Shown here: one piece after another, positions 1-64,000 of the stretch
How positions within the stretch are numbered: the stretch's first letter is position 1
Layout: every line of letters starts with the position of its first letter
DNA from: Lachnospiraceae bacterium
Lineage (GTDB): Bacteria > Bacillota > Clostridia > Lachnospirales > Lachnospiraceae
Direction of reading: 5' to 3'
DNA length: 64,000 nt
NCBI GenBank assembly: GCA_910575255.1
Contig: CAJTEM010000003.1
Location: 124,001 to 188,000 of the forward strand
The notes under the pieces: generated by a model
Told to the model about the DNA's origin: nothing
Seen by the model: the letters and a program-made list of their open reading frames with translations, nothing else
Database searches by the model: none
Translations under genes and position numbers: made by a program

Positions 1-516
1 AGCACTGCCTGCCTCGCCGGCATCCGCCTGCCAGTCCAGCCAGCCGCTTCCGCTCAGATTCACCTGATATTCGATCGTTCCGGTCATTCCGGACGGCTGA
101 TTATGTAAGGTTGCACGAATTGCGGTAATATATCCGCCCGCAGGGGCCATTCCATAAGCATTATCCGCAAAATAGTTGCTCCAGCCCTTCCCCTGCACAT
201 GGATCCCGTATAAAGCCCCCATCTCCGGAACCTCCACATATGGCCTTCTCACCTCAGCAGTCTGACGGACCTCCTCATCCGGCAGCAGCACTCCCGCACT
301 GACAGCCGCCGCTCTCCTTCCCCGGTTACCGCCGCCCTCTTTTTCGCGATTCCCATTCAAAAAACCGGTTGCCAGTACTGCTGTTCCCACACACACCGTT
401 ACCAGACACAGACCCATCATTCCCCGAAGCATCCTTGTCCTGTGCTGTTCTTCCTCTCTTCTCTTTTTCCGCTGCTTATTTTGTAAATATTCCTGCTTTA
501 CTCTATCTTCCGACAT
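1..516 (-). CDS. ChW-repeat surface protein, N-terminal part (runs off the window)
   Basis: The frame is open on the minus strand from ATG at 516 to the window edge (172 codons, no stop), so the C-terminus is missing. Residues about 36-57 form one membrane or signal-anchor segment after a very basic N-terminus. From about residue 100 the sequence has the spacing of a clostridial hydrophobic-W (ChW) repeat: GKGWSNYFADN, a Gly-rich turn, AIRATLHNQPSG, IEYQVNLSGSGWLDW, then the start of another repeat. ChW repeats belong to secreted or surface clostridial proteins and are thought to mediate adhesion or substrate binding. The start was chosen because GGAG lies 8 nt upstream; an in-frame ATG two codons earlier sits too close to it. 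The catalytic or other C-terminal domain cannot be seen, so the actual function is unknown. Confidence 0.75.
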   Translation of the reverse strand, partial: MSEDRVKQEYLQNKQRKKRREEEQHRTRMLRGMMGLCLVTVCVGTAVLATGFLNGNREKEGGGNRGRRAAAVSAGVLLPDEEVRQTAEVRRPYVEVPEMGALYGIHVQGKGWSNYFADNAYGMAPAGGYITAIRATLHNQPSGMTGTIEYQVNLSGSGWLDWQADAGEAGSA

Positions 517-568
517 TCCCATCTCTCCAATATAAAATATACTTTGCCTGAATCCATCCGGCCTCTCT

Positions 569-598
569 ATTGTATTCCGACCTGTTTCTCAATGTCAA
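569..598 (-). promoter_or_regulatory. Promoter for the ChW protein gene
   Basis: On the minus strand TTGACA (593-598) is followed after 18 bp by TACAAT (569-574). It lies about 50 bp upstream of the ChW start codon. Inferred from consensus only. Confidence 0.6.
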
Positions 599-730
599 CA
601 GGGATCTGAACCCACATCAGGAAAAACACATAATTCCCTGTGACTACAGCACCTGGAAAACGGCTACTATTTTATTATAACCCTGATCTGTAAAATAATT
701 GCATCAAATATGACAATTTAAAAATTTTCA

Positions 731-760
731 TAAAAAGAAAGATCCGGCAGACCGGATCTC
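731..760 (-). terminator. Intrinsic terminator after the FeoB-associated gene
   Basis: Perfect 8-bp stem AGATCCGG/CCGGATCT (740-747 with 752-759) and a 4-nt loop, followed in the minus direction by TTCTTTTT. It starts a few bases after the stop at 768. Confidence 0.8.
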
Positions 761-767
761 TTTGTTC

Positions 768-932
768 TCACTCGCTCCCTTTCCCGCTGCTGTCCCGGCC
801 CCCACAACCGGAACACCCTGCACAGCCGGAACAGCCGCAGCCGCTCTTTCCTGTTCTGATATCTGATACCTTTTTCCTGGCAATCACAGCCAGAGCCCCA
901 GCAATTACGATTAAAATAATACAGTCTGTCAT
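768..932 (-). CDS. FeoB-associated Cys-rich membrane protein (54 aa)
   Basis: A short gene in a different frame from the longer overlapping frame 718-1170. The product starts MTDCIILIVIAGALAVIARK, one transmembrane helix (residues 4-18) followed by basic residues. It then has a Cys-Gly-rich tail with C32, C34, C37, C40 and C43 in CGCSGCAGCSGC. This is the architecture of the FeoB-associated Cys-rich membrane protein family (PF12669), small proteins usually encoded beside feoAB and thought to assist ferrous iron uptake. Here no feoA or feoB is adjacent. AGAGGG 7 nt upstream of ATG supports the start. The gene has its own promoter with a Fur-like site and its own terminator, so it looks like a complete, iron-regulated single-gene unit. 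Family assignment is from the pattern; the exact role is inference. Confidence 0.8.
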   Translation of the reverse strand: MTDCIILIVIAGALAVIARKKVSDIRTGKSGCGCSGCAGCSGCGGRDSSGKGSE

Positions 933-976
933 CGGTTATCCCTCTTTTATGATCTCTTTTACCAGATTCTGTTCTC

Positions 977-1004
977 ATTATACCAGATTTTTTACGTTTG
1001 TCAA
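977..1004 (-). promoter_or_regulatory. Promoter of the FeoB-associated gene
   Basis: TTGACA (999-1004) and TATAAT (977-982) on the minus strand with a 16-bp spacer, a near-perfect vegetative promoter 45 bp upstream of the start codon at 932. Confidence 0.75.
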
Positions 1005-1010
1005 TGATTT

Positions 1011-1025
1011 TGATATTCATTATCA
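1011..1025 (-). promoter_or_regulatory. Fur-box-like operator
   Basis: The 15-mer TGATAATGAATATCA (minus strand) matches the 7-1-7 Fur consensus TGATAATNATTATCA at all but one position. It sits 6 bp upstream of the -35 box of the FeoB-associated gene, where a repressor could block polymerase. It supports an iron-linked role for that gene. Confidence 0.65.
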
Positions 1026-1119
1026 TATTTGTTTTTCCCTTCCATTCCCTTTCACGGAGAATGTCAGTTCGTTCAGGAAGCGAGAAACACAGCCAGGAAA
1101 AAGGAGAGAGACGCAACAG

Positions 1120-1153
1120 AAAAAATCCCCCCGCGGCTACAAAGCTGCGGGGA
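1120..1153 (-). terminator. Terminator of the rpoBC unit
   Basis: GC-rich hairpin CCCCGC-loop-GCGGGG followed on the minus strand by GATTTTTTCTG, starting about 14 nt after the rpoC stop at 1167. Confidence 0.8.
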
Positions 1154-1166
1154 GTCTCCCAGTCAC

Positions 1167-4910
<3,744 letters not shown>

Positions 4911-4935
4911 GAACGATACTCCTCTCTATAAAATC

Positions 4936-7900
4936 TTATTCTTCGTCCGAAGGCTCGTCAAAATCAGAGTCGTCTTCATAATCGTCATAATCGCTGTCAT
5001 CGCCGTCCATATCATCGGCAATGTCCACATCTACCAGCTCCCCGTCGGAAAATTCCTGCTGCTGATAACCATAGTTTTCAAAAGACTCCTCCTGACGGAA
5101 GCCGCGATCCCCTTCAATAATGGAACGCAGATCGGTATCACTGTAATCGATGTTCTCACCGATCTCCACCTCTGTGTTGTCGTCACGCAGCACCCGCACA
5201 TCCAGACAAAGAGACTGCAGCTCCTTAAGCAGTACCTTAAATGACTCGGGAATACCGGATTCCGGAATATTCTCACCCTTAATGATCGCTTCATAGGTCT
5301 TCACACGTCCTACCACGTCGTCGGACTTCACCGTCAGAATCTCCTGCAGCGTGTAGGAAGCGCCGTAGGCCTCCAGAGCCCATACCTCCATCTCACCGAA
5401 ACGCTGGCCGCCGAACTGTGCCTTACCGCCAAGCGGCTGCTGTGTCACCAGCGAGTAGGGACCGGTAGAACGGGCATGAATCTTATCGTCTACCAGATGA
5501 TGAAGCTTCAGATAGTGCATGTGGCCAATGGTAACCGGACTGTCAAAATACTCTCCGGTCCGGCCGTCACGCAGATGCACTTTACCGTCACGGTTGATCT
5601 TCACACCCTTCCACAGCTCCCTGTGCTCCAGATGCGCTCCCAGATACTCCATCACCTCTGGTTTAATCGTATCTCTATACTTCTCTGTAAACTCCTCCCA
5701 GGAAGAGTTCACATAATCATTCGCCACATCCAGGGTATCCATAATATCAATCTCGTCCGCACCGTCAAATACCGGCGTGGCGATATTAAAGCCCAGCGCC
5801 TTGGCTGCAAGGCTCAGATGGATCTCCAGAACCTGCCCGATGTTCATACGTGACGGCACGCCTAAGGGATTAAGCACAATATCCAGAGGACGCCCGTTCG
5901 GCAAAAACGGCATATCCTCCACCGGCAGCACACGGGAAACCACACCCTTGTTGCCGTGTCGTCCCGCCATCTTATCGCCCACAGAAATCTTACGCTTCTG
6001 GGCAATGTAAATGCGGACCGTCTCATTGACTCCCGGAGACAGCTCGTCACCGTTCTCCCTGGTAAATACCTTGGCGTCCACGATGATTCCATAAGCGCCG
6101 TGCGGCACCTTCAGCGACGTATCGCGGACCTCTCTTGCCTTCTCACCGAAGATCGCCCGCAGAAGGCGTTCCTCTGCCGTCAGTTCGGTCTCTCCCTTGG
6201 GAGTTACCTTGCCGACCAGAATATCTCCGGCACGGACCTCCGCGCCGATGCGGATGATTCCTCTCTCATCCAGATCCTTTAAGGCATCATCACCGACGCC
6301 CGGCACATCACGCGTGATCTCCTCCGGCCCCAGCTTGGTATCACGGGCCTCGGCTTCGTATTCCTCGATATGCACCGAGGTATAAACATCCTCCCGCACC
6401 AGACGCTCAGAGAGCAGGACGGCATCCTCATAGTTATAGCCCTCCCAGGTCATGAATCCGATCAGGGGATTCTTGCCCAGGGCGATCTCACCGTTCTGCG
6501 TGCTTGGGCCGTCGGCAATCACATCCCCGGCCTCCACATGGTCGCCCTTATAGACAATCGGCTTCTGGTTATAGCAGTTGGACTGGTTGCTTCTCTTAAA
6601 CTTTGTCAGATGGTAAACCTCGCGGTTCCCATTATCATCCCTGCGGATAATAATCTCGTTGCTGGCCGAGCGCTCCACCACGCCGGCATGATTCGCCAGC
6701 ATGCAGACGCCCGAGTCCACCGCTGCCTTCGCTTCAATCCCCGTACCCACTACCGGAGCCTCGGTCGTAAGAAGCGGCACCGCCTGACGCTGCATGTTCG
6801 ACCCCATCAGGGCACGGTTGGCATCATCGTTCTCCAGGAAGGGAATCATGGAGGTTGCCACCGAGAACACCATCTTCGGGGAAACGTCCATCAGATCAAT
6901 CGCGCTTCTCTGGAAGGAAGAAGTCTCCTCCCGGAAACGCCCGGAAACATTGTTGCGCATAAAGTGGCCTTCCTCATCCAGAGGCTCGTTCGCCTGTGCC
7001 ACGATGAAGTTGTCCTCCTCATCCGCCGTCAGGTAAACCACCTTATCGGTAACCACAGGATTCATCCGGTCCGTCTTATCCACCACCCGGTACGGCGCCT
7101 CAATAAAACCGTACGGATTCACCCGCGCATAGGTAGCCAGAGAGTTGATCAAACCGATGTTCGGACCTTCAGGCGTCTCGATCGGGCACATCCTGCCGTA
7201 ATGGGTATAATGCACGTCTCGCACCTCGAATCCGGCACGCTCTCTGGACAGGCCGCCCGGCCCCAGCGCCGAGAGACGCCGCTTGTGAGTCAGCTCCGCC
7301 AGCGGATTGTTCTGATCCATGAACTGGGACAGCTGCGAGCTTCCGAAGAACTCTTTCACCGCTGCCGTCACCGGCTTGATATTGATCAGGGACTGCGGGG
7401 TAATACCGTCCATATCCTGAGTGGTCATCCGCTCTCTTACCACACGCTCCATACGGGACAAGCCGATGCGGTACTGGTTCTGCAAAAGCTCTCCCACCGC
7501 ACGGATCCTCCGGTTTCCCAGATGGTCGATATCATCTGAGGTTCCGATCCCGCCCTCCAGATGCATATTATAATTAATGGAAGCAATGATATCTTCCTTG
7601 GTGATATGCTTGGGAACCAGCTCCCCTGCATTCCGGCGCACCAGCTCCCTGAGTTCTTTTGCGTCCCCGCCAGCTTCTTCCAGAATAGTTTTTAATACCG
7701 GGTAATATACTAATTCCGTGATTCCGGCTTCCTCGGGTTCAAAGTCCACATAGTTCGCCAGATCCACCATCAGATTGGACAGTACTTTATAATTGCGGTC
7801 CGGTCCCTGAATATAGACAAACGGAACTCCCGCATTCTGAATCGCCTCGGCCTGATCCTTATCCAGCACCGCGCCCGCCGATGCCAGCACCTCGCCGGTC

Positions 7901-8805
7901 TCGGTGTCCACTACATCCTCTGCCAGCGTCTGGCCATTCAGACGGCTCTTGAAATTCAGCTTCTTATTAAACTTATACCTGCCAACCTTTGCCAGATCAT
8001 AGCGCCGCGGATCAAAAAACATGCTGTTGAGCAGGCTCTCGGCACTGTCCACGGACAGCGGCTCACCGGGCCGGATCTTCTTGTACAGCTCCAGCAATCC
8101 GTCCTGATAATTATCAGAAGTATCCTTGCTCAGACTGGCCAAAAGCTTTGGCTCCTCTCCGAACAGATCCAGGATCTCCGCATTGGTACCATAGCCAAGC
8201 GCCCGGATCAGCACAGTCACCGGAACCTTACGGGTACGGTCCACGCGGACATAAAATATATCATTGGAATCGGTCTCATACTCCAGCCAGGCTCCCCGGT
8301 TGGGAATCACCGTGCAGGTGTAGAGCTCCTTTCCTACCTTATCATGGCCAATGCCATAGTAAATACCAGGGGAACGTACCAGCTGGCTGACGATAACACG
8401 CTCTGCTCCGTTGATAACAAAGGAACCGGTATCGGTCATTAGCGGAAGGTCGCCCATAAAGATCACATGCTCATTGATCTCTTCTTTATCCTTATTGTAA
8501 AGCCTTACCTTCACCTCCAGCGGTGCTGCATAGGTGGCGTCGCGTTCTTTACATTCCTCGATCGAGTACTTTACTTTGTCCCGGCATAGGGTAAAGTCCA
8601 TAAACTCCAGACTCAGATGCCCGGCGAAGTCAGAGATTGGAGAGATATCTTCAAACACTTCCTTCAGGCCTTCCTCGAGAAACCACTGATAGGAGACTTT
8701 CTGAATCTCAATCAGGTTCGGCATCTCAAGAACTTCCTTCTGTCTTGAGAAGCTCATTCTAACGCTTTTCCCGGCCGACACCGGGCGCATTCTGCTTTTC
8801 TCCAT
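4936..8805 (-). CDS. rpoB: DNA-directed RNA polymerase subunit beta (1289 aa)
   Basis: Beta subunit of RNA polymerase, partner of the rpoC product. The rifampicin pocket [20 protein letters not shown] carries susceptible-type residues (E. coli Q513, D516, H526 and S531 equivalents). The C-terminal signature [20 protein letters not shown] is intact. The last ~35 residues are strongly acidic, as in the beta' tail. The frame is open to a GTG at 8817, but that codon lies within 3 nt of the AGGGGTG Shine-Dalgarno site. The ATG at 8805 has 9-nt spacing and is preferred. The gene has its own promoter and no rplJ or rplL just upstream, so the usual L10-L7/L12 coupling is absent here. Confidence 0.99.
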
Positions 8806-8890
8806 TTGACGTTTCACCCCTGTTTTTTTATCGATTTTGCGGCGCTTTCAGGGCGCAAAAAGCCCATGATGCCACAATAGAGCACATTCC

Positions 8891-8919
8891 ATAATATCAT
8901 AACGTTGTCAAGGTGTCAA
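8891..8919 (-). promoter_or_regulatory. rpoB promoter
   Basis: TTGACA (8914-8919), 17-bp spacer, TATTAT (8891-8896) on the minus strand. The leader of about 80 nt contains an inverted repeat (TTTTGCG/CGCAAAA) near 8828-8860 of unknown meaning. The promoter is back-to-back with the one for the gene at 9012. Confidence 0.8.
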
Positions 8920-8929
8920 GTTTTTCTTC

Positions 8930-8958
8930 TTGCAAAATTCTTAAAATAATGGTATACT
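8930..8958 (+). promoter_or_regulatory. Promoter of the 9012 gene
   Basis: TTGCAA (8930-8935), 17-bp spacer, TATACT (8953-8958) on the plus strand, 54 bp before the ATG at 9012. Confidence 0.75.
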
Positions 8959-9011
8959 ATTTGGGCAGGTTTTTACCTGATACTTAAAGAGCAGAGCGGA
9001 GGTATTTCCCC

Positions 9012-9506
9012 ATGGCAGCAACCATTTTACAAGTACTGACAGTCATTCTGATAATTGCGGTGATTGTCCTGGCCGTTCTCTACTTCCTGGGAAGAAAGCT
9101 GGAGAAGCGTCAGGTAGAGCAGCAGGCCATGCTGGAGGCGGCCAAGCAGACCGTATCCATGCTGGTGATCGATAAGAAGAAGATGAAGATCCGGGATGCC
9201 GGCCTTCCCAAGATGGTCTATGAGCAGACTCCCAAGTACATGCGCTGGGCCAAGGTTCCGGTCGTTAAGGCCAAAGTCGGCCCCAGGGTGATGACCCTGA
9301 TGGCGGATGAACGGGTATTCGCACAGCTGCCGGTGAAGGCGGAAGCCAAGGTTGTGATCAGCGGGATCTACATAACCGACATCAAGAGCGTCCGCGGCGG
9401 TTCGGTTGTGCAGCTGCCGAAGAAGAAAGGGCTTTTCGGACGGTTCAAAAAGGATAAGAACGAAAAAAAGGAAGAACCTCAGAAAGGCAAAAAGAGCAAA
9501 AAATAA
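9012..9506 (+). CDS. Single-pass membrane protein of unknown function (164 aa)
   Basis: Not recognised as a named family. Residues about 4-27 form one hydrophobic helix (VLTVILIIAVIVLAVLYFLG). A short amphipathic, coiled-coil-like stretch follows to residue ~52, then a soluble domain of about 85 residues with a regular beta-rich look (KVVISGIYITDIKSVRGG). A very basic, lysine-rich tail starts at about residue 135. The N-out/C-in topology with a positive tail suggests a cytoplasmic domain tethered at the membrane. It has its own promoter, divergent from rpoB, and a strong terminator 28 nt after the stop, so it is monocistronic. A GGAGG site precedes the ATG. The function is unknown. Confidence 0.85.
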   Translation: MAATILQVLTVILIIAVIVLAVLYFLGRKLEKRQVEQQAMLEAAKQTVSMLVIDKKKMKIRDAGLPKMVYEQTPKYMRWAKVPVVKAKVGPRVMTLMADERVFAQLPVKAEAKVVISGIYITDIKSVRGGSVVQLPKKKGLFGRFKKDKNEKKEEPQKGKKSKK

Positions 9507-9534
9507 GGCGCAATGCCTGTCAGAAGAAGCGACG

Positions 9535-9571
9535 CAGCCGCACCCGGAAGGTATCCGGGTGCGGCTGTTTT
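9535..9571 (+). terminator. Terminator after the 9012 gene
   Basis: Perfect 14-bp stem (9535-9548 with 9554-9567), 5-nt loop, then TTTTC. It lies between convergent genes ending at 9506 and 9583. Confidence 0.8.
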
Positions 9572-9582
9572 CATTCACAAAA

Positions 9583-10239
9583 TTATGGTTCTCTTTTCCA
9601 GTCCCGCACACAGATTTCATCATAATGATAGACCGTTCTGTGGGCGCCTGTTGTATCCTGCCGCACCAGGGAACCCTTGTAGGCGATGACCCGGGCGCCG
9701 GAGGCCAGCCCTGCCATCACCCCGTTGTGGGAATCCTCGATAACGATTGCCTCACAGGGCAGGATATGAAGCCTTTTCATCGCCTCCTGGTACAGATCCG
9801 GCGCCGGCTTTGCCTGATTCACCGTCTCTCTGCCTATCGCAAATGCAAAATATTTCTCTATCCTCAGCTGCTCTAATACGTAATCCACATATTCCTGAGG
9901 GGAGGAGGAGGCCACTGCCATCCGAATGCCTTCTGCTTGAAGCCTGTCCAGAAAATCAATCAGCCCTTCCATGGGACTAAGCCTTCCCTCTTGGTAAAAA
10001 TCCCTGTAAAACACTGCCCTCTGTCCCTGAATCAGCTCCTCGGTATCATACTCTTCCAGATGGTAATCTGCCTTCAGCTGTTCGGTTATCCTGTGAATAT
10101 CTGTTCCTACCAGATAGGCCAGCTCCCCAATCTCTGCCTTTCTTCCCAGAGTCTCCAGATATTTAGAAAGGCTGTCCAGATACATAGATTCACTGTCCAG
10201 CAGCACACCATCGCAATCAAATAAAACTGCTTTTACCAT
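9583..10239 (-). CDS. HAD superfamily phosphatase, beta-phosphoglucomutase-like (218 aa)
   Basis: HAD hydrolase of subfamily IA. Motif I is DCDGVLLDSE (nucleophile Asp about residue 8, acid/base Asp two residues later), motif II is VASSSPQEY, the motif III lysine is in NQAKPAPD, and motif IV is VIEDSHNG. The helical cap between motifs I and II and the length of 218 aa fit the beta-phosphoglucomutase/sugar-phosphatase group. It is the last gene of the PTS operon (23 nt after the BtpA/SgcQ gene), so it probably acts on a phosphorylated sugar delivered by that PTS. The substrate cannot be read from sequence. Confidence 0.88.
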   Translation of the reverse strand: MVKAVLFDCDGVLLDSESMYLDSLSKYLETLGRKAEIGELAYLVGTDIHRITEQLKADYHLEEYDTEELIQGQRAVFYRDFYQEGRLSPMEGLIDFLDRLQAEGIRMAVASSSPQEYVDYVLEQLRIEKYFAFAIGRETVNQAKPAPDLYQEAMKRLHILPCEAIVIEDSHNGVMAGLASGARVIAYKGSLVRQDTTGAHRTVYHYDEICVRDWKREP

Positions 10240-10262
10240 AAGCTCACTCTCGTCCCTGCCAA

Positions 10263-11081
10263 TTACAGGCCGTTGCGGTATTCCTTCAGCTTATCCATAA
10301 AACGTTTTACCCGGTCTTTATCCATGGGATTGGCAAAAACGCCGTCCTTCTTTAAACTGGTGGCAATGAACGCCGCGTCGCAGACAGAATAGATATCCTC
10401 AACCGTCTCGTATTTTACTCCCGTGGAGGCTACCAGAACCATATCCGGCATGGCCTCCCTCAGCTGATGCAAAAGAGAAATATCTGCGGATTTCCCTGCC
10501 GTGGCTCCTGGCACTGCAAAGCCGTCCGGCATATTGTTAAACTGCGCTGACAGGGCCGAGGCCAGGGGATCCCGGCCGCCGATATCCGCACTGGATTCCG
10601 GGGTTACATAATGAATCATTTTTACATGATCTGCATGCAGGTTATGGCGCAACCGCACATAGTCTCCCACAGCCGTGTCATAAAGCCCCATGTTGCCGGA
10701 GTATACGCCGGAAAAGGTTCCTCTGGTAAAGCTTGCCCCCACAGTCGCGCACAATGCCACGCTGTCTGAGGGATTGCTGATCACATTTGCCCCATACGGC
10801 ACCTGAATGTGCGGTTTTAACCGGCCGATGATATAGGCCATGGCTGACAGGATTTCCTTGGGCGGATTTTTCTGGTAAGGAAAGCTGAACTCATTGGAGA
10901 AATGGAGCGCATCGATCCCTCCCTCCTGAAGAGCCGTGATATCATCCAGCGCTGCCTCGTAAACCTTTTCCATCCCTCCCTCGGGGTCATACATGGGATC
11001 TCCGGGCAGAGCCAGAAGATGAACCAGGCCAAAGGCCGCTTTTTCTGTTCCCACTACATCAGATAACCAGGTCTTTCTCAT
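10263..11081 (-). CDS. BtpA/SgcQ family TIM-barrel protein (272 aa)
   Basis: Member of the BtpA/SgcQ family (COG0434), which includes E. coli SgcQ from a sugar PTS operon. The N-terminal stretch AAFGLVHLLALPGDPMYDP and the motifs DALHFSNEFSFPY, PYGANVISNPSDSVALC and the C-terminal VLVASTGVKYETVED are typical of the family. These proteins adopt a phosphate-binding TIM barrel and often sit in carbohydrate PTS gene sets; no enzymatic activity is firmly established. Here it lies directly after the PTS IID gene (36-nt gap) and before a HAD phosphatase. A role in metabolising the PTS product is inferred from that position. Confidence 0.88.
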   Translation of the reverse strand: MRKTWLSDVVGTEKAAFGLVHLLALPGDPMYDPEGGMEKVYEAALDDITALQEGGIDALHFSNEFSFPYQKNPPKEILSAMAYIIGRLKPHIQVPYGANVISNPSDSVALCATVGASFTRGTFSGVYSGNMGLYDTAVGDYVRLRHNLHADHVKMIHYVTPESSADIGGRDPLASALSAQFNNMPDGFAVPGATAGKSADISLLHQLREAMPDMVLVASTGVKYETVEDIYSVCDAAFIATSLKKDGVFANPMDKDRVKRFMDKLKEYRNGL

Positions 11082-11117
11082 AATATAATCTCTCCTTTAA
11101 GTCTTTTTCCTCTTGTA

Positions 11118-11936
11118 TCATAAAATCCCAAAAAACGCTCCCACAACTGCGACAACAAACAGGATAATCATGATCTTAAACACACTGACATTTTTCTTCA
11201 TAAGCCCAAAACAAAGCATGACAAAAATCACGCTGAGCATTCCCGGAAGAATCGAATCCAGAAGCTCCTGAATCACCACAGAAGTCTCTCCTACATGGAT
11301 GGCTAAGGGCGTAACAATCGATACATTGTTGACCATCATGGCTCCGGCAATCACCAGTCCGAGAATCGAAAGACTGTTGGTGATTTTTCTCATAATGGAG
11401 GCGTCCGTAATCTTGGTCAGGACATTCTGCCCCAGCCGGTAGCCGGAGAAAAAGGTAAAATATCCCATCCCGAATATATATGCTCCCAGAAGAATGGCAT
11501 AAATAAACGGTGCGACAATATTTCCCTTCAATGTCATATCCACAAAAATCGCCAGAAGAACCGTCTTTAACAATCCCTGGGTAATGGTATCCCCGATTCC
11601 GGCCAGAGGGCCCATCAGACCGATCTTGACACTGTTGATCATCTCATCGCTTACGGATCCGCCGTTGGCCTTTTCCTCCTCCATGGAACAGACGATTCCG
11701 GGAATAAAAGCTCCCCAGTTATTCTCGGTGTTGAAGAACACCATGTGCCGTTTCAGGGCAGCAACCCGATCCTCCTTGTCCTGATAGAGCCGGTTGATAA
11801 TCGGCGCCATGGCATGGCAGAAGCCCAGAGACATCAGACGCTCGTAGCTCAAGCAGGACTCAGAGGTCGTCTCCCAGATCAAAAAACAGCGAAGCAGATC
11901 CGATTTTGTCAGCTTCTTTTCCTTCCTTTCACTCAT
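11118..11936 (-). CDS. PTS mannose/fructose/sorbose family transporter subunit IID (272 aa)
   Basis: Membrane subunit IID of a mannose-type phosphotransferase system; with IIC it forms the sugar channel. Family hallmarks are the N-terminal cytoplasmic region with FLIWETTSESCLSYERL, the conserved GIGDTITQGLLKT segment near residue 117, and several hydrophobic segments in the C-terminal half ending with the family-typical extreme C-terminus. Length is close to the usual 270-280 aa. It starts one base after the IIC stop, showing tight translational coupling. Confidence 0.95.
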   Translation of the reverse strand: MSERKEKKLTKSDLLRCFLIWETTSESCLSYERLMSLGFCHAMAPIINRLYQDKEDRVAALKRHMVFFNTENNWGAFIPGIVCSMEEEKANGGSVSDEMINSVKIGLMGPLAGIGDTITQGLLKTVLLAIFVDMTLKGNIVAPFIYAILLGAYIFGMGYFTFFSGYRLGQNVLTKITDASIMRKITNSLSILGLVIAGAMMVNNVSIVTPLAIHVGETSVVIQELLDSILPGMLSVIFVMLCFGLMKKNVSVFKIMIILFVVAVVGAFFGIL

Positions 11937-11937
11937 A

Positions 11938-12690
11938 TCAATTCCCTCCTTCTGTCAGCTTATCCAGATTCAGAGTCCAATAAAGTACGGCACAGGCACC
12001 GCCAAGGAGCGCACAGGCAATAATATCCATGTGAAGATATGCCACACATAAATACCCTACCACAATAAACGGAGCAAACTTGGGGCTGAATACGGTTTTA
12101 AACATCATGGAAATTCCCAGGGCCGGAAGAATCATCCCCGCCGTAGTCAGGGCCTGAGAGACAAAGGCCGGAATCTGGTTCATGGCCGCCTCCAGATAGG
12201 AGGCCCCGTAAAACACTGCCAGGAATGCCGGAATTCCATACAAAAGCCCACACAGGAGATTCGGCAGCAGCCAGTTATAAATCCACAGATGCTCGGTCTT
12301 TCCTTCCTCCACATACCGATCCGCCATATGCACAAAAGCAACACAAAGCGTCATGTTAAGATTGCTTGCCACAAGTCCGAGTGTCCCTAAAGCGACTGCC
12401 AGGGTAATCCCGATCTCCGGCGTCTGATGAGAGGCGATGGTAACTGCAGTGGCGATCACGCCCGCATAGCATTTGTCATAGGACGAAATACCGCCCACCG
12501 TGACCTGCCCCATGTACAAAAGCTGGATGGTTGCGCCAATCATAGCTCCGGCACGCCAGTCCCCCATAAGGATTCCTGTCACAGTACCACTGACAAGAGG
12601 CGCCCCGCGTACAATCCATACCAGATATTCCGATACCACTCCGCCGTTAAACCACGCCCAAAGAGCAACTAAAACAGATTGAATGAACAT
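11938..12690 (-). CDS. PTS mannose/fructose/sorbose family transporter subunit IIC (250 aa)
   Basis: Integral membrane IIC subunit. It has multiple hydrophobic helices and the family pattern PLVSGTVTGILMGDWRAG, IGATIQLLYMGQ, followed by the ALGTLGLVASNLNMTL region. It acts with IIA, IIB and IID encoded immediately around it. The gene is followed after 1 nt by IID and preceded after 28 nt by IIB. The sugar cannot be assigned: mannose-family systems transport hexoses, hexosamines, sorbose and others. Confidence 0.95.
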   Translation of the reverse strand: MFIQSVLVALWAWFNGGVVSEYLVWIVRGAPLVSGTVTGILMGDWRAGAMIGATIQLLYMGQVTVGGISSYDKCYAGVIATAVTIASHQTPEIGITLAVALGTLGLVASNLNMTLCVAFVHMADRYVEEGKTEHLWIYNWLLPNLLCGLLYGIPAFLAVFYGASYLEAAMNQIPAFVSQALTTAGMILPALGISMMFKTVFSPKFAPFIVVGYLCVAYLHMDIIACALLGGACAVLYWTLNLDKLTEGGN

Positions 12691-12718
12691 ACTGTACCTC
12701 CTTCACTTCATGCTTTTA

Positions 12719-13186
12719 TCAGCCTTCAAATACGGTCTGCTTTTCATGGGGAGTCACCTGAAAATACACCTTGACTCCCTCCTCCTTCAGCTCAATTAAG
12801 GTTTTCCTCTCCTCCTCACTGGCCGAAATATTTTTAAACAGCTTTCTGCGTTCTGCATTGGCTCCCATGCCTCCTACATTCAGCTCCCGCAGAAGCACTC
12901 CGCTGTCAAAAAGAAGTTTTGCCACCTTCGGATATTTCACCAGTATCAGGGTATTTTTATCCGAACCGTCCAGCTCGGGCAACAGCCTTCCCACCTCATC
13001 CGTGCCGGTGATGGTAAGCTCGGTATCCGGCGGAGCCACCATCTTCATAACATTGGTGATAAAGGTATCCTTTGCCACCCCGTCGTCTACAATCCAGATC
13101 CGCTTGATGGACAGGCTCTTCACCCAGGCTGCCACGATCTGCCCATGGATCAGACGATCATCAATCCGTATCATTTTTACTGCCAT
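12719..13186 (-). CDS. PTS mannose/fructose/sorbose family subunit IIB (155 aa)
   Basis: Cytoplasmic IIB phosphotransferase domain. The N-terminus MIRIDDRLIHGQIVAAWVKS contains the phosphorylated His14 in the strictly conserved DDRLIHGQ motif. The rest follows the IIB fold at normal length. It accepts phosphate from His9 of the separate IIA protein and passes it to the incoming sugar. It is encoded as a free domain rather than fused to IIA as in E. coli ManX. An AAGGAAGG-type site precedes the ATG. Confidence 0.95.
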   Translation of the reverse strand: MAVKMIRIDDRLIHGQIVAAWVKSLSIKRIWIVDDGVAKDTFITNVMKMVAPPDTELTITGTDEVGRLLPELDGSDKNTLILVKYPKVAKLLFDSGVLLRELNVGGMGANAERRKLFKNISASEEERKTLIELKEEGVKVYFQVTPHEKQTVFEG

Positions 13187-13209
13187 ATTCCACGCCTTCC
13201 TTTCTTCTG

Positions 13210-13611
13210 TTATTCTACCCGTTCCTTCAGATCTACAATCCCTTCCACCCCTGCTGCCACAGCGATCGTCTTAAGCTCCTTTACAGATGCGCTCTCCACA
13301 AAATTAAACACCTGCAGGACCATTGCCAGATTCATCCCCGTGACAATCTCCATCCGTTCCTTATCTTCCAGAGAGGCATAGATCCGGGAAGCAGTTATAA
13401 AAGGAGTTCCGCCAAAAATATCTGTAAGAATCAGAATCCCGTCCTCCGCCTCCTCTACCTTGTGGCGGATATCGGTCTCATACTTGGTAAGGTCTGTTCC
13501 AGATGGAAGGGTGAGGTATTCTACATTGGACACTGTACCCAGGACAAGCCTGGATGTGGCCCATACCTCCCTGGCCAGATTCCCGTGGCTTAAAAGAAGT
13601 ATCTTGCTCAT
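13210..13611 (-). CDS. PTS mannose/fructose family subunit IIA (133 aa)
   Basis: First gene of the PTS operon. The start MSKILLLSHGNLAREV places the phospho-accepting His9 in the canonical SHG context; DIFGGTPF later in the protein is the other family signature. It receives phosphate from HPr. The ATG is preceded by AAGGAGGATAT at ideal spacing and by a sigma-A-type promoter 30 bp upstream. The operon order is IIA-IIB-IIC-IID-BtpA/SgcQ-HAD, with small gaps and no internal terminator seen. Confidence 0.95.
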   Translation of the reverse strand: MSKILLLSHGNLAREVWATSRLVLGTVSNVEYLTLPSGTDLTKYETDIRHKVEEAEDGILILTDIFGGTPFITASRIYASLEDKERMEIVTGMNLAMVLQVFNFVESASVKELKTIAVAAGVEGIVDLKERVE

Positions 13612-13640
13612 ATATCCTCCTTAATATTTTTCATGGCTTT

Positions 13641-13669
13641 ATGATAAAGCAAAAGATATTTTTTGTAAA
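13641..13669 (-). promoter_or_regulatory. Sigma-A-type promoter of the PTS operon
   Basis: TTTACA (13664-13669), 17-bp spacer, TATCAT (13641-13646) on the minus strand; each box is one mismatch from consensus. It gives a short leader to the IIA start at 13611. No GG-N10-GC (-24/-12) sigma-54 promoter was found between 13612 and 13920 on this strand. Upstream, 13758-13860 carries several TGTGT/ACACA words (for example 13764-13769, 13788-13804, 13824-13832, 13852-13857) that could be activator sites. Confidence 0.6.
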
Positions 13670-13809
13670 ATTTTACTCATAAATTGCACGTTTCCCATTT
13701 GTGTTTGTGTATTATGTCGATTTCTAAAATCCTTTTTTCCGTCACCCTCCATTTATTTCCTTATGTGTGTATCAACCCCTACATTTTTTACACAGATTAC
13801 ACACTTTTG

Positions 13810-13838
13810 TTGCGTTCAGTTTTAATGTGTGTTATAAT
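13810..13838 (+). promoter_or_regulatory. Promoter of the LevR-like regulator gene
   Basis: TTGCGT (13810-13815), 17-bp spacer, TATAAT (13833-13838) on the plus strand. It would give an untranslated leader of about 410 nt that contains the 240-bp palindrome at 13925-14164 before the start codon at 14257. Confidence 0.65.
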
Positions 13839-13924
13839 TTAAAGGAAAATATTACACGCTTTTCACGGTATTCATTTGTACTGTCCGTTTCCAATATCAC
13901 TCGTTTAGCTCTGAGAATACTCAG

Positions 13925-14164
13925 CCTTGGAAAAGAGGGGAGAGGCGCTTCGAAATGGTCTGCTGTTTTTGACTTTGCAGGGATATAGAAGTCCTTAAAT
14001 CCCTGAGTTTTGCGTTGAAACGAAAATCCCCGCTGTTTGAGCGAAGCGAGTTCGGGGATTTCCGTTTCGTTCTTAGCAAAAATCAGGGATTTTAGGAATT
14101 CTTGATCCCGAAACCGGAAAAGACAGCAGACCATTTCGAAGCGCCTCTCCCCTCTTTTCCAAGG
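13925..14164 (+). repeat. Long-hairpin repeat, family 1, copy A (240 bp)
   Basis: The outer arms 13925-13966 and 14123-14164 are perfect 42-bp inverted repeats; the inner arms are imperfectly paired (for example GAAACGAAAATCCCCG with CGGGGATTTCCGTTTC). The apex contains TTTGAGCGAAGCGAGTT. On the right it is followed by GCGTACCTTTCAG. Copy B (27015-27301) shares the inner arms and apex in reverse orientation but has different outer arms. The element lies in the 5' leader of the regulator gene, so it should be transcribed. No protein is encoded. Confidence 0.85.
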
Positions 14165-14256
14165 CGTACCTTTCAGTAAAACCTGAACCAAATGACATTG
14201 GCCCGTAAACCAGTAACATAAATTCCGGCAAAAGCATCAAGGGGGAAGAAAACCGA

Positions 14257-16710
14257 ATGGCTCAGAACCAGGCAATACAAGACATGGTAAAAAAGATCAC
14301 CCGGCAGCTTTTAGAAAGCGGCGATCTGGACAACAAGGGCGCAGATGCACACACATTGTCCATTGATTTAAAGCTGGACCGGGCCAACGTATCCCGGATC
14401 CTTAACAGCCTGTGGAAGGATGGCTCTCTGATCAAATTCCAGGGAAAGCCCACCCTCTTTCTCGACCGCAAGGTAATCTCCCGGAATTATCCGGGAATCT
14501 TTATCCCTCAGACCGTAGCCAAAGGCGAAAAGCTTTCCACGCTGCTGCATTCGGCCAGAGCAGAGGAAACTCAGGAAGCCATGACCTCCCTGGAACAGCT
14601 TATCGGCGCAAAGTCCAGCTTAAAGGAAGCCATCATATCTGCCAAAGCCGCTGTGGCTTATCCTCCCCATGGACTTCACATTCTCCTTCATGGCTCCATC
14701 GGCGTGGGAAAAGGCCGGTTTGCCCAGTGTATGCATCTATACAAAAAAAGCACATGCATGGATGGAGAACCCATCCCTTTTGTGACCGTTTCCTGCCACA
14801 ACTTTTCAGAGAATCCCAAGCTGTTCTCCCAACAGCTTCTGGGCCATGCACGGGACGTGATTTCCAATAAGGCACGGAGAGGATTTTTAGATACCGCCAA
14901 AGGGGGCATGCTCTTTTTTGACGAGATCGAATATCTCCCCTCCGCCTCTTTAGACCTGCTTGCCTCTATCCTGACCCGCGGCTCCTACAACCGCATCGGT
15001 GACACCACCGCCCGGCAGGTTCAGTGCATGGTGGTTGCCTCCACCACCCGCCCGAAGGAGGAAGAAACCATCCGTGTACTGGTCGAAAGCCTGCCGGCGG
15101 CAATTCACATCCCGGATCTGGAAGAGCGGGGCATCTACGAGAAAATAGAATTGATTCTGCAATTATTTGCGGGCGAAGCCAGAAGCATCCGTCTTCCTAT
15201 CAGGCTGTCCAGGGATGTATTAGCAGTTATGGCTGCCATGCATTATGACAAAAATATCATCCAGCTTGCAGGAGAAGTGAAATCCGCCTGTTCCCGGGCC
15301 TATCTGGACAGCCTTACCAACCGCTATCAGACCATCTATATCCATATCCACAACCTTTCCCGGGAACTGCTTTCCTTTCATGGCTGCAGCTCCGAGCAGA
15401 GAGACAACATCCGTCATATCCTGGAAGACATTCCGGACAAATATGTGGAGCTGGATAAGAACGGCTATTCAAAATATATGGAATACCACAGTTTTTCCAG
15501 AATGGAACCGATATCCGAAAGCCAGAAGCAGTTGGAGCGCCGGCTCCTGAAGGATACTTTATCTATTGATAATATCTACCAGAGCGTGGCAGACCATATC
15601 TCCGCCTTGTCCGGCTGTACGGACACAGAATTATATGGCATTAAACGGAATATTTATCCCATTGTACTGCAGATTGTGGTGGCACAGCTGCAGAAAAAGG
15701 GACGCTTTGAAGAGAGCAGAAAACATATCCATCTTCTGTATGGAATCCTGCTGCATATCACCAATCTCCTGAAGCGCACAGACATACACAGTCAGCTCCC
15801 TGGCCAGGAAATGCCTGCTGCTTCCAGAGAAATCTTTCCAGAAGAATACCAGATGGCCTCTGAGATCATGGAAAGCCTGTCACAGATATACGGCTGCTGT
15901 TTCTCCAACCGTGAGATCGATTATCTGGCATCCTATTTTGCTGTGTTTTCCAATTGGACCTCCACAGTGAACTTAGGGCTTCTTGTGATCTGTCATGGGG
16001 AGAATATTGCCTCAGATCTGGTAAGCCAGGCTCTCAATACCATATATGGCGATTATATTATAGATTATATCAATTATTCTCCTTCCATGAGCCTGAAAGA
16101 ATGTCTTAATCTGGCTGTTGCCAAGACGCACAAGCTGAACCGGGGCTCTGGCATCCTGATCCTTACAGACATGGAGCCTCTGACCACAAGCAACGAATAT
16201 GTCTCCCGCCAGACAGGAATAGACGCCAACATTCTTTACCCGGTCACCCTGCCGCTGCTTTTAGAAACCATCCGCCAGATTCTGTCCAACCGCTCGGATT
16301 TTTCCCTTCTGGCGCCGGTCAGCCAGCCCCACAGCATACGGTCGGAAAATATAAGCGCCCAGGAGGCCTTTATCCGGAACCTGGCCGACAAGGTGATCGG
16401 GAAGACGACCGTGTTTTTAGACACCACCAAGGCAGTCAATGTTCTGGAAAAATGCCTGAAAGCCACCCTCTTAGAGCTTCAGCTCCCCTACTCCAACGAG
16501 ATCGCCGCCAAGTATCTCTGTCACTGCTGCAATATGTTAGAGCGCGCCATCCGGGGCGAAACCTGGAACTATTCCCGGTTAAGCGGATTTACCAATGAAC
16601 ACCATGAATTAATGAACCTGATTGAGCATAAGCTGGAATATGCTGAGAATATTTTCGGAATCAAGATTCCTGCCAGTGAGATCGCTTATATTACAGAAAT
16701 ATTTTTGTGA
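14257..16710 (+). CDS. LevR/ManR-like PRD-containing regulator with degenerate AAA+ loop (817 aa)
   Basis: Transcription regulator divergent from the mannose-type PTS operon. Domains: N-terminal winged helix (about 5-72, HTLSIDLKLDRANVSRILNS); AAA+ (about 110-350) with Walker A GSIGVGK at 146-152 and Walker B MLFFDE at 218-223; a first PRD (about 440-560) with a likely phospho-His in LLHITNLLKR (His500); an EIIA-Man domain (about 572-700) with His580 in VICHGEN; and a second PRD at the C-terminus (about 715-817). In LevR-type activators the loop between the Walker motifs carries GAFTGA, which contacts sigma-54. Here that place (196-208) reads GHARDVISNKARR, so the contact motif is gone. Together with a sigma-A-like promoter before the PTS genes, this suggests sigma-54-independent control. 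Phosphorylation by the PTS probably tunes it. GGGGGA precedes the ATG. Confidence 0.9.
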   Translation: MAQNQAIQDMVKKITRQLLESGDLDNKGADAHTLSIDLKLDRANVSRILNSLWKDGSLIKFQGKPTLFLDRKVISRNYPGIFIPQTVAKGEKLSTLLHSARAEETQEAMTSLEQLIGAKSSLKEAIISAKAAVAYPPHGLHILLHGSIGVGKGRFAQCMHLYKKSTCMDGEPIPFVTVSCHNFSENPKLFSQQLLGHARDVISNKARRGFLDTAKGGMLFFDEIEYLPSASLDLLASILTRGSYNRIGDTTARQVQCMVVASTTRPKEEETIRVLVESLPAAIHIPDLEERGIYEKIELILQLFAGEARSIRLPIRLSRDVLAVMAAMHYDKNIIQLAGEVKSACSRAYLDSLTNRYQTIYIHIHNLSRELLSFHGCSSEQRDNIRHILEDIPDKYVELDKNGYSKYMEYHSFSRMEPISESQKQLERRLLKDTLSIDNIYQSVADHISALSGCTDTELYGIKRNIYPIVLQIVVAQLQKKGRFEESRKHIHLLYGILLHITNLLKRTDIHSQLPGQEMPAASREIFPEEYQMASEIMESLSQIYGCCFSNREIDYLASYFAVFSNWTSTVNLGLLVICHGENIASDLVSQALNTIYGDYIIDYINYSPSMSLKECLNLAVAKTHKLNRGSGILILTDMEPLTTSNEYVSRQTGIDANILYPVTLPLLLETIRQILSNRSDFSLLAPVSQPHSIRSENISAQEAFIRNLADKVIGKTTVFLDTTKAVNVLEKCLKATLLELQLPYSNEIAAKYLCHCCNMLERAIRGETWNYSRLSGFTNEHHELMNLIEHKLEYAENIFGIKIPASEIAYITEIFL

Positions 16711-16745
16711 TAGGTTAAAAAGATCCCATTTTCGGCAATCTTCTT

Positions 16746-16988
16746 CTAGTATATTCCTATCCCCCATTTGGAGATATGCCTAAAAACAGTATTCAGACAT
16801 TTTTGTCCGAATCTACAATAAGCCTTTGTTTTATTCTGAACTGCTCGAATCAAATAAAGGGCAACTGAAATCAGCCTTGTCATCCAATACTTGCTGAACC
16901 GGTGCGAAGATATCACTCCACTCGCCCTGTGGTGTTGGTCTGAATGTTGTCGCTCATGTTCCTCCTTTTGGGCGTAAAAAAGACGCAT
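16746..16988 (-). pseudogene. Possible transposase C-terminal remnant
   Basis: An 80-codon frame with basic, aromatic-rich sequence (RFSKYWMTRLISVALYLIRA, ISKWGIGIY) that resembles the tail of a transposase. No catalytic residues can be seen and there are no terminal repeats. It sits between the regulator and the Rpn-type nuclease gene. The call is weak; it may be non-coding. The rest of 16711-17052 holds only the terminator at 16974-17016. Confidence 0.25.
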
Positions 16989-17016
16989 GGTTTACAATTT
17001 ACTGTTCCATGCGCCT
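16974..17016 (-). terminator. Terminator of the Rpn-type gene
   Basis: Stem GACGCATGG/CCATGCGCC (16982-16990 with 17007-17015, one mismatch) followed in the minus direction by TTTTTT. Confidence 0.7.
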
Positions 17017-17052
17017 TTACGCTGTTATTTTGATATTAAATTGTTTTACCGA

Positions 17053-17913
17053 TTATGCTAACTGCATAATTTCGGTTTCGATCTCTTTTAACTCATCGAA
17101 TGACAATGTAGATACACAATCTGCAATTTCTTCAAGTGTCATTTTGCCTTTTCTTATTAACTGTTCTGCCATTGCTCTTTCTGTATCATGCCTTTCACTC
17201 TTGATAAACGACTTCATAATCTGTTCATCATCAAACAAACTCATCATAATCGTCACAACCTCCTTTTCCCTGTCAAGCAAATATTCCTTTAAGACATTCC
17301 TGTCCTTGCATATGCGGATTGTTTCCGTAACTGCCTTTTGTGTCATTCCATGCTGTTTTGTCTGCTCGTTAAAAACTTTGCAGAAAATAATGTACTGGTT
17401 GATAATGTCATCTGTATCGCTTTCATAGATTACCTTTGCTTTTACCTCAATATCTATATCCGCGCTCTCGAAAAATTCTTTAGACAGAGATATATTATCA
17501 GGTTTCCGCCCTTTGTTTCCCGTAAAAATCACATAAAGTTCAGGCTTTGGCATTTTTACTTTCCTGCTTTTGTAATAGTCTTGGCAGGTACGCTGAAAAT
17601 ATTCGTGATAGCTTTGCGCCAGATACAGCAAAACTCTTACTAAAATATTCACTGTCCATGTAGATTGTGCCTCCACAAGTATCATCAGCTTATTATTCAC
17701 AATAAAGCCTAAATCATTATACAGATTATCCGTCAATACATTTGTGATCGTCACATCTGTAAGGGAATCCTCTGTCGCTGTAGTGTCCTCCGGATGGAGC
17801 GTTTTATACAGCTTTAGCAGATAACTCTTGTTTTGAAAAAGGTCAAGGAATACGCTGTTTTTTGCTGTACGTTTTGCCATGACTTTTTCTATCTGTTTTG
17901 TATCTTCCGACAC
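17053..17913 (-). CDS. Rpn family PD-(D/E)XK nuclease / putative transposase (286 aa)
   Basis: Matches the recombination-promoting nuclease (Rpn/YhgA-like) family common in Lachnospiraceae. After a short lead it has the usual start MAKRTAKNSVFLDLFQNKSY. It then has LTDNLYNDLGFIVNN with the acidic residue, and LMILVEAQSTWTVN, the E-x-Q form of the PD-(D/E)XK core, about residues 65-85. The C-terminal half is helical and variable (SFDELKEIETEI), as usual in this family. Rpn proteins are DNA endonucleases that can promote RecA-independent recombination; many copies are mobile. The frame is open to a GTG at 17946, but GAGGTG lies 5 nt before the GTG at 17913, which is preferred. The gene is AT-richer than its neighbours, consistent with transfer. 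Confidence 0.8.
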   Translation of the reverse strand: MSEDTKQIEKVMAKRTAKNSVFLDLFQNKSYLLKLYKTLHPEDTTATEDSLTDVTITNVLTDNLYNDLGFIVNNKLMILVEAQSTWTVNILVRVLLYLAQSYHEYFQRTCQDYYKSRKVKMPKPELYVIFTGNKGRKPDNISLSKEFFESADIDIEVKAKVIYESDTDDIINQYIIFCKVFNEQTKQHGMTQKAVTETIRICKDRNVLKEYLLDREKEVVTIMMSLFDDEQIMKSFIKSERHDTERAMAEQLIRKGKMTLEEIADCVSTLSFDELKEIETEIMQLA

Positions 17914-18215
17914 CTTATCACCTCGATTTCTAAAAATCTGTGACACAAGATACGATATATTCTTCTCCTGCTACACTTCAATTATACAAAAAAACGCTTG
18001 TCTTTACAATAAAAATCACATTAAATTTCTTCTTCCCTACGCTTAGTCCTGTTCTGTTGCCTGTTATACTGTCGGCTCTTGTTCTGAAGCTCCCTCATAA
18101 GGTTCTTCCTGTTATAGCAATTGAAAAATATTTTAAGGAGCACTATGTCAAGAATTAAAATCTCCACTTTTTCCCCACATCACTTTCCATGGATTCCGCT
18201 TTTCCAAAACCTGAA
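17914..18215. other. Gene-free AT-rich interval with possible decayed coding sequence
   Basis: No convincing gene. A plus-strand frame ending at 18158 (LPVILSALVLKLPHKVLPVI, then IEKYFKEHYVKN) has a protein-like composition but no clear start signal; it may be the 3' scrap of a mobile gene. Nothing else is seen before the LarA-side terminator. Confidence 0.3.
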
Positions 18216-18250
18216 AAGAAAAAACCGGGTATCGTAACACTGCCCCGGCA
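18216..18250 (-). terminator. Terminator of the GntR-to-LarA cluster
   Basis: Stem CCGGG/CCCGG (18225-18229 with 18244-18248) followed on the minus strand by TTTTTTCTTTTC, about 60 nt after the LarA-like gene's stop. Confidence 0.6.
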
Positions 18251-18308
18251 TTTTCTCTCTTTTATTGAAAATCATCCCCTGGCAAAACAGAAAGCCAGCC
18301 AAACTATC

Positions 18309-19622
18309 TCAAAACCTCCGCTTCCCTCTCTGCCTTGGCTCTTTCCCCTGCAATTCTCCCTTTTCGTCGAATATAAACTCCTCCGCTTCCCCTAAAAGCT
18401 CCATTCCCTCCGGCAGGTTCTTCGCCAGCGCCTCCGAGATCCACAGATATTCCACGAACTGGCTGTTAAAGATACGGATGATCCTTGGATTCTCCGGATC
18501 CGCGTTCACACAGGTTCCCAGACAGAAACGGATGGCATCCTTGTCCGACTGCATGATGCAAGGGATTCGGGATCCGTTCAGATTCCTGCAGGTAAAGCCG
18601 TTTAAGTACATTGTGGTCAGATCCAGCTGGTCAAAGACCCTCTTGGTTATCGCACTGGCCATCCCGCTGCCCATCCCGTTCCCATGACTTTCCGGGGACA
18701 GATCCAGGACGCATACTCTCTCTGCCCGGATGCCGCCGCTGGCATAAGGGGTGGCAAAGGTTCCGGTGACATTGGGGTCCATGCCGTCTCCGCTGAAATT
18801 CTTCCCGATCTCATCCACAATCAGCACATCACATTCCGGCAGCAGGATCCGGGGCATGTGCGCCTCGGCTTCCTTCAAAAGTCCCGGCTCCTTTGCAATG
18901 ATTTCTTCTTTATCCAAAGCCGCTATTTTCCAGGTCTTGTCAAAAGCGTTTTCCAGGATCCCTACCCCGCAAAGAACAGGACTGTTCTGAAGCACTGCCG
19001 TTCCGAAGACCTCCACATTATATCCCATCCTCTGGAAGCCCTCTTCGTGACATACCCTGGCTCCGTACTGTTTTCCCAGGCCAATGGCCATCATCTTCAT
19101 CAGTCCGCTCTGAAAGGGCCCGCGGAATCCGGTGTGGGGTTTGATTCTTCCCACCACTACAATGCCGTCGGCCGAAGCAGCCGCCTGGTCGATATAGACA
19201 TCTCTCCCGTCCTTTGTGACTCCGATCCTTGTCACCTCCATGGAGGAGATCAGAGGACATCCCATCGTTTCCTCAGTGATCCCGTATTCCTGCAAAAGCC
19301 CGCGCTGCCCCTCGGCCGTTCCGCCTCCGTGGCTGCCCATGGCCGGAATGATAAAGGGCTCTGCCTGAAGAGCTTTCAGATAATCAACGATTGCCAGGAT
19401 AATCCGGTCAATATTGGCAATTCCCCGGCTCCCTGCCGTGACCGCAATCCGCATTCCCGGAAAGATCTTCGCGGACAGCCGGATCCGTTCCAGTTCCTCC
19501 TTCACCACAACGGATATCTCTTCCCTCTGAATGCAGGCCGGATCAAAGTGCTGCCTCGCTTTATAGAATCCGGGCAATGTAATCTCTGACAGATAAGGTT
19601 CAAATCCCTGACATTCCTTCAT
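18309..19622 (-). CDS. LarA-like nickel-pincer isomerase family protein (437 aa)
   Basis: Lactate racemase-domain protein (DUF2088/Lar_N), a homologue of the nickel-pincer-nucleotide enzyme LarA, which racemises or epimerises 2-hydroxy acids. Visible signatures are GSHGGGTAEGQ (His98), RIKPHTGFRGP (His163), SGLMKM (Lys176) and VCHEEGF (His192). Their spacing is compatible with LarA His108, His174, Lys184 and His200, where the lysine and a histidine hold the cofactor. The C-terminal half carries DVLIVDEIGKNFSGDGMDPN, common in the LarA-like subgroup far from true lactate racemase. It overlaps the kinase gene by 4 nt (ATGA). No larB, larC or larE for cofactor synthesis lies in the window, so these must be elsewhere if the enzyme is active. 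The C-terminal ~15 residues are very basic. The substrate is unknown; a sugar-acid epimerase is plausible. Confidence 0.75.
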   Translation of the reverse strand: MKECQGFEPYLSEITLPGFYKARQHFDPACIQREEISVVVKEELERIRLSAKIFPGMRIAVTAGSRGIANIDRIILAIVDYLKALQAEPFIIPAMGSHGGGTAEGQRGLLQEYGITEETMGCPLISSMEVTRIGVTKDGRDVYIDQAAASADGIVVVGRIKPHTGFRGPFQSGLMKMMAIGLGKQYGARVCHEEGFQRMGYNVEVFGTAVLQNSPVLCGVGILENAFDKTWKIAALDKEEIIAKEPGLLKEAEAHMPRILLPECDVLIVDEIGKNFSGDGMDPNVTGTFATPYASGGIRAERVCVLDLSPESHGNGMGSGMASAITKRVFDQLDLTTMYLNGFTCRNLNGSRIPCIMQSDKDAIRFCLGTCVNADPENPRIIRIFNSQFVEYLWISEALAKNLPEGMELLGEAEEFIFDEKGELQGKEPRQRGKRRF

Positions 19623-20494
19623 ACCTGCACCTCACTGTAAAATGGTATCGACACGGAAGCGCCCTCCCGGGTCACTGCAATGGCTGCTGCTTTTGCCGCG
19701 GTCGCGGCGGCTGCCTGTGCGGTCTCTCCCATCGCAATCCCTTTAAGAAAATATCCCGTAAAGGTGTCCCCCGCTCCTGTAGTATCAATAGCCTTTACTT
19801 TTGGGGCAGAAAATGAGAATTTCCTGCCTTCCGAATAACAGATACCGCCTTTCTCTCCCAGTGTCAGTACCACGTTCATCCGGGGGTATTGAAAAAGCAA
19901 CTGTGATAATATCTCCTCCGGCTCCTTTTCCCCTGTAAGCTGTTCTCCCTCTGTCTCATTCAGAAGCAGCCAGGTCACTTTGCTCAGATCACACTTTCCG
20001 ATCCCTTCATTGGCAGGGGATGGATTGAATGCGATGGTCATCCCCTTCTCCCAGGCAGCTTCTATCATTTCCGGAACCTTGTTGATTTCATTCTGCAGGA
20101 GCAGGAGGTCTCCCTTGTCAAAAAAGGCAAGCACCTCATGGATGAATGCTTCCTCCATCGTACCATTGGCTCCGTCATGGAGCAGAATCCCGTTCTGTCC
20201 GGAAGGGTCCACCTGAATCACCGCACTTCCGGTCTCCTGCTCCGAAACTGCCACGAATCTCGTATCTACCCCAGCCTCCTTCATCAGCCGGACCAGCCAG
20301 TCCCCGTCCCTTCCTGCCTTTCCGGCATGCCAGACTTTCGCTCCGGCTCTTGCCAGGGCAATGGACTGATTCAGCCCCTTTCCTCCAGGAAAAACCTGGA
20401 AGCCCTGGCAGCTCTGTGTTTCTCCTGGCATCACAAAATGATCCACCTGATATACCTTATCAATATTGATCGAACCAAAATTCAGTATTTTCAT
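19619..20494 (-). CDS. PfkB family carbohydrate kinase, ribokinase-like (291 aa)
   Basis: Ribokinase-fold sugar kinase. It has N-terminal NFGSINIDKVYQVDHF, PfkB signature 1 in VFPGGKGLNQSIALARAG (about 33-50), and signature 2 in IDTTGAGDTFTGYFLKG (about 236-252), where the Asp of GAGD is the catalytic base. It transfers phosphate from ATP to a sugar or sugar-derived hydroxyl; specificity cannot be read from the sequence. It sits between DUF1667 and the LarA-like gene, with 18-nt and 4-nt-overlap junctions, so it belongs to the same catabolic unit. Confidence 0.9.
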   Translation of the reverse strand: MKILNFGSINIDKVYQVDHFVMPGETQSCQGFQVFPGGKGLNQSIALARAGAKVWHAGKAGRDGDWLVRLMKEAGVDTRFVAVSEQETGSAVIQVDPSGQNGILLHDGANGTMEEAFIHEVLAFFDKGDLLLLQNEINKVPEMIEAAWEKGMTIAFNPSPANEGIGKCDLSKVTWLLLNETEGEQLTGEKEPEEILSQLLFQYPRMNVVLTLGEKGGICYSEGRKFSFSAPKVKAIDTTGAGDTFTGYFLKGIAMGETAQAAAATAAKAAAIAVTREGASVSIPFYSEVQV

Positions 20495-20512
20495 ACATAC
20501 ACCCCATTGCCC

Positions 20513-20878
20513 TCAGCTACGTTCCATATTTTTTGTGACAATCACATCCGATTCCAGACCGCAGACGTTACGAATCACAATCTCCCCGATGCGTACCGGC
20601 GCTGTCAGCTCTGCCTTGTTGATTTCCTCCATGACGGAGAATATCGCCTGCTTGGGCACCGGCTTTGTCAGACGGACGCTGCAGAGAGGAAGAAAGGATC
20701 CTTTTATGCGGACAGAGGAAGCGATGGTCCGCCGGGGATCCGTAAGCTCCTGTTCCACATACTGCTGTCCTTTTTTACATTTATTCCCCTCTGTCTCCAG
20801 GACCCTGCCGTCCTCATGACACACCTCAATCTCGCACCCGTTCGGGCAGAGGATACAGGTAAAAACTCTGCTATTCAT
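20513..20878 (-). CDS. DUF1667 iron-sulfur-type protein (121 aa)
   Basis: DUF1667 family. The N-terminus FTCILCPNGCEIEVC has Cys8, Cys11, Cys15 and Cys20, followed by Cys34 in GNKCKKG, a likely metal or Fe-S binding set. Proteins of this family are typically encoded with a GlpA-like and a second FAD oxidoreductase, as here, and are thought to complete an anaerobic dehydrogenase complex analogous to GlpABC. It overlaps the FAD oxidoreductase gene by 8 nt. The electron-transfer role is inference. Confidence 0.88.
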   Translation of the reverse strand: MNSRVFTCILCPNGCEIEVCHEDGRVLETEGNKCKKGQQYVEQELTDPRRTIASSVRIKGSFLPLCSVRLTKPVPKQAIFSVMEEINKAELTAPVRIGEIVIRNVCGLESDVIVTKNMERS

Positions 20879-22106
20879 CTACTGTCACCTCGATATCTTC
20901 CCTGGAAAGGAAATCCTCAGCTTTGATTCGGAATTGTATCATCTCGGCCGGAATCGCCTTTGGCACTTTGAATTCTCTGATTATGCTTCCTCCCTGACGG
21001 ATCCGGAACCTGCATGACTTCATAGGCTGACGTACCCGCAGGGAAAGCTGCACCTCTTTGTTTCCGCTGACCTTCTGCGGAATCACATGGCCGATATGGC
21101 AGTCTGTCTTCACCCGGATACCCGCTTCCTCCAGGCAGCCTTCTCTCAGATACTGATGTACCCCCTCTGCCAGCGCTTCCGCCTCCAGGGATACAAAGTC
21201 CACCAGATCATGAACATGCAGCACATTCCCTGCCGCAAAGATTCCGGGAACACTGGTCTGAAAACTGTCATCCACCACTGCCCCCTTTGTCCGCTCATCC
21301 AGACAGACCCCTGCACCCAGGGAAAGCTCATTTTCCGGAATCAGGCCTACGGACAAAATCAGGGTATCGCAGGGGAACTCCTTCTCGGTTCCTTCTATCA
21401 CCTGCATGTTTTTGTCTGCCTGTGCCACTACCACGGATTGAATCCGCTTCTCTCCCCGGATCTCAATCACGGAATGACTCAGATACAGAGGGATTCCATA
21501 ATCATTCAGGCACTGCTCAATATTCCTGGGCAGGCCGCTGGGATAGGGAAGGATCTCAAAGACTCCCTCCACATGGGCCCCCTCCAGAGTCAGTCTTCTT
21601 GCCATGATAAGGCCGATATCTCCGGAACCCATGATGACGACATTTTTTCCTACCATGGTATTATACAGATTGATATAAGACTGCGCAACCCCGGCATTGT
21701 ACACCCCTGCCGGGCGGGTTCCCGGAATGGAAAGAGCGCCTCTGGTACGTTCCCGGCACCCCATGGTCAGGACAACTGCCTTTGCCTTTACCTGCAAAAG
21801 CCCGTCCCTGGTGTCAATGGTCACTATCTTTCCCGGCGTAATGTCAATCACGGTTGCATTCACTGCCACATCCACCTGACAGGCCTCTGCCTCATCGATA
21901 AAGCGCTGGGAATACTCCGGCCCGCTAAGTGTCTCCCCAAACCGGGTAAGGCCAAAGCCATCGTGAATGCACTGCCTTAAGATCCCCCCTAACTGTTTTT
22001 CCCGCTCGATCACCAGGACATCACTAATTCCCAGCTTTTTCAGGGCAACCGCAGCCGCAAGGCCTGCCGGCCCGCCTCCCACAATCACCACATCCCGTAC
22101 ATCCAT
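20871..22106 (-). CDS. NAD(P)/FAD-dependent oxidoreductase (411 aa)
   Basis: Pyridine-nucleotide-disulfide-type flavoprotein. FAD-binding VIVGGGPAGLAAAVALKKLG is at residues 7-26, and a second dinucleotide-binding motif VVIMGSGDIGLIMARR is near 155-170. The TLILSVGLIPENEL and GIFAAGNVLHVHDLVD segments close the FAD site. No redox-active CxxC pair of the thioredoxin reductase type is visible. It follows the GlpA-like gene by 1 nt and overlaps DUF1667 by 8 nt, the gene order of the three-part GlpA/flavoprotein/DUF1667 module of Firmicutes. It probably relays electrons between the substrate dehydrogenase and NAD(P) or another carrier. Confidence 0.9.
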   Translation of the reverse strand: MDVRDVVIVGGGPAGLAAAVALKKLGISDVLVIEREKQLGGILRQCIHDGFGLTRFGETLSGPEYSQRFIDEAEACQVDVAVNATVIDITPGKIVTIDTRDGLLQVKAKAVVLTMGCRERTRGALSIPGTRPAGVYNAGVAQSYINLYNTMVGKNVVIMGSGDIGLIMARRLTLEGAHVEGVFEILPYPSGLPRNIEQCLNDYGIPLYLSHSVIEIRGEKRIQSVVVAQADKNMQVIEGTEKEFPCDTLILSVGLIPENELSLGAGVCLDERTKGAVVDDSFQTSVPGIFAAGNVLHVHDLVDFVSLEAEALAEGVHQYLREGCLEEAGIRVKTDCHIGHVIPQKVSGNKEVQLSLRVRQPMKSCRFRIRQGGSIIREFKVPKAIPAEMIQFRIKAEDFLSREDIEVTVDE

Positions 22107-22107
22107 G

Positions 22108-23565
22108 TCATTTCACCCTTCCTGTAAACATTTGCGAATTCTTCTGATTCCAAAGAACTTCCGTGACCTCTTTTTTCAGCTCTTCCTCAATCATGGATGT
22201 GATCCGGGTCTCGCAGTATCCCCCCTGGCATCGTCCCATGGTTGCCCTCGTCCGGTACTTGATCCCGCTGACCGTAGATACCCCAAGGATATTGTGTACT
22301 GCCTGCCGGATCTCTGCCATGGTCACACATTCGCACCGGCAGCAGATCTCCCCATAGTCCGGATCCTGACGGATCAGCCGCCGCTTTCCCTCGTCATCCT
22401 GATCGGCAAAACGGACAATCCCTTTCCTGACAGGACAAAACCTCTCATTAACAGTCAGGGCTTCCTGTTCCTTCACCTTTTCCGCCACCCTTCTGGCAAT
22501 GGGGAGGGCACTGGTAAGCCCTGGTGTGGAGATCCCCACTACATTCACCGCATGAGGAATCCTCTTGTCTGACTGAATCTGAAAATCCACCCGCTCTCCG
22601 GTCAACGGATCCGCCACATAGGGAAAAATTCCTACATAATTGCGAATGAAGTATTCCCGCTTTACATGATTGGGAAACAGCCTGGCTCCCTGCCGTGCCA
22701 GCAGATCGATCTTTTCCCGGGTCGCACGGTAATCCTCCTCCTCACCTACCTCCTCTAAAGTAGGCCCTACCAGGACATTGCCATCCACGGTCGGCGTGAT
22801 ATGCAGATCACAGTCTCCGTCCTCACCCGGCGCCGGATAGATGGGAACGGAAAGAAACCTCCCCACCTTTTTATCCAAAATCTCATACTCTCCCTTCACC
22901 CTCTTGGGAATATACTCTCCGAATCCCAGCATCGGGGATATCCTGCAGGCAGAGACTCCCGCACAGTTGATGACCCACCTGGAATGCCACTCTGTGTTTC
23001 CCGTATGCACACAATAGCTTTCCTCCCTCCGGTCAATAGCGGTCACCTCCTGATCAAAATAATAGTGCACTCCGTTCCTGGCCGCATTCTCTGCTAACGC
23101 GATGGTATAGGTATAGGGACACAGAATCCCCGCTGTAGGCACATGAATGGCCCACTCCCCGTCCGCGTTGGGCTCGATTGCCCGAATCTCGTCATGGCCA
23201 ATCATACGAATCCCCGGTATTCCGCATTTCTTTCCATGCGAAAAAAGCTCCTCCAGACTCCTTTTTTCTCTTTCCCCAAAACCCACGATCAGCTTTCCGC
23301 ACCGCTTAAATGGCACATCCAGCTCTCTGGCCACCCGGTCAAATTCCGCGTTTCCTTCGATACAGCACTCCGTACGCAGAGAATGCTCCCCGCTGAGGAT
23401 GCCGGAATGAAGCAGTCCGGTATTCCTTCCGCTGACTCCGTTGCAGACATCCAACTCCTTTTCCAGCACACAGATACAAAGCCGATATCGTGACAATTCT
23501 CTCGCCACAGCGCTTCCCACCACGCCTCCGCCAATGATAATCACGTCATATTTTTTCCCTGTCAT
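22108..23565 (-). CDS. GlpA-like FAD-dependent dehydrogenase with BFD-type [2Fe-2S] domain (485 aa)
   Basis: DAO-superfamily flavoprotein similar to anaerobic glycerol-3-phosphate dehydrogenase subunit A. FAD motif VIIIGGGVVGSAVARELS is at residues 9-26. The middle has the substrate-binding barrel, including a GIFPYVADPLTGERVDF stretch. The C-terminal ~80 residues form a BFD-like domain with Cys411, Cys413, Cys446 and Cys451 (CEC ... GRCQGGYC) as probable [2Fe-2S] ligands. In this operon the substrate may be glycerol-3-phosphate or, more likely given the neighbours, another phosphorylated polyol or hydroxy acid. It starts 20 nt after LivF. Calling it glpA would be over-specific. Confidence 0.88.
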   Translation of the reverse strand: MTGKKYDVIIIGGGVVGSAVARELSRYRLCICVLEKELDVCNGVSGRNTGLLHSGILSGEHSLRTECCIEGNAEFDRVARELDVPFKRCGKLIVGFGEREKRSLEELFSHGKKCGIPGIRMIGHDEIRAIEPNADGEWAIHVPTAGILCPYTYTIALAENAARNGVHYYFDQEVTAIDRREESYCVHTGNTEWHSRWVINCAGVSACRISPMLGFGEYIPKRVKGEYEILDKKVGRFLSVPIYPAPGEDGDCDLHITPTVDGNVLVGPTLEEVGEEEDYRATREKIDLLARQGARLFPNHVKREYFIRNYVGIFPYVADPLTGERVDFQIQSDKRIPHAVNVVGISTPGLTSALPIARRVAEKVKEQEALTVNERFCPVRKGIVRFADQDDEGKRRLIRQDPDYGEICCRCECVTMAEIRQAVHNILGVSTVSGIKYRTRATMGRCQGGYCETRITSMIEEELKKEVTEVLWNQKNSQMFTGRVK

Positions 23566-23585
23566 CTCTTTCGCTCTCCCTGCCC

Positions 23586-24296
23586 TTATCCGCCCAGATA
23601 AGTCTTTTTCACATCACTCTCTTCCAGCATTTCCTCACTTCGGCCGCTCAGCCTTATCATTCCGTTCGCCATCACATAGCAGCGGTGGGAAATGCTCAGC
23701 GCCATATAGGCATTCTGCTCCACAAGAAGAACCGGTATCTTCTTGATCTGATTGATCTTCACAATAACCCGAAACATATCCTCCACGATTACCGGCGCCA
23801 GGCCAAGAGAAGGTTCATCAAACATAATCAGCTTCGGATCGCTCATCAGTCCGCGGCAGATCGCCAGCATCTGCTGCTCTCCTCCGCTTAAGGAACCGGC
23901 CAGCTGCTTCTGCCTCTCCCCTAATTTGGGGAAAATCTCATACATATCCTCCAGATGCGTCTTCATCTCCCTGGAAGAAAATTTCCTGCAATATGCCCCC
24001 ATCTCCAGATTGTCCCTGACCGACATCTCCGGGAATACCTCTCTGCCCTCCGGCACGTAGACAATGCCTCGTGAGACAATTTTTGTGTTTTTTATTTTTG
24101 TGATATCCTCTCCCTGAAATATCACACTTCCCTTCTTTGGCCGCAAAAGTCCCATGACGGTTTTCATCAGCGTGCTTTTGCCTGCCCCGTTGGCTCCGAT
24201 CAGGGAGATGATCTCATCCTTTCCCACCTCCAGGCTGACATTGCTAAGAACCTGGACCTTGCCGTAATAGGCGTCAATATTCCGGATCTCAAGCAT
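23586..24296 (-). CDS. livF: ABC transporter ATP-binding protein, LivF type (236 aa)
   Basis: ATPase of a branched-chain-amino-acid-type (HAAT) transporter. Walker A GANGAGKST is near residue 34, the signature LSGGEQQML near 136, Walker B LIMFDEPSLGLAP near 155, and the switch His is late in the protein as in LivF. It is the second ATPase beside LivG and overlaps it by 8 nt. The Liv label names the transporter family; the cargo need not be an amino acid here, as the neighbours are sugar/hydroxy-acid enzymes. Confidence 0.93.
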   Translation of the reverse strand: MLEIRNIDAYYGKVQVLSNVSLEVGKDEIISLIGANGAGKSTLMKTVMGLLRPKKGSVIFQGEDITKIKNTKIVSRGIVYVPEGREVFPEMSVRDNLEMGAYCRKFSSREMKTHLEDMYEIFPKLGERQKQLAGSLSGGEQQMLAICRGLMSDPKLIMFDEPSLGLAPVIVEDMFRVIVKINQIKKIPVLLVEQNAYMALSISHRCYVMANGMIRLSGRSEEMLEESDVKKTYLGG

Positions 24297-25098
24297 TTCC
24301 CTCAGCCCCCTTTGCCATTTTTCTGCGGTATCCCTCTCCCAGATAGGCAGATATCACCTCTTCATTCACCAGAATCTCCTTTGGATTCCCTTCTGCGATC
24401 TTGCAGCCGAAGTTCAGCACCGTAATATCGTGGCTTAGATTCATCACAACATCCATATTATGTTCAATCAAAAACATATCCACCCCTGTCTCGAACACCT
24501 TCTGGATAATCTCGATAAATTCCTTTCGTTCCGAGGGATTTAAGCCAGCTGCCGGTTCGTCCAGAAGGATCAGCTTCGGCTCTCCCATCAAAGTACGTCC
24601 CAACTCTGTCATTTTCTGCCTTCCATAAGCCAGATTGTTGACAATTTCATCCCTGTATTGGTACATTCCGATAAAATTCAGAACTTCCTTTGCCTTTTCT
24701 CTCAGATGCCTCTCCTCTTTTCTGGCACTTCGAAAATCCGCCAGATACTTCAGCAGACTCTGTGTGGTTTTGCTCTGTCCGCCGATCATCAGATTTTCCG
24801 TCACTGTCATGGCAGAGAACAACTTGATGTTCTGAAAGGTCCTGCCGATTCCCATCTGCGCCCGGGCATAGACGGGCCGTCCTGAGATGGATTTTCCTTC
24901 AAAAAGCACATCCCCCTCTGTCTGAGGATTTTCCCCTGTTATCATATTAACCGTTGTGGTCTTCCCTGCTCCATTCGGTCCGATCAGGGCATGAATCTTC
25001 CCCCTTCTCACCTTAAAGTTCAGATGATCCACCGCCACCAGTCCGTCAAAACGCTTTACCAGATCCAGAACCTCCAGAACAACCTCCGGGTTATCCAT
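24289..25098 (-). CDS. livG: ABC transporter ATP-binding protein, LivG type (269 aa)
   Basis: Partner ATPase of LivF. Walker A is GPNGAGKTTTVN near residue 40. The LivG-specific insertion and signature LAYGRQKMTELGRTL come near 155, with Walker B LILLDEPAAGLNP following. The C-terminus with GEGYRRK fits the LivG C-terminal BCA domain. It lies 3 nt after LivM and overlaps LivF by 8 nt. Cytoplasmic, membrane-associated. Confidence 0.93.
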   Translation of the reverse strand: MDNPEVVLEVLDLVKRFDGLVAVDHLNFKVRRGKIHALIGPNGAGKTTTVNMITGENPQTEGDVLFEGKSISGRPVYARAQMGIGRTFQNIKLFSAMTVTENLMIGGQSKTTQSLLKYLADFRSARKEERHLREKAKEVLNFIGMYQYRDEIVNNLAYGRQKMTELGRTLMGEPKLILLDEPAAGLNPSERKEFIEIIQKVFETGVDMFLIEHNMDVVMNLSHDITVLNFGCKIAEGNPKEILVNEEVISAYLGEGYRRKMAKGAEGNA

Positions 25099-25101
25099 CT
25101 G

Positions 25102-26073
25102 TCATTCACCACCTTCCGCAACCGATCTCTTATTGAAAACGCCCATGACCTTCCCATAGAGAGAAATCAGGCCATCGGGCAGAAACAGCGCACTGGCCAG
25201 CACAAGAATACAATAAGTAATCTGGTAATAATCCCCCAGAAACCGTAAAAGCTCCGGCAGCAGCGTCACGACTATGGATCCAATCATATTCCCCAGGATA
25301 TTCCCAATCCCTCCCACCATCAAGATAATCACATAATTGATAGAAAGATCCGTAGTAAAGGAAAGGCTTGTGATATATCCGTTAAAATGAGCATACAAGG
25401 CGCCGCCAAAAGCACCGTACATGGCAGCCAGGGTAAACGCACGAATCTTGATCCTGCGGATATCCAGCCCAAGAGACTCTATGGCATCCTGGTTGTCCTT
25501 TACTGCCCGAAATTCTCTCCCCCATTTGGAATCCGTGATTCGGATCGACAAAAGACACATGGCTATGGCCACCACCAGGATAAAGTAGAAATATTTGGTA
25601 TTGGTATCCAGAGCAATCCACCCCACAGAGAATCTCGGAATACTTTTTAAGCCCTGAGTACCTCCGGTAATATCAATCAGATTTGTGGCAAAGATACGGA
25701 CAATCTCCGAAAATGCCAGGGTCGTCAAAGACAGATACACTCCCTTCATCTTCAGACTGGGATATCCCAGCCCTCTTCCCAGCAGAAAACCGGCGCAGAC
25801 AGAGGCGATCATCGTCAGCCAGGGAGAAAGCCCAAAGTTTTTAGACAGCAACGCGGAGGTATATGCGCCGATAGCATAAATTCCTGCTGTTCCCAGATTC
25901 ATCTGCCCTGTCAGCCCGGTAATAAAATTCAACCCGAAAACCACGATCATGTTGATAACCATCTGGTTGAGAATGGTTATGTAATAATTATTGTCTGCAA
26001 ACAGAGGCACCAGAGCCAGAAATACAAACAATGCCCCCATCCACAGATATTGATTCCGTCTGGCCGTTTTCAT
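25102..26073 (-). CDS. livM: ABC transporter permease, LivM type (323 aa)
   Basis: Permease with about nine hydrophobic segments and the LivM landmarks NLGTAGIYAIGAYTSALL, the cytoplasmic coupling region with NQDAIESLGLDIRRIKIRAF, and GGIGNILGNMIGS. The frame opens at a GTG at 26091, but AAGGTGG lies 5 nt upstream of the ATG at 26073, which is taken as the start. It forms the membrane channel with LivH, encoded 25 nt upstream. Confidence 0.92.
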   Translation of the reverse strand: MKTARRNQYLWMGALFVFLALVPLFADNNYYITILNQMVINMIVVFGLNFITGLTGQMNLGTAGIYAIGAYTSALLSKNFGLSPWLTMIASVCAGFLLGRGLGYPSLKMKGVYLSLTTLAFSEIVRIFATNLIDITGGTQGLKSIPRFSVGWIALDTNTKYFYFILVVAIAMCLLSIRITDSKWGREFRAVKDNQDAIESLGLDIRRIKIRAFTLAAMYGAFGGALYAHFNGYITSLSFTTDLSINYVIILMVGGIGNILGNMIGSIVVTLLPELLRFLGDYYQITYCILVLASALFLPDGLISLYGKVMGVFNKRSVAEGGE

Positions 26074-26098
26074 AAATACCACCTTTCTCACAGATTTT

Positions 26099-26962
26099 CT
26101 ATCGTGTCTTTCCGGTAATTCCCTTTGGCCGGATCAGCAAAAAGGCGACAAGCAGAACAAAGGCCGCAATATCCTTATACACGGAAGGGAAAATCATAGA
26201 AGCAAAATTTTCTACAATCCCGATCACCAGGCCTCCGATAATCGCCCCCGGCAGATATCCAAAACCTCCGATCACCCCGGCTGCAAAGCCCTTCAACCCG
26301 ATCATATTCGACATCGTAGTGCTGATGTTCAAAAGCGGAGATACTAAAACCCCGATCAGGCAACAAATGATCATGCTGATAGCAACTGTTGTAACCATGA
26401 CTGTCTTGACATCAATCCCCATGAGCTGGGCCGCATTGCGGTTCTGGGCGACGCATCTCATGGCCTTTCCCGGCTTCGTCTTATACAGAAACAGCTGCAG
26501 GGCACAGACACAGATAAACGCGGTAATAATAATGGCAATATTGGCCCTGGAGATCACTACCTTGCCAATCTTTACGGTTCCTACCAGGAATCCCGGTACG
26601 GAGAAGGGAACCGGTCCCCAGAACAGCCGGATTCCTTCCACAATGATTTTTCCCAGCATGACCGTAGCCATGATCGTATAGATCATAGTCAGATTTCTTA
26701 ACGGAATGAAAATAGTCCTGGCAATGATCACTCCCACTATGGCAACCGTCAGAAGACTCAGGAGAATTCCCTGCACAAATCCCATCTTCAGTGCCAGTAT
26801 GTAGGTTCCTCCAAAAATGTAAGCTCCTAAAGTGATCAGCTTGTCGTGACTGAAATTCAAAACTCCGGATGCGTTCCATATCAGGGTATATTCAATTCCT
26901 ACTAATGCATAGATAAACCCCATCGCAATTCCGCTTATAATCAATTGCATGATGATGCTCAA
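26099..26962 (-). CDS. livH: ABC transporter permease, LivH type (287 aa, TTG start)
   Basis: Permease partner of LivM with the LivH hallmarks LNFSHDKLITLGAY, AMRCVAQNRNAAQLMGID (coupling region) and GGFGYLPGAIIGGLVIG. The longest frame would begin at 27091 inside a palindromic repeat. A perfect AGGAGG stands 8 nt before a TTG at 26962, four codons ahead of ATG 26950, and marks the true start. The 43 extra codons are repeat-derived and not real. The gene is separated from livJ by a terminator and repeat copy B. Confidence 0.92.
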   Translation of the reverse strand: MSIIMQLIISGIAMGFIYALVGIEYTLIWNASGVLNFSHDKLITLGAYIFGGTYILALKMGFVQGILLSLLTVAIVGVIIARTIFIPLRNLTMIYTIMATVMLGKIIVEGIRLFWGPVPFSVPGFLVGTVKIGKVVISRANIAIIITAFICVCALQLFLYKTKPGKAMRCVAQNRNAAQLMGIDVKTVMVTTVAISMIICCLIGVLVSPLLNISTTMSNMIGLKGFAAGVIGGFGYLPGAIIGGLVIGIVENFASMIFPSVYKDIAAFVLLVAFLLIRPKGITGKTR

Positions 26963-27014
26963 AGTCTTCACCTCCTGTTTACCCGGCAAAACCTTAAATG
27001 TTTCTGAAGGGTAC

Positions 27015-27301
27015 GCCAGGGAAAAGGGGAGAACCCCCGCCGGAAATGGTCTGCTGCTTTTTCCGGTTTCGAGATTAAGAATTCCTAACATTTCTGATTT
27101 TTGCTTACGATAAAATGCGCCACTGGCGCATTTTCCTGCGCGCTTAGGCGAAAGACGAAACGAAAATTCCCAAACTCGCTTCGCTCAGACAGTGTGAATT
27201 TTCGTTTCAACGCAAAACTCAGAAATCTAAGGACTTCTAACTCTCTGCAAAGTCAAAATCCGCAGACCATTTCCGGCGGGGGTTCTCCCCTTTTCCCTGG
27301 C
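27015..27301 (-). repeat. Long-hairpin repeat, family 1, copy B (287 bp)
   Basis: Perfect 40-bp outer arms, 27015-27054 and 27262-27301. Read on the minus strand, the inner sequence matches copy A: TTTTGACTTTGCAG, AGAAGTCCTTAG, GTTTTGCGTTGAAACGAAAA, apex TCTGAGCGAAGCGAG, then CTCGAAACCGGAAAAAGC and the trailing GCGTACCCTTCAG. It carries an extra hairpin ATGCGCCACTGGCGCAT at about 27115-27131 that A lacks. It lies between livJ and livH in the transcribed strand direction. Confidence 0.85.
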
Positions 27302-27345
27302 TGAGTTTCTCGTCCCTTTAACTTGTTGAGATTACCTGTACATGG

Positions 27346-27399
27346 AATATAAAACGGACCATGCATGAATCACTGAGTGCACGGCCCGTCCGTTTTCGC
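27346..27399 (-). terminator. Intra-operon terminator after livJ
   Basis: Stem AAAACGGAC/GTCCGTTTT (27351-27359 with 27388-27396) with further pairing inside (GTGCA/TGCAT). The T-run falls on the minus strand. It is about 25 nt after the livJ stop and likely reduces transcription of the permease and enzyme genes relative to the binding protein. Confidence 0.65.
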
Positions 27400-27422
27400 A
27401 CAGAAATCATTTCACGCCGGAA

Positions 27423-28673
27423 TCAATCATCCACAAGTACATATTCCAGGTATTCGGCCTTTCCGTCCGCCATCTTGCAGATCGTCCCTCCGTGGATCAT
27501 TTCTCTCTTATCGTTGGCGCGGTAGGTTCCGATGGGTGCTTCCAGGCTTTCTGTCTGGGCTAAAGCATCACGGATCTGGGTACTGTCTGTGCTCCCTGCT
27601 CTTTCCATGGCATCCTTCAGAAGATAGATTGCACTATAGTAGGTCACTGCATATAGTTCCGGATCCTCGCCGTATTCTTCCTGAAAATCCTTGACAAAGT
27701 TCTGAATCAGTTCCGAATCGTTGGATGTAGTAAAATCCGTACAGCTGTACCAGTTATCCAGCCATTCCGGCTGGCAGAGCCCATTCACCTGCGGGGTGGA
27801 GATGGATGTGGAGCCGATAACCGGCACATCCAGTCCCAGATCATAAAACTGCCGGGCTGCCAGCGCGGTTTCCGCATCATCCGTCCACACAATCACACAG
27901 TCCACACCAGCGTCCTTAAGCTTCAGTACCTGACTGGTCATATCCGTATCTCCCGTATTATGAGATTCTGAAACAAATTCGATTCCCTTCTCTGTGAGAT
28001 ATTCCTCTGCAATGGTACGCGCCCCGCTCCCATAGTCATTGCTGTTTGTAAAGAGTCCGATCTTTTTGCAGTTCAGATTCTCCGTTGCGTATACAGCTGC
28101 CAGCTTTGCCTGAATGACATCCGATGCCCGGACCCGAAACAGCCATTGGTTATCGATCGTGGTCACAAGCTTGGGGCTGGTGGCTCCTACCAGCATGGGA
28201 TACTCTGCATTGGCCACAATCTCCTCCACTGCCAGAGCCAGGCCGGAAAGAGTCGGTCCCACCTGTGCTACCACGCCCTGACTTGCTATCAGATTGGTGG
28301 CATTGATCCCGGTATCCTGGGTACCTCCGTCATCAGCCACGTAAAGTTCCACCTGCCTGCCAAGGATTCCTCCTGCCTCATTGATCTCATCTACCGCCAT
28401 CTGGGCCCCCTGCTGCGTCCTCAGTCCGTTCGTGGGAGCCGAACCGGTGATGGATGCGGATACCCCAATCAAGATCTTATCCGAGGAGCTGTCCGCTGTC
28501 TCCGGCTTTTCCTGCTCTTTTTGCTCCCCGCCCGCCCCGGCGGCTGACGAATCCGCTGCCTGCGTCCCGGGAGCCTGGGTATCTGCGTTGCCTGTTGTCT
28601 GGGAACCACATCCCACCAAAAGCGAAACCGAAATCATTACAGATACCAGAGCCATCCATGTTTTTTTCTTCAT
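27423..28673 (-). CDS. livJ: ABC transporter substrate-binding lipoprotein, LivJ type (416 aa)
   Basis: Extracytoplasmic binding protein for the Liv-type transporter. A lipoprotein signal peptide (KKKTWMALVSVMISVSLLVG, then Cys) has lipobox LVGC at residues 19-22. A Thr/Ala/Gly/Glu-rich linker leads to the periplasmic-binding fold with ILIGVSASITGSAPTNGLRT and the AVDEINEAGGILGRQVELY motif typical of the ANF-receptor type. The AGGAGG 8 nt upstream sets the start at 28673, not the in-frame codon 13 residues earlier. It is anchored to the outer face of the membrane. The ligand is unknown; the operon content favours a hydroxy acid or polyol over an amino acid. Confidence 0.93.
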   Translation of the reverse strand: MKKKTWMALVSVMISVSLLVGCGSQTTGNADTQAPGTQAADSSAAGAGGEQKEQEKPETADSSSDKILIGVSASITGSAPTNGLRTQQGAQMAVDEINEAGGILGRQVELYVADDGGTQDTGINATNLIASQGVVAQVGPTLSGLALAVEEIVANAEYPMLVGATSPKLVTTIDNQWLFRVRASDVIQAKLAAVYATENLNCKKIGLFTNSNDYGSGARTIAEEYLTEKGIEFVSESHNTGDTDMTSQVLKLKDAGVDCVIVWTDDAETALAARQFYDLGLDVPVIGSTSISTPQVNGLCQPEWLDNWYSCTDFTTSNDSELIQNFVKDFQEEYGEDPELYAVTYYSAIYLLKDAMERAGSTDSTQIRDALAQTESLEAPIGTYRANDKREMIHGGTICKMADGKAEYLEYVLVDD

Positions 28674-28708
28674 GCTGCCTTCCTCCTTTTTGCAGTACCC
28701 GCCTTGCG

Positions 28709-29614
28709 TCAAAGAATCTCTTTCATATCCGCCAGCAAAGCGTCGATCTTCTTCTTTTCTTCCGGATTGAGATCTCCCAACGGCATCCTGGGAAGTCCCG
28801 CATCAAAGCCCTGGCACTTCAGAACATATTTGAATACCTCATGCCAGTGAGGATCATTGGTATTGTAGGTGATAAAATAATCCACGAAAGGCTGGATCTT
28901 GTTCCAGTAAGCTCTTGCCTTGTCAATATCCTTTTCCATGGTGCAAATATCAAATAAGGTACGGGCAAACTTGGGGAAGATTGCCGGCATTCCGCTCAGC
29001 CACCCATCGGCCCCTGCAAAAAAGCCTTCCATGGGAGCGTAATCATGACCGTAAAGCACCGTGAGCTTGTCCCCGCAATAATACTTCAGCTCGTGAATGC
29101 GGTTCGCATCTCCATGGGCAGCCTTGATCCCATTGATGATCCCTTCCTCCACCATGTCCCGGATCTCTATTGGCGTCATCTCATAGCCGCAGAATCTGGG
29201 ATTGTTATAAAGAATAATATCAATTGTTATCGCCTCTCTCAGCTTACGGAAATGATTCACCACTGCTCTCTTGTGGGGCTGCAGATAATACGGCATGATA
29301 ACCAGCACACCCTCTGCGCCACATTCCTGGGCATATTTGCTCAGTTCGATCGTCTGTGCCGTGGAATATCTTCCTGTTCCGGGATACACAGGGACACGGT
29401 GATCTACAAAGTCAAGGATGCTCTTCATGATCCTCTTCTGTTCTTCCATCGTCATGGAAATATTGTCACCCGTACTTCCTACGCAGGAGATACTATGGGC
29501 GCCGGAATCCATCACCCACTGCACATAGCGCAGTGTCTCTTTCTCGTTATAGGACTCATCTGCATTCCAGAATGTCATAACTGCCGGCATAACGCCCTTC
29601 CCTTTTGTTGCCAT
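28709..29614 (-). CDS. Dihydrodipicolinate synthase (DapA) family aldolase/lyase (301 aa)
   Basis: Class I aldolase TIM barrel of the DapA/N-acetylneuraminate lyase family. It has GSTGDNISMTMEEQ (GTTGE-like motif, about 42-55), the catalytic Tyr region IILYNNPRFCGYE, and the Schiff-base Lys in NGIKAAHGDANRI. Deviations from true DapA (DNIS for ESPT, AAHGD for EASGD) and its place in a catabolic operon argue against lysine biosynthesis. Cleavage of a 2-keto-3-deoxy sugar acid or similar is more plausible. It follows gntR and precedes livJ, with AAGGAGG before ATG. Confidence 0.88.
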   Translation of the reverse strand: MATKGKGVMPAVMTFWNADESYNEKETLRYVQWVMDSGAHSISCVGSTGDNISMTMEEQKRIMKSILDFVDHRVPVYPGTGRYSTAQTIELSKYAQECGAEGVLVIMPYYLQPHKRAVVNHFRKLREAITIDIILYNNPRFCGYEMTPIEIRDMVEEGIINGIKAAHGDANRIHELKYYCGDKLTVLYGHDYAPMEGFFAGADGWLSGMPAIFPKFARTLFDICTMEKDIDKARAYWNKIQPFVDYFITYNTNDPHWHEVFKYVLKCQGFDAGLPRMPLGDLNPEEKKKIDALLADMKEIL

Positions 29615-29638
29615 GTTTCCATCCTCCTTAATGTATGT

Positions 29639-30280
29639 TTAATTTGTTACTTTTTCATTCAGCCGCGCCTCCATCTTAATGATATGTCCCCGCATGATCT
29701 CCCTGGCCTTCTCCTCGTCATGGGCCTCCATTGCCTGGATCATGGCCGCATGTTCCTCACATGCCTCCTTACTGTGGACCAGAATCATCCCTGTGGTATG
29801 GCGCACAACCGTATAACGGTTAATCAGAATTTCGTGCAGGTCTGCCATACAGCCGTTCCCTGCCAATTCCACAAGCTTTTTATGAAAATGCATATCACAT
29901 AAAAAATATTTATCAAAGCTGCCCTTTTCGTAAAACTCCGCCAGCTCTTTTTCAATATTTTTCAACGCCGTGATATCCGTTTTCTCCGGATTTCTGCACA
30001 AAGCTGTCAACGCATTCTCCTCAATCACAAGCCTGGCCTGGCACACATCCTGTATCTGCTTCTGGGATGCTACCGGAACGATGTATTTCCCCCCAAAGGT
30101 GATCTCCAAAATCCCCTCGTTTGCCATCCGCTTCAAAGCCTGAATCACCGGTGTCTTGCTGACCTGATACCGTTCCGAAAGCTCTGCCGGATCCAGACGC
30201 TTCCCTGCCAGATAAGTACTCCCTACAAACCCTTCACAAATCGTCTCATATACGACTTCGTCTAAATTTCTCTTTAACAA
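29639..30280 (-). CDS. GntR family (FadR/FCD) transcriptional regulator (213 aa)
   Basis: N-terminal winged helix (about 8-70) with LDPAELSERYQVSKTPVIQALKRM cut by the usual wing GGKYIVPV. The C-terminal FCD ligand domain (about 78-205) has candidate metal-ligand histidines in DMHFHKKLVELAGN and in the HAAMIQAMEAHD region. It is the first gene of the 12-gene cluster and probably represses it, released by a carboxylate substrate or intermediate as in many FCD regulators. An AT-rich dyad overlaps its upstream region. Confidence 0.9.
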   Translation of the reverse strand: MLKRNLDEVVYETICEGFVGSTYLAGKRLDPAELSERYQVSKTPVIQALKRMANEGILEITFGGKYIVPVASQKQIQDVCQARLVIEENALTALCRNPEKTDITALKNIEKELAEFYEKGSFDKYFLCDMHFHKKLVELAGNGCMADLHEILINRYTVVRHTTGMILVHSKEACEEHAAMIQAMEAHDEEKAREIMRGHIIKMEARLNEKVTN

Positions 30281-30341
30281 GATGATTACCTCATATTCTA
30301 TAAATTTAAGATTCTAATCCATACGAAAATAAGTTCTGTGA

Positions 30342-30380
30342 AATATAAAATTAAAAATAAAAAATTTTAAATTTTATATT
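30342..30380. promoter_or_regulatory. AT-rich dyad, candidate GntR operator
   Basis: Left arm AATATAAAATT at 30342-30352 and right arm AATTTTATATT at 30370-30380, fully complementary 11-mers. It lies just downstream of the predicted start point of the gntR-cluster transcript. It could simply reflect A/T richness. Confidence 0.4.
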
Positions 30381-30383
30381 CTT

Positions 30384-30411
30384 ATTTTACAGGAAAAATC
30401 TTATACGTCAA
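30384..30411 (-). promoter_or_regulatory. Promoter of the gntR-to-larA cluster
   Basis: TTGACG (30406-30411), 16-bp spacer, TAAAAT (30384-30389) on the minus strand, about 100 bp before the GntR start. Moderate match only. Confidence 0.45.
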
Positions 30412-30646
30412 TATGTAAAACCGACAGTATTTTTCTCTTATTTTTGTATTATTTGCACAAACCGAAGGAATTGATGGAGGAGAACGTCCCTGATATCTCT
30501 CAAACACAGCCATTTACAATCTCCTGGTATTTTTTTCCATTGTACACCTTTTTGCGGAAAAGGAGAAGACGAAAGGATAAGACAAGGGTTGAGGTTCCAA
30601 AAGATACGCCATAGAAAAAGAGGAGAAAAATCTCCCGGCAAGTATC

Positions 30647-30848
30647 AGCTCTGAAAAAAGGGTTCCCCGGATTGCGTTTGCAGGATGCTTAGAAACTCTT
30701 AGCTCGCAGGAATCTGCGTCAGGAGCAAAAATACAGCTGTTTAAGCGAAGCGAGTTCTGTATTTTTGCTCCTGTTTTTAGCAAATTCCTGCAAGCTTAGA
30801 GTTTCTGCATCCGAAACTCGCAATCCGGGGAACCCTTTTTCCAGAGCT
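30647..30848. repeat. Long-hairpin repeat, family 1, copy C (about 202 bp)
   Basis: Outer arms AGCTCTG/CAGAGCT with GGTTCCCCGGATTGCG/CGCAATCCGGGGAACC inside. The apex GTTTAAGCGAAGCGAGTT is flanked by AGGAGCAAAAATACAG/CTGTATTTTTGCTCCT. It ends in TTACCTTTCGG like copies A and B, and its right half keeps TTTTTAGCAAA and the CCGAAAC word. It lies between the divergent gntR cluster and the DUF1934 stop. The remainder of 30412-30646 shows no gene. Confidence 0.8.
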
Positions 30849-30926
30849 TACCTTTCGGAACCCCATAAAACTGCAAATGTCTCTATATGCTGACTCTGAT
30901 CTTTACATTCTTATCAGTCCACGTTC

Positions 30927-31370
30927 CTACAAGGAGAAATCCTGTACTTTCTGCCGGGAACTGATATCCATGATAATGCTGTTGGCTGATATATGCTGAT
31001 AATTGATCCCGAGAGAATAATCCACGGCAACCTTGATATGGTCCTCCTGTTCCTCGAGCTCAATCCGGGTGGTGGTAAAGTCTACGACCATATCTCCCAG
31101 GGGGGTAGCATAGCGGGTCTGATTCTTTTTATCCAGCTCAAATACCATGTGGGCTCCGATCGCACCATTTTTTTGAATATCCATCCTCACAGGGGTGATC
31201 TTCACCATGTTATGCACACTCTCTTCGATCCCCTCCATCATCTCGTCATAGATCACATAATGCTTTCCGTTTTTAAAAAAATAATCTCCCGTGGTAATGA
31301 TCTCCACGTCATTGGTCTCATCATTCAGGGCCTGAAGGCCGCGGATCCGGATCAGAACGTCTCTTGTCAT
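30927..31370 (-). CDS. DUF1934 (YwiB-like) beta-barrel protein (147 aa)
   Basis: DUF1934 family, small lipocalin-like barrel proteins of unknown function found in Firmicutes. The sequence MTRDVLIRIRGLQ, then FFKNGKHYVIYDE, VRMDIQKNGAIGAHMVFE and YSLGINYQHISANSIIMDI follows the alternating strand pattern of the family at the usual length. There is no signal peptide. It is the last gene of the ddl-murI-DUF1934 unit (26-nt gap), which hints at a link with wall precursor supply, but nothing in the sequence proves that. Confidence 0.88.
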   Translation of the reverse strand: MTRDVLIRIRGLQALNDETNDVEIITTGDYFFKNGKHYVIYDEMMEGIEESVHNMVKITPVRMDIQKNGAIGAHMVFELDKKNQTRYATPLGDMVVDFTTTRIELEEQEDHIKVAVDYSLGINYQHISANSIIMDISSRQKVQDFSL

Positions 31371-31396
31371 ATGCTTACCCCTCTGTTTGGGTTATC

Positions 31397-32215
31397 CTAA
31401 TATTCCTCAATATTGATCTTTCTTGTCTCTTTTACCTCACCTGGCAGGATTGCCGTGGCAAAGCTGGTAAATTTTTCTGCCAGATCACTGACGAAAAACT
31501 GATATTTTTCTTTGTTGTCAGCCTCATCCTTCTGCCGGTTCAGATTCTGATGCATCAAAAGCTCTCTCAGCTCCACAGCCGTCTCATAGGCCGGATTCAC
31601 CAGGATTACCTCTTCTCCCAGCAGACGTCTCAGTGTAGAGCGCAGCAGCGGATAATGGGTACAGCCCAGCACCAGAGTATCGATATATTTTCCTTTCAGC
31701 TCACTCAGATAGCGGGAGGCAATCTCGTCCGTCACAGAGTCATGCAGCAATCCTTCCTCTACCAGAGGAACGAATAGCGGACAGGATTTTGCGAACACCT
31801 CGATATCCGGCCGCATTTTTCTCATTACTTCGGTATAAATGCCGCTGCCGATCGTACCTTCCGTGCCAATTACGCCGATCTTTTTATTGCGGGTAGCGCT
31901 TACCGCTGTGCGGGCGCCGGCATTGATCACCCCGATCACCGGAATATCCGTCTCTGACTGAACCACCTCCAGGGCATAGGAGCTGGCCGTATTGCAGGCA
32001 ATCACGATCGCCTTCACCTCCATGGTTCGCAGAAAACGGATGATCTGCCGGGAATAGCGAATCACCGTGTCTCTTGACTTGCTTCCATAAGGCAGACGGG
32101 CAGTATCCCCAAAATAGATGATCCGTTCATCCGGGATCTGACGCATAATCTCCCTCGCCACTGTCAGCCCGCCGACCCCGGAGTCAAAGACTCCCACCGG
32201 AGCATTTCTATCCAT
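31397..32215 (-). CDS. murI: Glutamate racemase (272 aa)
   Basis: Interconverts L- and D-glutamate for peptidoglycan. It has the N-terminal VGVFDSGVGGLTVAREIM (catalytic Asp and Ser), YFGDTARLPYGSKS, the first catalytic Cys in IACNTASSYA (about residue 73), and the second in LGCTHYPLL (about 184). Cofactor-independent, cytoplasmic, normal length. It lies downstream of ddl (68-nt gap), so D-Glu and D-Ala-D-Ala supply are encoded together. Confidence 0.97.
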   Translation of the reverse strand: MDRNAPVGVFDSGVGGLTVAREIMRQIPDERIIYFGDTARLPYGSKSRDTVIRYSRQIIRFLRTMEVKAIVIACNTASSYALEVVQSETDIPVIGVINAGARTAVSATRNKKIGVIGTEGTIGSGIYTEVMRKMRPDIEVFAKSCPLFVPLVEEGLLHDSVTDEIASRYLSELKGKYIDTLVLGCTHYPLLRSTLRRLLGEEVILVNPAYETAVELRELLMHQNLNRQKDEADNKEKYQFFVSDLAEKFTSFATAILPGEVKETRKINIEEY

Positions 32216-32283
32216 TGCTTTTATCCTCTTTCTTTTCTCTATCGTGATTATGCCGGTGTGCTGCTCAAAACACCCCTAAACGG

Positions 32284-33348
32284 TCACGGCTTCCGTTCCA
32301 GCGCCAGATTGATCAGCTTATCGATCAGAAGACGCTTGGATAATCCCTCTGCCTCCCAGAGCATGGGATACATGCTGATTGCCGTAAAGCCGGGCATGGT
32401 ATTAATCTCATTAAAGATCACTTCTCCGTCATCCTTAACAAAGAAATCCACCCGTGCCAGGCCATACCCGTCCACCGCGTTGAAGATCTGCTCTGCAGCC
32501 TTTTTCACACGCTGTGCGGAGTCTCCTGGCAAGTCCGGTCCCAGCACGGTCCGCGATTCCTCGTTGTAATATTTCGATTCAAAATCATAAAAGCATGCTG
32601 CTGCCAGAATCTCTCCTACTCCGGAGGAAAGAACCGGCTTCTCACCGCCGCCCAGCACGGCGCATTCGATCTCATGGCCCACAATGGCCTCCTCCACCAG
32701 GATCTTTCTGTCATGGCAAGAGGCCTCCTTTAAGCCCTCCTTTAGCTGCTCCCGATTCTCTGCCTTGCTGACTCCCCGGGAAGAACCGGCATTGGCCGGT
32801 TTGATAAACATCGGATAAGGAAGGCTTTCCTCGATCTGGCTGATAACAAAGTCCGGATCCTTGCGCAGCTTCCATACCAGAACCGGAACATAGGCGGCCT
32901 GGCGGATGCCAATCGTATCTACAATCAGCTTGGTATACAGCTTATCCATGGAAACTGCGGAAGACAGGACACCGGTTCCCACATAGGGAATCTGAGCCAG
33001 CTCAAAGAGGCCCTGAATCGTGCCGTCTTCCCCGTAAGGACCATGAAGGATGGGAAACACAACATCGATAGGAATGCGCTCGGTCTGACCGTCTCTGGTC
33101 AGAATCACACATTTCTCAGTGGCATCTGGGGAAATAATGGCAGCTGTCCGGCTTTCCCGCCAGGTGTCGGAACGGATGTCTTCTACGGATTCCACCTTCA
33201 GCCAGCGACCGGATTCAGTGATACCGATGAGAATAATATCGTATCGTAAGGTATCTATCTGCTCAATCACGTTGACGGCCGACATGCAGGACACGACATG
33301 TTCCGATGACTGGCCTCCGAAAACGACTGCAATTCTTTTCTTTGACAT
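32284..33348 (-). CDS. ddl: D-alanine--D-alanine ligase (354 aa)
   Basis: ATP-grasp ligase making D-Ala-D-Ala for cell wall precursors. Motifs are VVFGGQSSEHVVS at the N-terminus, PILHGPYGEDGTIQGL, the ATP-loop PMFIKPANAGSSRGVSKAE, and the metal/phosphate site FNEINTMPGFT near the C-terminus. AAAAAGGAGA before ATG supports the start. There are no van genes nearby, so this is taken as the housekeeping ligase. Confidence 0.96.
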   Translation of the reverse strand: MSKKRIAVVFGGQSSEHVVSCMSAVNVIEQIDTLRYDIILIGITESGRWLKVESVEDIRSDTWRESRTAAIISPDATEKCVILTRDGQTERIPIDVVFPILHGPYGEDGTIQGLFELAQIPYVGTGVLSSAVSMDKLYTKLIVDTIGIRQAAYVPVLVWKLRKDPDFVISQIEESLPYPMFIKPANAGSSRGVSKAENREQLKEGLKEASCHDRKILVEEAIVGHEIECAVLGGGEKPVLSSGVGEILAAACFYDFESKYYNEESRTVLGPDLPGDSAQRVKKAAEQIFNAVDGYGLARVDFFVKDDGEVIFNEINTMPGFTAISMYPMLWEAEGLSKRLLIDKLINLALERKP

Positions 33349-33388
33349 AGAAAGTTCTCCTTTTTAAAGGTTTTAAATTCTATCGGAA

Positions 33389-33714
33389 GGGCTTTCGCCC
33401 TATGGCGATATCTCTTCCCTAGCTCTTATGCAAGCGAGCTTGCAACGTGTTTGCGAGGGAATGTCCGCAGTGCATCTTCTTGTTTTCATGAAGCCTGAAA
33501 ACAAGAAGCTCGGGCTTTCGCCCTATGGCGATATCTCTTCCCTAGCTCTTATGCAAGCGAGCTTGCAACGTGTTTGCGAGGGAATGTCCGCAGTGCATCT
33601 TCTTGTTTTCATGAAGCCTGAAAACAAGAAGCTCGGGCTTTCGCCCTATGGCGATATCTCTTCCCTAGCTCTTATGCAAGCGAGCTTGCAACGAACTTGG
33701 GAAGAGATATCGCC
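33389..33714. repeat. 123-bp tandem repeat (2.5 copies) closed by a 16-bp hairpin
   Basis: Two identical units start at 33389 and 33512, and a partial third at 33635-33693. Each unit contains three small hairpins: GGGCTTTCGCCC, GCAAGCGAGCTTGC, and CTTCTTGTTTTC paired with GAAAACAAGAAG. The third unit breaks into GGGAAGAGATATCGCC (33699-33714), which pairs perfectly with 33650-33665. Because 123 is divisible by 3, a frame with an internal 41-residue repeat results (33428-33763); it has no ribosome site and is not called. The rest of 33349-33802 holds no gene. Confidence 0.85.
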
Positions 33715-33802
33715 GCACTGCTCAATTGCTACGTTTAATTATATCATATCTGTCAATAATTGAAAGTGGAATTGAAAAAGAAGATTTTTTAAGGAGATTT
33801 TT

Positions 33803-34564
33803 ATGATGGATAAGATTTCTAAGCTTTTTGTGGGGCTTGACCGGTCCTGGCAGCTTTATCTGGCGCTTTCTCTCAGTTGTTTTCTGATGGCATTCCTTTT
33901 GTCACAGGGGGAACTTCAAAGGCAGAGGGAGGCTTTGGCCGGGCGCCTGGCTCCTTCTGTGCTGCGGTTTCATATTCTGGCCGACAGTGACAAAAAGGCT
34001 GACCAGCAAATCAAGCTTGAGGTGAGAAGCCTGATTCTGGATTATCTGAAAGAGCATCTTTCAGATAATCCGGATAAGGAAACTACCATCGCCTGCCTGG
34101 AACAAAACAAAGAAGAAATCGTAAAGCTGGCAAATCGTCACCTGAAGGAGCGTGGCTTTGATTATCAGGCGGACCTGGAACTCACCAACTGTTATTTTCC
34201 TACCCGCTCCTATGGACAACTGGTATTCCCCTGCGGCTACTATGACGCTGCCCGGATCACTCTGGGAAAAGGCAAAGGCCATAACTGGTGGTGTGTGCTT
34301 TATCCTCGCTTTTGCTTTGTAGACGCCTCCTGCTCAGGCATTCCCCGGGAAAGCAGCATGAAGCTTCGTGAGGAAATAAAAGAGAGCGATTATCTCGCTC
34401 TCGAAAACAACTTTCCTGATATCGAAATCCGCTTTCTCTTTTTCCCGGGCCTTACGCCTCATTCCGATGATAACTCTGGCACTGCCTGTGCAGAAACTCC
34501 CACTGCATCCTGCCCTGAGGCAGGTCATTCTACCGCCGCAAAGCCCAGCACTCCCCAGTCATAA
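33803..34564 (+). CDS. spoIIR: Stage II sporulation protein R (253 aa)
   Basis: Secreted signalling protein made in the forespore that triggers SpoIIGA to process pro-sigma-E in the mother cell. One N-terminal membrane/signal segment (about 17-36) is followed by the family motifs LAPSVLRFHILADSDKKADQ, QIKLEVRSLIL, SYGQLVFPCGYYDAARITLG and HNWWCVLYPRFCFVD. The C-terminal ~35 residues are a Thr/Ser/Pro-rich extension. Its last 40 nt overlap the 3' end of the convergent TolC-family gene, so the tail is probably newly acquired coding sequence. AAGGAG stands upstream of ATG. It marks the organism as a spore former. Confidence 0.95.
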   Translation: MMDKISKLFVGLDRSWQLYLALSLSCFLMAFLLSQGELQRQREALAGRLAPSVLRFHILADSDKKADQQIKLEVRSLILDYLKEHLSDNPDKETTIACLEQNKEEIVKLANRHLKERGFDYQADLELTNCYFPTRSYGQLVFPCGYYDAARITLGKGKGHNWWCVLYPRFCFVDASCSGIPRESSMKLREEIKESDYLALENNFPDIEIRFLFFPGLTPHSDDNSGTACAETPTASCPEAGHSTAAKPSTPQS

Positions 34565-35742
34565 TTCTCCATGGCCTGCAGAAGATTCAGGTTCGCGGAC
34601 TCTTTCTCCGCCTTTTTCTGATAATAAGAAATCTGCGTTCCGATATACTGCACCTGAGACAAAAGCCCTAACTGGTACTGCCGCTCCGCTGCATCCCGGC
34701 TAAGCTGTGCTGCCGCAAAGCCGGTCTGGGCGGCCTCATAGGCTGCCTTCTTGTCCTGCACTTCCTGATAAAGCCGCTGCATCTCAATCGTCAGCTTCTG
34801 GTCTCCCTCGTCAATCATCCGGCTCCGTGCCGCGATCTGGTCATTCGTATTGCCCTTCTCTGAGGTTCGCTGAGCGATCAATGTCTGGTTATTGCCGATC
34901 GCCTTAACGGTATCCTGCTCCAAATCCATTCCTTCGAGCCGGATCATGTCGAATTCCGGGATCGGACAGATCTCCGGGTATGAATCCGGATCATATCCAA
35001 GCAGCATACATAAGGTTCTCCTCACGCTCTCCTGCTGATCGCTCAGAGAAGCCAGCTGTACCCGCGCCGTCAGGAGGCTGTTGTTGGCACTGGCCAGATC
35101 CGTTCCGGTAGCCATGCCAAGCGCTGCCATCCGGTTCATCATATCCGCCTGCTGTTCATACAGCTTCACCATGGTCTCCAAGGTTGCAATATTCTGACGG
35201 ATGGTCTCGTACCCGATCATTGCACTCTGGGTTCCGGCTGTCACCTGCCGTTCTGCCCTGCGAAGCATACTGGTGTTGCGTTTATTGGTATCCCATTCAT
35301 TGACCGTATCCCGCATTCCCTGAATCACACCCTGGTATCCCTTTGTCAGCTGCCGCCCGGTAGATATCAGAAGCTGGCTGCCCATCAGCTGTCCGGCAGA
35401 TATATACCCGTCCGCCGTATCCTTGACAGTCCGGTACTGGCTTTCCAACTCCGTCACAATGCCGGCATAATCCTCCTTGCTGCTCATATAAGTATTCCAT
35501 GCCTTGGATATATCCGGATTATATTCATGAACCAGATCTGCTATCTCATCGTACTCAATCCGGTTATCCTGCAGCCTGGCCAGAGTCTCGGCATCATATC
35601 GCTCCCGTTCCGGAGGAGCCCCTGGCCCGGTCGGCGCCGCCTGTGCCGGAAATACTCCGGGTGCCAGAATCGCCACCGAGAGCATCAGCACAGAAGCCGT
35701 CTTTCCTGCCCATGCCATGCTCCAATCATGCCTTCTGTTCAT
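34525..35742 (-). CDS. TolC family outer-membrane-factor-like protein, copy 2 (405 aa)
   Basis: Secreted or anchored coiled-coil protein with a signal peptide (about 1-35, ending VFPAQA). It then has long alpha-helical repeats typical of TolC/OEP proteins: TSKEDYAGIVTELESQYRTV, GYETIRQNIATLETMVKLYE and AALGMATGTDLASANNSLL, the last resembling the Gly-x-x-(T/S)-x-x-D-(V/L) turn. It lacks an obvious beta-barrel domain. It is the last gene of the efflux operon and overlaps spoIIR by 40 nt tail-to-tail. In a cell without an outer membrane it may build a wall-spanning sleeve for the pump. Confidence 0.82.
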   Translation of the reverse strand: MNRRHDWSMAWAGKTASVLMLSVAILAPGVFPAQAAPTGPGAPPERERYDAETLARLQDNRIEYDEIADLVHEYNPDISKAWNTYMSSKEDYAGIVTELESQYRTVKDTADGYISAGQLMGSQLLISTGRQLTKGYQGVIQGMRDTVNEWDTNKRNTSMLRRAERQVTAGTQSAMIGYETIRQNIATLETMVKLYEQQADMMNRMAALGMATGTDLASANNSLLTARVQLASLSDQQESVRRTLCMLLGYDPDSYPEICPIPEFDMIRLEGMDLEQDTVKAIGNNQTLIAQRTSEKGNTNDQIAARSRMIDEGDQKLTIEMQRLYQEVQDKKAAYEAAQTGFAAAQLSRDAAERQYQLGLLSQVQYIGTQISYYQKKAEKESANLNLLQAMENYDWGVLGFAAVE

Positions 35743-35762
35743 CTTGCTCCCTCCTCTGTTCC

Positions 35763-36932
35763 TTATGAAGTACTCGCAAGCCCGTTTAAGGACCAGTCAT
35801 AGGTCTCCATGGCCTGGAAAAGATTCAGATCTGCAATCTGCAGGGCAAGCTGTTTATTCTGAACCACATACTGCTGGTTCTCCAGTTCCGTCCGGCTGGC
35901 ATTGCCCTGCTGGAAATTAATCTCGGTTGAATGCAGATTCCGATTCTCCAGATCCAGCTCTGCCGCCGCCTGGTCAAGGGCAAGCTTTGCCGTCAGGATA
36001 TTCTGGTAATTCGTCACCAGTGACGAGCCGATCTTCTGCTCATTATCGGCAATCGTTTTATTCAGACTGTCAATCGTATTCTCGCTGCCCGCATTGGCCA
36101 GCTTTTTCTTATTCACCTTTAAGGTATAATTGTTCCCGATTGCCGTTTCTTTATCCGCCTGCGGATTCATCCCGGCAATCCGGCTTACATCTGCTGCCGG
36201 AACATTGCGGATCTCCGGCCGAGCATCAAATCTCCAGCCCAGCATGACCAGCAGCTTCTGACGGACATTTTCGATTGACGACCGGGCAGACTCTATATTG
36301 CGCTCCGCCGTCATTTTTGCTTCCTGAGCATTCAGCACATCCACCTGCGTTGCCAGTCCATTGGCATACCGGGTATTCGCCGTTGCCATCGCAGTCTCTG
36401 CCTGCTGCCTGGCCAGCTCGGCCTGCTTTAGCTGCAAAAGCCCTTTCTCGTAACTTATCATATTGCTCTGAGCCACTGTCACCAGAGTCTTCTCCGCCTG
36501 CTTATAATTCAGATAGATGATCTCACTGTCCTCCAGATTATCATCCGCCTGCTGCAAAAGATTCTTTGCCTGAACCTCTGCCATCACTACCGAGGCTACC
36601 ACATAACCATAGGTAGGATCATCTGCATCCGGATAGTCCACACTGGCATAGATTTCATCCGCCATATCCCGGTACTTGGCAGATACATCATCCTTCGTAT
36701 CCCCATACTTTTTCTTAAATTCATTCAGATCCAGCTGATTCGTCTGCACCGTAGCATTATATTCCGCAATCAGATCTTCGATTTCTCCATACTCCAGCAC
36801 ATTATCCCTCAGCCTGGCCCACTCCTCCGCCGACCGGGCAAACTCGGGGCTTGACGCAAACGCCGCCGGCGGCGCAATCCCCGCCATCACCAAAACCAGG
36901 CCACACGCAACCATACCTTTGCCAAATTTCAT
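35763..36932 (-). CDS. TolC family outer-membrane-factor-like protein, copy 1 (389 aa)
   Basis: Close relative of the next gene: a signal peptide (about 1-27, ending AAFAS) and two long helical hairpins. Copy 1 includes QAETAMATANTRYANGLATQ then VDVLNAQEAKM, and near the C-terminus FQQGNASRTELENQQY, the paired Gly turn motifs of TolC proteins. The two genes (20-nt gap) probably arose by duplication and could form mixed oligomers. It is encoded after the RND pump (86-nt gap). Extracytoplasmic. It is called TolC-like from helix pattern and context; a barrel-forming region is not evident. Confidence 0.82.
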   Translation of the reverse strand: MKFGKGMVACGLVLVMAGIAPPAAFASSPEFARSAEEWARLRDNVLEYGEIEDLIAEYNATVQTNQLDLNEFKKKYGDTKDDVSAKYRDMADEIYASVDYPDADDPTYGYVVASVVMAEVQAKNLLQQADDNLEDSEIIYLNYKQAEKTLVTVAQSNMISYEKGLLQLKQAELARQQAETAMATANTRYANGLATQVDVLNAQEAKMTAERNIESARSSIENVRQKLLVMLGWRFDARPEIRNVPAADVSRIAGMNPQADKETAIGNNYTLKVNKKKLANAGSENTIDSLNKTIADNEQKIGSSLVTNYQNILTAKLALDQAAAELDLENRNLHSTEINFQQGNASRTELENQQYVVQNKQLALQIADLNLFQAMETYDWSLNGLASTS

Positions 36933-37018
36933 TCCGCCTTACATTCCTTTCCCTTCATCCGGCACAAACAGCATCTTATCAATTCTGTTTCCTATATCCA
37001 ACTCCGGCCTTCTTACCC

Positions 37019-40000
37019 TCAGTCATAGTTCGGCTCCTTCCTCTTGCGCCGCCCGCTCATCAGCAGATAATACCCGGGCAGCATCAGAAGCGCCAGAACC
37101 GTGGAGGCAACCAATCCTCCCACATCCACCAGAGCCAGGCCCTGCATGCTTTTGCCACTGTCGCCATAGGCCATTGCCATGGGGATCATGGCCACGATCG
37201 TGGTCAGAGTGGTCATCATAATCGGCCGCAGACGGGTTGCTCCCGCTTCAATCAAAGCTGTGTGCAGATCCATCTCCTGCCGGTACTGGTTCACGGTATC
37301 CACATAAAGAATACCGTTATTTACCACAGTTCCCGTCAGCATCAGAAATCCCAGAAGCGATGCCATACTGATCGGCACATCCGTCACATACAAAAGCCCA
37401 AAGGAACCAATCAGTGCAAACGGAATCGTCGTCATCACCATAATGGAAAACTTTGGCGATTCAAACTGAGCAGCCATGACTACAAATACCAGAAATACCG
37501 CCGTACCGATCGCCCCGAACAGATTGCCAAACTCTCTGGCCATGGCCTCATCCATGCTGTTAACTGCACGAGAAAGCGTCGGACTCATATGCTTTGCAAT
37601 CACCTCGTCATGGAGCCGGTTTTCAATCTCATCAATCAGACGGGGATCATCGGTCTGCAGATCGCCGGTGATCGTCACCTGGTACTGCCGGTCCGACCGC
37701 CGGATGGTGGCCGGGCTGTCCTTAAATCCCACATTCGCCACATCCGTCAAGGCCACAGAAGCGCCCGCATTGTTAGTCAGCACAATCCCCTTCAGCTTGT
37801 CAATGGTATCATACTCATCGTCCGGATACTCTACCATCACACTGACGTCATCTCCGTTAACCTCCAGGGTGGTGGCCTCAACCCCGCCCAGCATATTGCT
37901 GACAGCGCCTGCAATCTGCATGGGAGTGATATTCTCCGCATTGGCCTTCACCGCATCAATATCCAGCTTGACAACCGGAGCCGCATTCTCCAGGGTGCTG
38001 TGAACCTTTGTCACCTCTTCATGCTCCAAAAGCTCGTCAACCACCTGGTCTGACACCTCCTTCAGTTCGTCATACCGGGTACTCTGCAGAATATATTCCA
38101 CTCCACTGGAGGAAGACATCATACTCATGGAAGAGGAGGCCTCTATAGATATATTAGCACCTGCAATCTTGTTCAGCAAGGGTTTCCATTCTTTTACAAC
38201 CTGATCCGTCTCCCTCTTGCGGTCATCCAGCAGATAAGCCGTAAGAGTGGCGCCTCCGCCGCCCATGCTCATGCCGCTGCCGCCGGAGGATAACATATAA
38301 GATTCCAGGTCCGGGTCCGGGGATATGATCGCCTCCACCTGCTGTAAGATCTTATCCGTCTCATCCACCTTCAGGCCCGGACGGGTATCAATGCTGACTG
38401 TGATGGTTCCCGTATCATCCGCCACCATCAGCTCCATGCGAAGCTGGGTCGCCATCCAGATGGAAATTCCCAACATCATCACTGACAATACTACTACGGT
38501 GATCTTCTTTGGAAGGATCACCCTCATCATGCCGCGGTATCCATCCTGCATTTTGGAAAGAATCCATCCTGCCGGGGAGCTTTCCTTCTCCTGAGGCCGG
38601 AACACGCAATAGCACAGAGGCACAATGGTCATCGCGCTGATCAGGGAAGCCAGCAGACAGAAAATGATCGTAAAGCCCAGGGGCTTGAACATCTGTCCGG
38701 TCATTCCCTCCAGAAGAGCCAGAGGCAGGAATACCACACAGGTGGTAGCCGTACCGCCGATAATGGACTGAAGCACCAGTCCGCTGCCCTCCAGAGCCGC
38801 ATCCCGGTATCCCACGATTCCCTTTCCCTTGGTAGACCGGAAACAGCTTTCCAGCACCACAATCGAGTTATCCACCATCATACCAACGCCCAGTACCAGG
38901 CTGCTTAAGGTGATTACATTTAAGGTAAAGCCCATAGCCTGCATCAGGATCAGGGCCGCCAGGATCGAAATCGGGATCGACGTACCTACAATCAGCGACG
39001 CCCGGATCTCTCCAAAAAACAGGAAGATGATCACCATGGACACCAGAACCGCCATGGCCATGGTCTGCATCACGCTCTTTAGCGAAGACTGGATGGAATC
39101 ACTGGTATCATTGACCACCACGATCTCCAGGTTCTCATCCTCAGCCTGAAGAGACTCAATGACCCGGCTGACCTCCCTGGAAACCTCCATCGCTGTGGCG
39201 CTCTGCTGCTTTTTCACTCCGATGGAAATGGTATCCCTGCCATTATAGCGAGCCACACCGGTAGCGTCCTTTAAAGAGTTGTGGACATTTGCCACATCCT
39301 CCAGGTAAATCACATTTCCATTTCCCAGAGAAATCGGGATCTTTTTCAGCAGCTCCATGGTATCATACTCGATTCCGGCACTGACCGACAACTTCTGTCC
39401 GCCCACAATCGTATCTCCTGCCGGATAGGTAAAGTTGGCGCTTCCGATGGCCTGGGAAATAGAATTCATGTTCAGATGATACTGCTCAAGCTTTTCCGGA
39501 ATCAGCTCAATCTTGATATACTCCTCCTGGCCGCCGCTCACATCCACATCCGTGACTGTGGTAATCTTTTCCAGCTCCGGAACCACCTTGTTGTCCACAT
39601 AGTTATAAAGGTTTGGCTCCGTCTTGTGGTTCACAGACAGATATACGGAAGCCATATCGTCCAGGTTCAGCTCTACCACCACCGGAGACTCACAGTCATC
39701 CGGAAGGCTGGCCTCCAGCACATCCATCTTTTTCTTCAAATCATCATATGCTTCATCAATGTCCTTGCCGTAGTCATACTGGATAACCACCATGGACATA
39801 TTTTCCATGGACATGGACTGAATGGTGTCCACGCCGCTTAAAGAACCAATATTATCCTCGATCTCTGTAGTCACCAGATCATTGACATCCTCCGGGCTTG
39901 CTCCCGGGTATATGGTGGCAATGATCAGCATGGGCATATCCATGGTCGGCATAAGCTCCATCTTTGCCGACAGCACGGACTGCAGGCCGAACACAATCAG

Positions 40001-40060
40001 GCACAGGACCACCAGCACTGTGGTGACCGGCCGTTTGAGGACTGATTTTGTTAATCCCAT
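37019..40060 (-). CDS. RND efflux transporter permease, AcrB/HAE1-like (1013 aa)
   Basis: Full-length RND pump with two repeats of one helix, a large extracytoplasmic porter domain and five helices. The start GLTKSVLKRPVTTVLVVLCL is typical of the N-terminal helix. Helix 4 carries VGMMVDNSIVVLE, where AcrB has two adjacent Asp (407, 408), so only the first Asp is kept. Helix 10 has GTVVNNGILYVD in place of the AcrB Lys940 region. This D-N/N arrangement occurs in RND proteins outside the classic AcrB group and implies a different proton relay. A Gly/Ser/Met-rich insertion (GGSGMSMGGGG) lies in the second porter half. It is encoded 14 nt after the HlyD adaptor, under the TetR repressor. Drug or amphiphile export is likely; the substrate is unknown. 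Confidence 0.93.
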   Translation of the reverse strand: MGLTKSVLKRPVTTVLVVLCLIVFGLQSVLSAKMELMPTMDMPMLIIATIYPGASPEDVNDLVTTEIEDNIGSLSGVDTIQSMSMENMSMVVIQYDYGKDIDEAYDDLKKKMDVLEASLPDDCESPVVVELNLDDMASVYLSVNHKTEPNLYNYVDNKVVPELEKITTVTDVDVSGGQEEYIKIELIPEKLEQYHLNMNSISQAIGSANFTYPAGDTIVGGQKLSVSAGIEYDTMELLKKIPISLGNGNVIYLEDVANVHNSLKDATGVARYNGRDTISIGVKKQQSATAMEVSREVSRVIESLQAEDENLEIVVVNDTSDSIQSSLKSVMQTMAMAVLVSMVIIFLFFGEIRASLIVGTSIPISILAALILMQAMGFTLNVITLSSLVLGVGMMVDNSIVVLESCFRSTKGKGIVGYRDAALEGSGLVLQSIIGGTATTCVVFLPLALLEGMTGQMFKPLGFTIIFCLLASLISAMTIVPLCYCVFRPQEKESSPAGWILSKMQDGYRGMMRVILPKKITVVVLSVMMLGISIWMATQLRMELMVADDTGTITVSIDTRPGLKVDETDKILQQVEAIISPDPDLESYMLSSGGSGMSMGGGGATLTAYLLDDRKRETDQVVKEWKPLLNKIAGANISIEASSSMSMMSSSSGVEYILQSTRYDELKEVSDQVVDELLEHEEVTKVHSTLENAAPVVKLDIDAVKANAENITPMQIAGAVSNMLGGVEATTLEVNGDDVSVMVEYPDDEYDTIDKLKGIVLTNNAGASVALTDVANVGFKDSPATIRRSDRQYQVTITGDLQTDDPRLIDEIENRLHDEVIAKHMSPTLSRAVNSMDEAMAREFGNLFGAIGTAVFLVFVVMAAQFESPKFSIMVMTTIPFALIGSFGLLYVTDVPISMASLLGFLMLTGTVVNNGILYVDTVNQYRQEMDLHTALIEAGATRLRPIMMTTLTTIVAMIPMAMAYGDSGKSMQGLALVDVGGLVASTVLALLMLPGYYLLMSGRRKRKEPNYD

Positions 40061-40074
40061 AGCCGCACTTCCTC

Positions 40075-41262
40075 CTACTCTGCCTTTGTGCTCTCACTCT
40101 GCACATTCTCTGTCTGCCCCTGACCGGAAACCTCTGCCTGCCCGGAAGACCCGGACTGGCCGGAGCCTGCTGTCTCCTCGGAAACTTCCGTCTGCCCGGA
40201 GACTTTTGCCTCGCTCCCGCCCAGCTGCACCCTGGCGCCTTCCAGAAGCTCCGAACTCCAGGTGGTGATTACCTGATCCTCCTTTGTGAGTCCTGACAGG
40301 ATCTCCGCCCTCTCAGAATCATAGATTCCCACCTCCACCGGAATATGATGGACAACCCCATTATCATAGGTATAGACATAAGCGTCTCCGCCCGAATAAT
40401 AAATGGCATCGACCGGAATACTCATAGCCTGGCTGACCTGATCCGAAACCACAAACAGGCTGACCGCAGAACCCGTGGGCAGAGCATCTCCGTTCTCCAC
40501 CGACGCCTTGATCTTAAACAGTCCGGTGGCCGCATCAATCATACTGCTGATCTCCGTAACACTGCCCTGATACTCCTTGCCGTTCTTCTCAATGGTCACT
40601 CTGTCGCCCACCTGCATCTGGTCTACCACCTTCTCCGTGACAGAAAAAGTGATGGCTTTGCTGCCTTCACCGGAGATCACGCAGATCATGGACTGCTGGG
40701 CCACATTATCATGAACCTCTACATCACATTGCTCCACAATTCCACTGATCGGAGCCGTAATATTGCTGAACTCCAGCTGATAATCATAATTCAGCTTTGC
40801 CTGTTCATACTGAATACGGGCACTCTTGGCCTGCATATCCGCCTGTTCATAAGCAGCGGAAGCAATATCGCCTGCCGCAAACAAAGCCTGCTGCCTTGCT
40901 AAGTTGGTATTCGCATTGTCCATTGCTGTCTTCGCCGCCTCCATACTCAGACGCGCCGAATCCACCTGCTTGGTATCGATCTTGCAGATCGCCTGCCCCT
41001 CAGACACCACGTCTCCGGCCTTTACAAACACATCCGTAATCTCTCCTGCTGCCTTCGGGTATATGTAAACCACATCGGACGGCTCCACCGTGCCCACCAG
41101 GTTCCGGTACAGCACAATATCCCCCGGCTGCGGCTTTTCCGCCTGCACGACCGGCACCGGAGCCTCCTCCAGCACTGCCTTCGGCTTCAGCGCCCTCGGC
41201 ACAATGACAGCAGCCCCTATCGCCACCACCGCAACTCCTGCAATAATTACTCCCTTATTCAT
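40075..41262 (-). CDS. HlyD/AcrA family membrane fusion protein (395 aa)
   Basis: Periplasmic-adaptor-type protein. It has an N-terminal membrane anchor (GVIIAGVAVVAIGAAVIV), a lipoyl half-motif VYIYPKAAGEITDVFVKAGD, a coiled-coil hairpin (about 100-165), the second lipoyl half NITAPISGIVEQCDVEVHDN, then the beta-barrel domain (RVTIEKNGKEYQGSVTEI). The last ~45 residues are a Gly/Ser/Gln/Glu-rich low-complexity tail. It links the RND pump to the TolC-like proteins encoded downstream. It lies 53 nt after the TetR gene and 14 nt before the pump. Confidence 0.93.
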   Translation of the reverse strand: MNKGVIIAGVAVVAIGAAVIVPRALKPKAVLEEAPVPVVQAEKPQPGDIVLYRNLVGTVEPSDVVYIYPKAAGEITDVFVKAGDVVSEGQAICKIDTKQVDSARLSMEAAKTAMDNANTNLARQQALFAAGDIASAAYEQADMQAKSARIQYEQAKLNYDYQLEFSNITAPISGIVEQCDVEVHDNVAQQSMICVISGEGSKAITFSVTEKVVDQMQVGDRVTIEKNGKEYQGSVTEISSMIDAATGLFKIKASVENGDALPTGSAVSLFVVSDQVSQAMSIPVDAIYYSGGDAYVYTYDNGVVHHIPVEVGIYDSERAEILSGLTKEDQVITTWSSELLEGARVQLGGSEAKVSGQTEVSEETAGSGQSGSSGQAEVSGQGQTENVQSESTKAE

Positions 41263-41315
41263 TACTGTCTCCTCTTGCTTTTTGTTGTTATCATCAAAAG
41301 ATATGCTTCCTTTGC

Positions 41316-41951
41316 TTACGGCTCTTCTTTTTTATACGCCCCATATTTCAGGATATCCAGGGATTTCAAAAACATCTCCCGGATATTCTCCAGCTGATCC
41401 GGATACTCATAGTACTGCTTGAGGGCAACTGCCAGCGACGACATGGCCAGTACGATCAGAGGGAAAAGCTCCTCCATGGTCTCAAACCGGAAACGGCTTA
41501 TGTCCATATTCTCATACATCCATCTGGCCGGGCTGTCCGGCAGCCCCACGCAATCCGGTCTGGGCCACTGTTCGACTCCCACCAGCTCATTATTCTCCTT
41601 GTTGGAGAATATGTTCCGCGCCACTGTAACCATATCCGGATTCCGGTGAAGCTCGCCCACAAAGTATTCAAACATCCTCTCCACCATAGCAAAATAATCG
41701 CCGCCGTTATCATCCAGCTCCTTCTTGCAGACCTCTTTCATCTGCTCAAACGTATCTCTCAGCAAAAACTCCACCACATCCTGCTTATCCTCAAAGTATG
41801 TGTAAAAGCTTCCTCTGGAAATGTCCGCGTTCCGGATAATCTGGTTAATGGAAGCCTTGTCAAAGGGGACTCTTGCGAATTCCTTTAACGCTGCCTCCCG
41901 TATCGCCTGTCTCTTCGCCTCAGGCAGCCGGTGAAACCGTTCCGTTGGCAT
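41316..41951 (-). CDS. TetR family transcriptional regulator (211 aa)
   Basis: N-terminal helix-turn-helix (about 12-58) with REAALKEFARVPFDKASINQ and IIRNADISRGSFYTYFEDKQ, the TetR signature. The variable ligand domain follows. The frame is open far upstream to 42203, but AGGAGG 6 nt before ATG at 41951 fixes the start. It is the first gene of the efflux operon and probably represses it and itself by binding the TGACA-N3-TGTCA palindromes at its promoter (42190-42246). Confidence 0.9.
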   Translation of the reverse strand: MPTERFHRLPEAKRQAIREAALKEFARVPFDKASINQIIRNADISRGSFYTYFEDKQDVVEFLLRDTFEQMKEVCKKELDDNGGDYFAMVERMFEYFVGELHRNPDMVTVARNIFSNKENNELVGVEQWPRPDCVGLPDSPARWMYENMDISRFRFETMEELFPLIVLAMSSLAVALKQYYEYPDQLENIREMFLKSLDILKYGAYKKEEP

Positions 41952-42189
41952 GCTTTTCCTCCTCTCCCCTGTCATGAACCCTACTGCTGCCCAAAGCTGC
42001 TCCGGCGAATGACACTTTTCGGCATACCTTATGAAACAGCTTTGCTGTTTCCCCGCCCTGAAAGGGCATGTATTGCGGTGTGCCCTTTGGGTATACTCCC
42101 GGAAGCTGTCCTTCCTTCGCCAGACGTCCATATCCTGATAACCGGCTTTGCTCCGCAGGCACGACGCCTGCCACTGCCCGCAGGAATCA

Positions 42190-42246
42190 TGACAAGCTGT
42201 CACTTTTCAGTGACAATCTGTCACTCATTATAATGACACCCTGTCA
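42190..42246. promoter_or_regulatory. Three TGACA-N3-TGTCA operators
   Basis: Perfect palindromes at 42190-42202, 42211-42223 and 42234-42246, spaced 21 and 23 bp centre to centre (about two helix turns). The third lies between the -35 and -10 boxes and the second directly follows the -10 box. They are the obvious binding sites for the TetR product. Confidence 0.75.
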
Positions 42247-42255
42247 TGTTGTCAA
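42227..42255 (-). promoter_or_regulatory. Promoter of the TetR-efflux operon
   Basis: Consensus TTGACA (42250-42255) and TATAAT (42227-42232) on the minus strand with a 17-bp spacer occupied by an operator. The leader to 41951 is about 270 nt and contains several small hairpins (for example GAAACAGCAAAGCTGTTTC) but no recognised riboswitch. Confidence 0.85.
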
Positions 42256-42359
42256 TAGAAGTTAGAAAAAGTTTATAAATTTAACATTTTCTGCACAATT
42301 AGCAAAAGGAAATTGCTTTTAACCGTTTTCCGGAAAAATACAGAAACGGCAAAAGAACG

Positions 42360-42403
42360 CAAAAAAGCGGATATTGCTATTTCGACATAGCTTTATCCGC
42401 TTT
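42360..42403 (-). terminator. Terminator overlapping the XRE stop codon
   Basis: Stem of about 17 bp, 42364-42380 with 42387-42403 and few mismatches, followed on the minus strand by a T-run. The stop codon (42377-42379) lies inside the stem. Confidence 0.75.
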
Positions 42404-42652
42404 TTCCTGCTTCTGAATCAGCATATCCAGGCTGATATCTAACGCAACAGAGATTTTATAAAAAGTTTCAACGGAAAAATTATATCTCACTTTCTCACTT
42501 TCTATCTGCCTGATAAAATCATGAGATAAATTAACCGCCTCTGCGAGCTGCGCGGCAGTCATTCCTTTCTCTTTCCGGTACTTTTTGATATTACGGCGTA
42601 TCGTATCGTAAATATTATCATCGAATCGCATTGCTTCTGCTTTCTTTGCCAT
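42377..42652 (-). CDS. XRE family HTH regulator (91 aa)
   Basis: Small DNA-binding protein with a Cro/C1 helix-turn-helix: IKKYRKEKGMTAAQLAEAVN, then LSHDFIRQIESEKVRYNFS, with ISVALDISLDML closing the domain. It is charged at both ends and has no second domain. The start at 42652 uses AAGGTGG upstream rather than the GTG four codons earlier. It is divergent from the membrane protein gene at 42815, with two related palindromic sites in between that it probably binds. Confidence 0.9.
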   Translation of the reverse strand: MAKKAEAMRFDDNIYDTIRRNIKKYRKEKGMTAAQLAEAVNLSHDFIRQIESEKVRYNFSVETFYKISVALDISLDMLIQKQEKADKAMSK

Positions 42653-42701
42653 AGGAACCACCACCTTAGAAAATTGTACTGTTTATCCTGATAAAAGTAT
42701 G

Positions 42702-42775
42702 TTAGGCAATGGCTCACAAATATAGTTGCTATTTAATTATTCCTATGCTATAATTTATGAGGTATTGCCTCATAA
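42702..42775. promoter_or_regulatory. Two related operators between XRE and the 42815 gene
   Basis: Site 1 at 42755-42775 is a perfect palindrome with 8-bp arms TTATGAGG/CCTCATAA around TATTG. Site 2 at 42702-42716 (on the minus strand TGAGCCATTGCCTAA) matches TGAGGTATTGCCTCA at 11 of 15 positions. They fit autoregulation by the XRE protein. Confidence 0.6.
42726..42754 (+). promoter_or_regulatory. Promoter of the 42815-43301 gene pair
   Basis: TTGCTA (42726-42731), 17-bp spacer, TATAAT (42749-42754). Operator site 1 begins right after the -10 box. Confidence 0.75.
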
Positions 42776-42814
42776 ACTACGACAAAATATACCATCAAGG
42801 AGGAAGCATCAACT

Positions 42815-43282
42815 ATGAAGAAAATACTGGGGACAGTCCTGTGGATTGCCGCTACCATCGCTGTCATTGGCATCTATCTGTTTTTAACAGGCTTTCTGTT
42901 AATACTTGGAAATATTGTCCTAAGCATAGCCGGGCATTCGGAAATAGATCTTGTTACGAATTCCCAGCCCCTCAATATCATTTGGTGGGGAGGAACTCTT
43001 GCATTGATTGTTGCATCCGCAGTGCTTTATGTACGTTGGTCACGAAAATGCCCTGTGTGTAAGCACTGGAACGCCGTGTTTTTAGCAAACACAGATTGCC
43101 TGAAAGAGGATAATATATCTGTCCTGGTGAAATGCGAACACAGAGATGCCCAGGGCCACCCAAGCGGCTCGCACGACCAGTATGTTCCAGGCAAGCGGAA
43201 AACTTACCGGAACACTTATGAGTGCAGGTTTTGCGGTAATACAACAACCCGTATCTACACCAAAGACAGTGCAACCCTGTAA
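42815..43282 (+). CDS. Membrane protein with a C-terminal zinc-ribbon-like domain (155 aa)
   Basis: Not a family I can name. Two hydrophobic helices (about 5-35 and 55-74) are followed by a cytoplasmic domain with Cys79-x2-Cys82 (CPVCKHW) and Cys137-x2-Cys140 (CRFCGN), spaced like a zinc ribbon, and His-rich residues between them. AAGGAGG stands upstream of ATG. The lipoprotein gene follows 18 nt later, so the two are probably co-expressed under the XRE-controlled promoter. The function is unknown. Confidence 0.85.
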   Translation: MKKILGTVLWIAATIAVIGIYLFLTGFLLILGNIVLSIAGHSEIDLVTNSQPLNIIWWGGTLALIVASAVLYVRWSRKCPVCKHWNAVFLANTDCLKEDNISVLVKCEHRDAQGHPSGSHDQYVPGKRKTYRNTYECRFCGNTTTRIYTKDSATL

Positions 43283-43300
43283 CCAGAAAGGAACATAACC

Positions 43301-44434
43301 ATGAATAAAAAAATTTTTACTTTTCTCTCAGCCTGTATCTTTGTTATCTGCTGCACTGCATGCAACACGAAAAAACCAGAAACAAAGCCGGTTCAGACAA
43401 CGGCCCGGGAAAGCAGCGGCATCCTTGTCTCCGCGGCAAAACCAACCGATATGGACGTCCCGGAGCCGGAAGAAACCGCCTCTCTGCCGACGCATACATA
43501 CACGACAAAATTGTCCGAAGCAAACGGTCTTCCTACTCCTGTATTTATGTTTGACTATCCGGATAACTGGAGAGTTTCCGCAGTAGATATCGGAGAAGAA
43601 TCCGAATTTGTAGACCTGACAAATGACGATGGAATCGTGATCGAATATATGTATGTGGCTTCTTCCGCCTTTATCGGTGACATTCGGTATATGGTTGACG
43701 TAAATATCACGAAAATCGCGGACTCCCGCTTTGTTCCGGGTTATGCACAGACCATGGATTATTCCCACCTGGGGAAATTCGCTGTTGTAAAAACAGAGGC
43801 GGATTCCGAAAGGTATTATGCGGTAATGCCGGAATCCGAATGCAGCAGAAGCTCTGTCGAAGCGAATTGCATAACCGGCTTCTGGTATGACGGGTGTCTG
43901 GAATTCAAGGTAGCGATACCGGAAAAGCTTACGCCACAAAAGGAGCAGGAAATCGTCGGGATCCTCTCCAGCTTCCGGGTATCTGACAGCACAAGCAACG
44001 CTGCCGCAGAAAAGGAATCTCCGGAAGGCGACCCGTCCTGTACGGCATTGCAAAACGGTGATTTTTCAGAATTCGCAGGCACCTACAGACCCTGCAGTAT
44101 TTACGTGGATGCGTATGGCGGTGGCGGTGAACTTCTGGATTTGATCCTCTACGAGGACGGGCGGACTGCAGATGGAGGACCGTCGTTTGATCCCAGCCCC
44201 TATCCCCAAACCAGGCCGGTATCCGTGACAAAAAAAGAGGATGGTTCCTATCTGTGTCAGGTAGAATATCTGAATGAAGACCTGCAGTCATACTTCCTGA
44301 TTTATCCCACAGGAATGCCAGAAGGAGATCCGTGCCTGAAAGACAACCCGTCCCTGGCAGGAACACCCTGTATCCGGTATGTTGTGCTTGATGGCGGTGT
44401 GATGGATATTACCTATCATAAAATTGAAAACTAG
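43301..44434 (+). CDS. Putative secreted lipoprotein (377 aa)
   Basis: Signal peptide with a candidate lipobox ending at Cys21 (FVICCTAC; the -3 residue is Cys rather than Leu, so lipidation is likely but not certain). A Pro/Thr/Glu-rich linker follows to about residue 65. The middle region (about 70-230) looks like a beta-rich module of the kind seen in PsbP-like or DUF domains of clostridial lipoproteins (PVFMFDYPDNWRVSAVDIGE). The C-terminal ~120 residues (FAGTYRPCSIYVDAYGGGGE and on) look like a second domain. No enzyme motif is visible. Its stop codon TAG lies at the very edge of the palindromic repeat that follows, and its terminator is beyond that repeat. Confidence 0.85.
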   Translation: MNKKIFTFLSACIFVICCTACNTKKPETKPVQTTARESSGILVSAAKPTDMDVPEPEETASLPTHTYTTKLSEANGLPTPVFMFDYPDNWRVSAVDIGEESEFVDLTNDDGIVIEYMYVASSAFIGDIRYMVDVNITKIADSRFVPGYAQTMDYSHLGKFAVVKTEADSERYYAVMPESECSRSSVEANCITGFWYDGCLEFKVAIPEKLTPQKEQEIVGILSSFRVSDSTSNAAAEKESPEGDPSCTALQNGDFSEFAGTYRPCSIYVDAYGGGGELLDLILYEDGRTADGGPSFDPSPYPQTRPVSVTKKEDGSYLCQVEYLNEDLQSYFLIYPTGMPEGDPCLKDNPSLAGTPCIRYVVLDGGVMDITYHKIEN

Positions 44435-44593
44435 AGCGTGTTTGAAAATTCATTCCCGGCATCTGCACGTCCCACTTCGCGGTATATTTGGGCCAAATTC
44501 AGGTTACATAGCCCACTATGCGCCCTTCATTTGGCCCAAATCTCCCACAAACTGTGACGCACATCTGCCAGAAAGCAATTTTCAAACACGCTC
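44434..44593. repeat. Palindromic repeat, family 2, copy F (160 bp)
   Basis: Perfect 17-bp ends GAGCGTGTTTGAAAATT/AATTTTCAAACACGCTC (44434-44450 with 44577-44593), a second perfect stem ATTTGGGCCAAAT/ATTTGGCCCAAAT inside, and an apex that on the minus strand reads GCGCATAGTGGGCTATGT. The apex matches those of copies G and H. It is inserted between the lipoprotein stop and its terminator. Confidence 0.85.
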
Positions 44594-44616
44594 CAGAAAA
44601 AGAACATCAGATAAAA

Positions 44617-44650
44617 CGGCAGGGCACTGTGACAGGCCCTGCTGTTTTTA
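44617..44650 (+). terminator. Terminator of the 42815-43301 unit
   Basis: Stem CGGCAGGGC/GGCCCTGCTG (44617-44625 with 44635-44644) followed by TTTTTA. Confidence 0.75.
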
Positions 44651-44651
44651 G

Positions 44652-44679
44652 TAGACTTACTGGAAAAATATGCTATACT
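44652..44679 (+). promoter_or_regulatory. Likely promoter of the DMT transporter gene
   Basis: TAGACT (44652-44657), 16-bp spacer, TATACT (44674-44679). The -35 box is weak. It leaves a leader of about 165 nt in which nothing else is recognised. Confidence 0.4.
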
Positions 44680-44850
44680 ATCTACGCAGGCTTTCCGTTT
44701 TGCGAAAGACTTTGAAAAATACTCTCAACCAGCTTCACGTCACAAACAAAGTATCTGGATCTTCACTCCGTTCCGGTCCGTCCTAAGCCAACATCACTGG
44801 CGCTTAGAATGATTGCCTGCAAAAAACACAAGAAAAGCGAGGAAACTTCC

Positions 44851-45759
44851 ATGGGATATCTCTATCTTTTATGTGTTGCCCTGATGTTCAGCTTCGGCGG
44901 CACCTGCGTTAAGCTGATCAGCCCCTTTTTCGGCCCGGCCTACATCACTTTTTTCCGCTTTGCCGTAGGAGTCTTTTTTCTCTTGCTCCTGAAAGCGGTC
45001 AAGCGCCAGCGCTTCCCTCAGGATTTTTTCGTTTTGGCAAGGACCGTTCTCGGCTGGATCCTGTTCGGCGCTGTCACCAAGTGGGTAGCCTATCTGACAG
45101 AGAATTACGCCCTTTCCCACGGCCCTTCCTATGGCAACATCATCACCCAGCCCGCGCAAACCGTCTTCCTTACCTTATCCAGCGTATTCCTTTTCAAGGA
45201 AAAGCTGCCGCCCAGAAAGCTTTTCTGCATCCTTCTGTGCATGATGGGGGTTCTCTTTATCTCCTGGAACGGGAGATCTCTGGATGCGTTTTTCCAGGAG
45301 AATATCCTGCTGACCGGACTTTTCCTCCTGTCCGGCATCTGCGCCGGCTGTCATGTATTGTCTCAGAAAATGATCGCGGACCGCATGGAGATCATTGACA
45401 GCAACCTGTCCATCTTTGCCGTTGCCGCCCTGCTGGCATTTTTCCCATTGCTTCCTGGCATCGCCGGAGGAGAGCTGTCTGGCATCCGGCCGGATATCGG
45501 CTGTTTTGCGGGAATCCTGATGTTCGGCTTTATCACCGGCATCGGCTTTTACCTCAACGCCCGCGCCATTCTGTTGGTCCCCTTTTATATGGTGCCCATC
45601 ATCCAGAGCACTATGGTAATTTTTGCCATCCTCTGGGGCGTGTTGTTCTTCCATGAACGGATCACGGTTTATATCCTTGCAGGATCTGCCCTGTTTATCC
45701 TGGGACTGATCGGGCTGCAGCTCAGTGACAAGATCCGTAACCGTTCAAAGGTTATCTGA
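44851..45759 (+). CDS. DMT superfamily transporter, EamA type (302 aa)
   Basis: About ten transmembrane helices in two EamA repeats. The first begins MGYLYLLCVALMFSFGGTCV and continues with PAYITFFRFAVGVFFLLLLK; the second contains SGICAGCHVLSQKMIADRME and PFYMVPIIQSTMVIFAILWG. A basic C-terminus follows. DMT/EamA proteins export metabolites or amino acids by unknown ion coupling. The start at 44851 has GAGGA 8 nt upstream; the in-frame ATG at 44809 has no ribosome site. It is a single gene with no metabolic neighbour that reveals the substrate. Confidence 0.9.
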   Translation: MGYLYLLCVALMFSFGGTCVKLISPFFGPAYITFFRFAVGVFFLLLLKAVKRQRFPQDFFVLARTVLGWILFGAVTKWVAYLTENYALSHGPSYGNIITQPAQTVFLTLSSVFLFKEKLPPRKLFCILLCMMGVLFISWNGRSLDAFFQENILLTGLFLLSGICAGCHVLSQKMIADRMEIIDSNLSIFAVAALLAFFPLLPGIAGGELSGIRPDIGCFAGILMFGFITGIGFYLNARAILLVPFYMVPIIQSTMVIFAILWGVLFFHERITVYILAGSALFILGLIGLQLSDKIRNRSKVI

Positions 45760-45836
45760 ACCAATGTCATTTCCTCTTTTGGTATTGGTCTGACGTGATC
45801 GTTCCGGGTGGAACAACCGGAAACTTTTCCGGCAAT

Positions 45837-45986
45837 TCATTCCGGTTTGTAATGGCTTCCCCGCAATTTCCCTTCCTTTTTCAGGATTCCAGCCACCACC
45901 ATTTTCCTCAGAATTTTCAGTGCGCGGGAATCCTTCACGTTCAGCAGGTTCTGGACCTCCTTATTTGTGACTGCCCCGTTTTCCTC
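45837..45986 (-). pseudogene. C-terminal winged-helix fragment of a larger regulator or ATP-binding protein
   Basis: Forty-nine codons ending in a stop at 45837 read as a winged helix: EENGAVTNKEVQNLLNVKDS, then RALKILRKMVVAGILKKEGK, then GSHYKPE. Such segments close AlbA_2/Schlafen-like ATP-binding regulators. The frame is cut at its 5' side exactly where repeat copy G begins (CTAG at 45986-45989), and no matching N-terminal part is found beyond. Confidence 0.6.
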
Positions 45987-45989
45987 TAG

Positions 45990-46147
45990 TATAACCCGTT
46001 TTAAATACCTTTCTGTTTCGGCAAGGATACTTTTCCGAGAGTGCAGAGGGAAAAGCGGAGGCGTAGTGGGGCTACGTTGAGCATTTTCCCTCTGTGCTAT
46101 CGGGAAAGCAGACTGGCGAAACGGAAGGTTATTTAAAACGGGTTATA
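45990..46147. repeat. Palindromic repeat, family 2, copy G (158 bp)
   Basis: Perfect 18-bp ends, 45990-46007 (TATAACCCGTTTTAAATA) with 46130-46147, flanked on both sides by CTAG (45986-45989 and 46148-46151). The apex GGCGTAGTGGGGCTACG is shared with copies F and H. The middle arm GCAGAGGGAAAA pairs with TTTTCCCTCTGTGC. Confidence 0.85.
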
Positions 46148-46151
46148 CTAG

Positions 46152-46310
46152 TACAGCATTGCTTAAATTTCGGTGAATCAATTGCTTGATATCGGTGTCA
46201 TCTGTGCGTCTGCGAAGCGACGGCGTAGTGGTGCCTACGTCTAGCTTCGCAGGCGTGCAGAGGGCGCTGATAGCGGGTAATTGATTCACCGGAATTTAGG
46301 CAAGGCTGTA
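46152..46310. repeat. Palindromic repeat, family 2, copy H (159 bp)
   Basis: Ends TACAGC/GCTGTA with imperfect pairing of about 45 nt per arm (GGTGAATCAATT with AATTGATTCACC is perfect) and apex GGCGTAGTGGTGCCTACG. It is flanked by CTAG at 46148-46151 and 46311-46314, sharing one CTAG with copy G. Confidence 0.85.
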
Positions 46311-46314
46311 CTAG

Positions 46315-46371
46315 TACAGCCTTGCATTAATCTCGAAGTAATCAGTGTTTGATGTTTGCGTCAGTGCAAGG
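46315..46371. repeat. Palindromic repeat, family 2, truncated copy I
   Basis: Begins after CTAG with TACAGCCTTGCATTAAT and follows the left arm of copy H for about 50 nt (for example TTTGATGTTTGCGTCA against TTGATATCGGTGTCA). It then ends abruptly in the ATPase fragment. Apex and right arm are missing. Confidence 0.6.
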
Positions 46372-47172
46372 CGGAAGATACCCTGATCATCTTTGATGAG
46401 ATCCAGGAATGTCCGGCTGCCTTAAATGCCCTGAAATATTTCCGGGAAAAGGCCAAAGATTATCATGTAATCGCCGCCGGAAGCCTCCTGGGCACCCTGC
46501 TGACGCAGCCAAAGTCCTATCCTGTCGGCATGATCAATCTGCTTTTGGTGGACCCGCTGACCTTTGATGAGTTTCTGGAGGTCATGGATCCGGCACTGTA
46601 TGCATATTATGCCAGCATCGGGAAAGGCCAGGAAATCGAAAGCGTTTTCCATAACCGGCTTCTGGCGGTCTGCAATTATTACTTTATTATCGGGGGAATG
46701 CCGGAGTGTGTCGCTTCCTGGCTTCAATATAAGGACCCGGCCCGGATCGCCCGGATTCAGCAGGAGCTAATCCAGGTTTATGAGCATGATTTTTCCAAAC
46801 ATCATGGAAAAGTCAACAGCGGACGTATCCTCATGGTCTTTCGGAGTATCACCACCCAGCTTGCAAAAGAAAATGAAAAATTCATGTATGGGGCCGTCCG
46901 TCTTGCAGCAACTGAAAGGGCAATTTTCTCTGGAACCCCGCTACTTTTCCCATAAACGCGGAGAGATTGATTTCGTGGTACAGCATGGTACGGAGATCAT
47001 TCCCATAGAGGTGAAGGGCAGGGAGGATAAATCCGCACCGTCCTTTAAACACTATGTATCAGAGCATTCACCGGAACATGTCCTGCGCTTTTCCAGGCGT
47101 GGGTATGTGACCAATGAGGGAATCACCAATTTGCCGCTGTATCTTGCTCCGAAGACGCGGGAGCTGCCTTGA
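46372..47172 (+). pseudogene. Truncated AAA_14/DUF4143-type ATPase
   Basis: Remnant of an AAA ATPase of the AAA_14 + DUF4143 type. It starts at Walker B (DTLIIFDEIQECPAALNALK) and continues with VIAAGSLLGTLL, LLLVDPLTFDEFLEVM and FIIGGMPECVASWL. The P-loop and N-terminus are absent, replaced by repeat copy I. After FMYGAVRLAA the frame is lost; the C-terminal nuclease-like end (YFSHKRGEIDFVV, then GTEIIPIEVKGRED) resumes in the +1 frame, so an internal deletion with frameshift has occurred near 46910. The second half ends at 47172. Non-functional. Confidence 0.85.
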
Positions 47173-47194
47173 AATTCTTATACAGAAATAATAT

Positions 47195-47223
47195 TTTACT
47201 TCTCACCCAAAAACTGTTATAAT
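47195..47223 (+). promoter_or_regulatory. Promoter of the MBL-fold hydrolase gene
   Basis: TTTACT (47195-47200), 17-bp spacer, TATAAT (47218-47223), 34 bp before the ATG. Confidence 0.7.
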
Positions 47224-47256
47224 CGTAACGGTTACTCAAGGAGGCGAATAATAACC

Positions 47257-48291
47257 ATGACTGAACTCTATCCTGGATTATTCCAGATCCAGCTGTCCAA
47301 TGGCGTAAAGCATTCCAACATGATCAACATTTTTCTGTTCCCCGGCAATGACAGCTGCCGCAGCCTGATGATTGATACCGGCTTCCGGACCGCACAGAAC
47401 AAGAAAATCATGGATGAACTGCTGGTCAAGCATCGGATCCGTTACGACGACCTGGACATTTTTCTGACTCACAAGCACCATGACCATACTGGCCTTGCCA
47501 ATTTCTATGCAGACCGCGGCGCCCGCATCTTCATGAACCCGGAGGAGGATCGCCACGCTTATGACTGCCTGTATTACAACAATAATCCCCAGGCCTTAGA
47601 AGAGCAGGTTCATGTCCTGGCCACGGTCGGAGTTACCGAAAAGCGCACCCCGGTTCTCTGGAACCGTTTTATGGAGCTGAACCGGATGATTCAGCAGGAA
47701 ACCCGGGATTCCATGTTCAATGAGATCAAGAATTACCGCTATGTTTCCATCACTGAGGGCATGGATTTTCGGTACGGCAATTATCATCTCAAAGCCATCC
47801 ATTTAAAGGGACATACCTTTGGGCAGATGGGACTGGTAGATGAAGAACACCGGCTGGTCTTTCCTGCTGACCAGCTGATTGACGGCATTGTTCCCATTGT
47901 TGCTACCGCGTACCCGGACGAGCACCTTCTGAATTATTATTTTAAATCTCTGGAAGAATTTCAGAAGCTTTATGCCGGATATACGATTCATCCCTCACAC
48001 AACCGTCCCTATCGCTGTGACGGCACGGTTCCTGCCGGGATTCTGGCTGCCTATCACAAGAAACTGGATACCATCCGGGAGATCTTACAGTCTGCCGACC
48101 GGGCCATGACCACCCGGGAGGTCGCCTTTTGGGCTTACGGCGCTGAGGATGAATACGGCTGGAAGGACCTGATGCAGACGAAAATGATCATTTCCAAGAC
48201 CTTCTCCTGTCTGGAATATTTACATGATAAGGAGGAGATTAGCCGGACATGTGAGGATGAGATTCTTTTCTGGAGAGTGGAAGGAGCCTGA
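47257..48291 (+). CDS. MBL-fold metallo-hydrolase (344 aa)
   Basis: Metallo-beta-lactamase fold enzyme. The dinuclear zinc motif H-x-H-x-D-H is THKHHDHTGL (His72, His74, Asp76, His77). The next ligand region is HLKGHTFGQMGL, with the bridging Asp in VFPADQLIDG and the last His in IHPSHNRPY. The C-terminal ~70 residues add a winged-helix-like region (AMTTREVAFWAYGAEDEYGW), as in hydrolases related to the LACTB2/RNase Z-like group with a C-terminal DNA-binding-like module. AAGGAGG precedes the start. Single gene; the substrate is not predictable. Confidence 0.9.
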   Translation: MTELYPGLFQIQLSNGVKHSNMINIFLFPGNDSCRSLMIDTGFRTAQNKKIMDELLVKHRIRYDDLDIFLTHKHHDHTGLANFYADRGARIFMNPEEDRHAYDCLYYNNNPQALEEQVHVLATVGVTEKRTPVLWNRFMELNRMIQQETRDSMFNEIKNYRYVSITEGMDFRYGNYHLKAIHLKGHTFGQMGLVDEEHRLVFPADQLIDGIVPIVATAYPDEHLLNYYFKSLEEFQKLYAGYTIHPSHNRPYRCDGTVPAGILAAYHKKLDTIREILQSADRAMTTREVAFWAYGAEDEYGWKDLMQTKMIISKTFSCLEYLHDKEEISRTCEDEILFWRVEGA

Positions 48292-48325
48292 GATCTCTTA
48301 CTCATCACGGGCAATGTCAGTAAGT

Positions 48326-50182
48326 TTAAGAAATGGGGAGAGAAAGTACCGGGGGCTCCTCTCTCCGGTGTCTTCTCTCTGTTTCCCCAAGCTCATTTTC
48401 CCGTGGTTTCCCGCCCTCTCTTTTCTCGTTGCTTCCCTGGAAATCCCCCGGCGGTTTCTTACTTTCCAGATCTTTCCCTGCCTCTCCTCCTTCCCCTTCC
48501 CTTCTCCCGAAGCCTTCTGGCTGTTCCGGCGGTTTCTCCCCAGGTCTGCCTCCCTGCGGGTCCCTCCATTTTCCCGGCTCATGGCCTCTCCTTTCCCGGC
48601 CATCGGGCGATGCTCCAAAGATGGTCTCCCGTCCGGCTATCGTGACCTGGATTTCGTCTTCCTCCTCCCCTGTTTTCACATAGTACACATTTCCCTCCTC
48701 CATTCCGGGAACCGAGAGAATCATGGTATCAAACTCCTTCTCCGGTGCGTATTCTCCCAGTATCGTGCCCTCCTCATCCGTTAGCTGGATCTGGCTCCCT
48801 GCCTTCCGGCTTTCTTCCAGGCAGATCACCAGATAATTGCTGGTAGACTTTTCTCCAAAGGTCTGCATCATGCCCGAACTGCCTGCCGCAAACAGGGTTC
48901 CTCCGGTAATCATTGCCTCTCCATTGTAATCAAGGATTCCGTCTCCCCGGCTCACCGGTCCGCTCAAATATAAGACGCCGCCCTCGAAATACAGATCCCC
49001 ATTGGAATCTATGCCGTCTGCTTTGGCATTCAGCCAGATCTCTCCGCCGGCAATCCGCGTATACACGCCATCCTGATCCTGCATTTTCTCCTGCTCTGTT
49101 TCCACGGAAGCCGCCGAATTGATCCCGTCATCCAATGTCACTGCCTTTACCAGCCCGCCCAGGATATCCACCGTCTTCCCGGCCAGCCCCTCCTGGCTCT
49201 CAGCCACATGAATATTTCCGCCGCATACCACCAGGGCTGTCTCCGCCTGTATCCCGTCATCCTTAGCGGCAATGGTAATCTCCCCTCCGTCAATCCAGAT
49301 AAACCCATTTTCCGGGTCTTCATCCTGGTTCGATTTGATTCCATCCTTCCCTGCCTGAATCGTCAGCATACCGTCCCGGATGATCACCGAGTCCTTTCCC
49401 TTCAGTCCGTCATCCATGGACTCTATGGTAATAGTTCCCGAGATCACCTTCAAATTGTCCTTGCTGCGGATTCCGCATTGGTAATTCCCATATACCTCGA
49501 GTTCCCCGGTTCCGTTGATCGTCAGATCTCCCTTTGTAAAGATCGGTGCATCCGGCTCGTCCTCTCCTTCGGTTTCAAACTGATATTCGCTGCCGTCCCA
49601 GATGACATTCTTTGTCCCGTCCGCCAGGGTAAGCACTACCTTGCACTTTTCCGTTCCATAGATCGGGGCGGTATGCATATTTGACAACTCTGCTCCGTTC
49701 AGAACCAGCCGGACCAGTTCCTCTTCTTTTGCCTCTATACGTATTTGTCCCTCTGCCATCTGGCCGGATATCACATAGACTCCGCCCTTTTCGATGACTG
49801 CTGTATACCCGGAAGCTTTCACCCCTTCTCCCTCTGCCGTTACTCCGCTTTCCGACAGCATAATTTGGGCTGTCCCTTCCTCCTCCCATTCATTTTCCAG
49901 ATCCTCTGGTTCATAGAAGATCGTCTTTTCGCCGCCCTCTCCCAGAGAGGCTGTCACGGTTATCCTGCCGTCGGCTTCTGTCCTTTCACTGCGTCCAGAG
50001 ACGTCAGAAGCTGCCGGAGCTTTTTCTTTTTCAACGGTATCCGCCTGCACATCCTCCTTGCTTTGTGATGTTTCCTGCATAGTATCTTCCGCCTTTTGGC
50101 ATCCGGTTGCCTGCACCGCCAAAACACTGCCTGTCAGACACAATACCAGAAAACGGCCTCTTATTTCTCCTATTCCTCTCAT
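48326..50182 (-). CDS. Carbohydrate-binding domain lipoprotein, Cthe_2159/DUF4353 type (618 aa)
   Basis: Secreted lipoprotein. The signal peptide runs from residue 1 to the lipobox ATGC at about 25-28 and is followed by an acidic linker. The body (about 120-530) is a right-handed beta-helix built of repeats such as GDLTINGTGELEVYGNYQCG, DSVIIRDGMLTIQAGKDGIK and GEITIAAKDDGIQAETALVV. The recurring Asp-Gly-Ile pattern bears Ca2+-binding acidic turns. This is the Cthe_2159 (DUF4353) cellulose/polygalacturonate-binding family. The C-terminal ~90 residues are a highly charged Pro/Gly/Arg/Glu-rich tail. The start at 50182 is chosen because AGGAGG lies 10 nt upstream. It is convergent with the MBL gene. 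A role in binding acidic plant polysaccharide at the surface is inferred. Confidence 0.88.
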   Translation of the reverse strand: MRGIGEIRGRFLVLCLTGSVLAVQATGCQKAEDTMQETSQSKEDVQADTVEKEKAPAASDVSGRSERTEADGRITVTASLGEGGEKTIFYEPEDLENEWEEEGTAQIMLSESGVTAEGEGVKASGYTAVIEKGGVYVISGQMAEGQIRIEAKEEELVRLVLNGAELSNMHTAPIYGTEKCKVVLTLADGTKNVIWDGSEYQFETEGEDEPDAPIFTKGDLTINGTGELEVYGNYQCGIRSKDNLKVISGTITIESMDDGLKGKDSVIIRDGMLTIQAGKDGIKSNQDEDPENGFIWIDGGEITIAAKDDGIQAETALVVCGGNIHVAESQEGLAGKTVDILGGLVKAVTLDDGINSAASVETEQEKMQDQDGVYTRIAGGEIWLNAKADGIDSNGDLYFEGGVLYLSGPVSRGDGILDYNGEAMITGGTLFAAGSSGMMQTFGEKSTSNYLVICLEESRKAGSQIQLTDEEGTILGEYAPEKEFDTMILSVPGMEEGNVYYVKTGEEEDEIQVTIAGRETIFGASPDGRERRGHEPGKWRDPQGGRPGEKPPEQPEGFGRREGEGGEAGKDLESKKPPGDFQGSNEKREGGKPRENELGETERRHRREEPPVLSLPIS

Positions 50183-50293
50183 TCTTTCCGTTCCTCCTTT
50201 CTTCCCTGAGAGCACTCCCTGATTGTTCAGTTCTTCCTTTAAGCTTCTTTTATCATAAACAGCAAATGTGTTTGGAATTTGATGGGAATGTGA

Positions 50294-50372
50294 GAAATTA
50301 ATGAAAAAATATCAGGGAGCATCCTCTCCTTGTCCGGACGAAGATACTCCCCGATTTTATGATATTTTTGTT
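50294..50372 (-). terminator. Terminator of metY
   Basis: Long hairpin: outer stem AATATCA/TGATATT, inner GGGGAGTATC paired with GATGCTCCC, then TTTT on the minus strand, about 80 nt after the metY stop. Confidence 0.65.
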
Positions 50373-50450
50373 TTTACCGCTGCAACCATGTTCCCTCCAG
50401 ACAGCTCACGGCTCCGGTTTCTTTCCGGATGAAGCATTCATTCAGCGACG

Positions 50451-51752
50451 TCAGATTGCCTGAAATGCCGCATCCAGCGCCGCAATCAGATCCTCCGCCT
50501 TCTCGATCCCGATGGAAAGACGAATGGTATTCGGCTTGATTCCCTGCTCCAGAAGCTCCTCCTCTGTGCACTGGCTGTGGGTCGTGGTAGCCGGATGGAT
50601 CACCAGGGATTTTACATCCGCCACATTGGCCAGCAGGGAAAAAATAGCCAGATGATCTATAAAGTCCTGTGCTGTCTTTGCATCTCCCCGGATCTCAAAG
50701 GTGAAAATGGAACCTCCGCCGTTGGGCAGATATTTTTGATACAGCTCATGACCTGGCTCACCCTCCAGGGACGGATGGTGAACCGCCTCCACCTGAGGAT
50801 GGTTAGACAGATAGTCCACAATTTTCAGCGCATTGCTCACATGACGCTCCACCCTCAGCGACAGAGTCTCCAGCCCCTGCAGGAAGAGAAAGGCATGGAA
50901 GGGAGAGAGAGTCGCCCCGGTATCCCGCAGAATAACAGCACGGATATAGGTCACAAAAGCCGCCGGTCCCACGGCGTCAACAAAGGATACGCCATGATAG
51001 CTGGGATTGGCCTCGGAAATCCAGGGATAGCGCCCGGAGGATTTCCAGTCAAAGTTTCCGCTGTCAATGATAACGCCGCCGATTGCCGTGCCGTGCCCGC
51101 CGATAAACTTTGTAGCGGAATGGACCACAATGTCTGCCCCATATTCAATCGGGCGGATCAGATAAGGCGTGGCAAAGGTAGAATCCACCACCAGAGGAAG
51201 GTTATGCTTATGGGCAAGCTTTGCAAGCTCCTCCAGATCTGCCAGATTCGAATTGGGGTTTCCCAGAGTCTCCACAAAAATAGCTTTTGTATTTTCCTGA
51301 ATCGCCGCTTCAAAGGCTCCCTCCTCCTCTGGATCTACGAAGGCAGCTGTCACACCGTTGGTCAGCGGCAGGGTATGTGCCAGCAGATTATAGGTGCCGC
51401 CATAAATCGTCTTGGACGCCACAATATGCTCCCCGGACTTTGCCAAGGCCTGAAATGTATAATCAATGGCCGCTGCTCCGGAAGCCACTGCCAGAGCCGC
51501 CACTCCGCCCTCTAAGGACGCGATTCGCTGCTCAAAAATATCTTGCGTGGGATTGGTCAGCCTTCCGTAGATATTCCCGGTGTCCCGCAGTCCAAAACGA
51601 TCCGCCGCATGCTGCGAATTGTGGAACACATAAGAAGTGGTAGCATAGATAGGAACCGCTCTTGCATCTGTGACCGGATCTGCCTGTTCCTGCCCGATAT
51701 GTAGCTGCCTTGTCTCAAAACTCCAGTTTTTAGAATCTCTGATATCCGCCAT
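50451..51752 (-). CDS. metY: O-acetylhomoserine aminocarboxypropyltransferase/cysteine synthase (433 aa)
   Basis: PLP enzyme of the Cys/Met metabolism family, joining O-acetylhomoserine with sulfide to give homocysteine (direct sulfhydrylation). Landmarks are [20 protein letters not shown] at the start, [20 protein letters not shown] (Tyr and Arg binding the PLP phosphate), [24 protein letters not shown] (Asp190) and the Schiff-base Lys215 in [16 protein letters not shown]. At 433 aa it is the longer OAH sulfhydrylase type, not cystathionine gamma-synthase. No SAM riboswitch, T-box or other leader was found upstream. The LysR gene nearby on the same strand may control it. Confidence 0.95.
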
Positions 51753-51942
51753 GGTTCTTTCCTCCCTGATATTATGATTTCTTCGTTACGCATTTTCAGT
51801 TAAATGCAAACTTTTATTTCTTTCAACGATTCGTTCTCACAGCATTCCGGGATGCAGCTTTTTCCTGAATCCGTTTTACTGCTGTCCTTGCCGTTGAATC
51901 CATACTATCATACTATGATTTATCCGTCTAATACACAAAATA

Positions 51943-51979
51943 AATACCCGGTTATAGATTTACTCTATAACCGGGTATT
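51943..51979 (-). terminator. Terminator that contains the LysR stop codon
   Basis: Perfect 16-bp stem (51943-51958 with 51964-51979), 5-nt loop, and T-rich minus-strand tail. The TAG stop of the LysR gene (51965-51967) lies within the stem. Confidence 0.85.
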
Positions 51980-52897
51980 ACTCTGCACCAGATATTCTTT
52001 CATTGCTTTGAGATACCGCTCTCCCATCCGGCTTAAAAAGGTATTCTTCCGGATCACATATCCGATCTCCATGGCACTGTTGGCATTCTCCTCGTCATCC
52101 CGGAAAGGCACTGCCAGATAGTCCTTTCCATTCAGCTCCTCACAAATGATTCCGGAACACAGGGTGTATCCGTTCAGCCCCACCATCAGATTCAGCATGG
52201 TCGCCCGGTCATTGGCCCGAATCACCTGCGGATACTCATTCGTGGAAAGAATCTCCTCTGCCAGGTAAAAGGAGCTGTCGTCTCCCTGCTCAAAGGACAG
52301 ACACGGATAATCCTTCAGCTGCTCAAAACAGATGGAATCCTCTCCTGCCAGGGGATGTCCCTTCCAGAGATACACATACGCCTGGCAATCCACCAGATGA
52401 TGGAACTCCAGCCCGGCAGACTGCAGCAGCCTTACCATGGCCTTCCTGTTAAAATCACACAGATACAGCACCCCGATCTCGCTTTTCATGGTGCTGACGT
52501 CTCGGATCACCTCTGCTGTTTTCGTCTCCCGGATCGCGAACTCATATTGGGACATATCAAATTCCCTGGCCATATCCACAAATGCCTTGACCACAAAGGA
52601 ATAATGCTGTGTGGACACTCCGAACCGCTTTTTATGAGAACTGTCCTTCCCGTACTTTTCCAGAACATTCTCATATTGTCCGTAGATCTGCCTGGCATAG
52701 TAAAGAAACTCCGTCCCGTCGCCGGTCAAAGTAACTCCCCGTTTGCTCCGGTAAAACAGGGTGATTCCCAACTCCTTCTCCAGTTCCTTCATGGCGCTGG
52801 TCAGAGAAGGCTGGGATAGGTAAAGCTGCTCCGCGGCCTTGTTGAAGGAACCGGTCTCTGCAATTGTGATCAGGTAGTTTAGCTGTGTTAAGGTCAT
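51965..52897 (-). CDS. LysR family transcriptional regulator (310 aa)
   Basis: N-terminal LysR helix-turn-helix (residues 1-60): MTLTQLNYLITIAETGSFNK, then AAEQLYLSQPSLTSAMKELE, followed by the inducer domain of the periplasmic-binding type (about 90-300). GGAGAG precedes the ATG at 52897; an in-frame ATG six codons upstream has no ribosome site. It is upstream of metY on the same strand but separated by a terminator. CysB/CysL-like control of sulfur assimilation is possible but inferred only from position. Confidence 0.9.
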   Translation of the reverse strand: MTLTQLNYLITIAETGSFNKAAEQLYLSQPSLTSAMKELEKELGITLFYRSKRGVTLTGDGTEFLYYARQIYGQYENVLEKYGKDSSHKKRFGVSTQHYSFVVKAFVDMAREFDMSQYEFAIRETKTAEVIRDVSTMKSEIGVLYLCDFNRKAMVRLLQSAGLEFHHLVDCQAYVYLWKGHPLAGEDSICFEQLKDYPCLSFEQGDDSSFYLAEEILSTNEYPQVIRANDRATMLNLMVGLNGYTLCSGIICEELNGKDYLAVPFRDDEENANSAMEIGYVIRKNTFLSRMGERYLKAMKEYLVQSNTRL

Positions 52898-52930
52898 ATT
52901 ATCTCTCCAAAGCAAATACGCTGCATACTT

Positions 52931-53422
52931 CTACAGCACACGATAATAAGGACAGATATCCTCATAATGCCCGTCCTTCATCCGGAATCCCTCAGGAATC
53001 GTCCCCATCTGTACAAATCCCAGCCGCTCATACAAATGTCTGGCATGGATATTATTCGCCACCACGGCATTGAACTGCAGAACCCGAAAGCCATGCCTTT
53101 TCCCCTGTACCAGGCAGTCCGAAACCAGCCTTTCTCCGATATGCAGCCCCCTGCTTTTTGAGGAGACCGCAAAGCTCGCATTACAGATATGGCCGCACCG
53201 CCCTACATTGTTCGGGTGCAGAATATACAGTCCATAGATTCGCCCGATATCCGCATCCTCTGCCACCGCATTATAAGTCTGTTCCGCGAAGAACTGCTTT
53301 CCCGTCTTTGCATTCAGCAGCTCCTCCTGAGGAAAAGCAACCCCTTCCTCCACAACCTCATTCCAGATGGCAATCATTTCCCAAAGATCCTCTTCCCTAT
53401 AAGCCCTTATCTTAATTTCCAT
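52931..53422 (-). CDS. GNAT family N-acetyltransferase (163 aa)
   Basis: GCN5-related acetyltransferase. After MEIKIRAYREEDLWEMIAIW, acetyl-CoA binding is shown by VSSKSRGLHIGERLVSDCL (the R/Q-x-x-G-x-G/A loop reads RGLHIG), with NNIHARHLYERLGFVQMG at the C-terminus. YEDICPYYRVL ends the fold. GGAGAG about 10 nt upstream favours 53422 over 53467. It ends 33 nt before the LysR start. The substrate is unknown; the family includes L-amino acid acetyltransferases such as phosphinothricin acetyltransferase. Confidence 0.9.
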   Translation of the reverse strand: MEIKIRAYREEDLWEMIAIWNEVVEEGVAFPQEELLNAKTGKQFFAEQTYNAVAEDADIGRIYGLYILHPNNVGRCGHICNASFAVSSKSRGLHIGERLVSDCLVQGKRHGFRVLQFNAVVANNIHARHLYERLGFVQMGTIPEGFRMKDGHYEDICPYYRVL

Positions 53423-53463
53423 AATCCGTTTCTCTCCGTCTCTTCCACAATTACCACAGCGCC

Positions 53464-53961
53464 TCACTCCATCCTGCCGAATTTCATTTCCTCGCCATTC
53501 TTATCATACTTCTTCCTCTTCCCGGTAATGGAATCCATACTCACCTTCCACACAGCGGTCACTGCCAGGCTGCGCCGCATCTCTCTGTCAAAATTCTCCA
53601 TGTTTGTGGGGACATGCCTCTCGCACAGCAGACGGAGCGCATGAATCTTCTCTTCCTCCTCCATCACCTCCTCCGCCCTGCCTCGGATGACCGCCGACTC
53701 ATACTCGGTAGTAAACTCATGAAGCGCACGGCAGGTGTCTCCCACACAGGCAATGCACACCTCCGGATTCCTGAGCATGGCATCCGTCTTCTTTCCTGCC
53801 TTTGCACAATGGAAGAACACAGTCCGATCCTCCCGCACAATGCTGACGGGAACACAGTAAGGCTGCCCCTCTTCATCGATCATGGAAAGCACCGCATACT
53901 CACATCGGTCCACAACTCCCATGGCAAAATTCTCATCCATTTCCCGGTCTTTTCTTCTCAT
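53464..53961 (-). CDS. Pyridoxamine 5'-phosphate oxidase family protein, NimA-like (165 aa)
   Basis: Split-barrel flavin-binding protein. The pattern MGVVDRCEYAVLSMIDEEGQ, PYCVPVSIVREDRTVFFHCA, AGKKTDAMLRNPEVCIACVG matches the FMN-binding family that includes NimA nitroimidazole reductases; the conserved His is in FFHCAKAGKK. The protein is at the usual length of about 160 aa. It could reduce nitro compounds or be an unrelated flavin enzyme; resistance should not be inferred. It is four bases from the ProX-like gene and just upstream of the GNAT gene. Confidence 0.88.
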   Translation of the reverse strand: MRRKDREMDENFAMGVVDRCEYAVLSMIDEEGQPYCVPVSIVREDRTVFFHCAKAGKKTDAMLRNPEVCIACVGDTCRALHEFTTEYESAVIRGRAEEVMEEEEKIHALRLLCERHVPTNMENFDREMRRSLAVTAVWKVSMDSITGKRKKYDKNGEEMKFGRME

Positions 53962-53964
53962 CTT

Positions 53965-54483
53965 TCATACCTCTCTGTCCATTTGTCTTTTTCCTGAAAC
54001 TTCCACCAGTTCCGCCAGATTTCCATGTGCTTCTATCAGATGAACCATATCCTCTGTTTTCAGCCATACGGTGGCCGTATTATGATTCGGATGAACACCA
54101 ATAAGCCCCGGTGCCTCCATAAAATCCCTGTCAATAAATACCTTAACCTTTAACTCCGTATCATTCAATACTCCAAACGGAGTTACAGAACCCGCCGTCA
54201 ATCCCATGATATTCATAAGATCATCCTCTGACGCAAAACTCAAAGGGCGCGTATGGTTTCTCTGCCGGAACTCCTTTAAATCTACCCTTTTATCCCCCTT
54301 TACTGTGATCAGATAATAGTTCCTTTTCTTATCGTCGCGCACAAACAGATTTTTGGCGTCAGCCTCCGGATAAGGAATATCGATTTGCGAAAGCTCTGCC
54401 ATATTATAAACAGCCCTGTGTTCTGTTATCTCGTGCCAGATATTTTTCTCTTCTAAGAAATCATAAATTTCCTGCTTGTCCAT
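53965..54483 (-). CDS. YbaK/ProX-type prolyl-tRNA editing domain protein (172 aa)
   Basis: Free-standing homologue of the prolyl-tRNA synthetase insertion domain (YbaK/ProXp), which deacylates mischarged tRNA such as Ala-tRNAPro. It has the start EIYDFLEEKNIWHEITEHRA, then KNLFVRDDKKRNYYLITVKG, SFASEDDLMNIMGLTAGSVT (GLTxGSVTPFG motif) and GVHPNHNTATVWL at the C-terminus, all family signatures. GGAG 8 nt upstream sets the start at 54483. It follows the hisK-like fragment. Confidence 0.9.
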   Translation of the reverse strand: MDKQEIYDFLEEKNIWHEITEHRAVYNMAELSQIDIPYPEADAKNLFVRDDKKRNYYLITVKGDKRVDLKEFRQRNHTRPLSFASEDDLMNIMGLTAGSVTPFGVLNDTELKVKVFIDRDFMEAPGLIGVHPNHNTATVWLKTEDMVHLIEAHGNLAELVEVSGKRQMDREV

Positions 54484-54557
54484 GTTCTCGTCTCCCACTC
54501 CGCCCTGATACACCGTTGCGTCAATTCCCTTCCTGTAAAGTTCCCGGTCTTCTGTCC

Positions 54558-55040
54558 TCAAAGTTTATGAAACACCGGCTCCATTCTCTCAAAAGTACAA
54601 AATTCCCGAAACCCAATTGTCTTCAACAGTTCCTTTGTTTCTCCCATATAGCTCCCCAAATGCTCCGGCTTATGGCTGTCGCTCCCTAAGGTGATCACCC
54701 TGCCCCCAAGCCGGTAATATAGTTCCAGAATCTCCCCCGAAGGCGTGGTATCCTTAAGCCCATACCTGTGAGAAGAGGTATTCACTTCAATCCCTTTTCC
54801 GTCCGCAATCACCCTTTTAAGAATATCCGTCACATACGGTCTGACCTCCGAAAACGGGTACCCGCCCATTTTGTCATACCGCACAATCAAATCCAGATGT
54901 CCAGGCACACTGTAATTCTGATAATGCCTCACCAGATTAAGCACTTCCTCATAATAACGTTCCTGATATTCCTTCTGCGTACGTCTTCGCTGAAAATCCT
55001 GAGTCCAGAACTCCTTATCCTCCACCTGATGAACTGACAA
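54558..55040 (-). pseudogene. 5'-truncated PHP-family histidinol-phosphatase-like gene
   Basis: The C-terminal ~160 residues of a PHP-domain phosphatase (HisK/HisJ type): VHQVEDKEFWTQDFQRR, VPGHLDLIVRYDKMGGYP, EVNTSSHRYGLKDTTPSGEI and ITLGSDSHKPEHLGSYMGET. These match the second half of the family with metal ligands in GHLD and SDSH. The first ~100 residues, including the HxH and conserved N-terminal metal ligands, are missing. Upstream there is an in-frame TGA and then a low-complexity AG-rich tract. No good start codon exists (TTG at 55040 at best). Likely non-functional. Confidence 0.75.
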
Positions 55041-55050
55041 AATAATAAAA

Positions 55051-55236
55051 TCAACATTTCAGTTCCTCCTGATTTCCATATCCGTTTTCTTCTGCGCTCT
55101 GCTTTTTCCCGCTCCTTGCTTTTTTCTGCACTTCGCTTTTTCCTGCTCCTCGTTTTCTCCCGCTCTCTGCTTCTTCCTGTTCCCCATTCTTCTCTTTCCC
55201 ATCATCATAGCATCCATCCAGACTTCTGGCAATCAA
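55051..55236 (-). other. AG-rich low-complexity tract upstream of the truncated phosphatase
   Basis: On the minus strand this stretch is a degenerate repeat of GGAAAAAGC/GAAGAAAA-like words that would encode Glu/Lys/Ser/Gly-rich sequence (AGKSEVQKKARSGKKQSAEE). It has replaced the N-terminal half of the phosphatase gene. It ends in a stop overlapping the fragment and has no recognised protein domain. Confidence 0.45.
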
Positions 55237-55276
55237 AACCTTCCACAGCCCACAGTAAACGCAATCTAAAAAAACC

Positions 55277-55307
55277 TTGACCCTGGAACCGTTCCAACGT
55301 TTATAAT
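55277..55307 (+). promoter_or_regulatory. MerR-type promoter (19-bp spacer with dyad)
   Basis: TTGACC (55277-55282), 19-bp spacer, TATAAT (55302-55307). The spacer carries the palindrome TGGAAC-C-GTTCCA (55284-55296). A 19-bp spacer with a central dyad is the signature of promoters activated by MerR-family proteins. No merR gene lies in the window. Confidence 0.65.
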
Positions 55308-55343
55308 TAATAACGACATTGTATTTTACGAGGAAGAAGGCAA

Positions 55344-55436
55344 ATGCGAAGCATTCTCAAGATATCTTCCGACAACATGCCGCCGAGCGAACGCAAGGGG
55401 GCACTACCTTATTCTATCAGGAGGACAGATAAATGA
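55344..55436 (+). CDS. Small upstream ORF (30 aa) coupled to the cell-wall-binding gene
   Basis: ATG at 55344 with GAGGAAGAAGG upstream; the product begins MRSILKISSDNMPPSERKGA and is strongly basic. Its TGA overlaps the ATG of the next gene (ATGA at 55433-55436), and the ribosome site of the next gene (AGGAGG) lies within it. Coupled or leader translation is plausible. It is not a known peptide family, and the call rests on the start/stop arrangement alone. Confidence 0.45.
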   Translation: MRSILKISSDNMPPSERKGALPYSIRRTDK

Positions 55437-56098
55437 CACAAAAAAGAACGGCAGAAAAGTTTGCCATATTAGGACTGACGGGATGTCTCTTAGTCTTACC
55501 GGCATTTCCGGCACTGGCCGCGACTGGCTGGACCCAGGCAAACGGCAAGACCTATTATTACCAGCCGGACGGCAGGATAACTACCGGGCTGGCAGTTCTG
55601 GACGGAAACTACTATTATTTTCTTTCCGACGGTTCCATGGCCACCGGCTGGCTGAAACTGGACGGAGAATATTACTATATGCAGGAGAACGGTATGCTCA
55701 CCACCGGCTGGCGCCAGATTGGAGGCGACTGGTATTATCTGCGTCCGGATTCTGGCAAATGCGTAATCAACTCAGCCATTGAGATCGACGGCTATTGGTA
55801 TTTCTTCAAAAACGACGGCAAAAAGCTGACCGGCTGGCTGAAAAAGGATGGTTCTTTCTACTATCTGGATCCAGCCGGGAACGGACGGATGGTAGCCGGC
55901 ACCACTAAGAATATTGACGGCAGCAGCTACAGCTTTGCAGCAAACGGAGTATGCACTTCCACGGGATATGTCGCCAATTATTACGACTTTAACAGTGCCG
56001 GTACTCAATCCGCCTCACAAAGCTCCTCCTCCGGCAGCCGTGTAGTCTCGGCCGGCACTTCCAGCTCCAGCCGGGGACCCGGGGTGTCCGCAAATTAG
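55433..56098 (+). CDS. Cell-wall-binding-repeat protein (221 aa)
   Basis: Secreted protein. The signal peptide (about 1-29, ending FPALAA) is followed by at least five choline-binding-type repeats (CW_binding_1): GWTQANGKTYYYQPDGRITT, GNYYYFLSDGSMATGWLKLD, GEYYYMQENGMLTTGWRQIG and so on to about residue 170. The tail is Ser-rich. No catalytic domain is present, so it is a wall-associated module rather than an enzyme by itself. AGGAGG sits 7 nt before ATG. The gene follows a MerR-type promoter and a small ORF, and a terminator follows directly. Confidence 0.9.
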   Translation: MTQKRTAEKFAILGLTGCLLVLPAFPALAATGWTQANGKTYYYQPDGRITTGLAVLDGNYYYFLSDGSMATGWLKLDGEYYYMQENGMLTTGWRQIGGDWYYLRPDSGKCVINSAIEIDGYWYFFKNDGKKLTGWLKKDGSFYYLDPAGNGRMVAGTTKNIDGSSYSFAANGVCTSTGYVANYYDFNSAGTQSASQSSSSGSRVVSAGTSSSSRGPGVSAN

Positions 56099-56099
56099 T

Positions 56100-56148
56100 A
56101 AAAGACCTCGCAGATACGGACTTTCTCTCGTATTTGCGAGGTCTTTCA
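56100..56148 (+). terminator. Terminator after the cell-wall-binding gene
   Basis: Stem of 15 bp with one mismatch, GACCTCGCAGATACG paired with CGTATTTGCGAGGTC, then TTTC. It starts within 10 nt of the stop codon. Confidence 0.8.
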
Positions 56149-56151
56149 AAG

Positions 56152-56224
56152 CTGGGCCAGCTGGATTCGAACCAGCGAAATGCAGGAGTCAAAGTCCTGT
56201 GCCTTACCGCTTGGCTATGGCCCA
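56152..56224 (-). tRNA. tRNA-Gln (TTG)
   Basis: Cloverleaf with acceptor TGGGCCA/TGGCCCA, anticodon loop CTTTGAC (TTG), T-loop GGTTCGAATCC and discriminator G. CCA is not encoded. Confidence 0.95.
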
Positions 56225-56256
56225 AAATCAGATTTCTCAAGTAAAGAAATATGGAA

Positions 56257-56335
56257 TGCGGGTGACAGGACTTGAACCTGCACGGTTGCCCGCCAGCTCC
56301 TAAGGCTGGTGCGTCTGCCATTCCGCCACACCCGC
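56257..56335 (-). tRNA. tRNA-Leu (TAG)
   Basis: Class II tRNA with acceptor GCGGGTG/CACCCGC, anticodon loop CTTAGGA (TAG), a short variable arm (GGCGGGCAACCGT region), T-loop GGTTCAAGTCC and discriminator A. Confidence 0.95.
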
Positions 56336-56407
56336 AGAACAGATCCGGAAACCTTCCGGTCTTCTGATAGGATTGTAAAAAAAAATTCCCGAAGGAATCA
56401 TTTTCAG

Positions 56408-56482
56408 GGTGGATAAAGGGATTCGAACCCTTGGCCTCCAGAGCCACAATCTGGCGCGCTAACCAACTGCGCTATACCCACC
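56408..56482 (-). tRNA. tRNA-His (GTG)
   Basis: Anticodon loop TTGTGGC (GTG), the extra 5' G(-1) pairing with C73 as required for tRNA-His, and T-loop GGTTCGAATCC. Confidence 0.95.
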
Positions 56483-56520
56483 ATATTCATGCCGCGCCGC
56501 GGTTTCCCGCTCCCGCGCAA

Positions 56521-56594
<74 letters not shown>

Positions 56595-56700
56595 AAAATA
56601 CCATTCTGATTCAACAGGCTTCGCCACCCCGGCGACGGATTACATTTTATCATAGGATAGAACAAAATGCAAGTACTTTTTGCCTGGATTCTGTTTTTTC

Positions 56701-56729
56701 TTGACATTTTCTGTATGCTATGCTACTTT
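56701..56729 (+). promoter_or_regulatory. Promoter of the alanine/glycine symporter gene
   Basis: TTGACA (56701-56706), 17-bp spacer, TACTTT (56724-56729), giving a leader of about 165 nt. Confidence 0.6.
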
Positions 56730-56770
56730 ATTAAAGTGCATGAATGTACAGGATAACATTTGCAATGGGG

Positions 56771-56805
56771 CAGGTGGAACAAAAAGGGGTTCCTCCTGTT
56801 TTTTA
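56771..56805 (+). terminator. Leader terminator / candidate attenuator before the symporter
   Basis: Stem CAGGTGGAAC/GTTCCTCCTG (one mismatch) followed by TTTTTTA, between the promoter and the start codon at 56901. It overlaps a 27-codon frame (56740-56823) that is rich in Gly, Ala and Ser codons around NGAGGTKRGSS but lacks a ribosome site. No glycine riboswitch pattern is seen. Confidence 0.6.
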
Positions 56806-56900
56806 TTCCGCAATTTTCCGTGAGACTGACTCTCTGTCTGGCCGCAGCATTTATGCCGAATCTCTCTGCCAACGGCAGAATCCACAGGAGGAAAGCATGT

Positions 56901-58391
56901 ATGATTGAAATAATCACAAATGTCAACGGTATTGTCAACAATTTTGTCTGGGGAATTCCCATGCTTGTTCTTTTGGTCGGCACTGGTATTTTCATGACCA
57001 TTCTTACCAGAGTATTCCAGATTTCCCATTTCGGGTACTGGGTCAAACACACCTTGGGCAGTATTTTCACTGACAAACACATCACCAGGCACACAGAAAA
57101 GGAAGATCAGTCCATCACTCAGTTCCAGTCCATGTGTACGGCCCTTGCCGCCACGATCGGCACCGGCAACATCGTGGGAGTCTCCTCCGCATTGCTGTTC
57201 GGAGGACCCGGATCCATCTTCTGGATGTGGATCGTAGCTTTCTTCGGGATGATGACCAACTATTCGGAAAATGTTCTGGGCATCTACTACCGCAAAAAAA
57301 ATACCAAAGGAGAATGGTCTGGAGGAGCTATGTATTATCTGCGGGACGGTCTTGGCGCCAGGCACGGCATGCACCAGGCAGGCGCCATACTGGCAGTCCT
57401 GTTCTCCATCTTTTGTCTGATGGCCTCCTTCGGCATCGGCAACATGAGCCAGATCAATTCCATTGCCGGTAATATGAAGGCTGCCTTTGGAATTCCCAAT
57501 GTAGTAACCGGTATCGTGCTGATGATTCTGGCCGGCCTGGTAATTCTGGGCGGCATCAAAAGAATTGCTTCCGTGACGGAAAAGCTGGTTCCGTTTATGG
57601 CCGTTTTCTATATAATCGGTTCCCTGACTCTCTGTATTGTCAATGCCGGACAGCTGGTTCCTGCTTTGGCATCCATCTTCAAGGGCGCCTTTGCCATGAA
57701 GGCTGTCGGAGGCGGTATCGTTGGCGCAGGAATCAAGATGGCCCTGACCTGGGGAATGAAGCGCGGTGTATTCTCCAATGAGGCTGGCCTTGGTTCCTCC
57801 GTTATGGTTCATTCCAGCTCTAATGTGCGGGAGCCGGTCCGCCAGGGCATGTGGGGAATCTTCGAGGTATTTGCCGATACCATCGTCGTTTGTACCCTGA
57901 CAGCCCTTACTGTGCTGACTTCCGGGCTTGTCGATCTGGATACTGGCGCTGTCATCAGTGAAGCAGAAGGATCTGCACTGGTAGGTGAGGCATTCGCAAA
58001 GGTATTCGGCCAGGCCGGCCCTGCATTTATCGCTGTTGCCATTCTGCTGTTCGCCTTCTCCACAGTGCTTGGCTGGAGTCACTATGGTTCCAAGGCCTTT
58101 GAATACCTGTTCGGATCCGGCGCAATCGTTGTATACCGTGTCCTTTTTATTGTATTTATCCTCTGCGGTGCAACCATGAGCCTGGATCTGGCATGGGATC
58201 TGTCTGATACCTTCAACGGCCTGATGGCAATTCCCAACCTGATCGGTGTGCTGTCCCTCTCACCGGTGGTTTTCAGAATCACCAAAAACTATGTGGATCG
58301 CCACATCCGCGGACTCAGAACCGAACCCATGCTTTCTGCCTTTCCTGAAATCCAGAAGCAGATGGCAGCGGAACTGGATGATAGTGAATAG
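56901..58391 (+). CDS. Sodium:alanine/glycine symporter, AGCS family (496 aa)
   Basis: Na+-coupled amino acid symporter with about eleven transmembrane helices. Family signatures are MCTALAATIGTGNIVGVSSA, WMWIVAFFGMMTNYSENVLG, YRKKNTKGEWSGGAMYYLRD and KRGVFSNEAGLGSSVMVHSS. The latter includes the conserved Asn-Glu-Ala-Gly motif. AGGAGG 9 nt upstream of ATG 56901 sets the start, 47 codons inside the longest frame. It takes up alanine, glycine or related small amino acids. A hairpin in the leader suggests transcription attenuation. Confidence 0.94.
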   Translation: MIEIITNVNGIVNNFVWGIPMLVLLVGTGIFMTILTRVFQISHFGYWVKHTLGSIFTDKHITRHTEKEDQSITQFQSMCTALAATIGTGNIVGVSSALLFGGPGSIFWMWIVAFFGMMTNYSENVLGIYYRKKNTKGEWSGGAMYYLRDGLGARHGMHQAGAILAVLFSIFCLMASFGIGNMSQINSIAGNMKAAFGIPNVVTGIVLMILAGLVILGGIKRIASVTEKLVPFMAVFYIIGSLTLCIVNAGQLVPALASIFKGAFAMKAVGGGIVGAGIKMALTWGMKRGVFSNEAGLGSSVMVHSSSNVREPVRQGMWGIFEVFADTIVVCTLTALTVLTSGLVDLDTGAVISEAEGSALVGEAFAKVFGQAGPAFIAVAILLFAFSTVLGWSHYGSKAFEYLFGSGAIVVYRVLFIVFILCGATMSLDLAWDLSDTFNGLMAIPNLIGVLSLSPVVFRITKNYVDRHIRGLRTEPMLSAFPEIQKQMAAELDDSE

Positions 58392-58417
58392 CATTTACGG
58401 ATTCCCATAGAGCTTAA

Positions 58418-58449
58418 AAAGGGGCTGTCTCTGCGACAGTCCCTTTCCG
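58418..58449 (+). terminator. Terminator of the symporter gene
   Basis: Stem AAAGGGGCTGTC/GACAGTCCCTTT (58418-58429 with 58435-58446, one G-U) followed by a short pyrimidine-rich tail; the T-run is weak. Confidence 0.6.
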
Positions 58450-58522
58450 GCTTTCTGTTCTCTGGCACAACGAAAATGATAAATCCAATTCTCCACTACA
58501 AGCAACAAAACCTCAATCTATG

Positions 58523-59365
58523 TCAGCATCTCCAGCCATAATACGTTACCCCATACCACGCTGCAAAGCTTATTAACATAATCATAAACATCGCACTATT
58601 AAAGAGAAGCAGATAAGGATATCTTCCCCAGATTCTTTTTATCCATCTTGTCAAAGCACACTTTCCCACTGCCTCTGCGGCCGTAGAAGCCGCTATTTCA
58701 CGGTTCAGCAGTTTTGCCAGCACATACAAAAACATAAATACCATGTTAAAAATAATCAGGCCAACAAAAGCCGCCGTAAAAACCAGCTTAAATCTGCCAA
58801 TACTGTGCATGTTAGCAAACAGCTCACCAAAGGCTGTCATAGCCCCAAAGAAAACCAATACCACTGCTGAAAATATCCCCAAAATAGAAACAAACTGAGA
58901 ATAGGAATCCTCAACCTTGCCTTTGAGGCTGTTAGTCTCTTCTCTGAACTCCTTCACTTCCAAATCAATCTTTTGCGATTGCTCCTTCCGCAGCTCAGTC
59001 ATTGCAGAATCCACAGCCTTTGCTGCATTTGTCAATGCTGCATTCATGGTATGAAGATTCATCTCATTAAAATTTTTAAAATTATATTTTATTCTGTTTA
59101 ATTCTAATGTTATATGGTCGATCAACTTAAACACTTTAATAGATATTAATTCGTCTTCCGGATATTCTCCCAGTCTGCTTTGAATCCGTCTCAAATTCTC
59201 CAGTAAATACTCAATATCATCTGCCTCCATCAGATAGGCCGAAACTTCTGAATATTTATGTCTTTTGTTATTCGTATAATATTCCTTTACAATATTGCAC
59301 AAAAGATCCAACTGGGTAATATCACGGATCTCCGCTGTACCGATTTTCTGTAATAGTTCCCTCAC
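58523..59365 (-). CDS. Membrane protein with coiled coil and three C-terminal helices, paired with a Panacea gene (280 aa)
   Basis: Not a family I can name. The N-terminal ~100 residues are helical and charged (TQLDLLCNIVKEYYTNNKRH and VSAYLMEADDIEYLLENLRR). Residues about 108-155 read as a coiled coil (AKAVDSAMTELRKEQSQKID and on). Hydrophobic helices lie at about 158-182, 192-217 and 250-276. It starts 14 nt after the Panacea-domain gene and is surely co-transcribed with it. In known Panacea pairs the neighbour of the DUF4065 gene is a toxin, some of which act on membranes. On that basis this protein is a candidate membrane-acting toxin or defence effector, but that is inference. Confidence 0.75.
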   Translation of the reverse strand: MRELLQKIGTAEIRDITQLDLLCNIVKEYYTNNKRHKYSEVSAYLMEADDIEYLLENLRRIQSRLGEYPEDELISIKVFKLIDHITLELNRIKYNFKNFNEMNLHTMNAALTNAAKAVDSAMTELRKEQSQKIDLEVKEFREETNSLKGKVEDSYSQFVSILGIFSAVVLVFFGAMTAFGELFANMHSIGRFKLVFTAAFVGLIIFNMVFMFLYVLAKLLNREIAASTAAEAVGKCALTRWIKRIWGRYPYLLLFNSAMFMIMLISFAAWYGVTYYGWRC

Positions 59366-59379
59366 CTTTCATTCCCCAT

Positions 59380-59856
59380 TTATAAATAGTTCTGCCTGAG
59401 CATATCAATGGTAATGACCTCGTTCCTGTCCGTTCTTTTCCATGGCTCTTCCTGATGTGTCAGCTCAACCATATCCCATGGAAGGACATCCTTGTAATAC
59501 TCAACTACAGATCTTATCAGCATTCGGTGACCATACTCAAAAATAGCTTCCTCATATCTTTTGGGTTCTATCACAAATGATCTGAGATCCATATTATAAC
59601 GAAAGGAAAAATATTCCAATTCCTTATCTGTAATCGCCTCTGCACCGTAAGCCTTATACTTTTGATAAACACTCTCCACTACAGGGCCGTGTCTCCAATG
59701 GATGATCGGCTCTTCAAAACAGGGAATCCCATACTGTCTGATAAATGCCACCTGAACAAAATAGAGTAGCTTTTGTAACTTCAGATTACTGACCGGTCTT
59801 CCGATTTCTATGGAATAGTTAATCATGTACCTTGCCACATCCATCACATTATACAT
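59380..59856 (-). CDS. Panacea-domain (DUF4065) protein, putative antitoxin (158 aa)
   Basis: DUF4065 (Panacea, SocA-like) protein. The start NVMDVARYMINYSIEIGRPV is followed by the family hallmark SNLKLQKLLYFVQVAFIRQY, then PIIHWRHGPVVESVYQKYKA and the C-terminal SVVEYYKDVLPWDMVELTHQ and PWKR region. Panacea proteins act as antitoxins for many unrelated toxins; SocA is a ClpX adaptor for SocB. GGAGGTGAGAAT directly precedes ATG 59856; the frame is open ten codons further. It is the first gene of a two-gene unit with the membrane protein gene downstream. Confidence 0.88.
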   Translation of the reverse strand: MYNVMDVARYMINYSIEIGRPVSNLKLQKLLYFVQVAFIRQYGIPCFEEPIIHWRHGPVVESVYQKYKAYGAEAITDKELEYFSFRYNMDLRSFVIEPKRYEEAIFEYGHRMLIRSVVEYYKDVLPWDMVELTHQEEPWKRTDRNEVITIDMLRQNYL

Positions 59857-59928
59857 ATTCTCACCTCCACAAACAGAGTAAAACAATTGACAGCCTCAAT
59901 TGCTTAAGACAATAATCTGCTTATATTT

Positions 59929-59957
59929 AGTATATGGCATTGTATAGAAAAAATCAA
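59929..59957 (-). promoter_or_regulatory. Promoter of the Panacea gene pair
   Basis: TTGATT (59952-59957), 17-bp spacer, TATACT (59929-59934) on the minus strand. Two CAATTG words 13 bp apart (59884-59889 and 59897-59902) lie between it and the start codon and could be an operator for autoregulation. Confidence 0.5.
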
Positions 59958-60137
59958 TTTACATTTTCTACAATAATTCAATCGAACATTTGTTTGTTTT
60001 TCCTGTATTGCAAACTATCTAACCATCCTGCTCCGTCAAAGCAGAAAAAGGAAAATCTTTCGCCTCTCGAAATCCATATTGAATCAGCTAACATTCTCAC
60101 GCAAAAATAAGACCTTGCTCATACAAAGTCTTTCTAA

Positions 60138-60208
60138 AGCAGGTGATGGGAATCGAACCCACGTATCCAGCTTGGAAGGCTGGTGTTCTACCATTGAACT
60201 ACACCTGC
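60138..60208 (-). tRNA. tRNA-Gly (TCC)
   Basis: Acceptor GCAGGTG/CACCTGC, anticodon loop CTTCCAA (TCC), T-loop GGTTCGATTCC, discriminator T as usual for tRNA-Gly, 71 nt. Confidence 0.95.
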
Positions 60209-60241
60209 AAAATATCATTCTATTCTGTTGATCTGTTCCAA

Positions 60242-60316
60242 TCGGGGTGACAGGATTCGAACCTGCGACTTCCTGGTCCCAAACCAGGCGCTCTAGCCAA
60301 ACTGAGCCACACCCCG
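60242..60316 (-). tRNA. tRNA-Pro (TGG)
   Basis: Acceptor CGGGGTG/CACCCCG, anticodon loop TTTGGGA (TGG), T-loop GGTTCGAATCC and discriminator A. Nothing further is seen between here and the repeat at 60532. Confidence 0.95.
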
Positions 60317-60531
60317 CAATATGGAATGTCGTCATCCTGCATCACCGACCACTGTTGACCAATGCAAAAAATATTATATAACAGGTATCCCATTTTGTCA
60401 ACCATTTTTTTGAATTTTTTCCTTGCTAATTTCAAAGCTAATTTCAAAAGCTGCTGCTTCTCAAGGGTAATGTCAATTCAATCAGTTAAGTTTTACCAAA
60501 GGATATGTTAAAGAAGCGGGGAGGGCAGCAA

Positions 60532-60618
60532 CCAGAAAAGGATTCCCCGAATTGCGTTTGCAGGCTTTTGTAAGCTTAGAGTTTCTGCATCCGAAACCCG
60601 CAGTCCCAGGAAACCTCT
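60532..60618. repeat. Long-hairpin repeat, family 1, decayed copy D
   Basis: Left part CCAGAAAAGG, GATTCCCCGAATTGCGTTTG matches the left arm of copy C. It joins directly to the right part (AAGCTTAGAGTTTCTGCATC, CGAAACCCGCAGTCCCAGG). The apex and inner arms are deleted and the outer pairing is eroded. Confidence 0.6.
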
Positions 60619-60721
60619 CCCGGCAAATTCAGCAACCGCTGCACTACCTTTTCCATGCCCTCTTCAACCTCCGGACAACCCTCCGTCCCCACTTCAGTAA
60701 CTCATTGTCCTGTCTGTTCCC

Positions 60722-60801
60722 ACCGGCAAGGTATATTTGGGGATCCCCGGGATCCCATTCTTCCCAATCCGGATCCTCCGGATCCCATATACCTTGCCGG
60801 T
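60722..60801 (-). repeat. 80-bp palindrome directly after yfcE
   Basis: Perfect 15-bp ends ACCGGCAAGGTATAT/ATATACCTTGCCGGT (60722-60736 with 60787-60801). The interior holds four GGATCC words and other GC-rich pairing. It begins 2 nt after the yfcE stop; there is no T-run, so it may act as an mRNA 3'-end stabiliser or a weak terminator. Confidence 0.7.
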
Positions 60802-60803
60802 CG

Positions 60804-61292
60804 TCAGGAGAGGAAGTGACGCTCATAGCGCACATTTCCATCCTCCTCCATATACATCATCATATAAGAGGGCTTACGTCCCTCCTGCCGAGGATAAGAA
60901 AGACTTCCTGGATTCAGAATTGTCACCTCTCCCCGCTGTTCCAGAAACGGACGATGCGTATGGCCATACATCGCAATATCACAGTCCCTGTCTATTGCCT
61001 CCTGATAAAGGCCCTCTATCCCCAGAGAAACATTATAATAATGTCCATGTGTCAGCAGAATCCGATGTGGTCCCAACTCCAGTTCAATCTCCCGCTCCAG
61101 TGCAGAAAAGAAGTCATTGTTGCCCATGATCATCTCCAGCCGACACCCTTCGTTGACCCACTCCTCGATCATATGCTCACTGCCCTCAGCATCTCCCAGA
61201 TGAATCAGCATGTCCAGTGGAGCCTGTTCCTCAATCACCTTTTTCAGATTATCGTCCTTGCGGTGTGTGTCGCTCACAATCAGTATTTTCAT
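60804..61292 (-). CDS. yfcE: YfcE-type metallophosphoesterase (162 aa)
   Basis: Small calcineurin-like phosphodiesterase. Metal-binding motifs in order are SDTH (Asp8, His10), HLGDAEG, MGNND, LTHGHYYNV and YGHTHRPF, with NPGSLSYPR near the end, all matching the YfcE/MJ0936 group at the usual length. It hydrolyses phosphodiesters; the physiological substrate is unknown. Its ATG shares one base with the rdgB stop (TGATG), so the two are translationally coupled, a common Firmicutes arrangement. Confidence 0.94.
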   Translation of the reverse strand: MKILIVSDTHRKDDNLKKVIEEQAPLDMLIHLGDAEGSEHMIEEWVNEGCRLEMIMGNNDFFSALEREIELELGPHRILLTHGHYYNVSLGIEGLYQEAIDRDCDIAMYGHTHRPFLEQRGEVTILNPGSLSYPRQEGRKPSYMMMYMEEDGNVRYERHFLS

Positions 61293-61900
61293 CAGAATTC
61301 CTCCCCAAGAATTCGTTTCAGCTGACTCTTCATTGCCTCCAGTGCCTTGCCTCGATGACTGATGCTGTTCTTCTGTTCCAGTGTCAGCTCTGCTGAGGTA
61401 ACACCATATTCCGGAATAAACAGAATCGGATCATAACCAAAGCCTCCATCTCCGGCCGGCTTATGGGCAATCTCTCCTTCCATTGCGGCCTCTGTATGTA
61501 CCACACGGCCATCCGGAAGCACTGCCGCAATATTACAGACAAAGCGGGCCTTTCGCTGATCGTCTCTGGCCTCCCTCAGACGGTCAATGATATTCTGATT
61601 CTTAATCTCATAGGAGGTATCCTCTCCCATATACCGTGCAGAATAAATCCCCGGCTCTCCGCCAATATAATCTACTACCAGCCCGGAATCGTCTGCCAGC
61701 ACAATATCGCCTGTACATTTCCAGACTGCCTGTGCCTTGATCTCAGCATTTTCTCCAAAGGTACTTCCATTCTCCACAATCTCCGGCTCCGCACCTGCTT
61801 CTTTCATAGAAACGATCTCGCAGCCCAGGTCGCCTAATATCGCACGAATCTCCCGCATCTTTCCAGCATTTCCGGTTGCAAAAATAATTCTGTGCTTCAT
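61292..61900 (-). CDS. rdgB: dITP/XTP pyrophosphatase, RdgB/HAM1 (202 aa)
   Basis: House-cleaning nucleotide pyrophosphatase that removes non-canonical purine nucleoside triphosphates. Motifs are IIFATGNAGKMREIRAIL at the N-terminus (substrate/phosphate binding), the FGENAEIKAQ region, LADDSGLVVDYIGGEPGIYS with the catalytic acidic pair, GDGGFGYDPILFIPEYGVT and ISHRGKALEAM. GGAGG 7 nt before ATG 61900 is preferred to the TTG two codons upstream. Confidence 0.96.
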   Translation of the reverse strand: MKHRIIFATGNAGKMREIRAILGDLGCEIVSMKEAGAEPEIVENGSTFGENAEIKAQAVWKCTGDIVLADDSGLVVDYIGGEPGIYSARYMGEDTSYEIKNQNIIDRLREARDDQRKARFVCNIAAVLPDGRVVHTEAAMEGEIAHKPAGDGGFGYDPILFIPEYGVTSAELTLEQKNSISHRGKALEAMKSQLKRILGEEF

Positions 61901-61937
61901 ACACAATCCTCCGTATCCTCATCTCTTCCGTTGCTGT

Positions 61938-63479
61938 TCAGCCTGTCTTTGCCTTTTCTTCACCGGCTGTCGCGCCCTGCTCCGTCTGATCCTCCTGACG
62001 GATCCGGGTGTATGCTTTCAAACAAATATTACAATTTTGTTTTTCTTCTACGTTCTCCCAGCGCTGTCCTTCAAAACTGATGTATCCTTCCCCATCGCTC
62101 AGATCAATCTGACATTTGCCGTCCCCGGCATCATATTCCACAGCAATCGGATGAATCGCACCTGGTGTCTTCAGATGGATCACAACGGCGAACCGCTCTC
62201 CTGCATCCACAAAAACCGTCTTCCGGAGCGGAATGGTATAATATCCGGCTTGCCGCAGCTTTCCTTCTGCCAGTGGCTCTGTTCTCTGCTGCAGCACACC
62301 AGTCGGATCCTCCGGCACATGACGAACCACATATACCTGGTAATCTGTGTTTTCATCGATTGCATAAAACCCTGCTGCCGCCACTTCCTCCGCCTGGCCG
62401 GCAGTATAAACATTCGCCGCCCACGCCGCTTCCTCCCCATACCCAAGCTGTCCAATCCACCCGCACAGATCCCCCTGATACAAAAAATCATAATTATCCG
62501 GCTCTTCAATACTGGTGTAGACTATATTGGTCTTTCCCAGATTCGCATCATAATAGGAGACATAGAAAAATCCCCCATCCCCGAACTCCGTGCCCCAGCT
62601 GTTCTCGCACAGAAAAGCTCCATTGCCTTCGACCTCAGTCCGGAATGCCTCAGCCGGAAAATCATCGTCCCATCCCACAATCACCACATCATGGTTCGGC
62701 GCCGTTGAATGCGGATAACAATAGGCACTGGTCTCGGGATTATAGTACTTGGATTGACTCCGGCTATTCTGCAATGTGGTATACAAAGAGCTCTGCACAC
62801 CGCCGCAAGCCAACACCGCCCGCTTGATCATCTCACGATCATTCTCCGGCAGAACCCGAACCTCCTGTACATGCTTAACCGGCTTTAATCCCTCCGGAGA
62901 AATACCATCTCCATAGGGATCCTGTTCCTCTGTCACCGGTCCCTGCCAGGACAAAAGATATGCCATTGACATGGTATATTCCCCGCCGTTCTCCTGGCCC
63001 AGAATAAAATGAGGATTGTGAGACATATGGTCCTCGGAAAAATCCCACACTTCCTGCGGCAGCAATGCATTTTCCACTGCCGTTAATGAAGAAAATGCCC
63101 AGCACGTTCCCAGATCCTTCTGATCTTCCACCGGCGCTGTCCGGCCCGCCTCCCTCGCATCATAGCGAACCGGCAAAACAATATCCTCTTCCAAAATCCG
63201 GCGTTTTTCTTCCTGACGCATCCATTGGTTCCGACGCCTGATCGCCTCGGACACCTCCTTAGCAATCAAAGGCAGGCGACTTCTCTCCTCCTGCTTATTA
63301 AGGAAATCTTTATCCGCTTCCCCTGACGGTAAAGTCACCTTTTCCTTCTCCCCGCGGTCTGCCGTCTGTTCCCTTTCATCCGCGAACCGTCTCTCCTGCC
63401 GATAGGAGCATCCGCACAGCAGCAATACTGTCGCACTGACAGCCCCAAGAAGCCAAGCCCCCCTAATCAATCTCTGCAT
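61938..63479 (-). CDS. C1 (papain-like) peptidase lipoprotein with lectin-like domain (513 aa)
   Basis: Surface lipoprotein protease. The signal peptide ends in lipobox LCGC (Cys24). A charged helical pro-like segment (about 30-100) precedes the papain domain. Its oxyanion Gln120 and catalytic Cys126 are in DQKDLGTCWAFSS, His263 in PNHDVVIVGW, and Asn293 in CENSWGTEFGDGG. The C-terminal ~200 residues (AANVYTAGQAEEVAAAGFYA, YYTIPLRKTVFVDAGERFAV) form the beta-rich lectin-like module common in clostridial C1 peptidases. The gene's first 17 nt overlap the end of the methyltransferase gene and its ribosome site is poor, so it probably relies on coupling. Function in peptide processing or nutrition at the surface is inferred. 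Confidence 0.92.
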   Translation of the reverse strand: MQRLIRGAWLLGAVSATVLLLCGCSYRQERRFADEREQTADRGEKEKVTLPSGEADKDFLNKQEERSRLPLIAKEVSEAIRRRNQWMRQEEKRRILEEDIVLPVRYDAREAGRTAPVEDQKDLGTCWAFSSLTAVENALLPQEVWDFSEDHMSHNPHFILGQENGGEYTMSMAYLLSWQGPVTEEQDPYGDGISPEGLKPVKHVQEVRVLPENDREMIKRAVLACGGVQSSLYTTLQNSRSQSKYYNPETSAYCYPHSTAPNHDVVIVGWDDDFPAEAFRTEVEGNGAFLCENSWGTEFGDGGFFYVSYYDANLGKTNIVYTSIEEPDNYDFLYQGDLCGWIGQLGYGEEAAWAANVYTAGQAEEVAAAGFYAIDENTDYQVYVVRHVPEDPTGVLQQRTEPLAEGKLRQAGYYTIPLRKTVFVDAGERFAVVIHLKTPGAIHPIAVEYDAGDGKCQIDLSDGEGYISFEGQRWENVEEKQNCNICLKAYTRIRQEDQTEQGATAGEEKAKTG

Positions 63480-64000
63480 TGTTCGTATTCCGCTTCGGCG
63501 GCTTCGGACCCAAAAACTGATAATAGTATGTCTTCATCATTCCATTATAAATCTTGCGGTTACGGTCGGCCTTCCGGCCGATATATTTTTCCACATCCTC
63601 ATAGGCAGTAATAATATAAGCTGACCAGGCATCCAACGCCCGGTACCGCTCTCCCAACTGCGCATACAGTGCCGGCAGATTGCTTTTCTCCTCAATTCTC
63701 TCCCCATAAGGAGGGTTGGTGATCAGGAATCCGTATTTTTTCGGATGGCTCAGCTCCGCCACCTGCCTTCTCTGAAAATGAATCAGATGACCGACTCCCG
63801 CCGCCTCAGCATTGGCTCTCGCTGAACGGATGATGTCCCCATCCGCGTCGTAGCCCTGGATATCCACTGAGACAGTATCATCCGCCAGCTCTGCTGCCTC
63901 GTCCATGGCCTCATACCAACATTTACGCGGAATCAGCTCCTTCCAGTCCTCTGCCAGAAAAGACCGGTTCATACCTGGCGCCATATTTGCCGCCATCATC
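63463..64000 (-). CDS. RlmL/N-6 adenine methylase-type RNA methyltransferase, C-terminal part
   Basis: The frame runs off the right edge, so the N-terminal THUMP-containing half is outside. The visible 179 codons include SVDIQGYDADGDIIRSARAN (SAM-binding region), the catalytic NPPYGER motif, and YYYQFLGPKPPKRN at the C-terminus, as in the class I SAM-dependent RNA methyltransferases (UPF0020, RlmL N-terminal-domain-like, YpsC). It probably modifies 23S rRNA guanosine; the exact target is not certain. It overlaps the peptidase gene by 17 nt. Confidence 0.9.
   Translation of the reverse strand, partial: MMAANMAPGMNRSFLAEDWKELIPRKCWYEAMDEAAELADDTVSVDIQGYDADGDIIRSARANAEAAGVGHLIHFQRRQVAELSHPKKYGFLITNPPYGERIEEKSNLPALYAQLGERYRALDAWSAYIITAYEDVEKYIGRKADRNRKIYNGMMKTYYYQFLGPKPPKRNTNNAEID

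Follow-up and report, generated by a model that had tools for sequence, protein, structure and literature searches.

The window analysed here, a 64-kb stretch of the source genome (5,137,875 bases in 106 contigs), contains four copies of a long hairpin element. Copy A, a type-1 hairpin on the + strand (13924..14165), lies between two divergent genes, which encode EIIA-man and a sigma-54-activator/PRD protein, and its tip is located at 14034..14052 (+ strand, TGTTTGAGCGAAGCGAGTT), with GCGAAGC at 14041-14047. The initial annotation gave this copy perfect 42-bp ends; these are indeed found from 13925/14164, and the perfect outer arms reach 43 bp if taken from 13924/14165, enclosing a conserved inner core. 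Copy B, also of type 1 (27015..27301, - strand; tip at 27173..27191, - strand, TGTCTGAGCGAAGCGAGTT), shows the 40-bp perfect outer arms first described for it, from 27015/27301, and an additional small hairpin in its core. It lies between two same-strand transport genes, and the first ORF, as listed, extends into the copy. The outer arms of copies A and B are unlike, yet self-complementarity is kept in each, and the inner arms, the tip, and the trailing GCGTACC are common to both copies, just as the initial annotation had read them. Copy C (30647..30848, + strand; tip at 30738..30756, + strand, TGTTTAAGCGAAGCGAGTT) and remnant D (60532..60618, + strand), in which the hairpin tip is deleted, had been assigned to a second subtype, and this subtype (type 2) is found to have the same core plan as type 1. 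The outer arms of copy C are less perfect, with 7 bp perfect at the foot and 42 nt at 86%. In keeping with the initial annotation, which saw no transposase nearby, none was found among the eight neighbouring window proteins scanned. No target duplication is recognisable at any of the four window copies (A, B, C, and D).

The window also holds other repeats and structured features. Another long-hairpin family, with CTAGTATAACCCGTTTTAAATA ends, is seen at 45986-46321, together with a hairpin nearby whose tip is GGCGTAGTGG..CTACGT; the CTAGTATAACCCGTTTTAAATA end motif occurs on contig C1 once as a pair and once singly. A 123-bp unit with a palindrome (CTTCTTGTTTTCATGAAG..) is present in about two and a half repeats at 33404-33714 and overlaps a predicted 111-aa ORF. 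At 44431-44596, two 81-nt arms, 75% complementary and 4 nt apart, lie at the end of an ORF ending at 44434, and a GA-cis RNA (Rfam) is found at 55328-55412, near six tRNA genes at 56152-60316.

Family size, ends, and mobility

Searches of the source genome confirm that the observation is beyond chance and that the hairpins form a real repeat family, larger than first reported. Type 1 gives at least 41 near-full BLAST matches, obtained by scoring 40 of 235 candidate regions, and a 38-letter core pattern with up to 3 mismatches finds it at 101 places, with none in the reversed control; many close subfamilies are present within type 1. Type 2 gives at least 38 near-full and at least 3 partial BLAST matches from the 40 of 166 candidates that were scored. 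The tip pattern is found 133 times (5 in the reversed control) and the end motif 144 times (1 in the control), and the type 1 and type 2 families total well over 100 members in the 5.14-Mb genome. In 826 kb (four contigs and the window) we located 58 elements, 44 of type 1 and 14 of type 2. Predicted ORFs make up 85% of these 826 kb, and 6 of the 58 elements overlap a predicted ORF; three of the six overlapped ORFs are 118-134 aa long and run antisense across the hairpin. Unusual arrangements are seen at two loci: in L033 a type-1 shell encloses a type-2 core, and in L024 the GCGTACCCTCTGTTCCAAG foot is repeated in tandem.

To define the units, every GTTACT[GT]TTCAC left end on the contigs and loci of the source genome that were analysed was joined to the right end that follows it, which gives 29 units, with one locus entering with two left ends. 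Target duplications of 7-8 bp are found in 13 of the 29 units and are lacking at the other 16, and perfect 8-mers are found in 8 of the 29, where 0.04 are expected from swapped flanks. In an earlier, overlapping set, duplications were seen at all five type-1 units with outer ends, against an expectation of 0.24 at 7 bp. A second, inner end type, CAATGTCA..TGACATTG, shows 8-10 bp duplications at 6 of 25 type-1 copies (0.7 expected), and in 4 of these 6 the target is a TTCACGGG-like stretch of the outer end, indicating that the elements nest. The units with GTTACT[GT]TTCAC ends are 65-814 bp long and too short for a transposase gene; six are 338-340 bp long with one type-1 hairpin, and four of 600-604 bp contain type 1 and type 2 hairpins in inverted orientation. 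An identical 46-bp spacer is seen five times, and therefore the type 1/type 2 pairs spread as one unit. Duplications appear swapped between C1:117664-118265 and C1:175310-176103, with TGACCGGA beside one end of each, which suggests recombination between copies.

Because 6 of the 29 units are 338-340 bp long, the full mobile unit of copy A can be placed at about 13878..14217 (+ strand, ~340 bp), with decayed outer terminal repeats (GTACTGTCCG ... CCAGTAAC); the coordinates first given for this copy would then be too short for its mobile unit. The inner terminal repeats of copy A lie at 13891..13899 (+ strand, CCAATATCA) and 14193..14201 (- strand, TGACATTGG). A stray inner terminal repeat (CAATGTCAGTAAGTT) at 48312..48326 (+ strand), beside a hairpin, is probably a decayed type-1 element.

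The initial annotation had proposed empty sites in related strains as a check on mobility. The relative G022 lacks copy A at the EIIA/activator locus; among 23 relatives it is the only one in which the next gene has a full-length orthologue, and the ends of the insertion are not defined to the base there. Copy C has no hit at its locus in any of 10 relatives, in which only one neighbour gene is conserved and the other differs. The 8-bp target duplications, the more than 100 copies, the nesting, and one absence at an orthologous site are thus all established, and by every feature tested the elements are mobile, non-autonomous DNA elements (MITEs). The 8-bp-duplicating transposons with IS66-like ends, their nesting, and the inverted type 1/type 2 pairs had been missed in the initial annotation.

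Candidate mobilising enzymes

The source genome, in its 106 contigs, has four matches to the IS66-type domain PF03050, and the one on contig C37 alone has ends similar, not identical, to those of the elements. Its ends are GTAACAGTTCAGCC with an 8-bp duplication (AATTTTTT), and they share 9 of 11 bases with GTTACTGTTCA and 8 of 11 with the T variant. An autonomous element with exact GTTACT[GT]TTCAC ends and a transposase was not found in the source genome. In ISDge4, a member of the ISBst12 group of the IS66 family, the terminal sequences are GTGACTACTCAGCA and GTAACTGCTCAGCA, accompanied by a repeat of 8 bp (PMC12898284). A putative kinship of the elements with IS66/ISBst12 is supported by their ends and the size of their duplication: with ISBst12-group elements such as ISDge4 and with MITEs generally they share the 8-bp duplication, ends like GT[AT]AC[AT]G[CT]TCA, a length that leaves no room for a transposase gene, a high copy number, and an intergenic position. 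They differ from both in that the body consists of one or two hairpins of ~200-250 bp with a conserved core, that another type of end (CAATGTCA) lies nested within them, and that no mobilising partner with identical ends was found.

Other candidate movers were tried and rejected. Reverse transcriptases give six matches in five genes, which by eye are group II-like, with one retron-like and one other, and no type-1 or type-2 match lies in the flanking sequence scanned around these genes. Six matches to IS4-type DDE_Tnp_1 have no matching ends; this includes a gene in L182 at ~0.2 kb from a type-1 copy. A resemblance of the inner ends (CAATGTCA..GTTAAG) to those of IS231-like elements gained no support. 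Widely spaced outer ends, searched for among the first ~100 of the 144 end places, were considered as possible autonomous elements, and the seven ORFs scanned between or beside them contain no transposase; five have Pfam matches (sigma-54 factor, Clp protease, DUF1836, Schlafen/AlbA, and glutamate synthase) and two have no match.

Arms, core, and tip of the hairpins

The tip GAGCGNAGCGAG was compared in 56 aligned type-1 copies. Its column N is variable (A 30, C 15, G 6, T 5), and the remaining 11 columns are conserved in 51-56 of the 56 copies, four rows being misaligned there. In 17 relatives, N is again variable (A 11, C 4, G 2), and the other columns are conserved in 16-17 of 17. The GA/GA flanking the tip could presumably form sheared pairs. 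DNA mini-hairpins of extraordinary stability result when a GNA loop, with N free to be any base, is combined with two or more G-C pairs (PMC4686876). The tip resembles the d(GCGNAGC) mini-hairpin of Hirao and Yoshizawa (cited in PMC4686876) in its sequence and in the freedom of N; there d(GCGNAGC) is an oligonucleotide, whereas in the elements the sequence sits at the tip of hairpins that occur naturally and at many sites.

The two arms of a copy match each other far more closely than the arms of different copies do. Within copies, 117 of 2,751 arm positions are mismatched (4.3%; 54 of 56 type-1 copies), a somewhat flattering figure because the best local alignment was used, and a global count of the outer arms gives 76 mismatches in 2,210 (3.4%), with 617 gap cells set aside. 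Between copies, the 5' arms differ at 23.7% of positions (600 random pairs) and the core at 8.8%. A first RNAalifold alignment misaligned the outer arms, and the arm statistics were therefore taken from within-copy alignments. The type-2 foot is normally asymmetric (22 of 29 true copies), but it forms a perfect arm of at least 20 bp in 6 of the 29 copies and of 17 bp in one. The converted feet carry the 3'-side motif on both arms in L033 and L053 and the 5'-side motif in L038, and L160 is a chimera in which half a type 2 is joined to half a type 1. The one orthologous hairpin pair compared, from two species of another genus and next to a gene that by eye looks like that for CTP synthase, speaks against a simple picture: one hairpin shows 20 one-sided and 13 two-sided paired changes in 94 pairs, and the other has hardly changed.

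The initial annotation held that covarying arms mean either that the fold is maintained or that the arms are re-templated. The covariation is real and fits re-templating, but a maintained RNA fold over the arms is not supported by the mismatches in the source genome: selection for RNA folding should leave more G-U than A-C, and the two are about equal. Mismatches of the outer arms include 25 G-U and 23 A-C, those of the whole arms of 52 type-1 copies include 112 G-U and 96 A-C, and those of 36 copies matched by the type-2 model (7 of which read as type 1) include 71 G-U and 90 A-C. If the elements were instead a dispersed family of structured RNAs, acting as leaders, attenuators, or substrates of RNase III, with arms that covary through selection of the RNA fold, this would account for the internal loops, which are conserved in an otherwise covarying helix and common to types 1 and 2. 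It would also account for the type-1 core helices, where, on a structure proposed by an RNA program, G-U outnumbers A-C by 42 to 21 in the 56 own copies and by 19 to 11 in the 17 relatives, and for a weak G-U excess in hairpins of other sources (48 to 29; 16 of 36 hairpins used). We nevertheless regard this explanation as unlikely, since the whole arms in the source genome show no G-U preference, the target duplications mark mobile DNA, and the elements show no clear orientation relative to genes (among 33 elements in tandem gaps, 12 are on the same strand and 21 on the opposite strand). Rfam holds no curated family matching the elements (window at the gathering threshold, copy A down to E 5, and five far loci), and nothing in the search of copy A to E 5 came near a gathering score. 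Self-templating at the level of DNA is the better account of the covariation, because G-U and A-C are about equal over the arms, the conversions are symmetric, and a chimera exists. RNA selection on the arms is thus less well supported than re-templating, while the core helices, which lean to G-U, may leave some room for selection of an RNA fold. Equal numbers of G-U and A-C are also expected from selection of a DNA hairpin, so re-templating and DNA-fold selection are not separated by these counts.

Two further explanations leave the arms without special correction or assign the elements to another enzyme. Ordinary MITEs, with arms matched merely through recency, would fit the many close subfamilies, and long terminal repeats are frequent in MITEs. 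We consider this quite improbable given the symmetric foot conversions and the differences between copies, 24% in the arms against 9% in the core, which require that a master lineage kept its arms matched while diverging. REP/BIME/REPIN sequences are inverted hairpin pairs, intergenic, and present in very many copies, and in these respects the elements are like them. Two inverted hairpins moved by a Y1 (TnpA-REP/RAYT) transposase would agree with the - + orientation of 13 of 17 neighbouring copies at most 450 bp apart (3 are - - and 1 is + -), counts that are not independent because some pairs are copies of one 46-bp-spacer unit, and with three - + hairpin pairs in genus g59, two of them orthologous. 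The elements differ in their far longer hairpins, their 8-bp duplications, which to our knowledge are not expected of Y1 enzymes, and in that no RAYT-like partner was found near them. The genome has only three Y1 matches, one with a stop, one partial, and one intact gene that reads by eye like IS200 TnpA, and no type-1 or type-2 match lies in their 1500-bp flanks. A REPIN-like origin is therefore largely refuted for the source genome and, overall, very hard to credit.

We consider it probable that the elements are MITEs with IS66/ISBst12-like ends and one or two hairpin bodies, whose arms are re-copied and whose core is kept for its shape. In this model, the enzyme acting on the GTTACT[GT]TTCAC ends would be a transposase of the IS66/ISBst12 type. 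When single-stranded during replication or transposition, the body would fold, nucleated by the very stable d(GCGNAGC) tip, and synthesis that switches template onto the opposite arm would make the arms perfect again; as the outcome of such switching, the arms would drift between copies while each copy remained self-complementary. That stems can be made perfect by template switching is known (PMC8794818; PMC7202029). The elements are like cases of quasipalindrome correction or template-switch mutation in their perfect arms and multi-base compensatory changes, and unlike them in that a whole transposon family would be subject to the process again and again, with at least 20 bp converted at a time. 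The core, comprising the internal loops and the tip in both subtypes, is most likely kept for its shape as DNA, because the loops and tip are common to both subtypes and the tip is common also to other genera; our guess is that it serves as a folding aid, in protein docking, or in transposition. What is new is the body, with its conserved DNA-type hairpin core, a tip found beyond the genus, and arms kept perfect most probably by copying. Compensatory changes, the usual proof of a functional RNA fold, here seem to arise at the DNA level in a natural family, a caution for covariation searches, and a family with a hundred or more copies in one genome is a test bed for template-switch evolution.

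Hairpins with the same tip in other genomes

BLAST finds the family in 9 of 24 genomes of the genus (source included) and in none of 17 genomes of other genera. Across the phylum, 14 of 398 genomes contain the tip pattern, which represent the own genus and 10 others of 267 genera; outside the source genome (G000) there are 1-36 copies per genome, and the reversed control gives 0 there. Copy A has no match in plasmids by BLAST. Some results speak against a wide family: 14 plasmid records are weak BLAST matches (E 0.3-3), six of them inside a Pseudomonas chemotaxis gene. Among five of these 14 records that were examined, three carry the tip with one mismatch and that from Ilyobacter folds poorly, making the Ilyobacter hairpin doubtful as a relative. 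Hairpins were reached through the weak plasmid matches in Butyrivibrio, Fusobacterium, Parabacteroides, and Aureibacter, and in some of them the tip has one mismatch. The phage collection gave no match, which likewise speaks against a wide family, and the viral-contig scans gave eight stretches.

Outside the source genome, we collected 31 distinct hits; their flanking self-complementarity lies above the 95% control in 28 and above the 99% control in 16. Of the 31, 12 have the CGTTAA / TTTTAG inner loop or a close variant of it (0.25 expected), as do 9 of 28 once the hits fetched with GCGTT in the pattern are removed, 8 of these 9 coming from three genomes of one family. On alignment, hairpins with short stems and those with long stems do not line up at the 3' side. 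By eye, the arms and outer ends are unrelated between genera, and no target duplication was seen at three copies in G285.

The hairpins may belong to a superfamily spread over several phyla, with a d(GA-GCGNAGC-GA) tip and often a CGTTAA/TTTTAG loop, in which the shape of single-stranded DNA is selected, unrelated transposon ends are used in each genus, and repeated arm-to-arm copying produces covariation without RNA selection; we put this forward tentatively, as a possibility that falls short of even chances. The common tip points to DNA hairpins outside the genus that may form a class not yet described, with a shape that has a chemically known reason. No description of the hairpin family was recognised in our literature searches. 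Beside the other-genus hairpins L228-L239, no shared (mobile) gene was recognised by eye. As judged by eye from the ORF starts, these hairpins adjoin housekeeping-like genes, such as those for CTP synthase and ribosomal proteins.
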